A stretch of DNA of 64,000 bases from an uncultured Verrucomicrobia subdivision 3 bacterium. GTDB lineage: Bacteria > Verrucomicrobiota > Verrucomicrobiia > Limisphaerales > UBA11358. The stretch is taken from assembly GCA_903835255.1 (NCBI GenBank), contig CAILMI010000020.1, positions 1-64,000 of the forward strand, read 5' to 3'. A model generated the notes under the pieces. It did no database searches, was not told the DNA's origin, and was given only the letters and a program-made list of their open reading frames with translations. Within the stretch, counting starts at the first letter, position 1; the number at the start of each line of letters is the position of its first letter. Below are positions 1 through 64,000 of the stretch, piece after piece. A program made the translations under genes and the position numbers.

Positions 1-111
1 GTGCGCTTCCGCAACATGTATTTTCGGGAACTCAACCTCACCTCACGCACCACCTTGCCGTTCAATTATCCAGTCAGCGAAATCAATGACCACCTGTTAC
101 CGATGTCTTGA
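1..111 (+). CDS. C-terminal end of a DUF1080-like protein (partial)
   Basis: Frame 1 is open from the first base to a TGA at 109-111, giving the last 36 residues of a protein that begins before the window. The fragment starts VRFRNMYFREL, which resembles the closing strand of DUF1080 / 3-keto-disaccharide hydrolase domains (jelly-roll, usually secreted, sugar-active). The identification rests on this short motif only; the remaining residues look like a linker tail. Confidence 0.5.
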   Translation: MRFRNMYFRELNLTSRTTLPFNYPVSEINDHLLPMS

Positions 112-142
112 CAACTCTACAGCAGCGCGCCATCCCTACCCT

Positions 143-260
143 CTAGCAGTTTCTGGCAACTTTGGGACAGGTAGGGCGCGTCACTCCGTGCGCGCCGTCG
201 TGGTCAATCAGGACGCGTGGGTTGGCAATCGTGGCGGGCAGAGGACTGCCCGCCCTACCC
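143..260. repeat. Dispersed intergenic repeat, family A, copy 1
   Basis: About 115 bp that closely match 51661-51774: a CTAG..CAG-TTCTGGCAACT start, then GGGACAGGTAGGGCGCG and a shared run through GTGGTCAA-CAG-ACGCGTGG to GGCGGGCAG. The short reading frames over it are spurious. It fills much of the gap between the partial gene and bioA. Confidence 0.75.
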
Positions 261-333
261 GCCGATGTTACAAGGTTAAGTTTAATGCCCATAGCGTTGT
301 GTTCGTTTTGTGAGCGGATTTCCTTCCGTGACT

Positions 334-392
334 CTATGAATTTCGGCTCAGGTCTTACCCCTTAGCGGTTCATTCGGACTGCAGGGTTCCGG
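334..392 (-). repeat. Stop-codon-adjacent repeat, family C, copy 1 (after bioA)
   Basis: On the minus strand the bioA stop TAA (396-394) is followed by one base and then CCGGAACCCTGCAGTCCG. The same motif starts one base after the stop of rsmI, of the 38849 gene and, degenerate, of glcD. This copy lacks the inner CGCCAAGG segment of the other long copies but shares their later AAGACCTG-GCCG stretch. Confidence 0.7.
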
Positions 393-393
393 C

Positions 394-1911
394 TTAGAGC
401 CTGGCGGAGTGGGTCTTGGCCCGGGACGTGGAGCCCGTAATGGTCCCCGAAGTGGCCAGCGCTTCCGTCACCGCTTCCCGCAGCGCCCCCACCATCCGCC
501 GCAGCTGCTCCGGCGTGGTGCAATAGGGCGGCATCAGTGCGATCACATTGCCTATGGGGCGGGTCAGCACGCCGCGGCGGGCCATCGCCTCGCAGACGCG
601 GATGCCGGCGCGTTCGCGCAATTCGAACGGCGCGCGGGTGCGCCAGTCCTTCACCAGCTCAATCCCCGCGACCAGCCCGACCTGCCGGATGTCGCCGACC
701 TGGGGCAGGGGCCAGAGGGTCTGTAATTCCTGGAGCAGGCATTTCTGGAGCAGGGCGCGCTGGAGCACGGATTGTTTCGTCTGCAAAAGATCCAGGCTCG
801 CCAGCGCCGCCGCCGCGCCCAGCTGGTTGCCGGTGAAGCTGTGGCCGTGAAAGAAGGTCTTGAATTCCTCGTACCGGCCCAGAAAAGCGTCAAAGATCTT
901 TTGCGATGTCAGCGTCGCCGCCATCGGGAGATAGCCGCCGGTCAGCCCCTTGGCCACGCAGAGGAAATCGGGCGTGACCCCGGCGCGTCCGGTGGCAAAC
1001 AGCGGGGCGGCGACCGGGAGCGGAGCGGTTTTGGGTATCGCCGATTCCTCGTCCTGCCCGGTCACGCCGGTGCGGCCAAAGCCGGTCATCACTTCGTCCG
1101 CGATGAGGAGCGCGCCGTGATGGCGGGCGATGTCGGTGACCTGGCGCAGCCAGCCGGCCGGCTGGGGAATCATTCCCGCTGCCCCCTGCATCAGGGGTTC
1201 AAAAACGAAGGCGGCGTAAGGGTTGCCGCGCTTTTTCTGCGCCGAGAATTTCTTTTCCACCTGGCCGACGCATTCCCACTGGCACTTGCGGTAATGCCGG
1301 GCATCCGCGCGCTCGGGCTTGGCGCGGTTGAAGGGGCAGCGGTAGCAATACGGCGCCATCGCCTTGCGGGTCGGGAACAGCAACCCGCCATAGGCCCGGT
1401 GAAACAGGTCGATGTGGCCGAGCGAGACGGCCCCGATCGTGTCGCCATGATAGGCGCCCTGGAGGGAGAGAAATTGGGGACGGGATTTCGGGCCGCGGGT
1501 GCGCCGGGTGAATTCATAGGCGAGTTTCAGGGCCACTTCCAGGGCAGTCGATCCGTCATCCGAATAAAATACTTTTTCCAGCCGGAGCGATTTTTTTTTC
1601 GTCGCGGGGCGGGCGGCGGCTACCAATCGTCCCGCCAGCACGCTGGCCGGCTCGTTGGCAAATCCCAGGGCAGAGCTATGGGCGATTTTTCCCAGCTGCC
1701 GCTGGATTGCGGCATTGATCTTGGGATGGCGGTGGCCGTGCAGGTTGGTCCAGATGGAGGCGTTGGCGTCCAGATAGTCGCGCCCTGTGACATCCCGCAC
1801 CGTCGCCCCCCGGCCGGAGACGATGAGGATGGGCTTCTGCTTGAGCCAGTCGCGCATCTGAGTGAAGGGATGCCAGACGAACTGCCGGTCGAGACGAATG
1901 AGGGGGTTCAT
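394..1911 (-). CDS. bioA: Adenosylmethionine-8-amino-7-oxononanoate aminotransferase
   Basis: Class III PLP aminotransferase that converts 7-keto-8-aminopelargonate to 7,8-diaminopelargonate in biotin synthesis, in the cytoplasm. The N-terminus has the BioA-type WHPFTQM motif; the cofactor region reads LLIADEVMTGFGRTG, followed by the PLP lysine in VAKGLTGGYLP. At 505 residues it is longer than the E. coli enzyme (429): there is a four-cysteine insert (CYRC...CQWEC, about residues 188-215) and a Pro/Ala-rich loop before the PLP lysine. The start ATG overlaps the bioF stop (ATGA at 1908-1911), so the two are translationally coupled. A lysine-dependent BioK type is possible; the amino donor cannot be read from sequence alone. 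Confidence 0.93.
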   Translation of the reverse strand: MNPLIRLDRQFVWHPFTQMRDWLKQKPILIVSGRGATVRDVTGRDYLDANASIWTNLHGHRHPKINAAIQRQLGKIAHSSALGFANEPASVLAGRLVAAARPATKKKSLRLEKVFYSDDGSTALEVALKLAYEFTRRTRGPKSRPQFLSLQGAYHGDTIGAVSLGHIDLFHRAYGGLLFPTRKAMAPYCYRCPFNRAKPERADARHYRKCQWECVGQVEKKFSAQKKRGNPYAAFVFEPLMQGAAGMIPQPAGWLRQVTDIARHHGALLIADEVMTGFGRTGVTGQDEESAIPKTAPLPVAAPLFATGRAGVTPDFLCVAKGLTGGYLPMAATLTSQKIFDAFLGRYEEFKTFFHGHSFTGNQLGAAAALASLDLLQTKQSVLQRALLQKCLLQELQTLWPLPQVGDIRQVGLVAGIELVKDWRTRAPFELRERAGIRVCEAMARRGVLTRPIGNVIALMPPYCTTPEQLRRMVGALREAVTEALATSGTITGSTSRAKTHSARL

Positions 1912-3101
1912 GGAGTCAGGAGATTCAGAGCCGCAACCAGTTTAACCACGTCGTCGGGCGTGTGAGCGGCCGTCAGGGTCACCCGCAGCCGCGCGGCGCC
2001 GCGGGCCACGCTGGGATAACGGATGGCCGTGACATACAAGTGCTGGCCGCGGAGTGTGTCCGCCGCCTGCAGCGCCCGGGTTTCATCGCCGAAAACGATG
2101 GGGAGAATCATACTGGGCGGGGCAGGGGACAAATGGGGGGCGGCGGCCGAGAATTCAGCCACGCGCGCCCAGAGTCGCTCTTGAAGCTCGCGGCCGGTGT
2201 CTGATTGTACGAGGTGGATCGCGGCGGTACCTGCCGCCGCGGCGGCGGGGACCGGTGCGGTGCTGAAGATAAAGCTCCGGGCCTGGTTGATGAGCAAATC
2301 CACCAGTGCGCGGGAACCGCAGATATAGCCGCCGCTGGCGCCCAGCGCTTTGCCGAGTGTGCCCATCTGGATTTCGATCCCGCGGCTCACGCCCAGAGTA
2401 TCCGCCAGACCGCGGCGCCGTGGGCCGTAAAGTCCTGTCGCGTGGGCCTCATCCACCATCAGCCAGGCGCCATAGCGCTCTTTCAGCGCCACCAGATCGC
2501 GCAGCGGAGCCGCATCGCCATCCATGCTGAACACGCTTTCCGTGACAATCAGGATCCGGGACGTCGCCTGCGGCCGATTTTTCGTGGCCCACTTTAATTT
2601 TTCTTCCAGATCATTCAGATCGTTGTGGCGGTAGATGCGGAGCGTGGCGCCGCACAGACGGGCGCCGTCCACGATGCAGGCATGAACCAGCTTGTCCAGA
2701 ATGAGGATGTCTTCCTTGCCGACCAGCGCGGTGAGGGTCCCGAGCGCGGCCGCGTACCCGGTGGAAAAAGTGAGCGCCGCCTCGGTGCCCTTGAATGCGG
2801 CGAGGGTTTCCTCCAGCTCATGGAACGGCGCCAGGGACCCGGAGATGAGCCGCGACGCGCCGGCGCCGGCGCCAAACTGTTCCACCGCCCGGATGGCGGC
2901 CTCTTTGAGGGCGGGATGATTGGCGAGGCCGAGATAATCGTTGGACGAAAAATTGAGGTGCGTGCGGCCGTCGATCGTGATGCGCGCCGCGGCCGGGGAA
3001 TCCACCCGGCGCAGTTCCCGGCGCAGACCCTGCTCCCGCAAGGCTTCCAGCCGGCGCTGTAATTCTGCATCGAACGGATTCATGTCGCCACAGCTAACCA
3101 T
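1908..3101 (-). CDS. bioF: 8-amino-7-oxononanoate synthase
   Basis: PLP-dependent alpha-oxoamine synthase that condenses pimeloyl-ACP/CoA with L-alanine, one step before BioA. Seen: FSSNDYLGLANHP near the N-terminus, VDEAHATGLYG for the cofactor Asp, and the PLP lysine in MGTLGKALGASGGY. Length (397 residues) is normal. I keep the upstream ATG at 3101 because GGAG lies six bases before it; an internal ATG at 3083 (MNPFDAEL) also fits the family but has no clear ribosome site. Transcribed before bioA; no other bio genes lie in the window. Confidence 0.93.
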   Translation of the reverse strand: MVSCGDMNPFDAELQRRLEALREQGLRRELRRVDSPAAARITIDGRTHLNFSSNDYLGLANHPALKEAAIRAVEQFGAGAGASRLISGSLAPFHELEETLAAFKGTEAALTFSTGYAAALGTLTALVGKEDILILDKLVHACIVDGARLCGATLRIYRHNDLNDLEEKLKWATKNRPQATSRILIVTESVFSMDGDAAPLRDLVALKERYGAWLMVDEAHATGLYGPRRRGLADTLGVSRGIEIQMGTLGKALGASGGYICGSRALVDLLINQARSFIFSTAPVPAAAAAGTAAIHLVQSDTGRELQERLWARVAEFSAAAPHLSPAPPSMILPIVFGDETRALQAADTLRGQHLYVTAIRYPSVARGAARLRVTLTAAHTPDDVVKLVAALNLLTP

Positions 3102-3188
3102 AGACGGCTCCGGATGGAAAGCCGGTCATCGGCGGGAAAATGGGTGGACGCGGGTGGACGCGGGTGGCCAGCGGGGTTAGGTGCGGGC

Positions 3189-4436
3189 TCAAAGGGCCGG
3201 AGAAATGGCCCAGCGCCCTCCGATCAGGCTCGCCAGCACCGGTCCGGTGTGCGCCAGCACGGTGTCGTAGGGATTGGACAAGCCTGTCCCGGCAGGGATG
3301 GCGATCACATCGGCGGCGGTGTTGTTTGAAAGTTCCCCGGTCCGGCCCGCCAGGCCCAGCGCGCGGGCGCCCTGGAGGGTGGCCATGCGGAGGATTTCCC
3401 GGGGCGAAATGGACTTGTCCGACGCCGCAAGCTGCCGCATTTCCTCGAACAGATTGAGTTCGGGTTTTTGTTTTCCATAGCGCCGCTGGCTGGCCAAGCT
3501 GTCTGTGCCCAGGCAGAGATTGGCGCCCGCGCTGGCCAATCGCGCGCGCGGAAAGGCGGCGTGCCGGAAATAGTCGTGGCTGCGCGGGCAATGCACGACG
3601 CTGACCCGGTGCCGGCCCAGCAGCGCGGCGTCGCCGCGCGCAAGGTAGTTGAGGTGGACGGCGAGGAGGTTTTCGCCCAGCAGACCATGCCGCGCGGCGT
3701 GTTTCACGGGGGAGCCCAGCCCGCAGTCGCTCATATCGCGCCGGTGCCGCTGCAGCCAGTCAAACATCCCGCCGCTCGCATTCTGGAACATTTCAAATTC
3801 CTCGGCGGATTCGGACAGGTGGGTGCAGAGGCGCACCTTTTTTTTCCGCGCCAGCGCCGCGCTCAGGCGCAGCAGCCCGGGCGGGGTGGAGTAGGGGGCA
3901 TGGGGCGACAGACCGGCCGAACACCGCGAGTGAGACAGCCCGGACAGGGTCGCTGCTGTCTCCTCCAAGATCTCCCGGGGCGCCCGGCCGGCGCGGACGC
4001 CCGTCATCTCCAGAAAGGACACCACTCGCAGGGGCGTGGCGTCCCAGCTCTCCGGCAGAAGCTCGGGGCGGGCTTCGATATCCCCCACAGTGGTCGTGCC
4101 GGAATGGAGCAGCATGTGCGCTCCCCGCTGCCAGGACCGGGCATAATCTGAGTGGTTCCACCCGTCTTTGGCAGCGGTGATTTGCCCAATCCAGTCCGTG
4201 AATTTTTTCGGCGGCGGCAACTGCCCCGCCATGTCCGTGTAATCCAGATGGCAGTGGGCATTGATGAGCCCGGGCAACAGAATGACATCGCCAAGATCGC
4301 ACACCGGGTCGCCCGCCGACGGGCGCAGTTCTCGCCACGAGCCCACGGCCCGGATCCGGCCGCCCGAGATTTGGATGGCTCCATTTTCAATCGGCGGGCG
4401 CGAGACGGGCAGGAGAATGCGGGCGCGGAGAATCAC
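3189..4436 (-). CDS. Amidohydrolase (SsnA/AtzA-type deaminase family)
   Basis: Metal-dependent hydrolase of the amidohydrolase superfamily, 415 residues. Metal-site motifs are in order: GLINAHCHLDYTD (N-terminal HxH), the HAPYS loop, HLSES, VHCPRSH and the catalytic LGTDSLAS Asp. This set is typical of deaminases such as S-adenosylhomocysteine / 5-deoxyadenosine / aminodeoxyfutalosine deaminases; the substrate cannot be decided here. Futalosine-pathway menaquinone synthesis (MqnX-like) is one option. It ends 87 bp before bioF on the same strand and may share its transcript. Confidence 0.8.
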   Translation of the reverse strand: MILRARILLPVSRPPIENGAIQISGGRIRAVGSWRELRPSAGDPVCDLGDVILLPGLINAHCHLDYTDMAGQLPPPKKFTDWIGQITAAKDGWNHSDYARSWQRGAHMLLHSGTTTVGDIEARPELLPESWDATPLRVVSFLEMTGVRAGRAPREILEETAATLSGLSHSRCSAGLSPHAPYSTPPGLLRLSAALARKKKVRLCTHLSESAEEFEMFQNASGGMFDWLQRHRRDMSDCGLGSPVKHAARHGLLGENLLAVHLNYLARGDAALLGRHRVSVVHCPRSHDYFRHAAFPRARLASAGANLCLGTDSLASQRRYGKQKPELNLFEEMRQLAASDKSISPREILRMATLQGARALGLAGRTGELSNNTAADVIAIPAGTGLSNPYDTVLAHTGPVLASLIGGRWAISPAL

Positions 4437-4517
4437 GTCAGGTCAGGGAAAGGAGGGCGCAGCGGGTCGGTCTTGTGAGGGGAGGTGAGCTTTGTGATAC
4501 CGTCCCCGGGTCGCGGT

Positions 4518-4871
4518 TTAAACATCGGCATCGCGGCGGACTTTTTTGAGCTTGGCGGCATCCTGATGCTTGTGGGTCTTGTACCGGCTGTGCTGCTTGC
4601 GGATCTGCTGCTCAATTTTCTTGGTCACCGAATCAATCGCCGCGTACAGGTCGCTTTCCACCGACTTGGCAAACAGGTCCGGGCCGCGGACCGCCAGCCG
4701 CATGGAGCAGTTGAACTGCTTTTCCGGCACGCGGGTGTGGTCGTGCTCCAACGTGACGCGCGCGTCGATCGCTCGCGGATCGAAGTGATCCAGCTTTTTA
4801 ATGCACTTCACCACATGCGCTTCAATGGCTTTGGTGAGGGTGAGATTATGAATGGAAAGGATCAGTTTCAT
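4518..4871 (-). CDS. hpf: Ribosome hibernation promoting factor (short HPF/RaiA type)
   Basis: Small ribosome-binding protein, 117 residues, that inactivates or protects 70S ribosomes in slow growth. The N-terminal half has the S30AE fold pattern (beta strand MKLILSIHNLTLT, a helix with KCIKKLDHF, then strands ending RLAVRGPDLFAKS) and an amphipathic helix DLYAAIDSVTKKIEQQIRK. The C-terminus is only a basic tail, without the dimerisation domain of long HPF. Divergent from rpoN, 120 bp apart; hpf and rpoN are neighbours in many bacteria, though usually co-oriented. Confidence 0.9.
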   Translation of the reverse strand: MKLILSIHNLTLTKAIEAHVVKCIKKLDHFDPRAIDARVTLEHDHTRVPEKQFNCSMRLAVRGPDLFAKSVESDLYAAIDSVTKKIEQQIRKQHSRYKTHKHQDAAKLKKVRRDADV

Positions 4872-4994
4872 GAAGCCAAGATGTCCCTCGTGCCTGGGTA
4901 AATCCAGTTTTCTTACTAAGAATTTTTCAGGGATGCAGCGAGACTCGTGCCAATTCTCCTTGTTTTTTTTTAGATGTGATTTACTGTGCTATAA

Positions 4995-6515
4995 ATGGTT
5001 CAGGGTTTGCAACTTTCTACGCGCCTGACGCAGTCCATGGTGCTCGCTCCCCAGCTCCAGCAGTCGCTGGCGCTGCTTCAGGCGCCTACCCTGGAGCTCA
5101 AGGCCTTGGTGGAGCAGGAGCTGCAGCAGAACCCGGTTCTTGAAGAGGTTGAAGGGTCCGAAGTGGAGCTCCCTGAAAAGCCCTCCGGGGAGACGGGGGA
5201 GAACAGCGATGCCACCGCCGCGGCGGATCCCGCAGAACGGGCCGTCGAGGCGCCGGAGGAGTCCGGAGAGGTCTTGGGTGAGACCCCCGGAGAGGCGCCC
5301 GCGGATGATTTTCAAGAGGAGTTTGACAAGCTGGTGCAGCTCGACCAGGAATGGCGCGATCAGTTTTCCCCATCGAACGCCCCTGTCCGCGCATCCGCTG
5401 AGGATGAGGAGCGGCGGCAATTCATGTTCGATTCCCTGACGGCGGGGACTTCCTTCACCCAGATGCTGATGGATCAGGCGCGGGAATCCAACCTGACGGC
5501 GGAGCAGCTGAGCATCGCTGAACTCATCATCGGCAACATCGACGAGTACGGCTATCTCAAGGCGACGGTGGAGGAGATTTCTGCGGCCAGCCAGTTGCCG
5601 GCCGGGCCTATTTCCGAGGTGCTCGGCGTCATCAAGACGTTTGATCCCGCGGGCACCGGTGCCTGCGACTTGCGGGAATGCCTCCTGCTGCAGCTCGAGC
5701 GGGCCGGCAAGCAGGACGGCCTCGAGTACCGCATCATCCGCGATCACATGGAGGCGCTCGGCAAGCGGCGCATCCCTGAAATCGCCCGCGCCACCAGCCG
5801 CACCCTGGAGGAAGTCCAGGAATCGCTCGCCCGCATCGCCCATCTGGAGCCGCGCCCGGGTCGCGCCTTCCTGCCGGATACGGACCAGTTCGTTTCCCCC
5901 GAAGTCTTCGTCACCCGCGCCGGCGAGGGGTTCACGGTCACCACCAACAGCGACAACGTCCCCCACCTCCGCATCAGCAACGTCTATAAAGATCTCATGG
6001 CGCAGGGCGGCAATAACCCGGAGGTGAAGAATTACATCCGCGAAAAAATCCGCGCCGGAAAGTTTTTAATTAAAAGCCTGCACCAGCGTCAGCAGACCAT
6101 CGGCAACATCGGGCGCGAAATCGTCAAGCGTCAGCAGGATTTCATGGCCAAGGGCGTGGCGCATCTGAAGCCGATGACGATGGCGCAGGTGGCCGAGGTG
6201 GTTGGGGTGCATGAAACCACTGTGAGCCGCGCCGTTTCCGGCAAGTACATGGAGACCCCGCAGGGCATGTTTGAGATGAAGTTCTTCTTCACGGCCGGAT
6301 TGCAGTCCGCGGCGGGCGGCGAAGCCGTCTCCAACACCAGCGTCAAGGACATGGTCGCTGAAATCTTCAAGGGCGAAAACCCCAGCAAGCCGCTGTCCGA
6401 CCAGGAGGTTGTCAAAAGGGTCGGTGAAAAGGGCGTCACCATTGCCCGCCGCACCGTCGCCAAATACCGCGACGAACTGAACATCCTCCCCTCCAATCTG
6501 CGCAAGGTCTATTGA
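4995..6515 (+). CDS. rpoN: RNA polymerase sigma-54 factor
   Basis: Alternative sigma factor for -24/-12 promoters that needs bEBP activators. Domains in order: Gln/Leu-rich activator-interacting region I (about 1-50, LVLAPQLQQSLALLQ-like), acidic region II (about 50-135), core-binding domain, HTH around residues 395-425 (MTMAQVAEVVGVHETTVSRA) and the RpoN box ARRTVAKYR near residue 488. Length of 506 is normal. The ATG directly follows a TATAA-like run and shows no Shine-Dalgarno sequence, so initiation may be SD-independent or the transcript nearly leaderless. Confidence 0.95.
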   Translation: MVQGLQLSTRLTQSMVLAPQLQQSLALLQAPTLELKALVEQELQQNPVLEEVEGSEVELPEKPSGETGENSDATAAADPAERAVEAPEESGEVLGETPGEAPADDFQEEFDKLVQLDQEWRDQFSPSNAPVRASAEDEERRQFMFDSLTAGTSFTQMLMDQARESNLTAEQLSIAELIIGNIDEYGYLKATVEEISAASQLPAGPISEVLGVIKTFDPAGTGACDLRECLLLQLERAGKQDGLEYRIIRDHMEALGKRRIPEIARATSRTLEEVQESLARIAHLEPRPGRAFLPDTDQFVSPEVFVTRAGEGFTVTTNSDNVPHLRISNVYKDLMAQGGNNPEVKNYIREKIRAGKFLIKSLHQRQQTIGNIGREIVKRQQDFMAKGVAHLKPMTMAQVAEVVGVHETTVSRAVSGKYMETPQGMFEMKFFFTAGLQSAAGGEAVSNTSVKDMVAEIFKGENPSKPLSDQEVVKRVGEKGVTIARRTVAKYRDELNILPSNLRKVY

Positions 6516-6697
6516 TCCCCGCCGCCCCGGTTGAAATGGGGAGGCCCGGGATAGACAAAGCGCTTCAGGACCCTTAACTCGCGGGATGACAGGCATTGGG
6601 GGAAAGGCGTCCATTCCACAAGGCCGCCCGGACACCCCGCCCCCGGTCAGTAAGTAGCCTGAGGCTGGCACAGGTCCGTGATGTCGCCTGACCTTTA

Positions 6698-6740
6698 AAC
6701 CCGAAGTAGGTAGGGGCATTCGCGCTGCGATGCTCCTTTC
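6698..6740 (+). repeat. Family B repeat fragment at the hsdR truncation point
   Basis: CCCGAAGTAGGTAGGGGCATTCG and the CGCTGCGATGC core match the left end of the 295-bp family B repeat at 25635, 25932 and 55368. The fragment runs directly into the surviving 3-prime part of hsdR, and the first codons of that open frame come from the repeat. Confidence 0.65.
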
Positions 6741-7263
6741 CCCTCACCGCCTCGGCCAGGGGTTTGGTATTGCTGAGGGCATCATCAACAACGTCCGTAA
6801 GACGATCATCCGTGACCAACTCACTGACCCACGATTTTATGCGGAAATGTCGAAGCTGCTGGGTGACCTCATCCAGCAGAACCGCGCTGACGCCAACGCC
6901 TACGAGGCATTCCTAAAAAAGGCGGAGGAACTGGTAAAGCGCATGGCCAAAAAAGACACTGTTACCGGGGTTCCTATCGTCCTGCACGGCAAACCCGAAG
7001 CCATCGTGCTCTACAATAACCTGCCCGACATCCTTGCCGGAGGAGTATCCATGCTTCGCGAGGAAAGCCCGCAAGAGCTAGAAAAGCGCGCAGCGCTTGC
7101 GCTCCAGCTTGAGCAGGCCATGCGCGAGCACGCGCCGGCGGGCTGGAAGGGCGATGACATCCGCGAGAAACAGGTTCTAAATGCACTATTCCCCATCATG
7201 TCGCGGGACAGACAGGCGACACTGGCTATTTTCGAGATCATCAAGAATCAGCCCGGCTATTGA
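6730..7263 (+). pseudogene. hsdR: Truncated type I restriction endonuclease subunit (3-prime remnant of hsdR)
   Basis: The open frame encodes only the last ~165 residues of HsdR, a protein normally near 1000 residues. The C-terminal helical region is recognisable: IINNVRKTIIRDQLTDPRFY, then SKLLGDLIQQ, AYEAFLKKAEEL, LYNNL and a GWKGDDIREKQVLNALF end. The nuclease and helicase/translocase domains are gone, and no hsdM or hsdS is nearby. The break coincides with a family B repeat (6698-6740), suggesting deletion by recombination at the repeat. The stop overlaps the start of the next gene by four bases, as in intact systems. Confidence 0.8.
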
Positions 7264-8012
7264 AAACGGAAACCATCCAACTCGGTGAACTTTCGATCCA
7301 GGTGACCCGGAAGGCCATCAAGAACGTCCACCTTTCCGTTCATCCGCCCGATGGCCATGTCACCTTGAGCGCGCCCACCGCCACGCGCTTGGAAGTAGCT
7401 CGTACCTATGCCATCTCCAAACTCGGCTGGATACGGAGTCAGCAGGAAAAGCTAAAGCATCAAGCTCGTGAAACCCCCCGCCGGCTTATCGAACGCGAGA
7501 GCCATTCTCTCTGGGGGCGGCATCATCTGCTGACGGTCGTTCGACTGGATGGCAAGCCATTTGTCTCACTCGACCACAAACGCATTACTCTCACCGTGCG
7601 GCCGGATAGCGACGCCTCAAAACGCGCCGAGGTGATTCACGAGTGGCATAAATCCCTACTGCACCAAGTTATTCCCGGTTTGATTGCGAAATGGAATCCC
7701 AAGCTCGGGGTAAACGTATCCGGGTATTTTCTGCAACGAATGAAAACCAAATGGGGCAGCTGCAACCACCGCGCCAGACGAATCCGCCTCAACACTGAAC
7801 TCGTAAAAAAGCCGAAGGATTTACTCGAGTACGTTATTGTCCACGAAATGGCGCACTTGCTGGAGCCAACGCACAATGAGCGGTTCATCTCGATACTGAA
7901 CAAACATTGGCCCTTCTGGCGCGAAGCCAGAGCTGAACTCAACGAATTACCACTGTCCGCCAGCAGTGGAATCAAACTTTCATCAGCCTCCATCACCAAT
8001 CGCCAAAAATGA
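7260..8012 (+). CDS. YgjP/SprT-like zinc metallopeptidase (DUF45, M48-like)
   Basis: Predicted metalloprotein of 250 residues. The zinc motif HEMAHLLEPTH (HExxH plus a downstream His) lies in the C-terminal third, preceded by the typical KTKWGSCNHRARRIRLN stretch. It begins with TTG overlapping the hsdR stop (TATTGA). This family is commonly the last gene of type I restriction operons, downstream of hsdR; its role there is unsettled. Here it survives intact next to a gutted hsdR. Confidence 0.85.
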   Translation: MKTETIQLGELSIQVTRKAIKNVHLSVHPPDGHVTLSAPTATRLEVARTYAISKLGWIRSQQEKLKHQARETPRRLIERESHSLWGRHHLLTVVRLDGKPFVSLDHKRITLTVRPDSDASKRAEVIHEWHKSLLHQVIPGLIAKWNPKLGVNVSGYFLQRMKTKWGSCNHRARRIRLNTELVKKPKDLLEYVIVHEMAHLLEPTHNERFISILNKHWPFWREARAELNELPLSASSGIKLSSASITNRQK

Positions 8013-8087
8013 AATTCGCTGTAAACGGGGTCAAAACGGGGTCAGGGAATAGTAACGTGTCATTGTCGCCATTTTCCTGACCTTTTA

Positions 8088-8163
8088 GGGGTCTTGATTT
8101 TGATCATTCCACCCCTCCCGCCTGCAAAACCATCCCCAATTCGTGTTCATTCGTGTCTCGGAT
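8088..8163 (+). repeat. Possible dispersed repeat, family D, copy 1
   Basis: The stretch with TTTTGAT, CCACCCCTCCCGCCTGC and TTCGTGTCTCGG resembles 24515-24602 (TTTTTGAT, CCACCTTTCCCGCCTGCC, ATCGTGTCTGAC) in the same order with small indels. Both copies end near a GGGTCAG/TGACC motif. Homology is judged by eye and is weak. Confidence 0.35.
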
Positions 8164-8219
8164 TCACTAGGCGAGGGGAAGAGCCTTCGCGAGGAGCGTG
8201 GCCCGCTTCGGAGTTGCGT

Positions 8220-9530
8220 TTAAAAGAGGGTGCCTTGGGCGGGGTGGGCGGGGTCGGGGGCGCCCCAGAGTTGGGTGATCATTTCCCGCTGCGGCGTGAA
8301 TGGGCACTTGGCTTTGGGTTGTTTCTGGGATGGGTCGCTGTGCTGCAATGCGAATTGGGCCCCGGTCATCAACGCAGTTTTGCCCAGCTTCTGATTCAAT
8401 TCATGTGTCGCGTCGTCCAGCGCACCCCAGCGCTCCTCCGGGGTCCGGCTCCAGAGGGTGGGATGCGTGTCCAGTTTCTCCAGATTGAACAGGGCGAGGC
8501 GGATCTGGCGCACGGGACGATCCCGGCCGGCCATGATTTCGCGGAACATCTGCTCCAGAACCGTGTTAATGACGGAGTTGAGAAACTGCGGATGCCGGAA
8601 CCGGTGGCAGGCGGCAACCTCGGTAAAATCGTTGAACCGCACGGCCAGGCTGAACTCGCGCGCCTGCATGCACTCCCGCCGCAGCTGGCCGGTGAGCCGG
8701 GTGGCTTCGCTCAGCAGGAAGGTGAGCGCGGCTTCGGGGTCGGGCTCATCCTGCGGGAGCGTGGTGCTGCTGGAAAGGGTCGTGCGATCCTTGATCTCCA
8801 GCGCCAGCGGCTCGTTCCATTGCCCGTTCGCAAACAGCCACAGTTGCTGTCCCCAGATGCCGAATTTTTGTTTCAGCAGCATCGAGGGCAGCCGCGCGAC
8901 GTGGCCGAAGGTGAGGGCTCCCAGCGCGGCCAGGGAGCGCTGCCGGTTCCTGCCGATGCCGGATAATTCCTGCACCGGCCGGTCTTTTAGGAAATCTTTT
9001 TCCCTGCCGGCGGGCACCTCGAGAAAACCGGTGCCCTTGGCGGCATCGGTCGCGAGCTTGGCCAGCTGGGCGGAGTTGCCCAGCCCGGCAGTGACCGGCA
9101 GGCGCGTCTCGCGCAGGACCCGCTGGCGAAGGCCCTGGACATAGTCGGCGGCCGTGGTGTCGCGCCACACGTGGGCTTCCATGGTTGAGAAATCCAAAAA
9201 CCCCTCGTCAATCGAATAGGGGACGAGGGTGGGGGCGTATGCCTCCAGAATCAGAAACATCCGCCGGGACAAGTCGCGGTAGGCCTCGTAGTGCGGTTTG
9301 CAGAGGACGCCTCCGGGGCAGAGGCGCTTGGCCTCGAAGCAGGCGGTGCCGGTCTGAATCCCATGTTTTTTGGCAAGCCGGTTGGCGGCAATGACAATTC
9401 CGTCGCCGCGCCGCCCGCCTCCGACCCAGACGGGGCGCCCCTCCAGTCGGGGATCAAGCGCGATCTCGCAGCTGGCGAAGAAGGAATCCCCGTCCACGTG
9501 CAAAATTCTATTTTGAGATGCTGGCTTCAC
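8220..9530 (-). CDS. Y-family DNA polymerase (DinB/Pol IV-like)
   Basis: Translesion polymerase. Catalytic motifs: ILHVDGDSFFASCE at the N-terminus (first metal Asp) and YSIDEGFLDF (metal Asp/Glu). Then a helix-hairpin-helix region (ELSGIGRNRQRSLAALG) and a little-finger domain. I place the start at GTG 9530 (VKPASQNRILHVDGD), preceded by GCGAGGG seven bases upstream; the longer open frame to 9713 runs into palindromic repeats and is not believable. The resulting 436 residues are longer than E. coli DinB (351) because of an extended C-terminus. No imuA or dnaE2 neighbour. Confidence 0.85.
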   Translation of the reverse strand: MKPASQNRILHVDGDSFFASCEIALDPRLEGRPVWVGGGRRGDGIVIAANRLAKKHGIQTGTACFEAKRLCPGGVLCKPHYEAYRDLSRRMFLILEAYAPTLVPYSIDEGFLDFSTMEAHVWRDTTAADYVQGLRQRVLRETRLPVTAGLGNSAQLAKLATDAAKGTGFLEVPAGREKDFLKDRPVQELSGIGRNRQRSLAALGALTFGHVARLPSMLLKQKFGIWGQQLWLFANGQWNEPLALEIKDRTTLSSSTTLPQDEPDPEAALTFLLSEATRLTGQLRRECMQAREFSLAVRFNDFTEVAACHRFRHPQFLNSVINTVLEQMFREIMAGRDRPVRQIRLALFNLEKLDTHPTLWSRTPEERWGALDDATHELNQKLGKTALMTGAQFALQHSDPSQKQPKAKCPFTPQREMITQLWGAPDPAHPAQGTLF

Positions 9531-9599
9531 AAATGAACCCTCGCCGGAAGCCCACACGGTACCGTGTCGGCCGCCGCCGTCCATGACGAGTTGTTCACA

Positions 9600-9729
9600 G
9601 GGGACAGCGCGCTGCGCTGTCCCCGTCGCCGAGTGCAGCGTCAGGCGACGGAAAGCAATCAGGCGAGGCGCGGTGCCTTGCCTCAATCGTTCCGCCCTCC
9701 CGGGCGGGGGCATCGCAGCGCGATGCCCC
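9600..9729. repeat. Paired perfect palindromes with GC-GCT-GC core
   Basis: Two strong hairpins. 9600-9624 is GGGGACAGCGC / GCT / GCGCTGTCCCC with 11-bp perfect arms, and 9707-9729 is GGGGCATCGC / AGC / GCGATGCCCC with 10-bp perfect arms. The second core recurs in family B. They lie between the polymerase and mgtA, in a 510-bp gene-free stretch (9531-10040) that also holds partial copies near 9773-9790 and 9891-9913. Confidence 0.85.
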
Positions 9730-9928
9730 TACCTGCTACTGAAGCGAGCTTTTGAGGATAATGGTAGGCACAGAGCGCTGCGCTGTCCCCGCCCGCGCGG
9801 AGCGGGCGAAATAAACTGTGCCAGGTTTCACGCGCCACCCCACGCGAATCGTCGCCTGGCGCTGCGCTCGGCGACTCGGAGGACGGCGCAGCGCGCCATC
9901 CCTACCCTATTTTGGAATCCGGGTTTAA

Positions 9929-9966
9929 GACAGGTAGGAAATTTAGATGCGTCTGTCCTACGGCGG
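9929..9966 (+). repeat. Dispersed repeat, family E, copy 1
   Basis: GACAGG-TAGGAAATTTAGATGCG-CTG-CCT matches 31577-31620 (GACAGGCTCTGAGGAAATTTAGATGCGCCTGCCCT) over about 35 bp. It sits at the end of the palindromic block upstream of mgtA. Confidence 0.6.
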
Positions 9967-10040
9967 ATCAAGCAAGGCCTCGACAGACCGATGGGGAAGG
10001 GGCAGGGTGTCCCCGAGGGTGGTGAAAGTCATTATTAACG

Positions 10041-12680
10041 ATGATGCAAAAAAACTTCAGCGGCACGATCGATCTGCATGAGGCGGCGGCGTTGGAGGGG
10101 GAGGAGGTTCTCCGGTGGCTCGGCACGCAGCGGGAGGGTTTGAGTGAATCCGCCGCGGCGGAACGACGGCTGCTGTTCGGCTCCAATGAAATCACTCCGG
10201 GGCGGAAGCGCGAATGGCTCCAGCGCCTCTGGATGGCCGTGCGCAATCCCCTGGTCCTCCTGCTGACGGTGCTGGCCACTGTGGCGTATGCCACGGAGGA
10301 TTTCCGCTCAGGAACAATGATGCTGCTAATGGTGGCCTTGGGTGTGTCGTTGCGTTTCGTGCAGGAAACCAAGGCTGACAATGCCGCCGCCAAACTTAAG
10401 GCCATGATTAAAGTCACGGCCACTGTGGTGCGGGAGGGCCAGACTTTAAAAATCCCTCTGCCGCAGCTCGTCCCCGGCGATATCGTGAAACTTTCCGCGG
10501 GCGATATGATTCCCGGCGATGTGCGGCTGCTGGCGGCCAAAGACTTGTTCCTCATCCAGGCAACACTCACCGGCGAATCGTTGCCGGTCGAAAAAAACGA
10601 TGCGTGCGACCGGCGGGGCGGGGTCTCTTCGATAGAGCGCGCCAACCTCTGTTTCCTGGGCACCAGTGTCGAAAGCGGTGCGGCCACGGGCGTTCTGATT
10701 GCGACCGGAGCGCAAACCTACTTTGGCAAGATGGCGGGCAGTCTTGCGGCTCAGCAGCCCGAGACAGCCTTTGACAGGGGGGTGAAAAAATATGTCTGGC
10801 TGATGCTGTCGTTCATGCTGGCGATGGTGCCAGCCGTTTTTTTCATCAACGGCCTGATGAAACATCAATGGAAGAGCGCTTTTTTCTTCGCCATGGCGGT
10901 GGCCGTCGGCCTGACGCCCGAAATGCTGCCCATGATTATTTCCGTCTGCCTCTCGCGAGGGGCCATAGCGATGGCCCGAAAAAAAGTCATCGTCAAAAAA
11001 TTGAATGCCATCCAGAACTTCGGAGCCATGGATGTGCTCTGCACTGACAAGACCGGCACGCTGACGATGGACCAGGTCATTCTCGAATTGCACTGCGACG
11101 TGTTTAAAAATGACAGCAAGGCGGTTTTGCGGGACGCGTATCTCATCAGCCACTTTCAGACCGGATTGAAAAACATCCTGGATCGTGCGGTGCTGAAGCA
11201 CCAGCAATTGCACCAGGAACTTGGCTTGGAACATCACCGGATGATCGATGAGATCCCCTTCGACTTTTCGCGGCGTATGATGTCGGTGATCATCGAGGGG
11301 CCGGACGGGGAGCATCGGCTGCTCACCAAGGGCGCCCCCGAGGCGGTGTTCGCCCAATGCACGCACTTCGAAAGCGAGGGGGAGATTTTTGAAATGGAGC
11401 CGATCCTCGTGGGGAATCTCATCGAACAGGTTAATTCTTTGAGCGAGGACGGCTTCCGCGTGTTGGCCGTCGCTTCCAAAAAACTGGGAACCCAGGCCGC
11501 CTTCACCCAGGCGGATGAAAAAGAGCTGGTGCTCACCGGCTACCTGGCCTTCCTGGACCCCCCCAAAGACTCCGCTGCCAAAGCCATCACGGCACTCCGG
11601 CAAAACGGGGTGACCGTAAAAGTGCTGACCGGCGATAACGACCTCGTCACCCGTAAAGTGTGCAGCGAGGTGGGGATTCATGCGGACAAAATACTGCTGG
11701 GAGTCCAGGTGGAAAAGCTGTCGGATGCCGAGCTGGGGAGGGAGGTTGAAGCCACGGATATTTTTGCCCGCCTTTCGCCTGCGCATAAAAAACGCATCGT
11801 CCAGGCCTTGCAGCGCAATCGCCATGTTGTCGGCTTTATGGGGGACGGCATCAACGACGCCCCCGCCCTGCGCTCTGCGGATGTGGGGTTGTCTGTGGAG
11901 AACGCCGTGGACATCGCCAAGGAATCGGCTGCCATTATTCTTCTGGAAAAAGACCTGATGGTTCTGCAGGAGGGTGTGCTGGAAGGCCGCAAGGTGTTCG
12001 TGAATATTGTGAAATACATCCGCATGGGGGCGAGCTCCAGCTTCGGGAATATGTTCAGCGTGCTGGGCGCAAGCGCGTGGCTGCCGTTTCTGCCCATGCA
12101 GCCGATTCAGGTGCTGACGAACAACCTGCTCTATGATTTCTCTCAGGTCGCAATCCCCGCGGACAACGTCGGCACCGCGGTCATTTCCAAACCGCGACCG
12201 TGGAACCTGGGTGAGCTGTCCCGGTTTATTCTTTTCATAGGGCCGATCAGTTCACTTTTTGACTACACGACCTACGCGTTCCTATGGTTCATCCTCAAAT
12301 GCAGCCACCTCACCTTGGCGGCGCCGGGCGAACTGGCCGCCCGCTTTGCTCATCCGGTGGACGCGGATCACACCTATGCGGCAGCGTTATTTAGCACGGG
12401 CTGGTTTGTCGAATCGCTAATGACGCAGACCCTCATCATTCACGTCATCCGCACCAACCAGGTTCCCTTCATCCAGTCCCGCGCGAGCTGGCAGCTGACG
12501 ATGACGACCATTGCCGTCATGGGCATCGGGGTGATTCTGCCGTATTCACCCCTGGCGCAGCCGCTCGGCTTCGTTCCCTTGCCGTGGCAGTTCTGGCCCT
12601 GGCTGGGAGCGACGCTGCTGTGCTACGTCGCCTTGGCGCAGCTCGTCAAGACGTGGCTTGCCCGGAAAGGATGGATTTGA
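10041..12680 (+). CDS. mgtA: Magnesium-translocating P-type ATPase
   Basis: P3B-type ATPase for Mg2+ uptake at the inner membrane, 879 residues. Seen: N-terminal cation-ATPase domain (EEVLRWLGTQREGLSE), the TGES actuator loop, the phosphorylation site DKTGTLTMD, KGAPE and LTGDN in the nucleotide domain, and GDGINDAPALR at the hinge, followed by a long C-terminal membrane block. No mgtC or regulatory neighbour. Upstream lies a palindromic repeat block, so any leader-type Mg2+ control is not recognisable. Confidence 0.92.
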   Translation: MMQKNFSGTIDLHEAAALEGEEVLRWLGTQREGLSESAAAERRLLFGSNEITPGRKREWLQRLWMAVRNPLVLLLTVLATVAYATEDFRSGTMMLLMVALGVSLRFVQETKADNAAAKLKAMIKVTATVVREGQTLKIPLPQLVPGDIVKLSAGDMIPGDVRLLAAKDLFLIQATLTGESLPVEKNDACDRRGGVSSIERANLCFLGTSVESGAATGVLIATGAQTYFGKMAGSLAAQQPETAFDRGVKKYVWLMLSFMLAMVPAVFFINGLMKHQWKSAFFFAMAVAVGLTPEMLPMIISVCLSRGAIAMARKKVIVKKLNAIQNFGAMDVLCTDKTGTLTMDQVILELHCDVFKNDSKAVLRDAYLISHFQTGLKNILDRAVLKHQQLHQELGLEHHRMIDEIPFDFSRRMMSVIIEGPDGEHRLLTKGAPEAVFAQCTHFESEGEIFEMEPILVGNLIEQVNSLSEDGFRVLAVASKKLGTQAAFTQADEKELVLTGYLAFLDPPKDSAAKAITALRQNGVTVKVLTGDNDLVTRKVCSEVGIHADKILLGVQVEKLSDAELGREVEATDIFARLSPAHKKRIVQALQRNRHVVGFMGDGINDAPALRSADVGLSVENAVDIAKESAAIILLEKDLMVLQEGVLEGRKVFVNIVKYIRMGASSSFGNMFSVLGASAWLPFLPMQPIQVLTNNLLYDFSQVAIPADNVGTAVISKPRPWNLGELSRFILFIGPISSLFDYTTYAFLWFILKCSHLTLAAPGELAARFAHPVDADHTYAAALFSTGWFVESLMTQTLIIHVIRTNQVPFIQSRASWQLTMTTIAVMGIGVILPYSPLAQPLGFVPLPWQFWPWLGATLLCYVALAQLVKTWLARKGWI

Positions 12681-12749
12681 AAATCCGGAAAGTGAGTTTC
12701 CTGAGCGGCCGCCAAGCTTCCGGCGGAATTCATTGCAGAACCGTTCCGG

Positions 12750-14969
12750 TCACTGGGCGAGGCGGGTGACCTTGACGGTTGCTAGGAGATTTTTTCGATC
12801 CGGCGCCTGATACAGCCGGAACTCGTAAGTGGCCCCAGCGCTGATCCAGGGGATATCCCTGACGCTTTGATTGCTTCGGGTGAAAAGGATTTCGGGCCCC
12901 CCGTTTTCGGAAAGATAGACTTCCCCCAGGCTGCCGTCGCCGGTATTCCAATCCAGCCACGTGGTGCCGGCGCCCGGGCCCGGCGGCACCGGGTTTGGCG
13001 CGGCGGAAATATAGGCATGCAGCTGCTTTCCCAGGTCTGTCTGGGCCACCGTTACTGGGGCCACTGTTGTCGATGTTGCTGATTCAGCAACCTTGACGGT
13101 TGCTAGGAGATTTTTTCGATCCGGTGCCAGATACAATCGGAACTCATAAATGGGCCCAGCAGCAACCCAGGGCACGATTGTCATCATTCGGCTGCTCCGG
13201 GTAACAAGAATTTCGGGGCCTCCGTTTTCGGATAGGTAAACTTCCCCCAGGCTGCCGTCGCCCGTGTCCCAATCGAGCAAGGTGACGCCGCTGCCGTCAC
13301 CGGATGGCGCGGGCTTCGGCGTTGCTAAAATGGACGCATTGATCTTTTTCCCAAGCTCTGTCTGGGTAGCTGTCACCAGGGGAGCAATTGTAGGCGTCGT
13401 TCGTCCGGTGATCTCCAGCAGCTCATAGGGGCCTTCAGAAAATAAAACTGCGGTGATCTTGCCCTCTGCCATATTTTCTATATTGGCGCGCTCGTCAACC
13501 GGATGCTCGGCCCGGAACGACGCGCCCCAGCGGCGATTGATGAGCACCACGTTTTTTTCAGGCAGTTCATGCTGAACCGGCTGGCGCGTTATCCTTTGCT
13601 TGAGGAACTCGAGGTTATGAAAATTCATTATACCGTCGAGATTGTATTCGATGTCGGCAAGCTCCATCCACGGGCGCGTCGCAAGGATTATCGGTCCCTG
13701 TTGCTTCAGATGCTGAAGGGTGGCGATCAGTTTGCTTCGTGCCAGACGCTCGTTGGAGGGATGAAAGAGTCCGTTTTCAAGTTGTGTAACCCTCGGCCAA
13801 AACAGGGCAAGCCCGCTGCTCAAAAAAATTAAAAGAAGAACCGAATACAGTAGTTTTTTCCACAGCTGCGGGAGTCCGTAAATCGGCACGCTTAAGGCAA
13901 AGCAGCTCAGACCCGCGGCGATCGTCAGGTAGCGAATCCAGCCCACGGAGCTGAACATCCAGTAGCCCGAAGAAAAAAGAATGGAGAGGACGAGCCCGGC
14001 AAAGAGGCTTGACCACGATTTGAAGCGACGGAGTGGGAGGAGACAGGCAGCCAACGCCACCAACGCCAGCAGAAAGATCAGGTGAATCATAAAAGTTTGT
14101 TCCACGAGTGCGATGCGTTGTTGAATCAGCCCCAGGGTGATCTGAGGAGGTTTTTCAACAGTCATTTCGTGTAGCGCTTCGAGAAACTGCTGCCAATTGA
14201 TCAGCCAGCCGTGAAATCCCAGCACCGTCAGCTTCCAGGTCTCAAACAGGAAAGTGGGCAGCCCGCATCCCAGTGAGAAAAAAGCCGCGAGCTGAAAACA
14301 TTTTTTCAGCTCGCTTCTCGCCGCGTATAATCGAGCCGCCACAATGCAGACGGCGCCAATACATGCCAGAACTGCCAATAACTTGGTTTGAACCGCCAGC
14401 CCTAGAAATAAACCGGAAAAAAACAGCGTTCGGCGCGCTAGTTTTCCCAGGGCTGTCAGCCAGTGTCCTATTGCCAGAAAAGCAACTGCTGGAATTTCGC
14501 CCATGAAGGTGCTCCAAATCGGAGAATTACAGAACAGCGAAACAATGGTCAGGCAAAATAGTCCGACCCCCAATGGCAGGGACCAGTCGGTCACCTCGCG
14601 CGCGATCAAAATCAGCAGCAGGGTAAAAACACTGCCCCATACGAGGATCGCCGCAATGCCGGGAACCACGTCCGAGATGCCGGTGATTTTCAGGAGCGCG
14701 GCGCAGGGAACTATCAGGGTCGGTCCCGTTCCGGTCCAAGGATCAAAGACAACGGGTTCATTACTGCGGTCCCCGAAGGTGGTGGCGTATCCGAGACCTT
14801 GGGACAGCGACTTGGCAACCACTGCAAACCAACCATCGTCAGCGCAGCAGAGACCGTGATTCACCGCCTTGCCAAGGCACAGAAGAATAAAAGCCCCCCA
14901 AATACCGGCCGCAACCCAGCGCGGAAACCACCGGGGCGCGCTGTTTTTTTCAGGATCGCCGAAAGACAT
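12750..14969 (-). CDS. Polytopic glycosyltransferase-like protein (GT39/ArnT-like) with duplicated C-terminal module
   Basis: About ten hydrophobic segments fill residues 15-430. The first periplasmic loop has an acidic DDGWFAVVAKSL motif like the catalytic loop of dolichyl-phosphate-mannose / ArnT-type transferases, which use polyprenyl-linked sugars. The last ~210 residues are two tandem 107-residue copies sharing DWxTGDGSLGEVYLSENGGPE and FRLYxAPDRKNLLATVKV; their DNA is offset by 321 bp with long identical stretches, so the duplication is recent. I choose ATG 14969 (MSFGDPEKN), just before the first membrane segment, over the longer frame to 15029. Sugar donor and acceptor are unknown. 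Confidence 0.65.
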   Translation of the reverse strand: MSFGDPEKNSAPRWFPRWVAAGIWGAFILLCLGKAVNHGLCCADDGWFAVVAKSLSQGLGYATTFGDRSNEPVVFDPWTGTGPTLIVPCAALLKITGISDVVPGIAAILVWGSVFTLLLILIAREVTDWSLPLGVGLFCLTIVSLFCNSPIWSTFMGEIPAVAFLAIGHWLTALGKLARRTLFFSGLFLGLAVQTKLLAVLACIGAVCIVAARLYAARSELKKCFQLAAFFSLGCGLPTFLFETWKLTVLGFHGWLINWQQFLEALHEMTVEKPPQITLGLIQQRIALVEQTFMIHLIFLLALVALAACLLPLRRFKSWSSLFAGLVLSILFSSGYWMFSSVGWIRYLTIAAGLSCFALSVPIYGLPQLWKKLLYSVLLLIFLSSGLALFWPRVTQLENGLFHPSNERLARSKLIATLQHLKQQGPIILATRPWMELADIEYNLDGIMNFHNLEFLKQRITRQPVQHELPEKNVVLINRRWGASFRAEHPVDERANIENMAEGKITAVLFSEGPYELLEITGRTTPTIAPLVTATQTELGKKINASILATPKPAPSGDGSGVTLLDWDTGDGSLGEVYLSENGGPEILVTRSSRMMTIVPWVAAGPIYEFRLYLAPDRKNLLATVKVAESATSTTVAPVTVAQTDLGKQLHAYISAAPNPVPPGPGAGTTWLDWNTGDGSLGEVYLSENGGPEILFTRSNQSVRDIPWISAGATYEFRLYQAPDRKNLLATVKVTRLAQ

Positions 14970-15131
14970 GATGTTGATGTTACAGTCAGGCCGGAGCGAT
15001 GGCGAACTCAGAATTAAAAGCAGACCCAAAGCCTGACGCCCCGTTCAATCGCCGCCTTGATTTGGGTATATCCTGGTGGTTGTGTCGAAAGGAAAAGCGC
15101 CGACTTGGGAAGCCATCGGCGAATGACACCC

Positions 15132-15815
15132 TCAAATTCCTCTGCTACCCGACACGGCCGAATGGCCGGCGACTTTCTTGCGGACATAATTAAGATGATA
15201 CTCGTCGGTCTCCAGTGACCGGCGTAGCCGTTTCATTTCCAGCCGACCTACCACATAAGCTATTTGCCGCTCATCCAAAAGCGGCTCGCGCCGCTGCTCA
15301 ATGAAATCCAATAGCTGGTTGAGTTGAATCACGTTCGGTCCCGCGTTCGTTTTGATTTCGGCATCGCCCGTGAACACCACCACGCCAATAAACGCGCCCT
15401 CGGGAAGTTTGAACAGGGATTGCACTGTTTTAAGGTGTCCGTAGTTTTGCATCAGCGGATTGCGGAACCGGCTTTTCTTGCGGTAAATCACCTGCGTCCA
15501 ATAGTCGTCATATGGCTGCCCTAGAATCCAGCCGGTGTAATGCTTGGTTTCGATGACGAACAATCCCGCTTCCGTCACGAGAATATGGTCAATTTGAGTG
15601 GTCCCGGTTTCGGTTTTCAGTGTGACGTTGTTCAGCAGCACATTCAACCGTGTCAGCCGCTGAAGCCTATTAGCGACCAATGCTTCGCCCCGGTTCTCGT
15701 TTATCAGCAATTTGCGGCCGGCAGAGATGCCGACAATTAATCCGACCATGCCCGCCAGCAAAATGTAGACGATACTCACGTGCCGAAATGATGCCACTCG
15801 AGCGTGGGCATACAA
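15132..15815 (-). CDS. NERD-domain protein (nuclease-related), membrane-anchored
   Basis: 227 residues. An N-terminal hydrophobic anchor (IVYILLAGMVGLIVGISAG) is followed by a NERD domain: VANRLQRL, TTQIDHILVTEAGLFVIETK (the Asp and Glu-x-Lys of the restriction-endonuclease-like fold) and YWTQVI. NERD proteins are predicted nucleases often linked to DNA processing or defence; activity here is unproven. Stands alone between the glycosyltransferase and the photolyase island. Confidence 0.75.
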   Translation of the reverse strand: MYAHARVASFRHVSIVYILLAGMVGLIVGISAGRKLLINENRGEALVANRLQRLTRLNVLLNNVTLKTETGTTQIDHILVTEAGLFVIETKHYTGWILGQPYDDYWTQVIYRKKSRFRNPLMQNYGHLKTVQSLFKLPEGAFIGVVVFTGDAEIKTNAGPNVIQLNQLLDFIEQRREPLLDERQIAYVVGRLEMKRLRRSLETDEYHLNYVRKKVAGHSAVSGSRGI

Positions 15816-16218
15816 GCACGCATCCGTTTTACAAAAGTTCTTATCGTGCTACTAATACGGCTTTGACCTGACTCTTAACAGAGGAATGTGACAGAAAGAA
15901 AGTGCTGCTGGGATAAGAAAGGCGCAGAATTATAAAAAGAGGAAATCCAGTGAAGATCTGATCTTTGGGGTTTTCCAGGTGATCGAAGGGGGGGTCTTTT
16001 TAAAGCCTAGGGGCGATATTACAATTGGGAACGGCGGCAGCATTCGTTGGGCTTGCAAACACCGGCGGCATTTGTGAAGAATAATCTAGGTAAGATTCCG
16101 GTTCCCTGTGGGCTGCGGCCCGCTTCCCCCCGGAACCGTGAGTGGAAGCATAATAACAAACTAAAACTGCCGGTAACTCTCACATCAAAAGTCGTATGTC
16201 TTGTAAGGCCAATCCGGT
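15816..16218. other. 403-bp intergenic region upstream of the photolyase island
   Basis: No coding frame or RNA gene is recognised. It is less GC-rich than the flanks, with A-rich and G-rich runs around 15900-16000. As the only upstream space for the 16219-20787 gene string it should contain that promoter, but I could not identify a convincing -35/-10 pair. Confidence 0.4.
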
Positions 16219-17820
16219 TTGAAAAAGTGCGCTACAAACGATTTGCCTGGCCGCCCCCGCCGCTTGGTGCTCATTCTCGGCGACCAGTTGGATGCCAATT
16301 CCGCTGCGTTCGACGGGTTTGATCCGAAGCTCGATGCCGTCTGGATGGCCGAAGTGGCCGAAGAATCAACCCACGTCTGGACGCACCAGATGCGCATCGC
16401 GCTATTCCTCGCCGCCATGCGCCACTTCCGTGATGATTTGCGAAAGCGTGGTTTCAATGTGTATTACCAGGCCCTGGATGACACGCCCAGCGCGGGAAGT
16501 CTCGGCGAAGCATTGCGCGCGGCAATCAGCCATTTGGCCCCGCAAAAGCTCATCATCGTCCAACCTGGCGAATGGCGGGTGGAGCAAAGTTTGCGCGCCG
16601 CCGCCCGCCCGCTTGGTTTGGAGCTGGAGATTCGCCCCGACCGCCATTTTCTGTCATCGCGCGAGGATTTTGCCGCCCATGCGAAAGGGCGCAAGCAGCT
16701 CCGTATGGAATTCTTCTACCGGGAGAGCCGCCGGAAGCACCAGGTGCTGATGGATGGCGACCAGCCGGTGGGGGGGGCGTGGAACTTCGACGCGGACAAT
16801 CGCGAGAGTTTCGGCAAGTCGGGCCCGGGCAAAGTGCCGCAGCCCATGCAATTTCGACCCGACGAAGTCACGCGCGACGTCTTGGAACTCGTGGCCAAAC
16901 GTTTTGCCAAGCATCCCGGCAGTCTGGAGCACTTCGATTGGCCGGTGACACCGGAGCAGTCCCAAGCGGCGCTGCGCGATTTCATCCAGCACCGGCTTCC
17001 TAATTTCGGAAAGTATGAGGACGCCATGTGGGGTTCAGGTGACGGTCGGTTCGCACAGCCGTATCTGTTTCACTCGCGACTGAGCGCCGCAATGAATTTG
17101 AAATTGCTCGATCCGCGCGCCGTCATCGCGGCCGCCGAGGAGGCCTATCGCAAAGGCCAAGCGCCGCTGGCGAGTGTCGAGGGTTTTATACGCCAGATTC
17201 TTGGCTGGCGCGAATTCGTGCGCGGCATTTACTGGCATTTCATGCCGGGCTACCGGGAGTTGAACGCCCTGAACGCGCATCAGCCGCTGCCGGATTTTTA
17301 TTGGACGGGTAAAACTGAGATGAACTGTCTGCGCGAAGCCATCGGCCAGACGCTCGAATTCGGTTACGCGCACCATATCCAGCGGCTCATGGTCACCGGA
17401 CTTTTCTCGCTGCTGCTCGGGGTCAAACCGCAGGCGGTTCACGAGTGGTATCTCGCTATGTATGTGGACGCGGTCGAGTGGGTGGAACTGCCTAACACGC
17501 TCGGCATGTCGCAGCATGGCGATGGCGGTTTGATGGCCAGCAAGCCTTACGTCGCTTCCGGGAAATACATCGAGCGCATGAGCAACTACTGCGCGGGCTG
17601 CCGCTTCGACCCCGCGAAGTCCACGGGCGACGCCGCCTGCCCCTACACGACGCTCTACTGGGACTTTCTGCTGCGGCACGAGCCGTTCCTTGCCAAGAAT
17701 CAGCGCATGGCGATGCAGCTGAAAAACCTCGCCCGCCTGGACGCGCCCAAGCGAAAAGCCATTCAGCAGCAAGCAGCCCAAGTCCGCGCCGCCTGTTGCT
17801 GCCCCGCGGCTGCGATATAA
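16219..17820 (+). CDS. FeS-type bacterial cryptochrome/photolyase (FeS-BCP, PhrB-like)
   Basis: Member of the prokaryotic 6-4 photolyase group, 533 residues, expected to bind FAD, a lumazine-type antenna and a 4Fe-4S cluster. The N-terminal alpha/beta domain starts RLVLILGDQLD. Cysteines at residues 370, 458, 461 and 474 have spacings 88-3-13, identical to the cluster ligands of Agrobacterium PhrB (350, 438, 441, 454). The region around NTLGMSQHGDGG and MSNYCAGCRFDP is family-typical. TTG start at 16219. First gene of a co-directional string; the next gene starts five bases after its stop. 6-4 photoproduct repair is the likely role; a signalling role is possible. Confidence 0.92.
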   Translation: MKKCATNDLPGRPRRLVLILGDQLDANSAAFDGFDPKLDAVWMAEVAEESTHVWTHQMRIALFLAAMRHFRDDLRKRGFNVYYQALDDTPSAGSLGEALRAAISHLAPQKLIIVQPGEWRVEQSLRAAARPLGLELEIRPDRHFLSSREDFAAHAKGRKQLRMEFFYRESRRKHQVLMDGDQPVGGAWNFDADNRESFGKSGPGKVPQPMQFRPDEVTRDVLELVAKRFAKHPGSLEHFDWPVTPEQSQAALRDFIQHRLPNFGKYEDAMWGSGDGRFAQPYLFHSRLSAAMNLKLLDPRAVIAAAEEAYRKGQAPLASVEGFIRQILGWREFVRGIYWHFMPGYRELNALNAHQPLPDFYWTGKTEMNCLREAIGQTLEFGYAHHIQRLMVTGLFSLLLGVKPQAVHEWYLAMYVDAVEWVELPNTLGMSQHGDGGLMASKPYVASGKYIERMSNYCAGCRFDPAKSTGDAACPYTTLYWDFLLRHEPFLAKNQRMAMQLKNLARLDAPKRKAIQQQAAQVRAACCCPAAAI

Positions 17821-17825
17821 AATTT

Positions 17826-18911
17826 ATGACGCCCCAACAATTAAAACTCGCTCACCGCCGGCTTTTGCTCGGCATCACAAATGTCGGCTTCTGGGTGCTG
17901 CTGTCTGCCGTCGGCCTGCTTTGGCTGGTTTGCGGAGATACCCGCGAGTTCGATATGACACGCCTGGGTTTCGCTTTTTTGGCCGCAGTCGCCGCGCAGT
18001 CAGTGTTCGATTTTATTGGCGGCGCGTGGCTGATGCCCTCGCCTCGGCCCTCGTTGACACAGTTTCTCCGCTGTTGGTCCCGCGGCGCGCTGGTGCACAC
18101 GCTGGTGCTGACCGGCGTGGGGATTCTAAGCTACGCCAGCTTCCGGCTCACCGGCGGGTTTTGTTTTGCCATTCTGTTCGCGACGGCCGGGTTGGCATTC
18201 GGCCGACGGCACCTGCTCCGCGCACTGGCGGGTGTTCCAACGGATGAAGTTTCAAGCGCTGGAAAAAAACTTCTGGCCGCCGACGTAACGGACCCAGCCT
18301 TCACCGGCGGGATTGTCGGGTTTGGTCCGTCCGCCAGGAGCCTGATTCCTGTGCGGTGGCTGACAAGTTTGTCCCCGGAGGAACTCGCCGTGGAATCGGT
18401 TCGGCGTCAGTGGCAGATGGAAAACGGCCTGCCCATCCGTACGTCTCTTTTGATATTGGGCTGGAATCTTCTGGGCGGTTTCGTCGGAGCGCTTGCCTTC
18501 AATCTGGCTGAGCGCACACCGCCCGAAGCATTGCTCGGCTATGCGTGTGGGATGACACTCTGGACGTTTGGCGGGCTGCTTGTATTACCCGCGTTGAGTC
18601 GCAAAGCCGTGTGCGCAGCCGATCGTGCCGCCGCCGATTCTGGCCAGGATCCGCGCCGTTGGATCACGCACTTCCCGGAGTTGGCTGGCGAGGACGGCAG
18701 TTCAAGCTCCAAGGTGCAAACCATCTTCTATCCGATTCCTTCTGCGGCGCTGCGGCTGCGGCAGTTGGATCAACCTCTGTCGGGACCTGTGCTCGGCAAT
18801 CTTGCGCGCACCAACCTCTATTACTCTTGGGCCTCGCTCACGCTGTTGGGGCGCGCCGTGCATTGCAACGTTGGCCGCCCGTGCCTCTGGGTTTTTCCGC
18901 CTTCCGCTTGA
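17826..18911 (+). CDS. Multi-spanning membrane protein, possibly a degenerate M48-type peptidase
   Basis: 361 residues with four or five hydrophobic segments before residue 130 and two more around 210-260. The middle segment IPVRWLTSLSPEELAVESVR resembles the helix leading into the HExxH of M48 membrane peptidases (LSPEEL-AVLAHExxH), but the zinc motif itself is absent (SVRRQWQMEN). If the resemblance is real this is a pseudopeptidase; otherwise it is an unknown membrane family. ATG at 17826, five bases after the photolyase stop; 56 bp separate it from the next gene, so it is probably in the same transcript. Confidence 0.5.
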   Translation: MTPQQLKLAHRRLLLGITNVGFWVLLSAVGLLWLVCGDTREFDMTRLGFAFLAAVAAQSVFDFIGGAWLMPSPRPSLTQFLRCWSRGALVHTLVLTGVGILSYASFRLTGGFCFAILFATAGLAFGRRHLLRALAGVPTDEVSSAGKKLLAADVTDPAFTGGIVGFGPSARSLIPVRWLTSLSPEELAVESVRRQWQMENGLPIRTSLLILGWNLLGGFVGALAFNLAERTPPEALLGYACGMTLWTFGGLLVLPALSRKAVCAADRAAADSGQDPRRWITHFPELAGEDGSSSSKVQTIFYPIPSAALRLRQLDQPLSGPVLGNLARTNLYYSWASLTLLGRAVHCNVGRPCLWVFPPSA

Positions 18912-18967
18912 AGTCAGTTTAAGCAGATTGCGGCTTGCGCGGATCGGGGTGCTGGTTAGTTTGGGGC

Positions 18968-20191
18968 GTGATCTGTAACCCATCTCGTACCGCCGCGCTG
19001 GGTCAGCTGGACGCGTTCACGTCCATCGCCGGACTCTATGCCCGCGACCGTAATCAAGTACAACCCCATCATTCGTCCGTGTCCCGACTGAGCCCCGCAA
19101 TCCGCCACCGACTGATCAGCGAAGAGGAGGTGGTGACCGCTGCTTTGCGAGTCCACCCGTTTGAGCGAGTGGAGAAATTCGTCCAAGAAGTTTATTGGCG
19201 GCGTTACTGGAAATCGTGGCTGTCGCTGCGTCCACAAGTCTGGAGCGATTTCCTGAGAGACCTGAGAGATGTCCCGGATCATCCCCGGGTCCAATGCGTC
19301 GAGCAGGCTCAATCCGGGAATGCCGTGATTGATTATTTAGCAAGTGAATTGGTGAGCACCGGATATCTCCATAATCACGCGCGGATGTGGTTCGCTGCGT
19401 GGTGGGTGCATGAAGCCCGATTGCCCTGGCAGCGCGGAGCGGCATTTTTTTACCGGCATTTACTCGATGGCGATCCGGCTTCCAACACCCTGTCCTGGCG
19501 CTGGGTGGCGGGTTTGCAAACCCCCGGAAAAACCTATCTCGCCCGCCGCAGCAATCTTGAAAAATTCCTGGCGCCCACACTGCTTGAGTCGCTCTCCGAC
19601 GGCCTGGCCGCTTTCGAAAATCCAAACGCCCTGCTGCCCGAACCCGTTTCTAAACCACCCATCACCCAAAGCGATTGGCCGCTGGAAAATCTGACCCCCT
19701 CCTTGGCGACCGGGCTTTGGATTCATGAAGAGGATCTTTCCGTGGAAAATTCGTCCCTGGGACGGCAATCCTTCTCATCTATCATCGTCACCGGTGATGC
19801 GGCGACCTGGGATCGCTACCAATTTCCAACTGTAAAACGACAATGGCTCGCCGCCGCCCTCCACGATGCCGCCACGCGCTCGGAGCTGCGATGGGAAGTT
19901 CCTGTTTCCCTCGAGATCCAAGAAGCCAACGAAGAGGCTGTGGTGCGCTGGGCGAAGGCGAATGCGCTCGATCAAGTCGCTGCGATGCGCCCGGAAATAG
20001 GACCCTTGCATGACTCCCTGCCGGGGCTCCGGGATCGCCTTGCCCAAGCTGGCGTCCGTCTCATCCTCCTCGACCGCCCGGAGGACCGACGCATCCGTCA
20101 CTTCGCCAGCGGCGGGTTCTTCCAGTTTTGGGAGCGACTGAGGAAGACGCTCGTTGAGGGCTCCGGCAAGAAGGCTTTATCGCGGTGTTAA
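18968..20191 (+). CDS. Photolyase/cryptochrome homologue with FAD domain first and a putative alpha/beta domain last
   Basis: About 407 residues from GTG 18968. The N-terminal ~240 residues are a photolyase FAD-binding domain: RVHPFERVEKFVQEVYWRR, TGYLHNHARMWFAAW (the family's TGYxHNRxRM motif), HLLDGDPASNTLSWRWVAG and PGKTYLARR. No antenna domain precedes it. The remaining ~165 residues look like the missing Rossmann-like domain moved to the C-terminus: strands SSIIVTGDA and QVAAMRPEIGP, RLAQAGVRLILLDRP, and ASGGFFQFWERLRK, similar to the strand-loop-FWxRL end of canonical antenna domains. The FAD-domain call is firm; the permutation is an inference. Confidence 0.8.
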   Translation: MICNPSRTAALGQLDAFTSIAGLYARDRNQVQPHHSSVSRLSPAIRHRLISEEEVVTAALRVHPFERVEKFVQEVYWRRYWKSWLSLRPQVWSDFLRDLRDVPDHPRVQCVEQAQSGNAVIDYLASELVSTGYLHNHARMWFAAWWVHEARLPWQRGAAFFYRHLLDGDPASNTLSWRWVAGLQTPGKTYLARRSNLEKFLAPTLLESLSDGLAAFENPNALLPEPVSKPPITQSDWPLENLTPSLATGLWIHEEDLSVENSSLGRQSFSSIIVTGDAATWDRYQFPTVKRQWLAAALHDAATRSELRWEVPVSLEIQEANEEAVVRWAKANALDQVAAMRPEIGPLHDSLPGLRDRLAQAGVRLILLDRPEDRRIRHFASGGFFQFWERLRKTLVEGSGKKALSRC

Positions 20192-20212
20192 AACTCTGAT
20201 CAATTTCCGAGC

Positions 20213-20368
20213 ATGAAAGGCGTAAAAAAACAAAACCTGCCAGAAAAAATCTGCCTGCACTGTCAACGCCCATTTGCCTGGCGTAAAAAGTGGTCGCGCG
20301 ATTGGGAGAACGTCCGGTATTGCAGCGATGCTTGCCGCAGGGGCAAGGCCATCCTTAAAACAAAATGA
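20213..20368 (+). CDS. DUF2256 zinc-binding mini-protein
   Basis: A 51-residue protein in the gap between two larger genes. Cysteines at 14, 17, 37 and 41 form CxxC...CxxxC, with the family-typical [20 protein letters not shown] stretch between. DUF2256 genes are frequent neighbours of cryptochrome/photolyase genes in many phyla, and this placement fits. The stop overlaps the next start (ATGA, 20365-20368), indicating coupled translation. Function unknown; probably a small zinc ribbon. Confidence 0.85.
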
Positions 20369-20787
20369 TATTACTCGTCATTCATACTGCGATCACCTGG
20401 GCACTGGTGGGGCTGATCTGGACGGTACAAGGGGCGCTCTACCCCTTGTTCCAGAACGTGGGCGATCGCGAATTCGTCGCCTACCATGGACGGCACATGG
20501 CGATGATCACTTGGGTTGTGGGGCCTCTCATGTTGTTGGAGGCAGGCAGCGCGGGCCTGCTTTTTTATTTCGGTGAGCGCTCTCTGATCTTCGGCGTCAG
20601 CGTAGGTGCGCTTGGCTTGGTCTGGGCTTCCACTGCTTTGAGCCAGATCCCGCTTCATCAAAAACTGACGCACGGATATCATAGAGCCACCATTGACCGG
20701 CTCATCCGTACAAACTGGTGGCGCACGCTTGCCTGGACAGTTCGCGGTCTCTGCCTGGTTGCCCTCCTCATCCAAAAATTTTGTTAG
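20365..20787 (+). CDS. Four-helix membrane protein of the photolyase island
   Basis: 140 residues with four predicted membrane helices (about 3-24, 48-70, 74-96 and 116-136) and little soluble sequence. Polar residues between them include [14 protein letters not shown] and [24 protein letters not shown], which has several histidines and arginines. I do not recognise a characterised family. It is coupled by a four-base overlap to the DUF2256 gene and is the last gene of the plus-strand string. Confidence 0.7.
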
Positions 20788-20874
20788 CCCGCTAGGCCTT
20801 CGCTTTCCATGCCCGCACGCCACCCGGCGCGAGTGCGAAAAGCCTGTCTGGATTTTACAGCGATTTTTACGGTT

Positions 20875-21852
20875 TCAAGATGCGGATTTTATGATTGCCG
20901 CCGCCGCCCAGCCGGAGAGGGCTGCGCCTTCGACGCGCGGACCCCCGAAGGCGTCGCCCGCCAGCACCAGCGGGGGTGACTGACTCACGAGCAGGCAGGA
21001 TTCGGGGTCAACGCGCATCGGCTTGCTGTAGCGCCAGCCGTGGACTTGGAATGTCCGGATTCCCGCGCCGAGCCAAGTTGCCGCCGCGTCAAGCAGGGCG
21101 CGCCCGCTTTCTAGCCGGTCACCCTCCCAATGCTTCAAGCTGAACGCATGGGTGGCGTGAATCGTCACGGCCGGCTCCGCGGAGATGCCCTTCAATTGAT
21201 TGTCCGCAATCCACGCGATCGGTCCGTCGCTGGGCGCGAAGCCGCCGTGAGGTGGGATGCGCGATGGACCCTCGAGCGCCGCCAGGACGGCGAGACAGCG
21301 CTCGTATTCGATGGCGGCCAGACGCGTCCGTGTTTCCGGCGGGAGGACAAGCCCGCCTGCGTCCAAGATGGCCAGCGCCTGCGGTACGGGTGGCGTCAGC
21401 ACGACCGCTCCGGCGGTGAACGTGTGGCCACTGGCTGTGTCTGCATGCCATTGACACCCGTCGCGGCGCAGGGCGGCCACCTGATTTTCCAAATGGAGAT
21501 CGAGTTCCAGCGCAAGATGCTTGGCCACGGCTGACATGCTCGGTTTTCCGCGCCAGCGCAGGTGACCGTCCATGCCGCCCCCAAAGCCGCGGCACCATTC
21601 CTCTACCGCCCCGTTCTGGCGCGCCTGCTCCAGCACGGCGCCGAAGCGCGGATCGCGCGTCGTCATGAATTGCGCCCCGTGGTCAAACGTCGCGCCATCC
21701 ATGCGCCGGCTCGCGAGTCGGCCGCCGACGCCGCGCCCTTTGTCGAGCACCCGCACGCGGTAGCCGGCGCGTTGCAATTCCCGCGCTGCAATCAAGCCGG
21801 CCATGCCGGCGCCGATAACCAGCACATCTGTGGTTTGTTGGGTGGCTTCCAT
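20875..21852 (-). CDS. Renalase-like FAD-dependent NAD(P)/amine oxidoreductase
   Basis: 325 residues. Dinucleotide-binding motif VLVIGAGMAGLIAARELQRAG at residues 10-30, then VLDKGRGVGGRLASRR and FDHGAQFMTTRDPRF, typical of the renalase-like branch of the flavin amine oxidase fold. The C-terminal FAD segment PPLVLAGDAFGGPRVEGAALSG is present. Bacterial renalases oxidise wrongly reduced dihydro-NAD(P) isomers. Convergent with the photolyase string. Such oxidoreductases recur in photolyase neighbourhoods, so a shared flavin or redox theme is plausible. Two palindromes lie just upstream (21865-21897). Confidence 0.8.
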   Translation of the reverse strand: MEATQQTTDVLVIGAGMAGLIAARELQRAGYRVRVLDKGRGVGGRLASRRMDGATFDHGAQFMTTRDPRFGAVLEQARQNGAVEEWCRGFGGGMDGHLRWRGKPSMSAVAKHLALELDLHLENQVAALRRDGCQWHADTASGHTFTAGAVVLTPPVPQALAILDAGGLVLPPETRTRLAAIEYERCLAVLAALEGPSRIPPHGGFAPSDGPIAWIADNQLKGISAEPAVTIHATHAFSLKHWEGDRLESGRALLDAAATWLGAGIRTFQVHGWRYSKPMRVDPESCLLVSQSPPLVLAGDAFGGPRVEGAALSGWAAAAIIKSAS

Positions 21853-21864
21853 TCAGCGTTTCAC

Positions 21865-21897
21865 GCTACCGCCCGGTAGCGCGGGAAGCAATTCCCG
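21865..21897 (-). promoter_or_regulatory. Two adjacent perfect palindromes upstream of the renalase-like gene
   Basis: GCTACCG-CC-CGGTAGC at 21865-21880 and CGGGAA-GCAA-TTCCCG at 21882-21897 are both perfect and one base apart, 13 bases upstream of the ATG at 21852. They could be operator half-sites or hairpins in the 5-prime leader. Their role is inferred from position only. Confidence 0.45.
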
Positions 21898-22027
21898 TGT
21901 CACACATTTGCGTGCTTCGCGAGGATGGCTCATGCCCGCTAGTCTGGTTTATCCGCACAATGATCCGTGCGCGGGATGACTCATTTTTCAGTATCCACCC
22001 GAGTAGGGATGCACTATTTTAAAGCGG

Positions 22028-22357
22028 TTGAATTCAGTTCTTATTTTTTTCTCCGCCATTTCCTTTATCGGATTCGGCTCAGCCTGTTTTTTTTCCCTCT
22101 ATATGAAGCGGGAGTTTGAGCGCTACGGGCTGGGGTCGCAGCGCCCTCTGATTGGCGGGCTGCAGTTGTGTGGGGCCGTCGGTGTGCTGGCCGGCCTGAG
22201 TCAGCCGTGGATAGGGTGTGCGGCGTCGGCGGGGCTGGCGCTGATGATGCTGACCGGAGTCGGCGTCCGCATTAAAATTAAAGATTCCCTGCTGCGGATG
22301 TTGCCGGCGCTCTTTTATATGGCGCTGAATGCCTACTTGAGTTTAGCCGTGTTCTGA
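22028..22357 (+). CDS. DoxX-like small membrane protein
   Basis: 109 residues with four hydrophobic helices, including IFFSAISFIGFGSACFFSLY at the N-terminus and GGLQLCGAVGVLAGL, the segment that characterises the DoxX-like family. TTG start at 22028, chosen because it includes the first helix. Converges on a second DoxX-like gene with 13 bp between the stops. Cellular role unknown. Confidence 0.6.
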   Translation: MNSVLIFFSAISFIGFGSACFFSLYMKREFERYGLGSQRPLIGGLQLCGAVGVLAGLSQPWIGCAASAGLALMMLTGVGVRIKIKDSLLRMLPALFYMALNAYLSLAVF

Positions 22358-22370
22358 CTGAGCCCGTCGT

Positions 22371-22733
22371 CTACAGGAGCGCGATGGCGGCGCACATCGC
22401 CAGCACCCCAAGGGCCGGCAGGGATTTCTTGATCGGGTCTTTCACTTTGAGGTGCATAAAGAATGCGCCTAGCATGAGCAATCCCATGCCCATCGCCGCC
22501 GGTGCTGCCATGGTGTGAAACCTAATGGCGGCAAGGAGCGCGAGGGCAAAGCCGACCTTGAGCGCGCCGACCACGCACATGAACCAGAACGGCAGTCCAT
22601 AGGCGGCGAATTCCTCCCGAAGGCTCTTGGCGTCACCACCGCGAAACGGGGTCGCTCGGCGGGAGCGGAAAATCCAGACGTTTAGGATGCCGACGGCCAC
22701 TATGAGCTGGAGAGCAATACGGAAATTTTCCAT
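22371..22733 (-). CDS. DoxX-like small membrane protein
   Basis: 120 residues, four membrane helices. After an N-terminal helix and the basic loop FRSRRATPFRGGDAKSLREE comes LPFWFMCVVGALKVGFALAL, the DoxX-like signature, then a third helix before HLKVKDPIKKSLPALGVL. The helix-loop layout matches the convergent gene at 22028 (both have a K-I/V-KD-loop before the last helix), so the two are probably distant paralogues. Confidence 0.65.
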   Translation of the reverse strand: MENFRIALQLIVAVGILNVWIFRSRRATPFRGGDAKSLREEFAAYGLPFWFMCVVGALKVGFALALLAAIRFHTMAAPAAMGMGLLMLGAFFMHLKVKDPIKKSLPALGVLAMCAAIALL

Positions 22734-22968
22734 GGTGTTATAAGATGATTTTTTGACCCAGTGATTGAGGACGGTTTGAGAATGCCCCGCCGCACCAGAC
22801 GCATCAAGTGAATTTCTCCATCACACAAAAGCATAAATGCCATCGACTTGGGGCGGAAAGCAAACTGCCCATAATGTGCGATAGCCAATACTCAACATAG
22901 CCTGCAAATAAAATAGGCTTTCCGGCTTTTGGAAAAATGACAAATACCAAAAAAGGGAAAGTATGAAG

Positions 22969-23056
22969 TGGTGCCGGTGGTGGGACTCGAACCCACACGA
23001 CTTTTTATGGTCCCAGGATTTTAAGTCCTGTGCGTCTGCCATTTCGCCACACCGGC
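22969..23056 (-). tRNA. tRNA-Leu(UAA)
   Basis: Acceptor stem GCCGGTG pairs with CACCGGC, then discriminator A and an encoded CCA (22969-22971). The anticodon loop CTTAAAA between CAGGA and TCCTG gives anticodon UAA. The T arm GTGGG-TTCGAGT-CCCAC and a long variable arm, as expected for a class II leucine tRNA, are present. Confidence 0.96.
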
Positions 23057-23170
23057 AACCTCATGTTTGCTGTTTTATCTGTGAGTTTAAACGACGGTTC
23101 CGTTGACGTTGTGCTCCTATTGCAGCATGCAAACCAGTTCAACTTTAAGCAGCTGGACCAACCGCGTTAA

Positions 23171-23425
23171 ACATCATGCGAACCAGCGAATAGTTTCGCA
23201 AAGGTTCTCGACGGGCGCAAGCAACCGATTCATCTTACCGATTCGCCATTCAGGCTGACTCTGAAAAGTGGTCAGCCGCTTCCATACGAGCCGTATTCTC
23301 CCCATTTAGACGGGTTTTTTGTCGGGACCAATCCGGGGATCCGGAGTGGCTTTCGCCCGTTCGATTTTTCAACAGTAATTGAGCCGGCTTTTGAACGGAT
23401 TGGGGGGCACGAGCAACGGGCATGA
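23171..23425 (+). pseudogene. Open-frame remnant without a start codon, next to tRNA-Leu
   Basis: Eighty-four codons between a TAA (23168-23170) and a TGA, with no ATG, GTG or TTG. The translation has a protein-like composition. NSFAKVLDGRKQPI resembles the first residues of some tyrosine recombinases (KV-D-R-RxxxRGLW), but the following part, rich in P, G and F, does not. It fills part of a 619-bp gene-free stretch after the tRNA (23057-23675). The integrase link is weak. Confidence 0.3.
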
Positions 23426-23639
23426 CAACGATGGCCTAGACCCTTACCGATGGGCCCGCGTTGGCATGATCGGGTTGGTGGCAAAACAATCTTGTGCGGG
23501 CGCGCTGGGATCCAGATAAGAAAGAGGACGAAGTAACCATTGGGCGAAGGGGGATCAAGGCACGGCGTCGCTTCAAAAGACGCGTGATGAAATGCCGTCG
23601 AACTCCGCACTGCGGGCGAATCGGCGGGTTTTTGGAGTT

Positions 23640-23677
23640 TTGACAAAAAGCGGATTGTGCCACATAATGTGCCACAT
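23640..23677 (+). promoter_or_regulatory. Promoter with overlapping direct-repeat operator of the toxin-antitoxin pair
   Basis: A perfect -35 TTGACA (23640-23645), a 17-bp spacer and -10 CATAAT (23663-23668). Two 10-bp direct repeats TGTGCCACAT (23656-23665 and 23668-23677) cover the -10 and the start codon. Each contains a near-perfect inverted repeat of the form ATGTG-C-CACAT. Transcription would start at or within a base or two of the ATG (23676), so the mRNA should be leaderless. Confidence 0.7.
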
Positions 23678-23927
23678 GAAGACAGCCTCCATCCGGGACA
23701 TGCGGCAGGATTTTAACCGCGTTCTGGCGTGGGTTAGTAATGGCGAGGAAGTCGCGATCACGAAACACCGTCGCACCGTGGCCCGGCTGGTGCCGGCGCA
23801 CGCCCCAAAGACGGCTGTCGCGCCAATGCCGGACATAGCCCGCCGGTTGCAAAAAGTTTACGGGCAGAAAATCATTTCTGACAAAGCAATGGCGGCGGTT
23901 CTGGACGAAAGCCGGGGTGCTTGTTGA
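23676..23927 (+). CDS. Phd/YefM-family antitoxin
   Basis: 83 residues from ATG 23676: MKTASIRDMRQDFNRVLAWV followed by GEEVAITKHRRTVARLVPA, the DNA-binding N-terminal fold of the Phd/YefM family. The C-terminal part, MPDIARRLQKVYG onward, should bind the toxin. The stop overlaps the toxin start. Longer upstream starts are not used because the promoter lies there. Autoregulation through the TGTGCCACAT repeats is likely. Confidence 0.85.
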   Translation: MKTASIRDMRQDFNRVLAWVSNGEEVAITKHRRTVARLVPAHAPKTAVAPMPDIARRLQKVYGQKIISDKAMAAVLDESRGAC

Positions 23928-24361
23928 AAGCCTACGCGGATTCCAGTTTCATTGTTGCGCTCTATCTCCAGCAGCAAAGCTCAACCGGTGCCATTGCCTT
24001 CCTGCAGCGTCACGGGGAGCCATTGCCTTTCACTCCCTGGCATCGGTTGGAAGTGCGTAATGCGATCCGGCTGGCAGTGTTTTACAAGCTGATTGCCGTG
24101 CCCCAGAGCATAATTCAGCTCAAACAAATGGATTTGGACTTGCAGGATGAAACCTTGCTTGTGCATACGCCGGTGGATTGGGTGGCCGTGTTGCGTGAAG
24201 CCGAAAAGCTGGGCGCGGCTCACGCCGAAGATTTGGGATGTCGCAGTGGCGATCTGTTTCACATCGCGGCAGCGGTGGAACTCGGTTTTGATCTCTTTCT
24301 GACCTTCGATGAACGCCAAAGAAAAGCGGCGAAGGCGGCTGGGCTTTCGGTAAAATTTTAA
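23921..24361 (+). CDS. PIN-domain ribonuclease toxin (VapC-like)
   Basis: 146 residues. The first acidic residue is in KAYADSSFIVALY, a conserved Glu follows in WHRLEVRNAIRL, and the later acids are in GDLFHIAAAVELGFDLFLTFDERQ, the standard PIN metal-site order. TTG start at 23921, overlapping the antitoxin stop by seven bases. VapC-type toxins cleave tRNA or rRNA; the target here is unknown. The gene sits close to tRNA-Leu and a gene remnant, consistent with a mobile origin. Confidence 0.85.
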   Translation: MLKAYADSSFIVALYLQQQSSTGAIAFLQRHGEPLPFTPWHRLEVRNAIRLAVFYKLIAVPQSIIQLKQMDLDLQDETLLVHTPVDWVAVLREAEKLGAAHAEDLGCRSGDLFHIAAAVELGFDLFLTFDERQRKAAKAAGLSVKF

Positions 24362-24514
24362 GCGGCAAAAGGAGTGCAAATTTACACAACTTTTTAGACG
24401 CACCGAACCTGATAAAGCCAAACCACGATTGGGTCAGGTGACTAGGCGCTGGCAAAAACTGGAAGAGAGCGCGTCGCCGGGGTTTCCTATTGATTTGTGA
24501 AAGGGTCGTGAAAG

Positions 24515-24602
24515 GATCGGTTTTTGATATTGGTAAATCCACCTTTCCCGCCTGCCAATCCGGCCTCCAATTTGGGTTAAATTGGGACAATCGTGTCTGA
24601 CC
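24515..24602 (+). repeat. Possible dispersed repeat, family D, copy 2
   Basis: Resembles 8088-8163 in motif order (TTTTTGAT, CCACC, CCCGCCTGCC, CAATTTGGGTTAAATT, TCGTGTCTGACC). It lies in the 492-bp region 24362-24853 before rsmI, where I see no gene; the open frame that extends rsmI upstream there has no homology-like features. Confidence 0.35.
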
Positions 24603-24853
24603 CTGATAATGGGGGTCAGAGTCATGCTGGTATTCACGCTGGATGCGTGAGCAACTCTAATAATCGGGTCCGATCTGCCGATCACGTCTTCGCCGTGACC
24701 TATCCACAATCCGCCGCAGTAGCGCATCCGGTTTTTCTGCTGGTTGCAGCTGCCATCCCGCGCGGTCCGGGACGGGAAATCCCATTCCGATTCTGCCTGT
24801 ATTGGGCGTCGAATCCGTTTTATTTTCGTGGGCATTTCTGGTTTATTAAATCC

Positions 24854-25555
24854 ATGGACGCCCCACTGCCGCCGCTCACGCCCAGCACGCTGTACCTGGT
24901 TGCCACGCCGATTGGCAATCTCGAGGACATCACGCTCCGCGCTCTCCGCGTGCTGCGGGAGTGCGATGTGGTCGCTGCCGAGGACACGCGGCATTCGGGG
25001 CAATTGCTCAAGCATTTCGGCATCGCCCGGCCGCTGCTGAGCTATTTTCAATTTAATGAAGCCCGCCGGAGCGAGGAAATCATCGAGCGTCTCCGGCGCG
25101 GGGAGAAGGTGGCGCTGGTCACCGACGCCGGCAGCCCCGGTATCAGCGATCCCGGCGAGCGCGTGGTGAAAGCTGCCATAGCTGCCGGGTTCCGGGTGGA
25201 GGCGGTGGCCGGGCCGTGCGCGCTGGTGGCCGGTCTCACGGCAAGCGGCCTGCCCACAGATGAGTTTTATTTTGTGGGTTTCTTGCCGCACAAATCCGGT
25301 CAGCGCCGCAATAAATTGGAGTCGCTCAGCTCCATCGAAGGGACGCTGGTCTTTTACGAATCACCCTATCGGATTGAGAAGTTGTTGGGGGAATTGAACG
25401 CGGTGTATCCGGAGCGCGAGGTGGTGCTGGCGCGCGAATTGACCAAGAAGTTCGAGGAGTTTTTGCGCGGCAAGCCGGCGGCGCTGCTGGAGATGGCCCA
25501 GCAGCGAAAGCTTAAGGGGGAGTTTGTGGTGCTGGTCGGCGGCGCCCCGGCTTGA
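24854..25555 (+). CDS. rsmI: 16S rRNA (cytidine(1402)-2-prime-O)-methyltransferase
   Basis: SAM-dependent tetrapyrrole-methylase-fold enzyme that methylates C1402 in the ribosomal P site. Seen: TLYLVATPIGNLEDITLRAL at the start, ECDVVAAEDTRHSGQLL, VALVTDAGSPGISDPG, VEAVAGPCALVAGLTASGLP and FVGFLPHKSGQRR. I use ATG 24854 (233 residues), because the enzyme's normal N-terminus begins there; the frame continues upstream to 24593 without family sequence. Stop followed one base later by a family C repeat. Confidence 0.95.
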   Translation: MDAPLPPLTPSTLYLVATPIGNLEDITLRALRVLRECDVVAAEDTRHSGQLLKHFGIARPLLSYFQFNEARRSEEIIERLRRGEKVALVTDAGSPGISDPGERVVKAAIAAGFRVEAVAGPCALVAGLTASGLPTDEFYFVGFLPHKSGQRRNKLESLSSIEGTLVFYESPYRIEKLLGELNAVYPEREVVLARELTKKFEEFLRGKPAALLEMAQQRKLKGEFVVLVGGAPA

Positions 25556-25556
25556 T

Positions 25557-25632
25557 CCGGATCCCTGCAGTCTTAATAAACCGCCAAGGCGCTAAGAATG
25601 CCAAGGGCCAAGACCTGGGCCGGATTCACACC
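25557..25632 (+). repeat. Stop-codon-adjacent repeat, family C, copy 2 (after rsmI)
   Basis: Starts one base after the rsmI TGA with CCGGATCCCTGCAGTCTTAA, then the CCGCCAAGGCGCTAAGAATG segment and AAGACCTGGGCCGGATTCA. The first 50 bp match 39123-39172, and the later part matches the copy after bioA. Confidence 0.8.
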
Positions 25633-25634
25633 GT

Positions 25635-25931
25635 CATTGAACCCGAACCCTAAAATAGGTAGGGGCCATCGCGCTGCGATGCCCCCCCGCCCGGGAGGTC
25701 GAACGAACGGAGTCAGACACCCCGCCTTGCCGCATTGATTTCCGGCGCCTGACGCTGCGCTCGGCGCCGGGGACGCCGCAGCGCGGCGGTCCCTACCGGT
25801 TAAAAACTATCGCGGAAGAGATTTATCCAGGCGTCCATTCCGCACTCTTACTAATGCCCGCTGAACGCGGGAGAGGTCAGCGCAGTGCGATAACCCAACC
25901 CCGCGGCGCGAACTCCTATTTCGGAGTTCGG
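25635..25931 (+). repeat. Family B repeat, tandem copy 1 (about 295 bp)
   Basis: First unit of a tandem pair. Order of landmarks: CATTGAACCCGAACCC, GGTAGGGGCCATCGCGCTGC palindrome, CGCCCGGGAGG, GCCTGACGCTGCGCTCGGCG, GGGACGCCGCAGCGCGGCGG palindrome, GGCGTCCATTCCGCAC, CCCGCTGAACGCGGG, and a final CGAACTCC-TATTTC-GGAGTTCG hairpin. Unit spacing to copy 2 is 297 bp. Confidence 0.9.
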
Positions 25932-26224
25932 CATTGAACCCGAACCCTGAAATAGGTAGAGGGCATCGCGCTGCGATGCCCCCGCCCGGGAGGGCGGAAC
26001 GAACGGGTAGGACATCCGCCTTGCCGCATTGATTTCCGTCGCCTGACGCTGCGCTCGGCGCCGGGGACGCCGCAGCGCGGCGGTCCCTACCAGTCAAAAA
26101 CTATCGCGGAAGAGATTTGTGCAGGCGTCCATTCCGCACTCTTACTGACGCCCGCTGAACGCGGGCGAGGACAGCGCAGCGCGCTGACCTCGCCGCGCGC
26201 GCGAACTCCTATTTCGGAGTTCGG
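25932..26224 (+). repeat. Family B repeat, tandem copy 2
   Basis: Same landmark order as copy 1, with about 90 percent identity by eye. Its palindromes are cleaner: GGCATCGC-GCT-GCGATGCC (25962-25980), a 14-bp-arm element at 26164-26194 with an AGC centre and one mismatch, and CGAACTCC/GGAGTTCG (26202-26223). Frames over it encode low-complexity R/A/P strings and are spurious. Confidence 0.9.
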
Positions 26225-26290
26225 ATTTGCTTCTGCAGGGGGGTTGCACATTAATAGTGGTCTTGCTGAATTCAGCAGGTGTTGCAACTC

Positions 26291-26306
26291 AACTGCCGGG
26301 TTCCGG
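26291..26306 (-). repeat. Stop-codon-adjacent repeat, family C, degenerate copy (after glcD)
   Basis: Minus strand: glcD stop TAG (26310-26308), one base, then CCGGAACCCGGCAGTT, one base different from the CCGGAACCCTGCAGT of the bioA copy. Only the first 16 bp are recognisable. Confidence 0.5.
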
Positions 26307-26307
26307 G

Positions 26308-27684
26308 CTAAACGAACTTGCCGGGATTGAGGATGCCGTTGGGGTCGAGCGCGGCTTTGACGGTGCGGTGCAGCGCGCGGGCTTCCCGGGAGACGGCGAG
26401 CGGCCACCAGCGTTTCTTGGCCAGGCCGATGCCGTGCTCGCCGGTGATGGCGCCGCCAGAGGCGATCACCCAGCGGAACAAGTCGTCCAGGCATTTCCCA
26501 GAACGCTGCCGGGCGCCCGGCAGCGTGAGGTCCACCATGACGTTGGTGTGGATGTTGCCATCGCCGGCATGGCCGAAACAGGCGATCTGCAGTCCGTGTT
26601 TCTTCTGCAGCGAGGCGGCGTACCCGAACAGTGCCTCCAGTTTTCCGCGCGGCACCACGATGTCCTCGTTCAGCTTGGTAAGCCCGGTGTCGCGGAGGGC
26701 ATAGGAAAATTCCCGGCGAATCTGCCAGACGGCTTCGCACTGCTTTGCGCCGAACCCGCGATCTACGAACAGCGGCTTATGTTTTCGAAGGCGCTTTTCG
26801 ACGGCGGCAACCTCCCGGCGCACGGAATCCTCCTGTCCGTCCAGTTCGACAATCAGGTGCGCCCGGCATCCGAGCAGCCGCCGGCTTCCGGTGCGGCGGG
26901 CGGCGGCGGCGAGGGTGAAGGCGTCCGCCAGTTCGGCGGCACTGGGCAGGTGGCCACCGGCGAAGAGGGAGTGGAGAGCGCGGACAGCGGCGCTCATGGA
27001 AGGGAATCCGACGGCGAGGGTGGCTCGGAACGGCGGAAGCGGGAGCAGCTTCAATGTGGCCTCGGTGACAATACCGAGCAATCCCTCTGAGCCGACGAAC
27101 AGCCGGTGCAGGTCGAAGCCGGTCTTGTTTTTGTGGGTGCGCCCGCCGAGCCTCACGATGTCGCCGTTTGCCAGGACGACTTCCAGGCCGAGGACATAGT
27201 CGCGGGTGACGCCGTATTTGAGGCAGCGCGGGCCGCCGGCATTGGTGGCGATGTTGCCGCCCAGGGAATTGTTGGCGCGGCTGGCGGGGTCGGGCGGATA
27301 GAAGCGGCCGAGTTTTTCCACGGCGGCCTGAAATGCGGCGGTGTTGACGGCGGGCTGGACGACGGCGACGAAATCGGCCGGCTGTATTTCCAGGATCCGG
27401 TTCATCCGCTCGGTGGAGAGGACGATGCCGCCGCGCATGGGGACGCAGCCGCCGACATAGCCGTGGCCCGCGCCGCGCGGGGTGACGGGAATTTTATGGC
27501 GGTTTGCGAACCGGAGGATGGCCGAGACAGCTCGGGTGGTGCGGGGCAGGGCGACGGCATCGGGCTGGCGGGCGGCGAACCATTTATCGCCGGCATAATC
27601 CGCGAGCCGGCGCGGGTCGAGAAGGATTTCTCCCGGGAGGCTTTTTTTCAGGCGGCGAAGCAGTTGGGAACGGTCCGGGCTCAT
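26308..27684 (-). CDS. glcD: FAD-linked oxidase, glycolate/D-lactate dehydrogenase type
   Basis: 458 residues. N-terminal FAD-binding (PCMH/VAO-type) domain with IPVTPRGAGHGYVGG, STERMNRILEI, FYPPDPASRANNSLGGNIAT and TNAGGPRCLKYGVTRDYVLG. The C-terminal oxidase domain has YAASLQKKHGLQIACFGHAGDG with the metal-site histidines and ITGEHGIGLAKKRWW. It oxidises a 2-hydroxy acid such as glycolate or D-lactate; GlcE and GlcF partners are not in the window. Last gene of the mla-led operon; its ATG overlaps the DUF2007 stop (27681-27684). Confidence 0.85.
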   Translation of the reverse strand: MSPDRSQLLRRLKKSLPGEILLDPRRLADYAGDKWFAARQPDAVALPRTTRAVSAILRFANRHKIPVTPRGAGHGYVGGCVPMRGGIVLSTERMNRILEIQPADFVAVVQPAVNTAAFQAAVEKLGRFYPPDPASRANNSLGGNIATNAGGPRCLKYGVTRDYVLGLEVVLANGDIVRLGGRTHKNKTGFDLHRLFVGSEGLLGIVTEATLKLLPLPPFRATLAVGFPSMSAAVRALHSLFAGGHLPSAAELADAFTLAAAARRTGSRRLLGCRAHLIVELDGQEDSVRREVAAVEKRLRKHKPLFVDRGFGAKQCEAVWQIRREFSYALRDTGLTKLNEDIVVPRGKLEALFGYAASLQKKHGLQIACFGHAGDGNIHTNVMVDLTLPGARQRSGKCLDDLFRWVIASGGAITGEHGIGLAKKRWWPLAVSREARALHRTVKAALDPNGILNPGKFV

Positions 27685-27905
27685 GCGGGGGGCGGCGGGG
27701 GGGATGCGAGGAATTCCCGGGCATCGGCCGCCTCGGAGGCGGGGACCTGGACGCGGATGCCGCCGGCGGCGAGCGCGTAGCCGTCGATGCTCAGCGCCGA
27801 GAGTTCATCGGCGACGAAGGGGTGGAATCCGGCGGCCTCGAGTTGGGACCGGACCAGTTGCGCCTCGGCCGGATTGAAGGCTCTATAAATGGTGGTGGGG
27901 CTCAT
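27681..27905 (-). CDS. DUF2007-like small protein
   Basis: 74 residues from ATG 27905: MSPTTIYRAFNPAEAQLVRS, then QLEAAGFHPFVADEL and GGIRVQVPASEAADAREFL. This is the ferredoxin-like layout of DUF2007 (putative signal-transducing or regulatory domain, often called PII-like). The C-terminus ends in a proline run. It overlaps both neighbours by four bases (ATGA at 27902-27905 and 27681-27684), so it is translated with them. Longer upstream starts would lie inside the PIN gene and are rejected. Confidence 0.75.
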   Translation of the reverse strand: MSPTTIYRAFNPAEAQLVRSQLEAAGFHPFVADELSALSIDGYALAAGGIRVQVPASEAADAREFLASPPPPPA

Positions 27906-28939
27906 GAGGAGAGGGTTTTTGGGGCTGCAGGGGCGCTGCGCAATTCGGCGAAGACAATGACGCCGGCGCCGGTTTGGAGGAGGCTTTGAACCTGGGCTTC
28001 GACCGATTGGCCGACGCAGGACTGGGCATTGGTGACGACCACCATGGTGCCATCGGGCAGGTAGCCGATGCCCTGGCCCTTGTCCTTGCCTTCGCGGACG
28101 ATTTTCAACTGCAGCGGTTCGCCGGGCAGGAGGACGGCTTTGAGGCATTTGGCGACCTCATGGAGGTTGCAGCAGTTAACCTGCTGCAGTTCGGCGATCC
28201 GGGTCAGATTGTAATCGTTGGTGTAGAGCCGGGCATTGAGGTTGCGCGCGAGGTGCACCAGCTTGGTGTCTACTTCCTTTTCTTCCGGGAAATCGGCTTC
28301 ATGGATGTGGACTTCCATGCGCGGGTTGCGCTGGATGCGGTTGAGCATTTCCAGACCGCGCCGGCCGCGCGCCCGCTTGATGGGGTCGGCGGAGTCGGCG
28401 ACCTGCTGGAGCTCCTTGAGCACGAAGCGCGGCACGATGATGCGGCCCTCGAGAAAACGGATGTCGATCAGGTCGGCGATGCGTCCGTCGATGATGACGC
28501 TGGTGTCGAGCAGCAGCAGGTTATCGGGCTTATTCTGGGGGGAGAAGCGGACGTAGGGGATGATGAGGGAAAAGTCCTCCTTGTTGCTGCGCATGGCGAG
28601 GATGATGCCGATGTAGCCGAAGCTCAGGAAGAGGCAGAGCCGGACCAGCCAGCGGACCTTGGGATCGGTATCCTCAAAAAGGCCGGAGTGGTCGACCAGC
28701 AGGGCGACGCTCATGCCCAGCAGCAGCCCGAAGGTGGTGGCCGAAAAAGCGCGCAGGGAAAAGCCCTTGAGCATTTCGTCCACGGCAATGAGCAGTCCGC
28801 CAAAGCCGAAGCCGATGACCATGGCGATCCAGCCCCCGTGGCTCTCGTCGATGATTTCCGGGCGCACCTGGCTGACGGCGTAGCCAGCCATGACGCACAG
28901 GCTGAGGAAGAAGAGGCGGATGGCCCAGAGCGATGTCAT
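27902..28939 (-). CDS. Membrane-anchored PIN-TRAM domain protein (YacL-like)
   Basis: 345 residues. Four membrane helices occupy residues 1-115, followed by a PIN nuclease domain starting LLLDTSVIIDGRIADLID with later acidic residues in EVDTKLVHLARNLNARLYTNDYNLTRIAEL. The C-terminal TRAM (RNA-binding) domain has VREGKDKGQGIGYLPDGTMVVVTNA. YacL-type proteins are thought to act on RNA at the membrane. In many genomes they neighbour ispD or disA; here the gene lies three bases after mlaD in the same operon. Confidence 0.88.
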   Translation of the reverse strand: MTSLWAIRLFFLSLCVMAGYAVSQVRPEIIDESHGGWIAMVIGFGFGGLLIAVDEMLKGFSLRAFSATTFGLLLGMSVALLVDHSGLFEDTDPKVRWLVRLCLFLSFGYIGIILAMRSNKEDFSLIIPYVRFSPQNKPDNLLLLDTSVIIDGRIADLIDIRFLEGRIIVPRFVLKELQQVADSADPIKRARGRRGLEMLNRIQRNPRMEVHIHEADFPEEKEVDTKLVHLARNLNARLYTNDYNLTRIAELQQVNCCNLHEVAKCLKAVLLPGEPLQLKIVREGKDKGQGIGYLPDGTMVVVTNAQSCVGQSVEAQVQSLLQTGAGVIVFAELRSAPAAPKTLSS

Positions 28940-28942
28940 GAT

Positions 28943-29941
28943 TCAGCGGGTGAGTTGGCGCGGCGTGCCCATCTTTGCGGGGAGAGTTGCGGCGGGGGTG
29001 TTGGTGGCCGGCGGTTTGTGCGACCAGAGGATGCCCCACACGCCGAGGCGGTTCAGGTTGCTGGTGGTGACGGACAGGTTGCCGGCGATGTTTTGGACGT
29101 TGGTCGCGAGCTGGTCGTTCTGCAGGAGGGTTCCGGCCAGGCCCCGGCCCGCTTGGATATCTTCCATCAGTTTTTTGAGGGTCTCGGTGGACGCCTTCAC
29201 ATTGCCCACGGCGGCGGCGATTTCCACGCCATTGGTGGCGAGCAAGGTTTGGGCGGACTCGGCCAGCTGCGTGAGCTCCTGTGAAAAGAGCACCGCGTTG
29301 CTCACGGCCAGGCCCACCTGGCCCGACTGGGTGCTGACCAGAGAGTTGATGCCGTGGACGGTTTCGAGAGCCGACTCAGAAAAGGCGCGGGTGTTGTTGA
29401 TGGTGGCGGCGAAATTCGTGAGGACTTCTCCGTTCAGCACCACCCGCCGCAAATCTGCGACGGAAGCTTCGAGCTGCTGGGCGGTCTGGTCGATCCGCTG
29501 GACGAAGCCCGCGGTGGAGCGGGCGACCTCCTGCAGGTTGAACGGCTCCTGGCAGGGGACATCCGCATTGTTGGTCAGCCAGGGCAGGTTGTTGGTGGTG
29601 GGGATGACGGAAACAAACTGGTCCCCCAGGAACCCCGCCTGCTCGATGACGAAGCGGGCGTCGTGGTAGATTTTGCAATCGTTGTAGATGCGCAGCCGGA
29701 TCAGCACGCTCTTGCCGTCGTCGGCCAGCTTGATCTCGGAGACGCTGCCCACTTCCACGCCCGCCAGTAGGACGCCGGCGTGCGGCTTGATGCCGCCGAC
29801 GTTGACGGCGTGCAGCCGGAGTTCATAGGTGCCGCGAAACAGGCTGGTGCCCTTGCTGAACTGGATGAGCACGACGGCCAGCAGAACCAGGCCGATCAGT
29901 ACAAACAAACCCACTTTGATTTCCGTCCGTGATTTTTCCAT
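28943..29941 (-). CDS. mlaD: MlaD/MCE-domain substrate-binding protein
   Basis: Periplasmic lipid-binding component of the phospholipid transporter, 332 residues. One N-terminal anchor helix (VGLFVLIGLVLLAVVLIQFS) is followed by an MCE domain (TYELRLHAVNVGGIKPHAGV, VEVGSVSEIKL, ARFVIEQAGFLGDQFVSV) and a long C-terminal helical part rich in N, T and S, which probably extends the MCE ring into a needle. Longer than E. coli MlaD (183), closer to YebT/Mce-type. Three bases after mlaF. Confidence 0.88.
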   Translation of the reverse strand: MEKSRTEIKVGLFVLIGLVLLAVVLIQFSKGTSLFRGTYELRLHAVNVGGIKPHAGVLLAGVEVGSVSEIKLADDGKSVLIRLRIYNDCKIYHDARFVIEQAGFLGDQFVSVIPTTNNLPWLTNNADVPCQEPFNLQEVARSTAGFVQRIDQTAQQLEASVADLRRVVLNGEVLTNFAATINNTRAFSESALETVHGINSLVSTQSGQVGLAVSNAVLFSQELTQLAESAQTLLATNGVEIAAAVGNVKASTETLKKLMEDIQAGRGLAGTLLQNDQLATNVQNIAGNLSVTTSNLNRLGVWGILWSHKPPATNTPAATLPAKMGTPRQLTR

Positions 29942-29944
29942 GTT

Positions 29945-30691
29945 TCAAATGACTATTTCTTTTATGTCTGCCACGCCGTCCACAAACTGGCGGACCACCG
30001 GGTCCGTGGAGGTGAAGAACTCTTCCGGGGCGGCGCTGGCGTACATTTTGCGCTGGTGCAACATCATCACCCGGTTCCCCACGCGCCGGGCGCTCCGCAT
30101 GTCGTGGGTGACTACGATCGAGGTCACCTTCAATTGGTCGCGCACCCGGATGATGAGCTTGTCGATGCTATCGGACACGATCGGATCCAGCCCGGTGGTG
30201 GGCTCATCATAGAGGAGGATCTCCGGCTCGTAAATGATGGCGCGCGCGAGGCCGACGCGTTTGCGCATGCCGCCGGACAGCTCCGCCGGCTTTTTGTTCT
30301 GGGTGCCCGGCAGATCCACCATTTCGAGAGCTGCGGCCACGCGCCGGGCGATTTCCCCGGCGGTCTGATGCTTTTGGTTTCGGAAGGCAAAGGCCACGTT
30401 TTCGGCCACAGTCATCGAGTCGAACAGCGCTGCGCCTTGAAACACCATGCCGAACTTGCGCCGCACGCGCAGCAGCTGACGCTCGTTCAAGGGGCCGATG
30501 TTTTCGCCATCGACCAGCACCTCGCCTGCGTCCGGTTGGAGCAGGCCGACCAGGTGTTTGAGCAGGACGCTCTTGCCGCCGCCGGAGCGCCCGATGATGG
30601 CGACGGATTCGCCGCTTTCGATCCGGAAGTTGACGGCTTCCAGGACCGGATGCGCTCCAAAACTTTTCGCCAGATTGCGGACCTCGATCAT
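29945..30691 (-). CDS. mlaF: Phospholipid ABC transporter ATP-binding protein
   Basis: 248 residues with Walker A IGRSGGGKSVLLKH, signature LSGGMRKRVGLARAI, Walker B EILLYDEPTTGLDPI and the switch His in VVTHDM. The MlaF-type LLRVRRKFGMVFQGAALFDS stretch is present. It energises MlaE for lipid movement between the inner and outer membranes. Its start overlaps the mlaE stop (30688-30691). Confidence 0.94.
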   Translation of the reverse strand: MIEVRNLAKSFGAHPVLEAVNFRIESGESVAIIGRSGGGKSVLLKHLVGLLQPDAGEVLVDGENIGPLNERQLLRVRRKFGMVFQGAALFDSMTVAENVAFAFRNQKHQTAGEIARRVAAALEMVDLPGTQNKKPAELSGGMRKRVGLARAIIYEPEILLYDEPTTGLDPIVSDSIDKLIIRVRDQLKVTSIVVTHDMRSARRVGNRVMMLHQRKMYASAAPEEFFTSTDPVVRQFVDGVADIKEIVI

Positions 30692-31479
30692 AGCAGGCCC
30701 ACCAGTTTACCCATGACCAGGGTGAGGAAAAAGTTTGAGATCAGGATCGTGATGGAGGCGAATACCACGGCCTCGGTAGTCGCGTGGCCGACGCCCTCGG
30801 CGCCCAGGCCGCAGGTCAGGCCCTTGTAACAGCCAATCAGCGCAATGATGCCGCCGAAGATGAATGCCTTGACCAGGCCAATGAAGATATCCACATCATG
30901 GGTATAGCGCAGCATATTTTCCCAGAGATAAACCGGCTCGATGCCGAGGATTTGGGTGCAGACCATGTAGCTGGCGCCGATGCCGACCACGATGCATTCC
31001 ACCGCCAGCAGCGGCAGGGCGACATGCGCTGCCAGCATCCGCGGCAACACCAGATAATCCACGGGATGGGTTGCCAGGGTGCGCAGGGCGTCGATCTGCT
31101 CGGTCACGCGCATGGTGCCGATTTCAGCGGCGATGGAGGCGCCCACGCGCCCGGCCACCATCAGGGCCGTGAGCACCGGGCCGAGTTCGTCGCACAGGGA
31201 GACGCTCACCACCGCCAGGGTGGCCGTGTCCATCTTGACCTTGTGGAATTGGAAGTAGGTCTGCGCCCCCAGCACCATGCCCGTGAAGGCCCCGGTGACC
31301 AGGACCACCGACTGCGATTTCACGCCGATGGAATAAATCTGATAAACGAAGTCGCGCCAGACGACTTTGAAGGTGAGCGCGGAGACGAAGATGTCCCTGG
31401 CCAGGAGGGCGATCTGACCCAGTTCGGAGAGGACATAGCGGGCGCGTTGGTTCAGGAACACATTCATCAGCGCGCCCAA
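30688..31479 (-). CDS. mlaE: Phospholipid ABC transporter permease
   Basis: 263 residues, six hydrophobic segments. Family landmarks: YSIGVKSQSVVLVTGAFTGM, VSVSLCDELGPVLTALMVAG, RVGASIAAEIGTMRVTEQIDAL and a C-terminal GAEGVGHATTEAVVFA. This is the permease half of the MlaEF core. First gene of the six-gene overlapped operon mlaE-mlaF-mlaD-PIN/TRAM-DUF2007-glcD. An internal ATG at 31467 (MNVFLN) is an alternative start. Confidence 0.94.
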   Translation of the reverse strand: MGALMNVFLNQRARYVLSELGQIALLARDIFVSALTFKVVWRDFVYQIYSIGVKSQSVVLVTGAFTGMVLGAQTYFQFHKVKMDTATLAVVSVSLCDELGPVLTALMVAGRVGASIAAEIGTMRVTEQIDALRTLATHPVDYLVLPRMLAAHVALPLLAVECIVVGIGASYMVCTQILGIEPVYLWENMLRYTHDVDIFIGLVKAFIFGGIIALIGCYKGLTCGLGAEGVGHATTEAVVFASITILISNFFLTLVMGKLVGLL

Positions 31480-31576
31480 GCTACCAAGCGCGCTGGCATT
31501 TGACCAGCATCGGGTGCGGTTGCGGGCAGGACGCCCGGTTCCACGACAGGCAAGGAGGCCCGCCGCTCTAATTTTA

Positions 31577-31620
31577 GACAGGCTCTGAGGAAATTTAGAT
31601 GCGCCTGCCCTGAGACAGCA
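31577..31620 (+). repeat. Dispersed repeat, family E, copy 2
   Basis: GACAGGCTCTGAGGAAATTTAGATGCGCCTGCCCT matches 9929-9966 with an AGGAAATTTAGATGCG core. It sits in the divergent gap between mlaE and the secreted-protein gene. Confidence 0.6.
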
Positions 31621-31687
31621 AGGCTTGCCCGCCGGCCCTATTTGTATTAATTAAGCCCCACTCTTTGGATACTGGACAGTTTTAAAA

Positions 31688-32383
31688 ATGCCCTTCCTCA
31701 ATTTTTTCAGACTCAGTTGGCTGGCGTCCTCCCTTGTCTGTTCGCCACTGATTTGCGTCGCGTCGCAAAAAACCGTTTTGGCTGACTGCAATAACTGCAA
31801 TACCGCCATGCCCCAAGCGAAGTGGCACAGCGTGCCCATGCCCGTGCGCACCAACCTGCCTTCCATCCATTTTTACAATAAAATCAATCCCGTGTGGTGG
31901 TTTGGCAATGCCGATGAACCCCGCGCACCGGACTGGTACCGACCCGGGTCCCGTTTCAGGAATGTCGCCTGGTATGTTCGCAATCCCCTGGCAAACTTCA
32001 GCAACTACGTCATTGGCATCGGCGACAAAGCCTCCGTGCGGAGCGGTCGCTATCCCACAAAAATCTCTAATCCCAACGGCGGCTGGAATTATGCCGTGTC
32101 CCGGCGCCATATTCTGTACCTGCCATTGATCGACTACAAACGCGGCCGATTTGAGTTCTATTTTGGCTGGCGCGAACGCGGCAACTTCGGCATCAAACTC
32201 AACTTCCGACAGGCCCCGCCCCGCCCCAAAAAGCAAGCAGCACCAGCCCCCGCTCCCCCCGGTTCCGATGCCCAGAATACCCGGACACCTCTTGCAATCT
32301 CTCAATCAGGGCTTATGGTGAAGGAGGCCGATGAGACTCAGGCGGGAAGTAAGATCAACCCACCAAGTTCGGATGCCCGATAG
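31688..32383 (+). CDS. Secreted protein of unknown function
   Basis: 231 residues. The N-terminus FFRLSWLASSLVCSPLICVA is a signal peptide, followed by a cysteine-containing spacer (CNNCN). The mature part is rich in aromatic residues and asparagine (INPVWWFGNADEPRAPDWYR, NVAWYVRNPLANFSNYVIG, GGWNYAVSRRH, FEFYFGWRERGNFGIKLN). It has the look of a beta-rich periplasmic or outer-membrane protein. The C-terminal 55 residues are low complexity (PPRPKKQAAPAPAPPG). I do not recognise the family. Preceded by an AT-rich stretch and transcribed away from mlaE. Confidence 0.65.
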   Translation: MPFLNFFRLSWLASSLVCSPLICVASQKTVLADCNNCNTAMPQAKWHSVPMPVRTNLPSIHFYNKINPVWWFGNADEPRAPDWYRPGSRFRNVAWYVRNPLANFSNYVIGIGDKASVRSGRYPTKISNPNGGWNYAVSRRHILYLPLIDYKRGRFEFYFGWRERGNFGIKLNFRQAPPRPKKQAAPAPAPPGSDAQNTRTPLAISQSGLMVKEADETQAGSKINPPSSDAR

Positions 32384-33039
32384 CCTCACCGGCCAATTTT
32401 ATTAATCATATCAGTGTCTCCCCCCTCCCGTTTTTTTCGTTCTGGATGGTTCAATGGGGGAGTCTGTTGAATGGTTTATTTTTCGGTAATTTCACATTCC
32501 TACCCTTGACAGGATTGAGAACGGGACGAGCTTAACAGTGGCTGGTGTGGACGTAGTTGTTGGTTAAGGTTGGCAGGCAGAGTGAGTGACAGTGTCTGAG
32601 TCAGTCTGGTTGGTAAGCACGCCCACGCCAGCCATCCTCTTTAAACCCCAGTTGATATCAGGCTTAAAATTTGGCGTACTTACACCAGGATGGGCACCGC
32701 TAGGCCCGAGGAAGATTCTTCCCTCCATTCCAGACCGATGCATTCCACCTTTGTTGGCAAGATAGCCGCAAGGGTGATTAGCACTGAGATTCGGGGAAAG
32801 CAAAAAACAGTCAAAACCCTTGCCAGCCCTATTAGATTAAAGATAATCAAGCTGTCCTGAACCAGATGCGAAAGCAATTTGCCCTTAAACTGTCCAGTGG
32901 CAAATCGAATCTCTGAAGGCCCCCATTTTAAAAAATTACATAGTCTTAACACGAACGAGCGCTAGCAGGTCAACCATCAACGCGGTGATGAGCATTTTGC
33001 GTTCGGACGACATCTAAAAGAAAAGCTGTTTCGCCTGCC
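32384..33039. other. 656-bp gene-free region
   Basis: Noticeably lower in GC than its surroundings. Two minus-strand open frames (32564-32803, 32680-32952) have no recognisable domain and overlap each other. A TTGACA at about 32507 has no good -10 partner. It probably contains the promoter of the 33040 gene set. Confidence 0.4.
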
Positions 33040-34002
33040 ATGAAGCTACAACACATCTCGGTCGTAATTCCAGTGTATCAGGGAGAGAACTCGATTAAGC
33101 CCCTGGTTCAGGAAATCTCAGCTTACTTCCAGCCTTACAGGACGGGGGGCGGGGTTGAAATAGTCGTGTCCGAGGTTTTACTGGTTCATGATTGCGGATC
33201 GGACCGCTCCGACATGGCTATCGACCAGCTAGCGCAGCACTTTGCACAGGTAAAGCCGATCTGGTTGACCCGAAATTTCGGTCAGCACGCGGCGACACTT
33301 GCTGGCATGAGTTCCGCCACCGGCGATTGGATTGTTACTATGGATGAGGATGGTCAGCATGACCCTAGGGACATTGGCAACCTGTTGGACCATGCGCTGT
33401 CGATGGATCTACAGGTCGTATATGCTCAGCCGATGAATAAGCGGCCGCATGGGTTCCTACGAAATCTGACGAGCAGGCTATCCAAACATATTGGACGGGT
33501 AATGATGGGGCACGATGCCGTGGAATATTTCCATAGTTACCGTCTGATTCGCGGCGAAATCGCACGCAGCCTCGCCGCTTATTGCGGACAGGGTGTATTC
33601 CTGGATGTGGGGCTGCTCTGGGTTGCTGGACGAGTGGGCTGGCGTCCTGTGAAAATGCGAGCCGAAGACGGCAGACCTTCTGGCTACAGCTACGGCAGGC
33701 TACTAGCCCACTTTTGGACCATGCTATTGACGACGGGAACGCGGCCGCTGAGGCTTATCACGTTGCTCGGCATTTTTTCCGTGGGGGTCGCGCTGCTCAT
33801 CGGGATCTATGCCCTGTTCCAAAAAGTCACCGGCGAAGTCCAGGTCCAGGGGTGGACGTCGCTTGTGATCGTCGTCTCATTTTTTTCCGGCTGCATCCTA
33901 ATTTCCTTGGGGATGATTGCCGAGTATCTTGCGGTTACCATGGGAATTGCCATGGGCAAGCCCTTATATGTGATTGGAAACCGTAGCAGTAGGGGGCATT
34001 GA
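33040..34002 (+). CDS. Family 2 glycosyltransferase, DPM1/ArnC-like
   Basis: 320 residues. GT-A domain with ISVVIPVYQGENSIKPLVQE, the EVLLVHDCGSDRS metal/nucleotide loop, LTRNFGQHAATLAGMSSATG and TMDEDGQHDP (DxD-like). Two C-terminal helices (about 245-270 and 278-302) anchor it in the membrane. Such enzymes transfer sugars to polyprenyl phosphate. It is directly followed, with no gap, by an SDR epimerase. Confidence 0.88.
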   Translation: MKLQHISVVIPVYQGENSIKPLVQEISAYFQPYRTGGGVEIVVSEVLLVHDCGSDRSDMAIDQLAQHFAQVKPIWLTRNFGQHAATLAGMSSATGDWIVTMDEDGQHDPRDIGNLLDHALSMDLQVVYAQPMNKRPHGFLRNLTSRLSKHIGRVMMGHDAVEYFHSYRLIRGEIARSLAAYCGQGVFLDVGLLWVAGRVGWRPVKMRAEDGRPSGYSYGRLLAHFWTMLLTTGTRPLRLITLLGIFSVGVALLIGIYALFQKVTGEVQVQGWTSLVIVVSFFSGCILISLGMIAEYLAVTMGIAMGKPLYVIGNRSSRGH

Positions 34003-34965
34003 ATGAAGCGCGTTTGGGTTCTTGGCGCAGGCGGCATGCTGGGATCGGCCTTAACGAAGAAATTAGGCCACCTGGGTACAACTCTCCACCAATGCAATTA
34101 TACGTTTGATTGGAGAAACCCAGTGCGTATTGCAGCCCAGTTCAGTGGGGCGGTGCAGGAATTCACGGCTGGGCTTTCCGGGGCGGACAACTGGGAGATT
34201 TACTGGGCGGCGGGCGTGAGCTCCATGGGCAGCAATAAGGCGGATATGGATACTGAAACAGCCGTCTTGGAAACTTTCTTAGCCTTGCTACGGGACCCTA
34301 TACAAGCGAGCAAGGCCTCAGGCGTGATCGGTTTTGCCAGCTCGGCCGGCGCGCTTTATGCGGGCTGCCCGGATTTTGAGATCACAGAAGACTCCGTGAC
34401 GACTGCCGCAAACGACTACGCCAGGACCAAGTTAGAGCAGGAGCAGATGCTCGAAGGCTTCATATCGGCGGTCGACAGAGCCCAGCTGCTGATTGCCCGC
34501 TTTTCAACCCTGTACGGACCCGGGCAGGCGTCCGGCAAACGGCAGGGTTTACTGTCCCATATTGCCCGGTGCGCAATCAGGCATCAGCCCGTCGAGATTT
34601 TCGTGCCTCTGGATACGTCGAGAGATTACCTGTATGTCGATGACGCGGCCATTGACTTCATTGCATCGGGAAGGAGTTTATCAGGCCAAGGCGGAAGGCG
34701 GCTCATAAAGATTATCGCGGCTGAGCGCAGCGTCACGATTTCCGAGATCGTCTCGACGTTCAACAGACTAAGTAAGAAGAGGCTGCGGATCGTGTCCACC
34801 CGAAATACCTTGTCAAATCTGTATGCAGGAAGAGTGAGCTATCGATCCAAGGTGCCCCTCGCTACTGGCGCCGAATTCAAAAAACACACACTGGTCGAAG
34901 GGGCGGCGATACTCTTGCGCGCTGAGCTCATGGATTATATTGCGAACCCACAAAAAAGCTCATGA
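34003..34965 (+). CDS. NAD-dependent epimerase/dehydratase (extended SDR)
   Basis: 320 residues. N-terminal nucleotide motif VWVLGAGGMLGSALTKKLG, an active-site region with SSAGALYAG and the YARTKLEQEQML Tyr-x3-Lys pair, and a substrate-side FSTLYGPGQASG. Likely makes or modifies a nucleotide sugar for the neighbouring transferase; the exact sugar is not inferable. The ATG follows the GT2 stop immediately (TGAATG), and its own stop overlaps the methyltransferase start. Confidence 0.82.
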   Translation: MKRVWVLGAGGMLGSALTKKLGHLGTTLHQCNYTFDWRNPVRIAAQFSGAVQEFTAGLSGADNWEIYWAAGVSSMGSNKADMDTETAVLETFLALLRDPIQASKASGVIGFASSAGALYAGCPDFEITEDSVTTAANDYARTKLEQEQMLEGFISAVDRAQLLIARFSTLYGPGQASGKRQGLLSHIARCAIRHQPVEIFVPLDTSRDYLYVDDAAIDFIASGRSLSGQGGRRLIKIIAAERSVTISEIVSTFNRLSKKRLRIVSTRNTLSNLYAGRVSYRSKVPLATGAEFKKHTLVEGAAILLRAELMDYIANPQKSS

Positions 34966-35666
34966 GGACACAACAGGAATTCGATGCGCACGCCAAGGAA
35001 TACACCGAAGTGCTGGATGGGAGCCTTGGCTTTTCCGGGGAGGACTCAGCCTACTTTGCGGAATACAAGATCCGGGATCTGCACCGCGAATTGACAGAAC
35101 AAGGTGCGGACACCAGCGCACGCCTGCGACTTCTTGATTTTGGTTGCGGGGTGGGAACCTCCATGCCCTATGCACGCCGGCACTTTGCCAGAGCCGAGCT
35201 GCTGGGCGTGGACGTCTCCGAACAGAGTCTGGATCTGGCCCGCTCGCGGCATGGCAATCTCGCCAGGTTTCTCCTGATGACCGGGGATGCACTGCCCGCA
35301 GAGGCCGCCGCTGTTGATGCGGCATATGCTATGTGCGTCTTCCACCACGTGGACGAATCAAGGCATGTCGACCTTTTGTCCAAAGTGCGGACCCGTCTTA
35401 ATCCGGGCGGCATGCTGATAGTGTATGAGCACAACCCATTTAACCCGCTGACCCGGCGCGTTGTAAACCACTGTCCGTTCGATGAGAATGCAAAGTTGAT
35501 CCGTGCATCAGTCATGGCCAAACGCTATCGAGATTCAGGATTCAAGGATGTGAAGGTTAAATATCGGGTCTTCTTCCCCCGGTTCCTGAAGGCGCTGCGC
35601 TTTGCCGAAGGCCTGCTGTCAGGACTGCCTCTGGGAGGTCAGTATTATGTTCGCGGTGTTGCCTAA
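34962..35666 (+). CDS. Class I SAM-dependent methyltransferase
   Basis: 234 residues. SAM-binding motif LLDFGCGVGTSMPYARRHF, then LLGVDVSEQSLDLARSR, GDALP and AAYAMCVFHHVDESRHVDLL, the Methyltransf_11 pattern. The C-terminal part (FPRFLKALRFAEGLLSGLPL) may contact membrane or substrate. The start overlaps the SDR stop (ATGA, 34962-34965), completing a three-gene polysaccharide or lipid-sugar modification module. Confidence 0.82.
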   Translation: MRTQQEFDAHAKEYTEVLDGSLGFSGEDSAYFAEYKIRDLHRELTEQGADTSARLRLLDFGCGVGTSMPYARRHFARAELLGVDVSEQSLDLARSRHGNLARFLLMTGDALPAEAAAVDAAYAMCVFHHVDESRHVDLLSKVRTRLNPGGMLIVYEHNPFNPLTRRVVNHCPFDENAKLIRASVMAKRYRDSGFKDVKVKYRVFFPRFLKALRFAEGLLSGLPLGGQYYVRGVA

Positions 35667-35926
35667 TGTAAGAAATTCTTTTCTTTTTCTCAATAGGCAG
35701 GCTCCGGTGGTCACTGGGAGGGCAAAAATAGGGGCGCCCTGGTTCCTACACACTGTTGTATTCCGCCGCCAGCAGCCCCTGTTTAGAGACCACCCAGCGT
35801 GCCGCACCGCGGATTGACTGCTTCGTTGTTGAGTATTAATATTTTTTTCTTTTAATCTGACAGGCCTGCGCCGTAACATCACCAATCAATGTTCCATCCT
35901 ATTTAGATGCAACATATGATGTCAAA

Positions 35927-36058
35927 ATGCGCAAACGAAACCTGTCCGCCCACCAAAAGAAAATCCGGAATTTCACCGTTTTTTTTGTCGTGCTGGCGAT
36001 GGTTTCAACGGCGCTGCTTTTATGGGTCGTCAATTTGCTGGGAAATCATAGGCGCTGA
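35927..36058 (+). CDS. 43-residue single-helix membrane mini-protein
   Basis: Small frame starting MRKRNLSAHQKKIRNFT, a strongly basic N-terminus, then one hydrophobic helix VFFVVLAMVSTALLLWVVNLL and the short tail GNHRR. The inside-positive, single-span layout argues for a real membrane mini-protein, but no homologue can be checked here. It stands alone between the methyltransferase and the MFS gene; the flanks (35667-35926, 36059-36273) show nothing else. Confidence 0.45.
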   Translation: MRKRNLSAHQKKIRNFTVFFVVLAMVSTALLLWVVNLLGNHRR

Positions 36059-36273
36059 CCCTCAGGGCACGCCCCCAGTCTCCGGCGTCCGGCCCTAATC
36101 AGTCAGGGCGGTGGCGTGCGCCAAACCCATTAATCCAATGGGGTTGAACGCGTGGCAAGTGTGGAAGCGGTGCGGCTGAATGATCCGCCGGCGCAAGAGG
36201 GCGGCAACCCCTCGCGCCGCCGAGGCCAACCCATCGCGGCGTCCCCGGTTGATCGCCCCCCGGCACCCATCGC

Positions 36274-36308
36274 AAAAAAACCGGAGACCCGATTGGGCGC
36301 TCCGGTTT
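36274..36308 (-). terminator. Rho-independent terminator of the MFS transporter gene
   Basis: Read on the minus strand, 39 bases after the MFS stop: AAACCGGAG, a 13-base loop, CTCCGGTTT and a run of T. Nine-base perfect arms. Confidence 0.85.
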
Positions 36309-36346
36309 GGGGACTGGATCCAGAATGGGATCCTGACTTTGACGGG

Positions 36347-37897
36347 CTATTGCTTGTCCAACGACACCGGCCGGTAGCCGCCCCGGGATTTAAAATAGAA
36401 TATCAGCGCCAGAAAGCAGGCGAGCATGGCTGCGGGGAAAAGGGCCATCTTGCCCAGCGCACTGAACTGTCCGGTGACGGTCGCCGTCTTGATCGCCGCC
36501 TGCGCCGCATCCTCCGTCACCGCCGCGCTTTTAACCGGATCAATCGCTTGGTAGGCTCCCAGCAGATAATTTTTCTGCACGGTCACCGACTGATAGATGG
36601 CCGGATGGCTCGCCTGCAATTGATGCGTGGCGGAGGTCTCCTGCAAATAGCCGATGAAGGGAAATCCCAAAATGCCGACCGCCAGCATCCCGATGCCGCC
36701 CATGGCGTTGAGCGTCAGCGCACCGCCTTTCGGACATTGCTCGCTGGTAAGGCCCAGCATTGTCGGCCAGAAAAACGTCTTGCCCACGGCGTAGAGCGTG
36801 GCAGCGGCGAAGATGACGCCCATGCCGGCGCCGTTAGTTTTGGAGAGGGCGGCCAGGCCGACCGCCGCCAGCGCGGCGCAGGTGGCAAGTAATCCCAGCG
36901 GCGACAGCCGGTGGATGATCGGGCCGGCGCAAAACCGCAGCCCCATCATAATGGCCGAGGTGTAAACCAGCACCCAGGCCGGATTATTCCCCGCCGCCTT
37001 CATCGGCTCCTCCATCAGCGAACTGATCCAGCCGTCCGTGCCGATTTCAGTCGTCGCCAGCGGCATCATGATCAGGATGAGAACCCCGAGAATGCCGCGT
37101 CCCAATGATTTGGTAAGGAGCAGAAAGATCACCACCACGGCCCCCGTCAGGCCCCAGACGACCGTGGAACTCCAGGCGAACACCTGTCCGAGTTGGGCGA
37201 ATACCAGCCCGAAGCCCACCAGCGCGCCAAAGGCGCCCAGCTCCTTGAGCATGGCCAGATAACCGATCCCGGCCTGCTCCCGCTCGCTTTTCGGGAATTT
37301 CAAACCGATCAACAGGAACACAAAAATGAATGCCGGGATTAAAATCAGACCGAGCGAGAGGCGCCAGTCGGTGCAGGTCGCCAGCGCGATGGTGCACAGC
37401 CCGCCCAGCACCAGCCCGGCCGGCCAGCCCGCATGCAGAATGTTCAGCCACTTGGTCTTGTCCTTGTGGAATAGGGTGGCCACCACCGGATTGATGTAGG
37501 CCTCCACCGTGCCATTGCCCAGGCCCAGAATGATGCTGCCCCAGTAGAGCAGCTGATAGCCGCGGTGCTGCCCCGCAATCAGAGCGTCGCCGGTCACCCC
37601 GTGAATCGCGCCGTAAGCGGCAAACGCCATCGCCGCATAAATGAGATAGCACACGAAGGAAAACATCATGGCCACCTTGTAGCCGATGCGGTCGATAAAA
37701 AGGCTGAAGAGGATGATGCTCGCGCCAAAGGGCCAGATGCCCGCCCCCTGGAGCTCGCCCACTGAAACTTTGTCCAGCCCGAAGTCGGTGACGAACTGGC
37801 CGCCGCAGAGAATCATGCGGCTGATGAAGGCATAGCTGGTGGTGATCAGGGCGATAAAACAGCCCCAGAATAATATCTTGTCGTTTCGGTTGTTCAT
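36347..37897 (-). CDS. MFS transporter
   Basis: 516 residues with about 12-14 membrane helices. The first helix starts LFWGCFIALITTSYAFISRM; the cytoplasmic loop FIDRIGYKVAMM matches the MFS loop 2-3 pattern (GxxxD/R-x-GxK). A soluble insert sits before the last helix (about 425-475, QETSATHQLQASHP to KTATVTGQFS). FucP/sugar-porter-like layout; substrate not inferable. GGAG precedes the ATG. Its promoter region has a two-site inverted repeat (37914-37954), and a terminator follows the gene. Confidence 0.82.
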   Translation of the reverse strand: MNNRNDKILFWGCFIALITTSYAFISRMILCGGQFVTDFGLDKVSVGELQGAGIWPFGASIILFSLFIDRIGYKVAMMFSFVCYLIYAAMAFAAYGAIHGVTGDALIAGQHRGYQLLYWGSIILGLGNGTVEAYINPVVATLFHKDKTKWLNILHAGWPAGLVLGGLCTIALATCTDWRLSLGLILIPAFIFVFLLIGLKFPKSEREQAGIGYLAMLKELGAFGALVGFGLVFAQLGQVFAWSSTVVWGLTGAVVVIFLLLTKSLGRGILGVLILIMMPLATTEIGTDGWISSLMEEPMKAAGNNPAWVLVYTSAIMMGLRFCAGPIIHRLSPLGLLATCAALAAVGLAALSKTNGAGMGVIFAAATLYAVGKTFFWPTMLGLTSEQCPKGGALTLNAMGGIGMLAVGILGFPFIGYLQETSATHQLQASHPAIYQSVTVQKNYLLGAYQAIDPVKSAAVTEDAAQAAIKTATVTGQFSALGKMALFPAAMLACFLALIFYFKSRGGYRPVSLDKQ

Positions 37898-37913
37898 GTA
37901 GAGAACTCCATAC

Positions 37914-37954
37914 TCTCGAGGAATAAAAATCTGTCAACGGCAAAACTCGAGAGA
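37914..37954 (-). promoter_or_regulatory. Paired CTCGAG operator-like sites upstream of the MFS gene
   Basis: CTCTCGAG (37914-37921) and its inverse CTCGAGAG (37947-37954) lie 33 bp apart centre to centre, about three helical turns, just upstream of the ATG at 37897. Each contains the palindrome CTCGAG. This fits a dimeric repressor binding two sites, or a leader hairpin. The rest of 37955-38283 shows no gene. Confidence 0.5.
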
Positions 37955-38283
37955 ATCGGTGCCTCTGTGAGCCTTTTTAAAAATGGGGCGGCACGCCTCT
38001 TTGCCTGCCGATCGAGGGCGGTATCATCTTGCCGCCTGGCCCCCCGGGGGGCGATTTCGAGAGCTCACGAATGCATCGAGTGCGCTCGATTGGCACGCGG
38101 GTTTTCCAACGGGCGAGCCGCACCGGTTTCACAGCGGGCCGGGCGCCTGCCGCTACAAAGACCGGGCAAGATTTGTGCCGCTCCGTAGCGTCCCTTGGCA
38201 GTTCATTCTGATGGCCGGGTTCCGGTTCAAACGTCCGCTGGAATAATCTTGGTCGCCGGGGGAGAGCGTTCTAGCATGAGCGC

Positions 38284-38763
38284 ATGGTACATGTTGGCAT
38301 TGGCTATGACGTTCATCAATTGGTCGCCGGGCGTAAGCTCGTCTTGGGCGGCGTCGAGATTCCGCACGCGAAGGGCTTGGACGGCCATTCGGATGCCGAC
38401 GCGCTCATGCACGCCATCTGCGATGCCGTGCTCGGGGCGATCGGCGAGGAGGACATCGGCCATTTTTTCCCGAACACCGATCCGCGCTGGAAGGGCGTGC
38501 CGAGCCGGATTTTTCTTGAGGAAGCGGCAAAGCAAGTGGCTCGCCGCGGCGGAAAGATTGTGAACGTGGACGCCACGCTCATCGCGCAGGAGCCCAAGAT
38601 TTACCCGCACATTGCCGAGATGAAAAAGTGCATCGCCGCCGCACTCGGCGTCACCGAAAAACAAATTGGCGTCAAGGCCACCACCAACGAGCTGATGGGA
38701 TTCATTGGCCGTGAAGAAGGCATTGCCGCCATGGCCGTGGCAGGAGTCCACCTCCCGGATTAA
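38284..38763 (+). CDS. ispF: 2-C-methyl-D-erythritol 2,4-cyclodiphosphate synthase
   Basis: MEP-pathway enzyme that forms the cyclic diphosphate on the way to isoprenoids; trimeric, zinc-dependent, 159 residues. Seen: HVGIGYDVHQL (Asp and His zinc ligands), LGGVEIPHAKGLDGHSDADA, GEEDIGHFFPNTDPRWKG, NVDATLIAQEPKI and KATTNELMGFIGREEGIAA. Normal length. No ispD beside it. Followed 85 bp later by a small conserved gene on the same strand. Confidence 0.96.
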   Translation: MVHVGIGYDVHQLVAGRKLVLGGVEIPHAKGLDGHSDADALMHAICDAVLGAIGEEDIGHFFPNTDPRWKGVPSRIFLEEAAKQVARRGGKIVNVDATLIAQEPKIYPHIAEMKKCIAAALGVTEKQIGVKATTNELMGFIGREEGIAAMAVAGVHLPD

Positions 38764-38848
38764 GTTCCGCTCCACGGACCGAGGCCTTCAGAAGTTCCCG
38801 CACAACGAGCCCGGCTGCCGGACTCACAATACCGCATCCACTAAAAAT

Positions 38849-39121
38849 ATGGCCGCCAAAGCAGAAATCAGCTGGAAACGGGTGACCGAGGACGGCGCCA
38901 AGCTGCAGGTTTACGTTCAGCGCGTGAAGCGCGAGTGGAAATTCTTCCACCGCGCCAAGCGTTTTGACAACTGGATGCCAGTCGCCGAGCCGCCGCTGGA
39001 GGACTGGCTGGAATTGCTGGATGCCGTTCAGCGGCTCATCACGCGCCGCCGCTACATGCCCGACGACGAGGAGTTTCTGCGTCGCCAGATCCGCGAACGC
39101 TTTCCCGACGCGGGCGTTTAA
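38849..39121 (+). CDS. Small conserved hypothetical protein
   Basis: 90 residues from ATG 38849: AEISWKRVTEDGAKLQVYVQ, then RVKREWKFFHRAKRFDNWMP, PPLEDWLELLDAVQRLITRR and a C-terminal EEFLRRQIRERFPD. Highly charged, probably mostly helical after an N-terminal strand pair. No known domain recognised. An upstream in-frame extension to 38705 overlaps ispF and is unlikely. Its stop is followed one base later by a family C repeat. Confidence 0.65.
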   Translation: MAAKAEISWKRVTEDGAKLQVYVQRVKREWKFFHRAKRFDNWMPVAEPPLEDWLELLDAVQRLITRRRYMPDDEEFLRRQIRERFPDAGV

Positions 39122-39122
39122 G

Positions 39123-39172
39123 CCGGTACCCTGCAGTCCGAATAAACGCCAAGGCGCTAGGACGCCAAGGGG
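39123..39172 (+). repeat. Stop-codon-adjacent repeat, family C, copy 3
   Basis: Starts one base after the TAA of the 38849 gene: CCGGTACCCTGCAGTCCGAA, then TAAACGCCAAGGCGCTAGGA and CGCCAAGG. Matches 25557-25608 closely. Confidence 0.8.
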
Positions 39173-39385
39173 ATCAACCAATCACGAGGAGATTCTGCTG
39201 CAATGCCTCGGATTTTAGCCGGCTTTTCAACTCCACTGGAGGGTTCCGATTGAGCGCCGCACCCTTCATACTGCAGGGAATAGCACTGCTCCAGAGGTGG
39301 GTGGGGCGTCGTCGATTTCGCAGGTTCAAAAAAAGCAAAAAACTTGTGGAAAACCCCCTGCGGTGGTAGCATCTCCCAATCTAAA

Positions 39386-42300
39386 ATGAGAATTTATTCG
39401 CATCGACGGGCCATTTTTTTGCCAATCCTGGCCGCTTTAATCCATTTTACAATCCTTCCCCTTGGGGCCGCCCCTTACCATCTGACGGACTTGGGGGTTC
39501 TTAATGAGGTGGCGGGTGCCACCAATGCAACCCTCAGCGGTATCAACCTCGGCGGTCAGGTGGTAGGCATCTCTGCCAGCAATCAGTTTTATCGGTCCTT
39601 CGTTTATAACGGCACCCGGACGGATCTGGGCAGTCTTGGCGGGACGAACTGTTACGCCCAGGGCATTAATCTCTCGAACATCATCTGCGGGACATCGATA
39701 AACTCCAACGGATTTGACCGTGCTTTTCGGTGGCAAACCAACGGGATGACCGACTTGGGTGTGCTGGGCGCTGGCCATTACAGCGAAGCCTTTGATATCA
39801 ATACCGCCGGCCAGATCACGGGTGACTCCTCAACCGATGCTAATGATAGCATTTTTCACGCTGTGCGGTTTGAGTCCGGCAGCACCAATAAAACGGATAT
39901 CGGCAAGCTCCTGCCCACCGGTTGGGACTACAGCGTCGGCTTCGGCATCAATGCATCCGGTCAGGTGGTGGGGCTGGCCATCGATTATAATTTGGAGTTT
40001 TACTATGCATTTTTTTATACTAACGGGCCAAACATTACTATTCTCGGAGATTTCACCAGCAGTGGCACCGCCGGGAATTATGGATCCGAGGCCAATTCCA
40101 TCAATTCAAACGGACAGATTGTGGGAGATGCGAATGACATAAACTATATTACTCACGCCTTCCGCTGGGTGCCGGGTGCCACCAATGGAGTGTCGGTCAA
40201 TCGGCAGATGATTGATCTGGGCACGCTCGGGGGCACCTATAGCAAGGCCAGCTGCATTAATAACAGCAATGTGGTGGTGGGGACGGCCTCCATTGCTGGC
40301 GACGTGGCAAACCACGCCTTTGTGGCCGTCAGCAATACCCTGGTGGACTTGAACACGCAGTTGGATGATGGCAGCAGCAACAGCTGGGTCCTGGTTGCAG
40401 CCGAGTCGATCAATGACTATGGCCAGATTGTTGGCACAGGAACGACCAATGGGGTGCTCCACGGTTTTCTGCTGACCCCGGACCAGCCCGTGATCACCAG
40501 CCCTCCGTCGGGTCTCATGGTGGTTGCCGGCAGCAATGCTACTTTGAATGTGGGCGTGATCGGCAGCACTCCGGCCTATCAATGGCGCTTCAACGGCACC
40601 AATCTCAGCGGGTCCACTGCAAGCTTTCTGACCATCTCCAACTTTCAATCCGCCAATGCGGGCAACTATGACGTGGTCATCACCAACGTCTATGGCGCGG
40701 TCACGAGCTCGGTCGCGATAGTGGGGCTGGCGGGGCCGCCCAGCATCCTGACCCAGCCGGCTGGCACCAATCTCACGGCGTTTGGAACCAGTGCGAGTTT
40801 CACGGTCGGAGCCAGCGGCTCGTCGCCGCTGGCGTATCAGTGGCGCTTTAATGGCACCAACCTCAGCGGGGCCATCACCAACCCCTTCGTGATTCGCAGC
40901 GCCCAAGCCACCAATGCGGGCAACTACGACGTCGTGATCACCAATGCGTACGGCAGTATCACCAGCGCGGTGGCCGTCCTGACCTTGAATTTTCTGCCGA
41001 GCATTACCAATCAGCCGGTCTCCACCAACATGACGAGCCTGCCTGGGAACGCGGTTTTCAGGGTGGGCGCCACTGGCACGGCGGTCTTGGCCTATCAATG
41101 GCGCTTTAACAGCAATGAAATTACCGGTGCAATCTCAAACGTGCTGACCCTCATCAATGCGCGGGCGACCAATGTGGGCTTTTATGACGTGATCGTGACC
41201 AATAATTTTGGTGCCGTGACCAGTGCCGTGGCTTCGCTGACCGGCAACTTCCCGCCGAGCATCACCAATCAGCCATCGAGCGCAGTAGTGCTTCTTTCCA
41301 ACAGCGCCACGTTCGTTGTGGGTGCCAGCGGCAATGCGCTGGGTTACCGTTGGCGGTTCAACGGGGCCAATATCAGCGGGGCCAACACCAACCCCCTGGT
41401 GATTCCGATCGCCCAGGCCAGTAATGCCGGGAACTATGATGTCGTGGTGACTAATACTTATGGGAGCATCACCAGCGCGGTGGTCTCTCTGACCGTGAAC
41501 GTGCCGGTCCAGATCACCAACCAACCCGTTGCCGCCGCGGTGGTGGTTTCCAGCAATGCCACGTTCACGGTGGGCGTCAGCGGCACGGCGCCGATTCTCT
41601 ATCAATGGCGCTTCAATGGCGGCGCAATTTCAGGGGCGACCTCGAACGTGTTCGCGGTGATTGCCGCCCAAGGCACCAATGCCGGCAACTATGACGTGAT
41701 CGTGACCAATAACTTCGGTGCGGTGACCAGCTCCATCGCCACCCTGACCGTGAACTTCCCGCCGAGCATCACCAACCAACCGGTCAGCACCAACATGACG
41801 GTCCTGCCCGGAAACGCGGAGTTCAGGGTGGGGGCCAGCGGCACGGCGACGCTGGCCTATCAATGGCGCTTCAATAGCAATGCGATTGCCGGCGCGGTTT
41901 CAAATGTGCTGATCATCCCCAACGCCCAAGTGACGAATGCCGGCTCCTATGATGTCATTGTAACGAACAATTACGGCGCCGTGACCAGTGTGGTCGCCAC
42001 TTTGACCGGGAACTTCCCGCCGAGTATCACGACCAATCCGGCCAGCACGAATCTCACGTCGTTTGGCAGTCGGGCGGCTTTCTCGGTGGGCGCCACCGGT
42101 CCGGCGCCGCTGGCGTATCAATGGCGGTTCAATGGGTCCAGCCTCAGCGGGGGCACCACCAATCCCCTGGTCATTCCGAGCGCGCAGGCCACCAATGCCG
42201 GCGACTATGATGTTGTTATCATCAACAACTTTGGAGCGGTGACCAGTTCGGTCGCCGCCCTGACCTTGAACTTCAAACCGGTGATCACCAATCCACCCGT

Positions 42301-43780
42301 CAGCGTCACGGTCGCCAACGTGGGCGCCAGCACGAATTTCTCGGTGGGCGCTAGCGGCACGGCGCCGCTCGTCTACCAATGGCGCTTCAAAAGCAATGTC
42401 ATCGCCGGTGCCACCGCAAACGTGCTGGCTATCTCCAGCGTCCAGTACAGCAATGTTGGCTCTTATGATGTGATTATAACAAACAACTTCGGCGCGGTGA
42501 CCAGTGCGGTCGTTTCCCTGAACGGGAACTTCCCGCCGCAGATCACAAACAATCCCGCCGATGTCGCCGTGATCGTTTCCAACAGCGCCCCGTTCACCGT
42601 GGGCGCCAACGGCAGCTCCCTGAGTTATCGGTGGCGCTTCAATGGGACCAATATTACCGGGGCCACCACCAACCCATTTGTCATCCCCATCGCCCGGTCC
42701 ACCAATGCCGGCAATTACGATGTCGTGGTCACGAACACGTTTGGTGCGGTGACCAGCTTGGTTGCCACCCTCACGGTGTATTTCCCGCCGAGCATCACCA
42801 ACCAGCCGGTCAGCACCAACATGGCGAGCCTGTCCGGGAACGCGGTCTTCAGGGTGGGTGCCAGCGGCACGGCGGTCTTGGCCTATCAATGGCGCTTCAA
42901 CAGCAATGCCATCGCGGGCGCGATCACAAACCTGCTCACGATCACTAACCCCGTGGCGACGAATGCGGGATCTTATGACGTCATCGTGACTAATAATTAT
43001 GGCTCGGTGACCAGTGCGGTCGTCTCTCTGACCGGAAATTTCGCGCCGATCATCACCAATCAGCCCGTCAGCTTGGGCGTCCCGACCGGCAGCAATGCGA
43101 CCTTCCGCGTGGGTGTCAGCGGCAGCGCCACGCTGAGGTACAACTGGCGCTTTTTCGGAACCAATCTGCCGTCGGGAACCAATGCGCTGCTGACGATCAC
43201 CAATGTGCAATCGGCGAAGACCGGTAACTACTATGTGATTGTGACCAATGCTTACGGAAGAGCCACGAGCGAGGTGGCCGTGTTGACCTTGGGCCAGCCG
43301 GTGAGCATCACCAATCAGCCCTCCAGCGTCACGGTTTTGGTCGGCGCGGATGCGTCGTTTACCGTGGGGGCCAGCGGCGGGGCTCCGCTGGCGTATCAGT
43401 GGCGCCTCAACGGCGCCAGCCTGGGAGCGGCCAATGTCAGTCTGCTGACCGTTACCAATGCGCAATCCACCAACGCGGGCAATTACACCGTGGTCGTCAC
43501 CAACAGTTTCAGCTCGGTGACCAGCGCCATCGCCGCGCTCACCATTGTCGGTAAGCCCGTCATCACCGGAATCAGCACGCAGGGGACCAATGCCCTCGTC
43601 AGCTTCACCACCGCCGCCGGGGCAACCTATTATCTGGAAGGCAACACGAACCTCGCCTCCGTAAAATGGGTCAATGTCGTCACCAACATTCCAGGCACTG
43701 GCGCCACCCGCACTGCCACCAACTACGGTATCGGCGCGTCCCCGTCCCAATGGTACCGCGTCCGCGTCACAGTGCCGTGA
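39386..43780 (+). CDS. Giant secreted protein: HAF repeats followed by twelve Ig-like domains
   Basis: 1464 residues from ATG 39386, where a signal peptide begins (HRRAIFLPILAALIHFTILP). Residues ~30-365 carry HAF-type repeats (TDLGVLNE, TDLGSLGG, TDLGVLGAG, IDLGTLGG with intervening SINSNGQIVG). Then come twelve Ig-like domains of about 85-90 residues, each with a YQWRFNG core tryptophan and an NAGNYDVVVTN strand. The last ~65 residues (VSFTTAAGATYYLEGNTNL to QWYRVRVTVP) form a different end domain. No LPxTG, PEP-CTERM or T9SS tail is seen, so attachment is unclear. Likely adhesin or matrix protein. The stop lies 14 bp inside the end of the convergent chbG-like gene. Confidence 0.85.
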   Translation: MRIYSHRRAIFLPILAALIHFTILPLGAAPYHLTDLGVLNEVAGATNATLSGINLGGQVVGISASNQFYRSFVYNGTRTDLGSLGGTNCYAQGINLSNIICGTSINSNGFDRAFRWQTNGMTDLGVLGAGHYSEAFDINTAGQITGDSSTDANDSIFHAVRFESGSTNKTDIGKLLPTGWDYSVGFGINASGQVVGLAIDYNLEFYYAFFYTNGPNITILGDFTSSGTAGNYGSEANSINSNGQIVGDANDINYITHAFRWVPGATNGVSVNRQMIDLGTLGGTYSKASCINNSNVVVGTASIAGDVANHAFVAVSNTLVDLNTQLDDGSSNSWVLVAAESINDYGQIVGTGTTNGVLHGFLLTPDQPVITSPPSGLMVVAGSNATLNVGVIGSTPAYQWRFNGTNLSGSTASFLTISNFQSANAGNYDVVITNVYGAVTSSVAIVGLAGPPSILTQPAGTNLTAFGTSASFTVGASGSSPLAYQWRFNGTNLSGAITNPFVIRSAQATNAGNYDVVITNAYGSITSAVAVLTLNFLPSITNQPVSTNMTSLPGNAVFRVGATGTAVLAYQWRFNSNEITGAISNVLTLINARATNVGFYDVIVTNNFGAVTSAVASLTGNFPPSITNQPSSAVVLLSNSATFVVGASGNALGYRWRFNGANISGANTNPLVIPIAQASNAGNYDVVVTNTYGSITSAVVSLTVNVPVQITNQPVAAAVVVSSNATFTVGVSGTAPILYQWRFNGGAISGATSNVFAVIAAQGTNAGNYDVIVTNNFGAVTSSIATLTVNFPPSITNQPVSTNMTVLPGNAEFRVGASGTATLAYQWRFNSNAIAGAVSNVLIIPNAQVTNAGSYDVIVTNNYGAVTSVVATLTGNFPPSITTNPASTNLTSFGSRAAFSVGATGPAPLAYQWRFNGSSLSGGTTNPLVIPSAQATNAGDYDVVIINNFGAVTSSVAALTLNFKPVITNPPVSVTVANVGASTNFSVGASGTAPLVYQWRFKSNVIAGATANVLAISSVQYSNVGSYDVIITNNFGAVTSAVVSLNGNFPPQITNNPADVAVIVSNSAPFTVGANGSSLSYRWRFNGTNITGATTNPFVIPIARSTNAGNYDVVVTNTFGAVTSLVATLTVYFPPSITNQPVSTNMASLSGNAVFRVGASGTAVLAYQWRFNSNAIAGAITNLLTITNPVATNAGSYDVIVTNNYGSVTSAVVSLTGNFAPIITNQPVSLGVPTGSNATFRVGVSGSATLRYNWRFFGTNLPSGTNALLTITNVQSAKTGNYYVIVTNAYGRATSEVAVLTLGQPVSITNQPSSVTVLVGADASFTVGASGGAPLAYQWRLNGASLGAANVSLLTVTNAQSTNAGNYTVVVTNSFSSVTSAIAALTIVGKPVITGISTQGTNALVSFTTAAGATYYLEGNTNLASVKWVNVVTNIPGTGATRTATNYGIGASPSQWYRVRVTVP

Positions 43781-44477
43781 GTGGGGCCGTGGCGAAGGAC
43801 GCTAGCTGGATGGCCTCTGCCTCAATCGTGGAAAGGACTCCCGGATCTGACAGGGCGGCGTACTCCCATTCGCGCTCCGCCCGATAGATCGAATCCAGCG
43901 TGGCGTCCAGTCCCGGGTGGCAGCAAAGCTCGGTGATGCCGGGAGTCAGTCCGCGTAAAATCCTCACCAAGGCTGCCGCTGAAATTCCCTCAGGATAAGC
44001 ATGCCCCTTGTCAGATTGCCCATAAAAATCCCCGCAATAACGCACGCGCGGATCCGTCTGTCGCAGCACGACGCCGAGTTCTTTTGCGTGCTGGACTAAA
44101 AAGGATCGGGCCGGTTCCTCATTGTGCACGTGCTGGTGTGAATTCAAGTGATCGGGGTCGCGCCCCATCAGCTCCCGAAACCGGGTGAGTTGCCGGTCGA
44201 TTTCGGCGGCCACCGCCCGCTCGTCCGCCAGCGGCACGACCTCATAGGCCAGCGTCCAGACGTCGTTCACGCAGCGCCATTCGCACAAGTCCACATGCAG
44301 GCCTACCCCGAGCCGCGGATGCTCCTTCGCCTGGGCCGCGGCCGCCGCGGCCGCCGCACCGCGCACCATCAGGCTAGCGCTCGTCACGATGCCGTGCCGG
44401 TGCGCTTGAAGGATGCCCCGGTTCACGCCCTCGCTCAGGCCGAAGTCGTCCGCGTTCACGATCAGAAATTTTTGCAT
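43767..44477 (-). CDS. ChbG/HpnK (YdjC) family carbohydrate deacetylase
   Basis: 236 residues. The family start LIVNADDFGLSEGVNRGILQ contains the metal-binding Asp pair; the histidines of LNSHQHVHNE and the CCHPGLDA motif complete the site. The family removes acetyl groups from chito-oligosaccharides or glucosaminyl lipids. Last gene of a four-gene minus-strand operon with two glycosyltransferase-like proteins and a kinase; begins four bases after the kinase stop. Overlaps the giant Ig protein gene tail to tail by 14 bp. Confidence 0.85.
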   Translation of the reverse strand: MQKFLIVNADDFGLSEGVNRGILQAHRHGIVTSASLMVRGAAAAAAAAQAKEHPRLGVGLHVDLCEWRCVNDVWTLAYEVVPLADERAVAAEIDRQLTRFRELMGRDPDHLNSHQHVHNEEPARSFLVQHAKELGVVLRQTDPRVRYCGDFYGQSDKGHAYPEGISAAALVRILRGLTPGITELCCHPGLDATLDSIYRAEREWEYAALSDPGVLSTIEAEAIQLASFATAPLTAL

Positions 44478-44481
44478 CTCC

Positions 44482-45474
44482 TTAAATCCCCAGTTTGTCC
44501 GCCAGCCTCAGGGCCGTGCCCAGCCAGTTCTGGGTGTGATTATCCGGGGGCGACCAGTCCTCCGCCCAGCCCAGCATCTGAACGCTTAAATGCAGCTGGC
44601 ACAGCTCCACCGCCTCTAGTAAATCCTCCACCGATCCGGGGTCGCGTGAATTCAATGCCCCGTGATACGCCGTCACAAAACGGCGCTTCTCACTTTCGCT
44701 CCATTGGCCGGCCGTCAGCGCCGCTAGATCGAGTGCGCCCGGCCCAATTCCCGCCACTTCCCAGTCCACCGCACAGATAGTTTGAGCCGCCGCGCCCGGG
44801 CGCACGATGACGTTGCTGGGATAAAATTCGCCGTGGATCAGGGTCGTCGGCATGGCGGCCAGCCGGGCAACCACGCGGTCATAGCGGCTCGCGAGCCGGG
44901 TGAACTTCTTCAAATTTGTCACCCGGAGGTTTTTTAAAAACTTTTCCGCGCGCTCCATCCACACCGCAAAGAAGTCGGCGTCATATTTCAGCAGGTTTTC
45001 AGACCGGTGGCCTTTGCGGCCGGCATGCTCGGTGTGGAAGGCGGCGAGCCAGCGGGCGGCGGCGTCCCATTGGGCGAGATCTCCCACCTGCCACAGGAGG
45101 AATCCATCCACCCGCTCCAGAAAAATCCAGTGCCACTCCAGATGCGGCGAATTGACCGCGCCCACGCATCGCGCCGTGCCATGCCGTGCCGGGTTCAGCA
45201 GGGTCTGGTAAACCTCCGACTCCCGCGCTGGGTTGTACAGAAATCGCGGGCGGACCTGCTGCGCCGTGGTCAGCACCGAGGGCGGGCTGACGTCCTTGAG
45301 CACCAGTCGCAGTTTCTGCCCGCGGGCGAGCGTCACGTCGATGTTTTCCAAGGTGTAGGACGAGGAGTAAGCACAGAACCGTCGTTGCAGCGTCTGGACG
45401 GGTTTCCCCAGAAGACCCTCCAGCGCGGTGCGCAAGGCGTCGCCAGAAATGCGGTGTCGTGCTTCGGTGTTCAT
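44482..45474 (-). CDS. Aminoglycoside/sugar phosphotransferase (APH-fold kinase)
   Basis: 330 residues from ATG 45474, which overlaps the upstream gene stop (ATGA). The catalytic loop TLIHGEFYPSNVIVRPG (HGD-like with Glu, then Asn) and the metal Asp in VDWEVAGIGPGALDLAAL are the APH/choline-kinase-type motifs. The N-terminal lobe has LRLVLKDVSPPSV, with the ATP-site lysine. In this operon (two glycosyltransferase-like genes, one deacetylase) a sugar or amino-sugar substrate is more likely than antibiotic resistance. The longer frame to 45729 lies inside the neighbour and is rejected. Confidence 0.8.
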   Translation of the reverse strand: MNTEARHRISGDALRTALEGLLGKPVQTLQRRFCAYSSSYTLENIDVTLARGQKLRLVLKDVSPPSVLTTAQQVRPRFLYNPARESEVYQTLLNPARHGTARCVGAVNSPHLEWHWIFLERVDGFLLWQVGDLAQWDAAARWLAAFHTEHAGRKGHRSENLLKYDADFFAVWMERAEKFLKNLRVTNLKKFTRLASRYDRVVARLAAMPTTLIHGEFYPSNVIVRPGAAAQTICAVDWEVAGIGPGALDLAALTAGQWSESEKRRFVTAYHGALNSRDPGSVEDLLEAVELCQLHLSVQMLGWAEDWSPPDNHTQNWLGTALRLADKLGI

Positions 45475-46625
45475 AATCCCACTAATCCTAGCAGCCGGGT
45501 CAAGACCCTGTCGGAGTCGAAAATCTCTGCGGCAATTTCCCGCGCCCGCCGGGCATGCCGCAGATAGTCGGCGTTCAGGGAATCGATCGCATTCAGCACC
45601 TCCGCAGGCGTGGTGAACGTCAGCAGCCCCTCGCCGACCGGCAGCAGCCCGCCCAGCCCGCAATCCTGTGCGATCACCGGCCGGCCGCTGGCGAGGTAGC
45701 AAAGGCTGCGGTCGCTGAACCAGGCGCACCGGGAGTGGACATAGCCGCTTTTGGCGATGCCAAATTCGGCTTTGGAACCCTGGACAAATTCCTGGTAGCG
45801 CGCGGGCGTGTTGGCCACGCTGGCCGGATCAAGCAGGCGCCAGCGGTGGGCGGCCAGCGCGGCGAGGTCCTTGGTCTCGCCGGGGTGGATGGCGAGCGCG
45901 AGACAAAACGGTTCCGCGGTGAGGGTGGGCAGCGTCATGAACTGCCGCAGCGAATGCACCTTCTGGCCGTAAGTCACACCCTGGAAATCAATCGAGCCGT
46001 ACCCGCGCCAATGAGCGATGGTGGTGAGCGCATCGTGCTGGATGGGCTGCGCCACTGGCCAGCGTTCCAGTACCACGGGCTGCCACGTTTTCAGCCAGTT
46101 CAATCCGCACGCGGGAATCACGCAGTCGGCCGTGCCAATCTTCTGGCCAATGGTGACGTGGTGCGTGTGGCCCCCGAACCGCATGTCGATCTTCTGGACA
46201 TCGTTCCAAAGCTGGTTGAACGCGGGGTCGAGGTCCAGATAGGCCCGCACCGGAATTTTCGAGATAAGCCTCTGGTCTGCGAGCAGGCCTGAAATATTGA
46301 TAAGCGCATCCGCCCGTTCTGCGACCCGTCGCAAGTGGTCGTAACTCAGGCCGACGGTCTCGCGGGTGCCCGTCAGGAGCAACGCTGCGGAATCGCCCAG
46401 GTCAAACTCGTTACAGACGGATTTGAAGTAGCGGCTATTTTCAGAATCCGCCAGAGCGATGCCGGCGGGGCTCAGGCGGTCCGAGGGGATTTCCTCGATG
46501 AAAAAAACTTCGTGCCCCAATCTGCGGAGGCCAAGGATGTATTGGAGCACAGCCCAAGTGGCGCCTCCCTGCCAGGGGTCGCCGGCAATCATGCCGCTTA
46601 CGATCAGAGTGCGCCGCGGTTTCAT
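45471..46625 (-). CDS. Glycosyltransferase-like protein, paralogue 2
   Basis: 384 residues. N-terminal Rossmann start TLIVSGMIAGDPWQGGATWA, ILGLRRLGHEVFFIEEI; C-terminal GT-B-like donor site with GYVHSRCAWFSDRSLCYLAS, GRPVIAQDCGLGGLLPVGEG and LLTFTTPAEVLNAIDSLNAD. The layout is that of CgeB/GT1-type transferases. Paralogous to the next gene upstream (46622-47782): both share RRLG, the WFSDR...YLASGRP block and the ending (A)E-FDSD. Coupled by ATGA overlaps on both sides. Confidence 0.72.
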   Translation of the reverse strand: MKPRRTLIVSGMIAGDPWQGGATWAVLQYILGLRRLGHEVFFIEEIPSDRLSPAGIALADSENSRYFKSVCNEFDLGDSAALLLTGTRETVGLSYDHLRRVAERADALINISGLLADQRLISKIPVRAYLDLDPAFNQLWNDVQKIDMRFGGHTHHVTIGQKIGTADCVIPACGLNWLKTWQPVVLERWPVAQPIQHDALTTIAHWRGYGSIDFQGVTYGQKVHSLRQFMTLPTLTAEPFCLALAIHPGETKDLAALAAHRWRLLDPASVANTPARYQEFVQGSKAEFGIAKSGYVHSRCAWFSDRSLCYLASGRPVIAQDCGLGGLLPVGEGLLTFTTPAEVLNAIDSLNADYLRHARRAREIAAEIFDSDRVLTRLLGLVGL

Positions 46626-47782
46626 GGCAGTTTCAAATCCACTGCGGCCGCCAGCGTCGCAATCACGATGTCCGAGTCGAAAAAATCTTCAGCCACCCGC
46701 CGCGCGGCCTGACAGTGCTCGGGATAATCGCGGAGGATGGTTTCTGCGCCGGCGATGGCCTCGTCCAAAGTGCGAAATGACAGCAGGCCGGCGCCGGTCC
46801 GGATATGTCGGCTGAAGCCGGTCTCCTGCACCAGGGCAGGGCGCCCGCTCGCCAGATAGCGGACCGTGCGGTCGCTGAACCAGCCGCTGTTCGTCCCCAC
46901 ATAGACGCCCTGGGCGGGGGAGAATTCGGCGGCGGAATTTTGGATGTAGCGGCGGAAGGCGTCGGGCGAACCGGCCACGGTGTGCGGTTCGATCACCTGC
47001 CAGCCGTGGGCGAGCAACGCGTCCCGATCTTTTTTGTCCGCAGGATGAATCTGCAGGGCGACCTCGCAGGCCGCGGGGGTGCGCTGGGGCAGGGTGAAAA
47101 ACTTCCTGAACTCGTGACATTTGAGCCCGTAGGTTTTTCCCCCGTATTCAATTGGGCCATAGGCGCCCCGCCAGCTGGCGATGGTGGTGAAACGGTCGAA
47201 GGGTTTCGGCGGACAGACGGGCCAGTCCGCCAGCACCACGGGCGGGCGGGTGTGCCGCCATTGAATCCCATCGGTGGGAATGGGGCAGTCCGGATCCCCT
47301 ATGTTTTCGCCGAGGGTGAAATAAAAATCATGGCCAGCCAGGCCCGGGTTATTGCCCGCCGCATGCCAAAACTGGGTGAAACCGGGATCGTCATCGTAAT
47401 AAATCCGGCGGGCCGGAGCTTGCTTGAGTTCGAGCTGCGTCAAGTGGCCGCCGAAGTTGAACAGAAGATCGGACTGGCGCGCCCACCGGGTTGCTTCCTC
47501 CAATGGCAAGCCCCACACCTGCCCATCATCGCACAGGAGCGTCGAGGTGTGTTCCAGCCCGAACTGTTTCATGACCGCCTGGAAATAGGCCAAATTGGCC
47601 GAACTGCTAAAGCCCGTGGGGTGGCCGTGGGCATCGACACACTGCTGGGCCTTGATCTGTTCGACAAAAAGAACCTGAAAGCCCAGCCGCCGGAAACCCT
47701 GGATCCAGCTCAGCCGGCTCCAGGCATTTCCGCCGTTCAGCGGTTTGTGCGCCAGTGCGCCGCTTATCATTAATTTCTTCAT
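46622..47782 (-). CDS. Glycosyltransferase-like protein, paralogue 1
   Basis: 386 residues from ATG 47782 (MKKLMISGALAHKPLNGGNA). Same two-lobe plan as its neighbour: WIQGFRRLGFQVLFVEQI near the start, YYDDDPGFTQFWHAAG in the middle, and GWFSDRTVRYLASGRPALVQ with GLLSFRTLDEAIAG at the donor site. First gene of the four-gene operon; its stop overlaps the start of paralogue 2. A frame to 47899 exists upstream but adds an unlikely arginine-rich leader. Acceptor and donor unknown. Confidence 0.72.
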   Translation of the reverse strand: MKKLMISGALAHKPLNGGNAWSRLSWIQGFRRLGFQVLFVEQIKAQQCVDAHGHPTGFSSSANLAYFQAVMKQFGLEHTSTLLCDDGQVWGLPLEEATRWARQSDLLFNFGGHLTQLELKQAPARRIYYDDDPGFTQFWHAAGNNPGLAGHDFYFTLGENIGDPDCPIPTDGIQWRHTRPPVVLADWPVCPPKPFDRFTTIASWRGAYGPIEYGGKTYGLKCHEFRKFFTLPQRTPAACEVALQIHPADKKDRDALLAHGWQVIEPHTVAGSPDAFRRYIQNSAAEFSPAQGVYVGTNSGWFSDRTVRYLASGRPALVQETGFSRHIRTGAGLLSFRTLDEAIAGAETILRDYPEHCQAARRVAEDFFDSDIVIATLAAAVDLKLP

Positions 47783-48058
47783 CCAAGGGGGGACCTGAAC
47801 ACCGCCGCAGGTTATCTCATATTCGCCCCGGGTCAAACCGGACTTCACGTCGGCCGTTGCCCTTCGGCGGTTGATGAAAACCCGCGGGGTGATCCGCACG
47901 CCCGTTCCTCCGCGCGTCCCGGTTTCGGGCCGATCTCCGTGTCATTGAGCGCACACCTAAAAAACCGGGAGTTGAAACCGGGGGAGATAAAAAGTCAGCG
48001 CCATCGATTGAATGCGCGCTTGAAAGTCGCGGCGGGTGATTTAAGCTGACGTCACATC

Positions 48059-48634
48059 ATGATTCAACTCGATGCTCCGTTCCGCGAAGAAAAAATCCGC
48101 GCTCTCAAGGTGGGCGACGAGGTGCTGATTTCCGGCGTCGTGTACACCGGCCGCGATGCCGTTCACAAATACATCCACGAAGGCGGGGTGCTGCCGCCGG
48201 AAGTGCAGTTGAAGGACGGCATTATTTATCATTGCGGCCCGGTGATGATGCCGCAGGCGGATGGCACCTGGAAATGCACCGCCGCCGGCCCCACCACCTC
48301 CATCCGCGAGGAGCCCTATCAGTGGCAGGTGATCCGCGACTGCGGTTTGCGCGGGGTCATCGGCAAGGGCGGGATGGGGGACCGGACCCTGGCGGCCTGC
48401 CGGGAACATGGCTGTGTCTATCTGCATGCGGTCGGGGGGGCCGCCCAGGTGCTGGCCCAGTGCGTGAAGCAGGTGCGCGCCGTTTATATGATGAAGGAGT
48501 TCGGCGCCCCGGAAGCCATCTGGGAACTGGAACTGGCGGATTTTCCCGCCGTGGTGACGATGGATTCCCACGGCCGCTCGCTGCATCAGGAAGTCTTCGC
48601 CGCCAGTCAGGCGGCCCTCGCCGCCCGTCTTTAA
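48059..48634 (+). CDS. Fumarate hydratase class I beta-subunit-like protein (Fe-S hydro-lyase)
   Basis: 191 residues matching the C-terminal/beta part of class I fumarases and L-tartrate dehydratase: VGDEVLISGVVYTGRDAVHK, CGPVMMP, GPTTSIREEPYQ, VIGKGGMG and YLHAVGGAAQVLAQ. In two-subunit enzymes the alpha subunit carries the 4Fe-4S cluster and usually precedes this gene; here no alpha gene is adjacent (upstream is a divergent operon). Either the partner is elsewhere or the protein acts alone. Converges on the tlpA-like gene, sharing TTAA at the stops. Confidence 0.88.
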   Translation: MIQLDAPFREEKIRALKVGDEVLISGVVYTGRDAVHKYIHEGGVLPPEVQLKDGIIYHCGPVMMPQADGTWKCTAAGPTTSIREEPYQWQVIRDCGLRGVIGKGGMGDRTLAACREHGCVYLHAVGGAAQVLAQCVKQVRAVYMMKEFGAPEAIWELELADFPAVVTMDSHGRSLHQEVFAASQAALAARL

Positions 48635-49449
48635 TTCCGGGTCAGAGCTTTCGTCACGGCCGCCTCCAGGGCCTCGCCGCGTAAATCCTGTCCAATGATC
48701 CTGCCTTCCCCGTCCAGCAGGAAGGTGGCGGGGATGCTCTGAATGCCGTATTGAGCCGCCAGCTTGTTTCCCCAGCCCAGTCCGTCAAAATATTGCGGCC
48801 AGGGCATCTTCATGGATTGGGTGTACTCGGTCAGCTTTGCCAAGTCCTTGTCCAGGCTGACGCCGACGACTTCAAAGCCCTGCGCATGGTGTTTTTGATA
48901 GGTGGCAATCACGTTGGGCAGTTCGCTGCGACAGGGGCCGCACCACGTCGCCCAGAAGTCGATCAGCACCGTCTTGCCCTTGAAGGCGGCGAGCGAGAGC
49001 GGCCTACCGTCCGTGTCGGTGACGCTGAAGTCGGGGAAGCGGCTTCCCAGAACCATCGAGCTTTTTAACGGCAAGGCCGCTGCCGCTTTCTCCGCCCGGT
49101 CCGCCACCCGGTCGGCCTCTGAAGCCCATTTTGTGGCGGGATAGTCGGTCTTCACCTGCTTCAGCAGGGCTAGGCCCTTTTGCTCCTGTTTCAGCACCTC
49201 AAGATAAAGCACCGCTTTCATGAACAGAACTTGGGCGACGGCATCGGTCTTTTCGCCGGCATGTTCCGCCAGGAGTGCATCAAACTGTTTGAGGTCCCCA
49301 GCCAGCGCCGCTTCGGTCCGTTTGCCGGCGCGGATGTCGTCCCCAGTCTGGCTGATGAGTTGCTCCAGCTGGTGGGTGACATCGTCGGCGGTGGCAGCGG
49401 AGACGGAGAGCAGCCCCGCGGCGGCGAGAAAAGTGAAAAAGAGTTTCAT
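48631..49449 (-). CDS. TlpA-like thiol:disulfide oxidoreductase with N-terminal helical domain
   Basis: 272 residues. Signal peptide MKLFFTFLAAAGLLSVSAAT, a helical or TPR-like segment of about 110 residues, then a thioredoxin fold with FPDFSVTDTDGRPLSLAAFK, the redox motif FWATWCGPCRSELP near residue 170, and the cis-proline loop IQSIPATFLLDGEG. Expected in the periplasm as a reductant, for example for cytochrome maturation, but no ccm genes are near. Confidence 0.9.
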   Translation of the reverse strand: MKLFFTFLAAAGLLSVSAATADDVTHQLEQLISQTGDDIRAGKRTEAALAGDLKQFDALLAEHAGEKTDAVAQVLFMKAVLYLEVLKQEQKGLALLKQVKTDYPATKWASEADRVADRAEKAAAALPLKSSMVLGSRFPDFSVTDTDGRPLSLAAFKGKTVLIDFWATWCGPCRSELPNVIATYQKHHAQGFEVVGVSLDKDLAKLTEYTQSMKMPWPQYFDGLGWGNKLAAQYGIQSIPATFLLDGEGRIIGQDLRGEALEAAVTKALTRN

Positions 49450-49774
49450 CGGGGTGGAGCAAACCAGCCCCGACTGCGGTCCGCAAGGGAATTTAAACCC
49501 AAATTAAAAAGGCCCCGGCCGAGGTCGGCGCCTCGGCTCCCAGCCCGGGTCTGCAGCAAGTGTGTCTGGCTGGGTATGGCTGAATCTGTGGGCGGCACAG
49601 CGAGTTTCACGGCCGCTAAAAAGGCGCCGAATGAAAAGCAACCCGACGGCAGTGGCGGTAACCAAAAAGAAAATTCCCATTCGCGTCAAAGTCCGCTTCT
49701 ACTTTTTAAAATGGGTTAAGCGTCACGATGGCCTCGAGAGATGTCGGTTGAGGGTTCATGCACATCCTCCAGGA
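49450..49774. other. 325-bp gap, no confident gene
   Basis: Holds one minus-strand frame (49504-49680) that would encode a short protein with an N-terminal helix (MGIFFLVTATAVGLLF) and an arginine/proline tail. The start context is weak and I do not call it. A GC-rich inverted stretch with a T run lies at its 3-prime end, around 49504-49540. Confidence 0.3.
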
Positions 49775-50470
49775 TTAGCTGATCCAGCGGGCGATGCCAA
49801 ACGCCGCTGCTGCCGCCAGCCCGCCAATGATGCTCGTCTGAAGAGCGCTGCGGATGACCGGCACGCCAGTGAACCGGCCCTTGATCCCGCCAAAGACTGC
49901 CAGAGCCGCTAGGGTCACCGCCACCGAAAGCTTCAACGCGCTAGAGGCATCCGGAAAAATTAAGTAGGCGCTTAATGGAATCACTCCGCCGATGCTATAA
50001 GCGAGCGCGATCGTCAGCGCGCTTTTCCATGCGCGGCTCGGCTCAGGTTTCTCCAGCCCCAGTTCGAAGCGCATCATGAAGGCCACCCAATCGTTGGGTC
50101 GTTTCCTCAGAGATTCCACCACCGTGGCGGATTCCTCATCGGACAGGCCATAGGTCTGGAATATTTCCCGCACTTCTTGCGCTTCCCGCTCGGGCAGGCG
50201 GAGGATTTCCTCCTCCTCGCGGGCCCGTTCGTGCGCGTAATGTTCCGCATCCCCCCGCGCTGCCAGGTAGCCGCCCAGACCCATCGCAATGGATCCGGCG
50301 GCTATCTCCGCGAAACCCGCCGTGACAATCAAATGGGTCTGCGAAATAGCTCCAGTCAGTCCCGCCGCGAGCGCGAACGGCACCGTCAGCCCATCCGACA
50401 TGCCAATGACGACATCCCGAACGGCTTCGCCGGCGGTAAAATGTTTTTCAATATGCGGGGTGTTGGGCAT
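49775..50470 (-). CDS. VIT1/CCC1-family iron/manganese transporter
   Basis: 231 residues from ATG 50470. First helices with VRDVVIGMSDGLTVPFALAA and AEIAAGSIAMGLGGYLAARG, then the charged cytosolic loop HYAHERAREEEEILRLPERE that carries metal-binding Glu residues in VIT1 proteins, then three further helices. Exports or sequesters Fe2+/Mn2+. No ferritin-like domain is fused, unlike MbfA. Longer starts to 50533 are possible but begin in a basic leader without family sequence. Confidence 0.88.
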   Translation of the reverse strand: MPNTPHIEKHFTAGEAVRDVVIGMSDGLTVPFALAAGLTGAISQTHLIVTAGFAEIAAGSIAMGLGGYLAARGDAEHYAHERAREEEEILRLPEREAQEVREIFQTYGLSDEESATVVESLRKRPNDWVAFMMRFELGLEKPEPSRAWKSALTIALAYSIGGVIPLSAYLIFPDASSALKLSVAVTLAALAVFGGIKGRFTGVPVIRSALQTSIIGGLAAAAAFGIARWIS

Positions 50471-50989
50471 ATATTTTAATTCCTTACAATGGGATGTTAA
50501 TGCTTTCCGAGTTGGCGCGTCCAAAGTTTTCACTGCGGGAGTTAGAATCCAATGGCGGCTAGTAAAGTTCTCCTAGAACCTATCGTTTCGGGCTGGATCC
50601 GGCGTCGCCCATCTTCCGGCGGCTCCGCAGATTGCCAAGGATTTGCCACCCCCTGACCGCGCACTTGACATCGTCAGGTGCGCATTTCAAAATTTTGAAT
50701 AAGCAATGGCTATTTTATCCATCCCTTTTTCTTTAACCGTGTCCGCCTGCCTTCTTCGGGCCATCCAGCGGATGGCAGACGACAGCAACAACGCCTCTAT
50801 TGCTCCGGACGCGGGGCGATGACCCCGAGCGTGGCGAATGGTTGTTTACGGATCCCGTAAGACAGGAGCCGGTTGAAAAATTGACCCATCCGCGCCGGCA
50901 CAATGAATGAATGAGCCATACGCCCATCGTCCGGCCGACATAAATTCCCGCTTTTAATTTCATTCACATCTAATAAATTTATCTTACCA
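50471..50989. other. 519-bp divergent intergenic region
   Basis: Lies between the minus-strand VIT gene and a plus-strand membrane gene, so it should hold both promoters. A 38-codon frame at 50706-50822 is not convincing. No repeats of the families described here were seen. Confidence 0.35.
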
Positions 50990-51508
50990 ATGAAGCCGAT
51001 CATCAAACTCATCGCCGCCGCTTCAATTAGCAGGCCTGGCCTTTTTTTCATCAATCTGATTCTGCTGATCGTGACCTTGTTTCTGGTATACGATATTTCA
51101 GCGATGATTTTCGGCCGCAACGGAACGATCGAAGAAATTGATGATTTGACGGACAATGTCGCGACCATCATGGTCGCCTTTGGGGTGTTGATTGAAGAGC
51201 GGCACGAGATTTTAAAATTGATTGGATCCGGCAAGAAAAATCAAACCCCGGACAATTTTTCAGATATCACCACCCGCTACGGTGTCTATTTTATCGTTGT
51301 CGGACTTTTCATCGAAGTTTCCGTTGAAGCCATGAAAATCCCCATCCGATTCTCAAAAGGGGGGCTGCTCGAAGAGGTGCTGATTGCCGGAAGCGTATTG
51401 CTCTCCCTCGGCGGATTGTTAGCGAGCATCCTGTTTGCGCGTGATCTTCTTTTCCGCATCAAACCAAAACCGGCAGACATCTCATTGTCCGGAATGGAAA
51501 ACAAGTGA
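50990..51508 (+). CDS. Membrane protein of unknown function
   Basis: 172 residues with three hydrophobic helices: LFFINLILLIVTLFLVYDIS (about 18-38), YGVYFIVVGLFIEVSVEAM (about 98-118) and EVLIAGSVLLSLGGLLASIL (about 128-150). The loop after the first helix is acidic (EEIDDLTDNVATIMVAFG). Codon use is more AT-rich than most neighbours, with many AAA and ATT codons, perhaps reflecting transfer. Family not recognised. Confidence 0.65.
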   Translation: MKPIIKLIAAASISRPGLFFINLILLIVTLFLVYDISAMIFGRNGTIEEIDDLTDNVATIMVAFGVLIEERHEILKLIGSGKKNQTPDNFSDITTRYGVYFIVVGLFIEVSVEAMKIPIRFSKGGLLEEVLIAGSVLLSLGGLLASILFARDLLFRIKPKPADISLSGMENK

Positions 51509-51660
51509 TGCGCTCTTGATGATCTATCCCTCAGAATCCGGACCTGCCGGGCTGATTCCGCCGCCCTGCATCCTATAGGTCCCATTGAGCTTTCTAAGCC
51601 GCAGAATGAGCGCCCGCCCCACGGCCGCTCCCGCTTCGCCTGGGCTATGGCGCAGGAACG

Positions 51661-51774
51661 CTAGAACAGTTCTTGGCAACTGTGGGACAGGTAGGGCGCG
51701 TTTATCCGTGCGCGCGGTCGTGGTCAACCAGCACGCGTGGATTGGCAACGGCGGCGGGCAGGGGGCGGCCCTGA
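51661..51774. repeat. Dispersed intergenic repeat, family A, copy 2
   Basis: Matches 143-260: CTAGAACAGTTCTTGGCAACT, GGGACAGGTAGGGCGCG, CCGTGCGCGC-GTCGTGGTCAA, ACGCGTGG-TTGGCAA and GGCGGGCAG. It lies between the 50990 gene and the end of glnS, in a 395-bp gene-free stretch (51509-51903). Confidence 0.75.
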
Positions 51775-51903
51775 GATTTTAACCCTCAGATTAACCGTGA
51801 ACCGATTTCATAGCGGCCATCCCCAACGACCGGCTCAGCCGGGCTGGGCAGCCCGTGCGCGGCGTCTGCGGCGTTGCAAAATAATTAAATAAGATCTCTG
51901 CGG

Positions 51904-53712
51904 CTAGGGTTTGCCCGCCTGCTTGGCCCAGGTGTCTTTCAAGGTGATGGTGCGGTTGAAGACCGGTTTTCCGGGCGCGCTGTCCTTGTCGAGGGTGAAG
52001 AAGGCTAGGCGCTCAAACTGATAGCGCTCCTCCGGCGCGGCGCCGGCAAGGCTCGGCTCGCATTTGGCCGTGATCACTTCCAGCGAGTGCGGGTTCAGGA
52101 CTGTTTTGTAGTCGCGCCCGTCCAGCTCCGGCTCGGCTTCGGTGAAAAGGCGGTCATACAAGCGCACCTCCGCATCAATGGCGTGCGCGGCGCTCACCCA
52201 GTGGATCGTCCCCTTGATCTTGCGGCCGGCGGTCGCCCCGCCGCTCTTGCTCTCCAGGTCGGCGGTGCAGCGCAATTCGGTGACGTTTCCGGCCGCGTCC
52301 TTGATGACCTCGTCGCACCGGATGATGTAGGCGTACTTGAGCCGGACCTCGCCGCCCGGCTTGAGCCGGAAAAATTTCGGGGGCGGCACCTCGGCGAAAT
52401 CCTCGCGCTCGATGTACAGTTCGCGGCTGAAGGGGAGGTTCCGTTTGCCCGCGCTTTCGTCGGCGGGATGATTGACCGCCTCGAGCTCCTCGGTCTGGCC
52501 TGCGGGATAATTCGTGAGCACCACCCGGATCGGGCGCAGCACGGCGAGTCGGCGGAGGGCCCGCTGGTTAAGGTCGTCGCGGATGGCGTGTTCATAGACG
52601 GACACGTCGGTGAGGCTGATGTATTTGGTGACGCCGATGTGGTAGGCGAAGGCGCGCAGGGCCTGGGCGGTCACGCCGCGACGGCGGATGCCGCTGAGGG
52701 TGGGAAGCCGCGGATCGTCCCAGCCGGTGACCACTTTGTCATTCACCAGCTGGATGAGCTTGCGCTTGGAAACGATGGTGTGGCTGGGGATGAGCTTGGC
52801 GAATTCATATTGCCGGGGCAGGGCGCGCGGCAGGGCGAGGCTTTCCAGGATCCAGTCGTAAAGCGGGCGGTGGACTTCAAACTCCAGCGTGCAGATGCTG
52901 TGCGTGATGCCCTCGATGTAATCGCTCAGGCAATGGGCGAAATCGTACATCGGATACAGGCACCAGCGGGTGCCGGTGTGATGGTGGGCGGCGTGCTTGA
53001 TGCGGTAGAGGATCGGGTCGCGCAGCCAGAGGTTGGGCGAGGCCATGTCGATCTTGGCGCGCAGGGTGCGGGCGCCGTCAGGGAACTCGCCCGCTTTCAT
53101 GCGGGCGAACAGATCAAGGTTCTCAGCCACGGTGCGATGGCGGAAGGGGGATTCGGTGCCAGGTCGGTCCGGCGCGCCGCGGTATCCTTCCATGTCGGCG
53201 GCGGACAGGTCGCAGATAAAAGCGCGTCCTTTTTCGATCAGCTGCTGCGCGTAGGCATAGATCTGATCGAAATAATCCGAGGCATAAAACGGTTCCACGG
53301 CGGGGGAGGGGGTCCCGGTGACTGCTGGCAGATAAAAATCCGGGCTGCCTTTGGCGATGACTGTTTCCGGCGTTTTACCTTTTGGCTTCAAACCCAGTTG
53401 ATCATCCGCCCAGCCGGCGATGAGCCAGTTCACGTCCGTGCGGATGGCCTCCACATATTCGGCCTCTTCCTGGGTCGGGTTTGTGTCATCCAGCCGGAGA
53501 TTGCAGGCCCCGCCGAACTCGCGGGCGATGCCGAAGTTTAGGCAGATGCTTTTGGCATGGCCGAGATGGAGATAGCCGTTGGGCTCCGGCGGAAAGCGGG
53601 TGTGAATCTTGGGATATTTCCCCTCAGCCACGTGCGCGGCCACCAGATCGCGGATGAAATCGGAAGGCACAACGGGTTCCGGCGCGGGCGTGTTAGCATT
53701 CAAATTGCTCAT
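51904..53712 (-). CDS. glnS: Glutamine-tRNA ligase
   Basis: Class I aminoacyl-tRNA synthetase charging tRNA-Gln, 602 residues. Signature TRFPPEPNGYLHLGHAKSIC, the DDTNP motif, VSKRKL (KMSKS-like) and the C-terminal beta-barrel anticodon-binding domains with VNHPADESAGKRNLPFSREL. Start ATG 53712 (MSNLNANTPAPE) is chosen because the family domain starts about 20 residues later; the frame to 53802 is a basic leader. Having GlnRS implies direct charging rather than the GatCAB-only route. Confidence 0.96.
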   Translation of the reverse strand: MSNLNANTPAPEPVVPSDFIRDLVAAHVAEGKYPKIHTRFPPEPNGYLHLGHAKSICLNFGIAREFGGACNLRLDDTNPTQEEAEYVEAIRTDVNWLIAGWADDQLGLKPKGKTPETVIAKGSPDFYLPAVTGTPSPAVEPFYASDYFDQIYAYAQQLIEKGRAFICDLSAADMEGYRGAPDRPGTESPFRHRTVAENLDLFARMKAGEFPDGARTLRAKIDMASPNLWLRDPILYRIKHAAHHHTGTRWCLYPMYDFAHCLSDYIEGITHSICTLEFEVHRPLYDWILESLALPRALPRQYEFAKLIPSHTIVSKRKLIQLVNDKVVTGWDDPRLPTLSGIRRRGVTAQALRAFAYHIGVTKYISLTDVSVYEHAIRDDLNQRALRRLAVLRPIRVVLTNYPAGQTEELEAVNHPADESAGKRNLPFSRELYIEREDFAEVPPPKFFRLKPGGEVRLKYAYIIRCDEVIKDAAGNVTELRCTADLESKSGGATAGRKIKGTIHWVSAAHAIDAEVRLYDRLFTEAEPELDGRDYKTVLNPHSLEVITAKCEPSLAGAAPEERYQFERLAFFTLDKDSAPGKPVFNRTITLKDTWAKQAGKP

Positions 53713-54010
53713 TTGTGGCCGCAGACTACCAAAAGGACGAGGCGATGGCAAACGGAGTGCGCATCCGTTGCAGCCGGAACGCTCCCGCCGTAAAACCCGC
53801 AACTTCAGAGGGGTACCTAATTAACAGACAAGGAAATGGCCTGCATCAGTTTGAGCGTGGGAGTCGAGGGAATGAGAGTGTGAGGGGTTTGATTTTTAGC
53901 CCGTATTGAGATCGGTCGGGTCGGGTTATACGGAAGCGACGCGAACGCCGCTCTCCTGTTCGCGAAGGACTTCGGCCGCTCTCATTTGCGAGCCTTCATC
54001 CGTGCCTAGT

Positions 54011-54099
54011 AACCCGAATTCCGAAATGGGGTAGGAATGGCGCGCAGCGCTGCGCTGTCCTACCATTTTTAGCAAAGGTTCGCTTTGGAATTCGGGATT
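54011..54099. repeat. Nested palindromic element (fold-back, about 89 bp)
   Basis: Three nested symmetrical arm pairs share one centre: outer CCCGAATTCC / GGAATTCGGG (54013-54022, 54087-54096), middle GGTAGGA / TCCTACC (54030-54036, 54058-54064) and inner GCGCAGC/GCTGCGC (54042-54055). The outer arm recurs at 63745-63791. It looks like a small non-coding fold-back element, in a 605-bp gene-free region (53713-54317). Confidence 0.7.
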
Positions 54100-54317
54100 A
54101 ACCCTGCCGACCCTGTTTCATCTGTTTCGCCGCTTGTGGTGGCGCCGCGTCTCTTGTAAATTTTGGCCGTCACGTTGCCAGTTATGGCTTTTCGGTTTTT
54201 GCTGCGCGCCGGTAGTTTTATGTCGCAAATTGTCGGCAAGTTGTCAGCAAGTGTCAGACGCAGGCTTTTTTAGCCGGGCTGAATAAACGTCTAAGCCAAT
54301 AGCATCAGCAGTTTTTA

Positions 54318-54392
54318 GCCAGTTTAGCTCAGTGGTAGAGCAACGGTTTTGTAAACCGTCGGTCGTCGGTTCAAATCCGACAACTGGCTCCA
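54318..54392 (+). tRNA. tRNA-Thr(UGU)
   Basis: Acceptor GCCAGTT pairs with AACTGGC, discriminator T, encoded CCA (54390-54392). Anticodon loop TTTGTAA within ACGGT/ACCGT gives UGU. D loop (GCTCAGTGGTAGAGC) and T arm (GTCGG-TTCAAAT-CCGAC) are regular. Confidence 0.96.
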
Positions 54393-54576
54393 TTTTTTCG
54401 CGCGGTTTCGCTCCATTCCGAATCGCAATGGGGGGCGCTTTCCGGCCTCGGCTGCCCACCGACTTTGTCTCTTCCCTCTTTCTAGGTGAGGATCTCAGTC
54501 AGCTCCCGTCGTGCTGAGGGCTGTGTTTCTTCCGTTGCAGGATTGCGCTGGGGGGCGCTTGGTTTAAAGTGGCCTC

Positions 54577-54756
54577 ATGGAAATATGCGAGTCCATTCCC
54601 TGTCCCTTCTGCGGGCAAACCTCCGGGGTGATGATTGACAGCAGCGTTGCGGATCAGCGATTCACAACGGACTGCGAAGTGTGCTGCCGCCCGTTTGAAG
54701 TGACTGTGAGCTGCGAGCCGGGCGAGATTCTGAGCTTGGACGTTTCTGGCAATTAA
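54577..54756 (+). CDS. CPXCG-motif cysteine-rich small protein
   Basis: 59 residues. CPFCG at residues 9-13 and CEVCC at 33-37 form two metal-binding pairs; the rest matches the CPXCG family (FTTDCEVCCRPFEVTVSCEP). Probably a small zinc ribbon of unknown role. Followed 14 bp later by the TMEM14 gene on the same strand, probably one transcript. Confidence 0.85.
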   Translation: MEICESIPCPFCGQTSGVMIDSSVADQRFTTDCEVCCRPFEVTVSCEPGEILSLDVSGN

Positions 54757-54770
54757 GGCAGGCTGTCCCC

Positions 54771-55082
54771 ATGAATGATTTCATTACTCGGATCCTGTGG
54801 CTTTATATCCTGTTGTTGCTCGTCGGAGGATTCGTTGGATTCCTCAAGGCTAGGAGCAAGATTTCGCTGATCATGTCGGCGATCTGCGCCGGGCTGCTGG
54901 CCCTGACCACGCTGCGCGGGATTTTGGATACGGCGTTTGCCTTCAAGCTGGCCAACGTCGTCCTGGTAGTGCTGGTGCTGACCTTTACGGTGCGTCTGGC
55001 CCGGACGCGGAAATTCATGCCCAGCGGCCTGGTGCTGGCGGCGACCGTGGCGGTGCTGGCGGTGGTGAATCTAAGCCGGTAA
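54771..55082 (+). CDS. TMEM14-family membrane protein
   Basis: 103 residues, four hydrophobic helices. The family motif appears as VGGFVGFLKARSKISLIMSA; FTVRLARTRKFMPSGLVLAA matches the conserved R-x-T/R-KFMP-G loop. TMEM14 proteins are small integral membrane proteins; bacterial function is unknown. Lies downstream of the CPXCG gene. Confidence 0.85.
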   Translation: MNDFITRILWLYILLLLVGGFVGFLKARSKISLIMSAICAGLLALTTLRGILDTAFAFKLANVVLVVLVLTFTVRLARTRKFMPSGLVLAATVAVLAVVNLSR

Positions 55083-55180
55083 TCACGGATTTCATTCCCG
55101 GGGCCTAAAAATCAGTCTGCTCGGTCGGGGAAAATTCTTGCATGCGGGCTTTTGGGAGGTATGATGAACGTCCTTTTGTT

Positions 55181-55257
55181 GCACCCATAGCTCAATTGGA
55201 TAGAGCGGCTGACTACGGATCAGCAGGTTATAGGTTCAACTCCTATTGGGTGCACCA
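55181..55257 (+). tRNA. tRNA-Arg(ACG)
   Basis: Acceptor GCACCCA pairs with TGGGTGC, discriminator A, encoded CCA (55255-55257). Anticodon loop CTACGGA inside GCTGA/TCAGC gives ACG, normally read as ICG after deamination. D and T arms are regular. Confidence 0.96.
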
Positions 55258-55367
55258 CTTCAACAAAGGACTGATCCATTCACCTTCCGGAAAACTTTTC
55301 AAGCCCATTTTTATTCATCTGTGACACCACTGTATTATTTCGGATAAGAACAGCCGGACGGCTTCCC

Positions 55368-55656
55368 AACCCCGAAATAGGTAGAGGGTATCGCGCTGCG
55401 ATGCCCCCGCCCAGCAGGGCGGAACGAATGGGAATAAGACACTCGCCTTGCGATTCGATTTCCGTCGCCTGACGCTGCGCTCGGCGACGGGGACGCCGCA
55501 GCGCGGCGATCCCTACCGGTCAAAAACCGGCGCGAAAGGAACGTGTGCGGGCGTTCGTTCTGGCTGCCTTCCTGACGCCCGCTGAACCTGGGCGAGGTCA
55601 GCGCAGCGGGATAATCCTGCCCCGCAGCGCGAACTCCTGTTTCGGAGTTCGGCATT
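55368..55656 (+). repeat. Family B repeat, copy 3
   Basis: Full-length copy with the same landmark order as 25635 and 25932, including the CGCGCTGCGATGCCCC core, GCCTGACGCTGCGCTCGGCG, GGGACGCCGCAGCGCGGCG and the closing CGAACTCC/GGAGTTCG hairpin. It is more diverged in the third quarter. It fills most of the gap (55258-55762) between tRNA-Arg and the response regulator. Confidence 0.88.
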
Positions 55657-55762
55657 AAGCACCATGGGCCTTCTCCGGTTTTCGGGGAGTCGCCAGAGGG
55701 ACGGCAACAGGGAAGTCTGGGGTCGGGGCAGGGTAACTAGTGATTCCCCTAGGGGTGCGGTA

Positions 55763-56389
55763 TCAGCGCCGCAAAAATTTGGCGACGGCTTCCGTGCGGG
55801 TGCGGACCTGGAGTTTTTCGTAGATGCGCCGGATGTAGGTATGGACGGTTTCGTAGCTGATGCCGAGTTTTTCCGCGATCTCCTTGTACATGAGGCCGTG
55901 GCTCAGGTGGTCGAGCACCTGCTGTTCGCGTTCGGAGAGGTTTTCCGTGGGGTTGGCCGTCGCGGCCGTCTGCTGCAGGGACTGCACGACTTTACGGGCG
56001 ATGTGCATGGTCATGGGCGAGCCGCCCCGATGCACTTCGGTGATGGCCTCGAGCAGTTCCTTGGTGGGCGTGCGCTTAAGCATGTACCCATTGGCGCCGG
56101 CCGTGAGCGCGCTGAAGATGTTTTCCGTATCCTCGTACACGGTGAGCATCATGATCTGGGTCTGCGGCAGGATCTGTTTCAATTGGCGGACACATTCAAC
56201 GCCGTTCATCCCCGGCAGGTTGATGTCCATGAGGACAACATCGGGTCGCGCATCCGGGAGGTCCTTGACGGCGTCCTCGCCATTGGCGTAGGTGCTCACG
56301 CAGCTGAACCCTTCCGCGCGGTTGAGCACCCGGGCGAGGGTGGCGCGGAGCGGGTCGTTGTCTTCGACGATGGAGACGGAAATGGGCAT
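55763..56389 (-). CDS. NarL/LuxR-family response regulator
   Basis: 208 residues. Receiver domain with the acidic pocket SIVEDNDPLR, the phospho-acceptor Asp in DVVLMDINLPGMNGVE and the conserved Lys in GYMLKRTP; C-terminal LuxR helix-turn-helix with NLSEREQQVLDHLSHGLMYK and EIAEKLGISYETVHTYIRRI. Partner of the sensor kinase whose stop lies three bases before its start. Targets are not visible. Confidence 0.94.
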   Translation of the reverse strand: MPISVSIVEDNDPLRATLARVLNRAEGFSCVSTYANGEDAVKDLPDARPDVVLMDINLPGMNGVECVRQLKQILPQTQIMMLTVYEDTENIFSALTAGANGYMLKRTPTKELLEAITEVHRGGSPMTMHIARKVVQSLQQTAATANPTENLSEREQQVLDHLSHGLMYKEIAEKLGISYETVHTYIRRIYEKLQVRTRTEAVAKFLRR

Positions 56390-56392
56390 AGA

Positions 56393-59300
56393 TTAATGGG
56401 TTTTAAGGGGAATGGTCAGGCGCACCCGGGTGCCTCCCTGGGAGCCGGGTTCGATGGAGAAGCGGCCGCTAATTTCCTCCATGCGTTTTTTCATGTTGCG
56501 CAGTCCGTTCCGGTTTTGCGGGGCGGGGGAGCTGGCCAGGCCGCGGCCATTGTCCTCGATTTCAAACGTGAAGCCGGCCGGATCCAGGTACAGCCGGATC
56601 CAGGCTTCGGAGGCCTGCGCGTGTTTGACGACATTGTTCACGGCTTCCTTGAAGGCCAGGAAGGCATGGTGGCGGACCTCCGGCGGAAGGGGGGTGGCGG
56701 GCAGTTGGGCGGGTACTTCCGCGCGATATCGCAGACCGGCCAGCGCGAGGTATTCCTGAGCATATTTACAGGCGTAGGTGGTCAGGCCCTCCAGCGTGTC
56801 GTTGGAGGGATTGACGGCCCAGACGATTTCGTCGAGCGCGCGGGTGGTCTGCCGTGCGGTCTGGGAGATTTGCTGGGCGTGCGCCTCGATCTCGGCGGGC
56901 TGATGTTTATCGGCCTCCGCCATTTCGCCGAGCAGGGCCACCTGGGTGAGGTTGGCGCCGAGCTGATCATGCAAATCGCGCGCGATGCGGGCACGTTCCT
57001 TTTCCAGCGCCTCCTGTTCCTCGTGCAGCTGGAGTTCGCGTCTCAGTTTTTGGGTGGAGAGATAGCGGACGCCCGCGGCCACAAGCCCTGCCAGGCCTAG
57101 AAGGATTCCTGTGCGAAACCACCCCGTCTGCCAGAATTGAGGCCTGACAGTGATTTTTAGCACGCTCCCGTTTTCGTCGGACAGGCCGTCCTCATTATAG
57201 GCAACCACATGAAAGCGGTAACGGCCGGGCTCGATCCTACCGTAGTGGGCGACGCGCGAATCGCCGGCTTCGGTCCAGGCGGTTTCGCGACCTTCCAGTC
57301 GGTATTGAAAGCGCACCTTGTCCGGTGCGGAAAAATTCAGGCCGGTATAATGGATGTCCAGTTGCTCGCCGCCCGGCGGAATGACCACGGATTGGCGCCA
57401 GAACGAATTGAGCAGGTTGGTCTTTTGTTCGCGGCCCCCGATCAGGACGGACTCGATCCGAACGGTCGGCGGCTGGGAGTTGGGTTTCAGATCTGCCGGA
57501 TTGACCGAGACCAGTCCCTTGGTGGTGGAAAACCAGAGGCGGCCGTCGCCCGTGCGGCAGGCGGCGGGCTGCGAGCCGGCGGTGCATTCCCGCGTGGGCA
57601 ATCCGTCGGTTTCCACAAAGGTCCGGCAGGAGAGGGTACGTACCTTTCCTTCCGCGAAATCGTTCAGCGATTGCCTGGGGATGCGCATCAGGCCCAGGTT
57701 GGAGCCCAGCCACAAATTCCCGGCCGTGTCATCGATGAGATAGCTGATAAAGTTGCTGGCCAGGCCGTGCTCGGTGGAATAACGGCTGCCCTTGCCATTG
57801 ATAAAACGCCCCAGTCCGTGCCCGGCGGTGCCCACCCATAAAACGCCCTCCGAGTCCACGCACAGGCAGGCAATATCATCGCCGGGCAGCCCGTTTTTTT
57901 GGGCCGGATAGCCGGTGAATTTCCCGTCCCGGAACCGGTTCAGTCCGCCGTTTTCAGTGCCCACCCAGAGAGAGCCATCGGAATCCTCGGCGATGGCGCG
58001 GACGTTTTTATCCGAAAGACCGTCGCGAGGTGTGAACAGTTTCCAGTCGCGGCCGTTCTCCCGGCAGGCGAGCCCGTTTTGGGTGCCCGCCCACAGCCGC
58101 CCGCGGCGATCCTGATAGAGGGCATAAATCCACGGGCCGAGAATCTGCGAGCCCGGGGCGGATTCAAAATGGTCGTAGAGGTTGGTCCGCAATTGGAACA
58201 AGCCCTCATCGCGCGTGCCGGCCCAGACCTGCTGCTGACGGTCGGCCAACACGGTCCACGCGTTCGATCCGCGCCCCACGCCGAAATCCTGAGCGCTCCC
58301 CGGCGTCTGGCGAGTGAGGCCCTGCGCGTTGAAGGCGGTCCACAAACGGCCCTGATCATCGGCGGAGACGGATTGCGCGGACCGGGGGCTCTGTTCGCTG
58401 GCGGCGGTGAATGTTTTGCGCTTGATGCGGTTCACGCCCTCCCCATCCGTCCCCACCCAGAGGTTGCCGCTCCGGTCCATGCACAGGGATAAGACAAAAT
58501 CGGAGGAGAGGCCCTGAGCCTTGGAAATCTGCCGGCAATGGCCGTCCGGCTCAAACCAGAACACCCCGCCCCCAAGTGTGCCGACAATCAGGTTGCCCTC
58601 CGGATCTTCCACGGCCGAAGTGACGGGGCTGGAGCCCCACGGCGAGGGGCCGAAATTTTTTTCCAGCGTGGTCGTATTCCATTTCTGGACCAGGCCGTCC
58701 ATCAGGCGCCAGGTGCCGCCCTCGCGCTGGCGGGCCAGGATGAAATCAATCTCACGGGCGGGAAGACTCTGATCAATGGCCAGTGAAGGCGGGTGAAAAT
58801 TGGCTGGGCGAAAGGCGAACAGCCCGGTGGTCCGGCCCGGCTGATATTCGCTGATCCAGAGAGGTCCGTCTTTTTCAACCGCAATCCTCCGTGCTGCGGC
58901 GGGAGAGGGCAGGTGCAGGTCAAGCACCTCCATTTTTCCGTTTTGAAAACGGCCAAGGCGGGCGTCCGCCGAGTACAGCCACACGGCGCCGGTGGCGTCC
59001 TCGCCGGCCGAGGTCAGCCGTCCCTCGTGGCTGCCCTGTCCGAGGGTGAAGTTCTGGATCGCGCCCTCCGCCACCCGAGCCACGCCGCCTGAGTCGGTGC
59101 CGACCCACAAATTGGTATGGCTGTCTTCAAATAGGTGGACGATCCGGCCGCTGCCCAGGCCCGGCGCGTTGTTGTCGTCGAAACTGGAAAACCGGCTGCC
59201 GTCGAACCGCACCAATCCGTAGAGGGTCCCCATCCAGAGATAGCCGTCTCGCGTCTGGATCAGGGAAATCACCGAGCTGCCGGGCAAGCCCTCTTTGTTG

Positions 59301-59440
59301 CTCCACGCATGGATAATCAACCCCGGGCTGGATTCCGCCTCTGCGGCGGCACTTCCGGGCGCCAGGGCTAACGCCCCCCAACCCAGCAGTAGCAGCAGCA
59401 GGCGGGCAGGGCGGTTGCAGATCTGGGAATGCGTTGGCAT
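56393..59440 (-). CDS. Two-component sensor kinase with periplasmic beta-propeller (HisKA_3 type)
   Basis: 1015 residues. Signal peptide ARLLLLLLGWGALALAPGSA; then about 600 residues of propeller repeats (YLWMGTLYGLVRFDGSRFSS, LWVGTDSGGVARV, LWVGTDGEGVNRI, LWVGTENGGLNRFRDGKF, LWVGTAGHGLGRF) forming two seven-bladed propellers; a Y_Y_Y domain (RFQYRLEGRETAWTEAG...GRYRFHVVAYNEDG); a membrane helix near 780; the HisKA_3 phospho-His in RARIARDLHDQLGANLTQVA; and an HATPase domain with EAVNNVVKHA and IEDNGRGL. It is the architecture of hybrid-type carbohydrate sensors but without a fused receiver, which is the separate downstream gene. Confidence 0.94.
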   Translation of the reverse strand: MPTHSQICNRPARLLLLLLGWGALALAPGSAAAEAESSPGLIIHAWSNKEGLPGSSVISLIQTRDGYLWMGTLYGLVRFDGSRFSSFDDNNAPGLGSGRIVHLFEDSHTNLWVGTDSGGVARVAEGAIQNFTLGQGSHEGRLTSAGEDATGAVWLYSADARLGRFQNGKMEVLDLHLPSPAAARRIAVEKDGPLWISEYQPGRTTGLFAFRPANFHPPSLAIDQSLPAREIDFILARQREGGTWRLMDGLVQKWNTTTLEKNFGPSPWGSSPVTSAVEDPEGNLIVGTLGGGVFWFEPDGHCRQISKAQGLSSDFVLSLCMDRSGNLWVGTDGEGVNRIKRKTFTAASEQSPRSAQSVSADDQGRLWTAFNAQGLTRQTPGSAQDFGVGRGSNAWTVLADRQQQVWAGTRDEGLFQLRTNLYDHFESAPGSQILGPWIYALYQDRRGRLWAGTQNGLACRENGRDWKLFTPRDGLSDKNVRAIAEDSDGSLWVGTENGGLNRFRDGKFTGYPAQKNGLPGDDIACLCVDSEGVLWVGTAGHGLGRFINGKGSRYSTEHGLASNFISYLIDDTAGNLWLGSNLGLMRIPRQSLNDFAEGKVRTLSCRTFVETDGLPTRECTAGSQPAACRTGDGRLWFSTTKGLVSVNPADLKPNSQPPTVRIESVLIGGREQKTNLLNSFWRQSVVIPPGGEQLDIHYTGLNFSAPDKVRFQYRLEGRETAWTEAGDSRVAHYGRIEPGRYRFHVVAYNEDGLSDENGSVLKITVRPQFWQTGWFRTGILLGLAGLVAAGVRYLSTQKLRRELQLHEEQEALEKERARIARDLHDQLGANLTQVALLGEMAEADKHQPAEIEAHAQQISQTARQTTRALDEIVWAVNPSNDTLEGLTTYACKYAQEYLALAGLRYRAEVPAQLPATPLPPEVRHHAFLAFKEAVNNVVKHAQASEAWIRLYLDPAGFTFEIEDNGRGLASSPAPQNRNGLRNMKKRMEEISGRFSIEPGSQGGTRVRLTIPLKTH

Positions 59441-59743
59441 GGTTCGCGTGGTTTGTTATCCACATGGTCCGGCGGCAATGTAGCGAGCTCCCGAAAAAAA
59501 TGCAGCCATAATGCGAGTGGAAATTATTTTTAAAAAATCGATTGCCGCCCTGGTCGGGTTGGCTAGGGTTGCCGTGCCCAATGAGAATTGGGCGCTGGGC
59601 GGGTGCGGCGATAAATAAAACCGTGTGTCGTCGCCGCATCCGCCATCTTCTTTTCAGGGTCCCCTTTGCGATTTCACGATTCATTTCATCAGTTTCAACT
59701 TGCGCCCGGCAGTCGGGTTGTTAGAGTTCGTCCGATATTTCAT

Positions 59744-59765
59744 CCGCCGACTGCGGCGGTTTTTC
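59744..59765 (+). terminator. Hairpin plus T run in the prs leader
   Basis: CCGCCG-ACTG-CGGCGG followed by five T, ending about 35 bases before the prs start. The upstream gene points away, so there is no plus-strand gene to terminate. It could be an attenuator in the prs leader or a remnant; the rest of 59441-59799 shows no gene. Confidence 0.5.
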
Positions 59766-59799
59766 CATTTCAACCTGAAGCAATCGAATCCACTGACGC

Positions 59800-60744
59800 G
59801 TGAAAATTTTTACCGGCACCGCGAATCAACCCCTGGCCAAGGCGATCTGCAAATCCATCGGCATAGAGCTGGGGCGTTGCACCATCAAGCCGTTTCCCGA
59901 CGGAGAGACGTTTGTGAAAATCGAGGAGAATGTGCGGGGAGAGGAAGTCTTCATCGTCCAGCCCACCTCGCCGCCCACCAATCATCATCTGATGGAATTA
60001 TTCATCATGATGGACGCGCTGCGCCGGTCCAGCGCGGCCCGCATCACCGCCGTGCTGCCGTTTTACGGGTACGCCCGGCAGGATCGCAAGGACCAGCCGC
60101 GCGTGCCCATCACCGCCAAGCTCGTGGCGAATCTGCTGGTGGCGTCGGGCGCGGATCGGATCCTGACGGTGGATCTTCATGCGCAGCAGATCCAGGGGTT
60201 CTTTGACATCCCGGTGGATCATCTCTACGCCGCCCCGGTGATGTATGACTATCTCAAGAAGAAGCGGTTGACCGATCTGGTGGTGGTCAGTCCGGACACA
60301 GGCGGATTAAAGATGGCGCACGCGTATTCGCAGGTGCTTAAATCCGGTCTGGCCATTGTGGCCAAGCGCCGCAAGAGCCCCACGGAGGTGGAGTCCATGG
60401 CGGTCATCGGCGACATCGAGGGGAAAAACGTGCTGCTGGTGGATGACCTGACAGAGACCGCTGGGACGATCACCGCTGCGGCGGCGTTGCTCAAGGAAAA
60501 AGGGGCCCGCCAAATCATTGCCTGCGTTTCGCACGCGATCTTGAACGACACCGGCATCGAAAGATTGCGCAAATCTATGATTGACGAATTGATCACGACT
60601 GATACAGTCCAACGCCCTGCGATTGACGGGGTGAAGATCACCACGTTGTCGGTGGCGGGGCTCTTGGGCGAGGCCATTAAACGGATTAATAGTAATTCTT
60701 CCGTGACTTCGCTGTTTGAATTCAAAGGCGGCCGCACCAGTTAG
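59800..60744 (+). CDS. prs: Ribose-phosphate pyrophosphokinase
   Basis: Makes PRPP from ribose 5-phosphate and ATP, for nucleotide, His and Trp synthesis; cytoplasmic, 314 residues. Seen: VFIVQPTSPPTNHHLMEL, VLPFYGYARQDRKDQPRVPI (ATP/flexible loop), ILTVDLHAQQIQGFF, VVVSPDTGG and the PRPP loop VLLVDDLTETAGTI. GTG start at 59800. First gene of the housekeeping operon; a hairpin with a T run lies just upstream. Confidence 0.96.
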   Translation: MKIFTGTANQPLAKAICKSIGIELGRCTIKPFPDGETFVKIEENVRGEEVFIVQPTSPPTNHHLMELFIMMDALRRSSAARITAVLPFYGYARQDRKDQPRVPITAKLVANLLVASGADRILTVDLHAQQIQGFFDIPVDHLYAAPVMYDYLKKKRLTDLVVVSPDTGGLKMAHAYSQVLKSGLAIVAKRRKSPTEVESMAVIGDIEGKNVLLVDDLTETAGTITAAAALLKEKGARQIIACVSHAILNDTGIERLRKSMIDELITTDTVQRPAIDGVKITTLSVAGLLGEAIKRINSNSSVTSLFEFKGGRTS

Positions 60745-60773
60745 CGGTCGCAAACAAAATAATTTTAAGAAAA

Positions 60774-61514
60774 ATGAAATCTGTCGCATTAAAAGCCTAT
60801 CCGCGTTCGCAGGTGCAGCGCGCCGAAGTCAAAAAGCTCCGCGCCTCCGGCCGGGTGCCCGCCACCATCTACGGCCGCCAAGCCGGACCGCAAAACCTGG
60901 AGCTCAACTCCAAGGAATTCGCCGACCTGCTCAACCACGCCGCCTCGGAGAACGTGCTGGTGGACCTGACGGTGGACAGCGACGTCCGCGCCAAGCGCCT
61001 GGCGCTGGTGCAGGAAATCCAGCATCATCCCCTCGACGGCAAGGTGCTGCACGTGGATTTTCATGAGGTCGCCGAAAACGAGAAGGTGACCGTGCAGGTG
61101 CCGGTGGAAACATCGGGAGAAGCCGCGGGAGTAAAAACCGGTGGCGGCACGTTGGAGCACATTCTCTTCAAGCTCAAAGTCCGTTCGCTGCCCAAAGATT
61201 TGCCGGAGCAGATTGTTCTCGACGTGACCGCCCTTGAAATCGGCAAGTCCATTCATGTGGGGGATATTCAGGCGCCCTCCGGAGTTGAAATTCTGGGTGA
61301 CAAGCATCTCACGGTGGTTGCGGTTTCCGCACCTCGCGCCGAGGAAGAAGTGGCCGGAGCGGCAGCCGCTACGGCAGCGGGCGATGTCGAGATGACCAAG
61401 GAGAAGAAGGACGAAGCGGGCGGGGCCCCTGCGGCCAAGGGCGATGCGAAAGCGGCTGCCGGCGACAAAAAAGCCGATGCCAAGCCCGAAGCCAAGGCGG
61501 AAAAGAAGAAGTGA
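60774..61514 (+). CDS. rplY: 50S ribosomal protein L25 (general stress protein Ctc type)
   Basis: Binds 5S rRNA. 246 residues: N-terminal L25 domain (residues ~1-95, RSQVQRAEVKKLRASGRVPA, IYGRQAGPQNLELNSKEFAD, VQEIQHHPLDGKVLHVDFHE), C-terminal TL5-type beta domain to ~190 (VEILGDKHLTVVAVSAP), then a low-complexity K/A/E tail (GDAKAAAGDKKADAKPEAKA). The long charged tail is unusual in length. Follows prs by 29 bp, as in many bacteria (prs-rplY-pth). Confidence 0.94.
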   Translation: MKSVALKAYPRSQVQRAEVKKLRASGRVPATIYGRQAGPQNLELNSKEFADLLNHAASENVLVDLTVDSDVRAKRLALVQEIQHHPLDGKVLHVDFHEVAENEKVTVQVPVETSGEAAGVKTGGGTLEHILFKLKVRSLPKDLPEQIVLDVTALEIGKSIHVGDIQAPSGVEILGDKHLTVVAVSAPRAEEEVAGAAAATAAGDVEMTKEKKDEAGGAPAAKGDAKAAAGDKKADAKPEAKAEKKK

Positions 61515-61544
61515 TTTTAGCGGCGGACGCCGCCTATCCCGCGC

Positions 61545-62147
61545 ATGGAGTCAGTGCATCTCATCGTGGGGTTGGGGAATCCGGGCGCGGCTTACGCGCA
61601 AACGCGGCACAATGCCGGTTTTTTGCTGGCGGAAAGGCTGGCTCAGCGTTGGAAGTGGAATTGGGCCGAAGAGCGCAAGTTCAAGGCGCGCGTTGCCAAA
61701 GGGCAGCAGGCCGGAAGGCGCGTGTTGATCTGCCAGCCGCAGACCTTCATGAATTTGAGCGGCGAGACGGTCGGTGCGGTGGCGGGTTTTTACCAGGTCA
61801 CCCCGGACCGGGTTTTAGTGGCGGTGGATGATGCGGATCTGCCCTTGGGGGAAATCCGGTTGCGCGCCAGCGGGAGCAGCGGCGGCCATCACGGGTTGGA
61901 GTCCATTGAGCAGCATCTGGCCTCCCGGACGTTTCCGCGATTGCGGATTGGGATTGGTCGCCGGGAGGGAGCGCGCGAGATCACGGATTTTGTGCTGGGC
62001 AGATTTGAAGAGGCTGAGAGCGTCAGCATGGGAAAAGTTTTGGACCGCGCGTCCGACCAGGTGGAATGCTGGGTGGACGGCGGGATTGAAAAGGCAATGA
62101 ACCGGTTTAACGGAGTCATAGACTCCACGAACGAAAAGAAAAAATAG
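61545..62147 (+). CDS. pth: Peptidyl-tRNA hydrolase
   Basis: Recycles peptidyl-tRNA released from ribosomes, 200 residues. Seen: LIVGLGNPGAAYAQTRHNAG (catalytic His in TRHN), QPQTFMNLSGETVGA, VDDADLPLGEIRLRASGSSG, GGHHGLESIEQHL and RLRIGIGRREG. Its TAG stop shares the G with the GTG start of rpsF (62145-62149), so translation is coupled. Confidence 0.95.
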   Translation: MESVHLIVGLGNPGAAYAQTRHNAGFLLAERLAQRWKWNWAEERKFKARVAKGQQAGRRVLICQPQTFMNLSGETVGAVAGFYQVTPDRVLVAVDDADLPLGEIRLRASGSSGGHHGLESIEQHLASRTFPRLRIGIGRREGAREITDFVLGRFEEAESVSMGKVLDRASDQVECWVDGGIEKAMNRFNGVIDSTNEKKK

Positions 62148-62452
62148 TGAAACGATACGAAGGTCTGTTCATTTTGAACACAGCGGGCAAGGAAGAGGGC
62201 GTCAAAGACGCACTGGACAAGATTTCTGCCGACATCACCGCCGCGGGCGGCACGGTCGAAACGGTTCAGAAAATGGACCGGAAAAGCTTTTCCCGTATTG
62301 CGGACAAGAAGCACACCGCGGGTTTTTACGCGAACATCATTTTCGCTGGAACCCCCTCCATCATTGCGCAGCTTCAATCCCGGTTCAGCCTCAACGAAGA
62401 GGTGTTCCGCGTGCTGTTCACCGAATCGCCGGAGATTAAAGCGGCGGCATAA
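62147..62452 (+). CDS. rpsF: 30S ribosomal protein S6
   Basis: 101 residues. KRYEGLFILNTAGKEEGVKD at the start and RIADKKHTAGFYANIIFAG in the middle match the S6 fold (beta-alpha-beta-beta-alpha-beta), although sequence conservation is modest. GTG start overlapping the pth stop by one base. It assembles with S18; the S18 gene is not in this cluster. Confidence 0.9.
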   Translation: MKRYEGLFILNTAGKEEGVKDALDKISADITAAGGTVETVQKMDRKSFSRIADKKHTAGFYANIIFAGTPSIIAQLQSRFSLNEEVFRVLFTESPEIKAAA

Positions 62453-62464
62453 ACCCTCCCTCCT

Positions 62465-62932
62465 ATGGCCAGTTTCAACAAAGTCATCCTGATGGGGAAT
62501 CTCACGCGCGATCCGGAATTGCGCTATACCCCCAAGGGAACTGCCATCGCCAAAGTGGGCCTGGCGGTCAACCGCGTCTGGACCAATGAAGCGGGCGAGA
62601 AGAAGGAAGAGGTGACGTTTGTGGACGTGGATATTTTCGGCCGCACGGCGGAAAACGTGGGCCAGTACATGCGCAAGGGGCGGCCCATGCTGGTTGAAGG
62701 CCGGCTCAAGCTGGACCAGTGGGACGACAAGCAGACCGGCCAGAAGAAGAGCAAGCTGGGCGTGGTGGCGGAAACTGTTCAGTTTCTTGGGAGCGCCCCC
62801 GGCGCGGGAGAAGGCAGCGCCCCCGGCGCACCGGCGGCACCGCGGGCCCAGCGCCCTCCGGCGGCCTCATCGGCCCCAGCCCCGGAAGCGGGCGATTCTG
62901 AACCGCCGCACGACGACGACGTCCCTTTTTGA
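62465..62932 (+). CDS. ssb: Single-stranded DNA-binding protein
   Basis: 155 residues. OB-fold with FNKVILMGNLTRDPELRYTP, GTAIAKVGLAVNRVW, EVTFVDVDIFGRTAENVGQY and KGRPMLVEGRLKLDQWDD. The flexible linker is rich in A, P and G; the acidic tip DDDVPF, used to recruit partner proteins, is intact. Twelve bases after rpsF. Confidence 0.96.
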   Translation: MASFNKVILMGNLTRDPELRYTPKGTAIAKVGLAVNRVWTNEAGEKKEEVTFVDVDIFGRTAENVGQYMRKGRPMLVEGRLKLDQWDDKQTGQKKSKLGVVAETVQFLGSAPGAGEGSAPGAPAAPRAQRPPAASSAPAPEAGDSEPPHDDDVPF

Positions 62933-62985
62933 ACTGAAACACGGGGAGGGCTGCATTCCCCATCCAACTCCAACTCTATTTTCTT

Positions 62986-63579
62986 ATGGCAAAAACTGAA
63001 GTTATTCTCACTCACAACATCATCGGTCTCGGCGGTGAATCCGACCAGGTCAAAGTCGCCGCCGGCTACGCGCGCAACTTTTTGTTTCCGCAGGGATTCG
63101 CCATCCCGCTGACCGGTGCCAATAAGCGCCGCATTGAGGTGCTCAAGCAGCGTCGCGCCGAGCGCGAAGCGCATGAGTTCAACGCGATGAGCGAACTGTC
63201 CAAGAGCGTCTCCAAATTGATCTGCGTCATCAAGGTCAAGGCGGGCGACGACGGCAAGATGTTCGGCTCGGTCACCTCCGGCATGATTGCCGACGAGATG
63301 AAGCATCAATTCGACATCACGCTCGACAAAAAGAAGATTCACCTCGAGACCGCCATCCGCGCCCTGGGCGAGCATGAAGTGACCCTGCTGTTGCACTCGG
63401 AAGTCAAAAGCAGCTTGAAGGTGCGTGTGGAAAGCCTGACTCCGATTCTTGCTCCTGCCGTGGAAGCGGCGCCGGTGGATGCGAAAACTGAAAAGCGCGG
63501 CAAGCGGGCTGAAAAACCGGAAGCTGCCGTGGAAAAGCCCAAGGCTGCCAAAGCGGCTAAGGCTGAAAAAAAAGCCTAG
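62986..63579 (+). CDS. rplI: 50S ribosomal protein L9 with extended C-terminal tail
   Basis: 197 residues against the usual ~150. The N-terminal domain reads VILTHNIIGLGGESDQVKVA, AGYARNFLFPQGFAIPLTGA; the C-terminal domain has GKMFGSVTSGMIADEMKHQF and VTLLLHSEVKSSLKVRVES. The last ~45 residues are an A/K/E-rich tail (AAPVDAKTEKRGKRAEKPEA), like that of rplY in the same operon. Follows ssb by 53 bp with no rpsR between. A strong terminator follows. Confidence 0.94.
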   Translation: MAKTEVILTHNIIGLGGESDQVKVAAGYARNFLFPQGFAIPLTGANKRRIEVLKQRRAEREAHEFNAMSELSKSVSKLICVIKVKAGDDGKMFGSVTSGMIADEMKHQFDITLDKKKIHLETAIRALGEHEVTLLLHSEVKSSLKVRVESLTPILAPAVEAAPVDAKTEKRGKRAEKPEAAVEKPKAAKAAKAEKKA

Positions 63580-63605
63580 GCCAGTCATTTTAAATTCCTC
63601 TCTTC

Positions 63606-63638
63606 AAAGGCCGCGGAATATTTCCGCGGCCTTTTAAT
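63606..63638 (+). terminator. Rho-independent terminator of the prs-rplI operon
   Basis: AAAGGCCGCGGAA / TAT / TTCCGCGGCCTTT with 13-bp perfect arms, followed by T and AATTTTT, 27 bases after the rplI stop. Confidence 0.95.
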
Positions 63639-63704
63639 TTTTAGAGATATCCCACCCAAACGGGTCGCCGGACCGGTTCTTTTTCAGCCCAACGCGGATA
63701 GTGG

Positions 63705-63791
63705 CTAGAGGACATCTCGCTGCGATGCCCCGATGGCAGTTAACCCCGAACACCGAAGCGCAAGCCGTTAATGAATGCTTCGGAATTCGGG
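63705..63791. repeat. Fragments of family B core and fold-back element arms
   Basis: ACATCTCGCTGCGATGCCCC (about 63709-63731) is a diverged family B palindrome. CCCGAACACCGAAGC (63745-63759) and GCTTCGGAATTCGGG (63777-63791) form a 15-bp inverted repeat with two mismatches and share the CCCGAATTCC arm of 54011-54099. From 63792 to 64000 I see nothing; the short frame 63775-63978 is not convincing. Confidence 0.55.
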
Positions 63792-64000
63792 ATCAATGGT
63801 CTTGGAAGTCACAACACACCAGGTAGAGATGCCGTGCTGCGGCGTTCCCGTCGCTAGCGCGCTGACCCGGCTAGGAATCGGCACCTGGTTGTACGGAGCG
63901 TCTGTAAAAATCAGAGTGGACGCGTGGGGGAGGTGCGAAAACGATGGGGGCTTTCAGAATTCATCGGGGATGACGTGATTGGGGGGCCAAAGGTTGAGGA

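Follow-up and report, generated by a model that had tools for sequence, protein, structure and literature searches.

The window analysed here, a contiguous stretch of 64,000 nucleotides, contains on its forward strand a 407-aa open reading frame for a reverse-order (NewPHL-like) photolyase (18968..20191, GTG start, TAA stop). The protein divides into an all-helical FAD/catalytic domain (residues 1-229, 18968..19654) and an antenna-like alpha/beta domain (residues 247-403, 19706..20176). Directly upstream, the interval 16219-18911 holds a DPRP-type photolyase-related gene with normal domain order and of the Fe-S 6-4 photolyase type (16219..17820, forward strand; Pfam PF04244, E = 3.4e-82), together with an unclassified, apparently membrane-spanning open reading frame. 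Directly downstream lies a small DUF2256 gene of 51 aa (20213..20368, forward strand; Pfam PF10013, E = 3.1e-22), which we treat as a neighbour only; DUF2256 relatives also occur near the photolyase in loci L003, L005, L006, L007 and L083. On the other strand, at 20875-21852, there is an FAD-dependent oxidoreductase, and in about ten other loci, one of them from Asticcacaulis (L141), a similar oxidoreductase adjoins the photolyase. Among the alphaproteobacterial loci L047-L072, the photolyase gene stands beside open reading frames resembling ClpP and ClpX in many Rhodobacteraceae-type genomes. Across the loci compared, gene context was uninformative, and since neighbours vary between phyla we claim no operon function. 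A canonical class I photolyase is additionally encoded elsewhere in the same genome (locus L121, contig C56 of G000), which brings the window genome to at least three photolyase-type genes.

The gene start is well anchored. In an alignment of loci, the GTG at 18968 coincides with the start position common to close relatives, and in two of these (L003 and L006) an in-frame stop lies immediately 5' of the shared start, so that no N-terminal domain has been lost upstream. A scan of the genome collection returned 80 loci with 102 confirmed stretches, mostly full length; the full-length form is kept in more than 70 genomes and is spread over Verrucomicrobia, Rhodobacteraceae-type Alphaproteobacteria and Microbacteriaceae, a conservation that excludes chance or sequencing error as its origin. 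Close to the window genome in the tree the gene is patchy, with only two sampled relatives besides the window genome carrying the full-length form, and a search of phages found no full-length relative. For all counts of residue invariance given below, the base is a set of 48 relatives aligned end to end.

The N-terminal half is identified as the catalytic FAD domain by profile, fold and conserved residues alike. FAD_binding_7 is the only Pfam family recognised in the window protein (residues 71-190, E = 2.9e-19), and it is matched by all 48 members. In VIA structural comparisons, residues 1-225 superpose on FAD domains from photolyases of known structure, best on 1np7_A residues 210-483 (Z = 17.6, 2.5 Å over 216 residues), with 1owl, the Anacystis nidulans photolyase, at Z = 17.3. 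Residues E283, W286, N349, R352 and M353 of 1owl correspond to E74, W77, N136, R139 and M140 of the window protein, and D380, D382, N386, W367 and W390 to D167, D169, N173, W154 and W177; each of the ten is invariant in 48/48 sequences. The CPD-contact pair E74 and W77 is encoded at 19187..19198 (forward strand, as for all features of this gene). The stretch from N136 to M140 (19373..19387) lies inside the motif TGYLHNHARM, and D167-W179 (19466..19504), inside DGDPASNTLSWRW, supplies the FAD contacts D167, D169 and N173 and the proximal tryptophan W177. Two of the three electron-transfer tryptophans, W177 and W154, are thus present in the window protein, and the third (1owl W314) is replaced, mostly by D, E or N (n = 48). 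No conserved cysteine was found in the 48 aligned sequences, and the family thus lacks those of the Fe-S type. A sequence-only reading of this DNA had placed the FAD domain at the N-terminus, and it had the quoted motifs starting within 60 residues of the start; the domain does begin at the N-terminus, but the motif positions were misjudged, with TGYLHNHARM at residues 131-140 and DPASNTLSWRW at 169-179.

AlphaFold2 models the whole protein as two confident domains (pLDDT 94.4, pTM 0.92). Applied to this model, Foldseek and VIA align the FAD domain only, since both follow chain order, and the C-terminal domain was therefore folded alone, again with high confidence (pLDDT 93.3). It has five strands (residues 248-252, 271-275, 313-316, 336-340 and 364-368) with helices between them. 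In VIA, the first 18 rows for this domain are all N-terminal domains of photolyases or cryptochromes (Z = 11.0-13.5), the top hits being to photolyase residues 2-170, headed by residues 2-131 of 8ijy (Z = 13.5, 1.8 Å over 118 residues) and including 1iqr 2-145 (Z = 12.6, 2.8 Å over 140 residues) and 1dnp 1-165 (Z = 12.2 over 150 residues). Universal-stress proteins and related HUP domains come next (Z = 10-10.8), mostly with shorter alignments: 103-122 residues for most universal-stress proteins, against mostly 140-155 for photolyases, the C-terminal extension included. Foldseek, given the same domain, returns photolyases and universal-stress proteins mixed, with one universal-stress protein just ahead by E-value, and for this reason the predicted fold taken alone leaves some doubt about the antenna identity of the domain.

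Profile comparison adds a second line of evidence. With hhalign, the C-terminal domain aligns to a canonical antenna-domain profile, scoring 31.9 across 110 collinear columns, compared with maxima of 22.7 in 300 column shuffles and 18.6 among 39 unrelated neighbouring families, and 10.6 for the reversed alignment. The corresponding domain of the actinobacterial Fe-S-type reverse-order proteins (L154-L175) scores 38.8 (E = 7e-6; shuffle maximum 23.6), and a combined C-domain profile reaches E = 2.9e-6 over 122 columns. As the two reverse-order branches score independently, both point to the same domain, that of the antenna. The signal depends on the diversity of the profile: a first hhalign run against close canonical photolyases only, a set of low diversity, gave none, and the score of 31.9 came with a wider canonical set in profile-profile comparison. 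One-way hmmsearch of the C-domain profile against canonical photolyases gave no match, and the Pfam family DNA_photolyase (PF00875) stays under its cut-off, its best E being about 0.08, reached in 2 of the 48 members. In the global profile alignment, GLWIHEEDL (19712..19738), on the first C-domain strand, stands in place of the canonical WFRRDLR, with D256 in this region invariant, and the closing motif GGFFQFW (20111..20131), whose G383 and F385 are invariant, aligns to the closing antenna segment (...PY.VFTPFW). Taken together, fold and profile identify the C-terminal half as a relocated antenna-type domain. With antenna domains as its best structural matches and a collinear profile alignment, the domain order is truly swapped, the FAD domain coming first and the antenna-type domain last. 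The sequence-only reading had proposed just such a permuted photolyase, to be checked by fold comparison of the C-terminal half and by profile searches with the halves separately; both comparisons bear the proposal out, and the open reading frame and start on which it was built are real.

By these results we regard the gene as encoding a NewPHL-type photolyase, with an N-terminal catalytic FAD half and an antenna-type alpha/beta domain moved behind it, with a probability of roughly 0.87. In such a protein, FAD would be bound by the N-terminal domain and photoreduced via a two-tryptophan chain of W177 and W154, a shortened chain that we infer from the absence of the third tryptophan found in canonical photolyases. 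A cyclobutane pyrimidine dimer (CPD) would be flipped into a pocket lined by E74, W77, N136 and M140, where light-excited reduced FAD would pass it an electron and so split it. The C-terminal domain probably packs against the FAD domain, where it would close off the cofactor site, as that of NewPHL reportedly does. Characterised NewPHLs suggest, by analogy, CPDs in single-stranded DNA as the probable substrate, and the repair chemistry itself would be that of these relatives.

Several other explanations deserve weighing against this one. An ordinary photolyase might have been deprived of its N-terminal antenna domain by truncation or assembly error and read on into an unrelated frame, and frame breaks do occur in single relatives (in L008, and in L183, where the gene is split in two). 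Such an accident is at odds with the more than 70 genomes that hold the full-length form, with the stops directly before the start in L003 and L006, and with a single confident two-domain model at pTM 0.92; its probability is negligible, and the conservation of the full-length gene already refutes it. The same stops and conservation counter the loss by error of an upstream antenna domain, which the sequence-only reading had named as a possible refutation. A different origin of the C-terminal half is harder to dismiss but still unlikely: it could be another HUP/Rossmann-like domain, for instance one resembling universal-stress proteins, that was joined to a solitary FAD domain in an independent fusion, in which case the likeness to antenna domains would reflect the shared HUP fold only. 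The Z-scores of universal-stress proteins, the one that heads the Foldseek list, and the failure of Pfam to recognise PF00875 above its cut-off in the family all suit such a fusion, whereas the antenna is favoured by the 18 leading VIA rows, all taken by photolyase domains and aligned over greater lengths, and by the profiles of the window family as well as of the Fe-S-type relatives, which are collinear and score well above controls.

A further alternative concerns function rather than domain origin. Repair is a predicted activity and the third tryptophan is absent, and the protein might instead be a photoreceptor, or a regulator of cryptochrome type, in which the FAD fold persists but repair has been lost. 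We consider this very unlikely, given that every CPD-contact residue is invariant in 48/48 sequences, that characterised inverted-topology relatives repair CPDs according to the account in PMC13274461, and that another photolyase-type gene lies two genes away.

The NewPHL-type photolyase encoded here has published counterparts. Photolyases of inverted topology (NewPHLs) have been in the literature since 2020, as cited in PMC9426592 and PMC13274461, with Emmerich et al. 2020 (NAR 48:12845) given as the source by citing papers; characterised members are A8LJA9 of D. shibae and M7YZC8 of M. mesophilicum. The D. shibae NewPHL is described as 'containing a mere Trp dyad' (PMC8948257). The window family shares with NewPHL an N-terminal catalytic FAD domain followed by a C-terminal (Z-) domain, a tryptophan dyad (the W314 position being mostly D, E or N), the residues by which CPD photolyases bind the dimer and contact FAD (48/48) and the lack of Fe-S cysteines (48 sequences). 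Full-length relatives of the window protein occur in Rhodobacteraceae-type genomes, a broader group to which Dinoroseobacter belongs. These alphaproteobacterial members are about 37-42% identical to the window protein, which differs from them as a verrucomicrobial branch; it is best classed as a NewPHL-type photolyase of verrucomicrobial origin, likened by its features and published descriptions rather than by alignment to the D. shibae protein.

Other reverse-order photolyases are less close. The Phr4/5/6 group was published in 2022 (Haney et al. 2022, PMC9426592), and Phr4/Phr5 and Phr6 of marine Synechococcus and Cyanobium likewise have the FAD domain first and the DNA photolyase domain last, but they have four Fe-S cysteines in the FAD domain, which the window family lacks, and Phr4/Phr5 are two genes where the window protein is one. 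The related Phr7 is also without Fe-S cysteines (PMC9426592). The class of short photolyase-like proteins, SPL, is described as having no N-terminal alpha/beta domain (PMC9649867, naming Xu et al. 2021, MBE 38:4505, as source), and the window protein resembles it in this and in a catalytic part similar to class I/III; whereas SPL is described as domain-less, the SPL-like Fe-S-type actinobacterial relatives found here carry the domain at the C-terminus, a likeness that rests on proteins that look like the class rather than on the Rhodococcus fascians SPL itself. Class I CPD photolyases (1owl, 1dnp, 1iqr) have the same two domain folds and catalytic residues, but in them the antenna domain is N-terminal to the FAD domain, the opposite order to that of the window protein, and they retain the third tryptophan that is absent from the window family. 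The sequence-only reading had supposed that a permuted member would be a distinct architecture, which does not hold, as the same order is already published for the NewPHL/SPL class and the cyanobacterial Phr4/5/6.

Related arrangements were seen beyond the window family. The actinobacterial proteins of L154-L175 are short and photolyase-like, with four Fe-S cysteines and a C-terminal antenna-like domain (AVWLTAESLGDADPALAAHPDLPAVFVFD...), and a similar C-terminal stretch is visible by eye in a Deinococcus plasmid protein (L140) and in Persicobacter (L142). In L183, on the minus strand of a genome sampled from an alphaproteobacterium's phylum (G450), a stop codon closes an FAD domain that shares 60% identity with the Deinococcus plasmid protein. 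An open reading frame that overlaps it, in a different frame, codes for an antenna-like domain of its own (TLIWAHDDMLGPHQPPF...), and this two-gene arrangement resembles that of cyanobacterial Phr4/Phr5.

In a tree of 64 FAD domains, a branch with support 92/69 sets the 29 reverse-order proteins apart from all other rows, and the window-type group has support 100/99. The support of 92/69 is moderate. Read as unrooted, the tree is compatible with the domain order having been exchanged once, short of proof. That all reverse-order photolyases (NewPHL, Fe-S-type SPL and Phr4/5/6-like) stem from one exchange, with the C-terminal 'Z-domain' being the relocated antenna domain, we put at even odds. 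With the class published in 2020 and 2022, novelty is limited, and the additions made here are modest: a verrucomicrobial branch, which extends inverted-topology photolyases to Verrucomicrobia; sequence and fold evidence, from the window protein and its relatives, for homology of the C-terminal domain to the canonical antenna domain; and a moderately supported branch that separates all reverse-order proteins from the rest of the tree. They bear on the live question of whether SPL/NewPHL represent a simple ancestral state without antenna, from which photolyases and cryptochromes arose, or contain the same two domains reordered. The 'antenna-less' reading is weakened, since in the proteins studied here the antenna domain is present at the opposite end of the chain. 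Should the single exchange and the relocation of the antenna domain both be true, reverse-order proteins would not be antenna-less relics, and the argument for them as antenna-free ancestors of the whole family would lose its basis.
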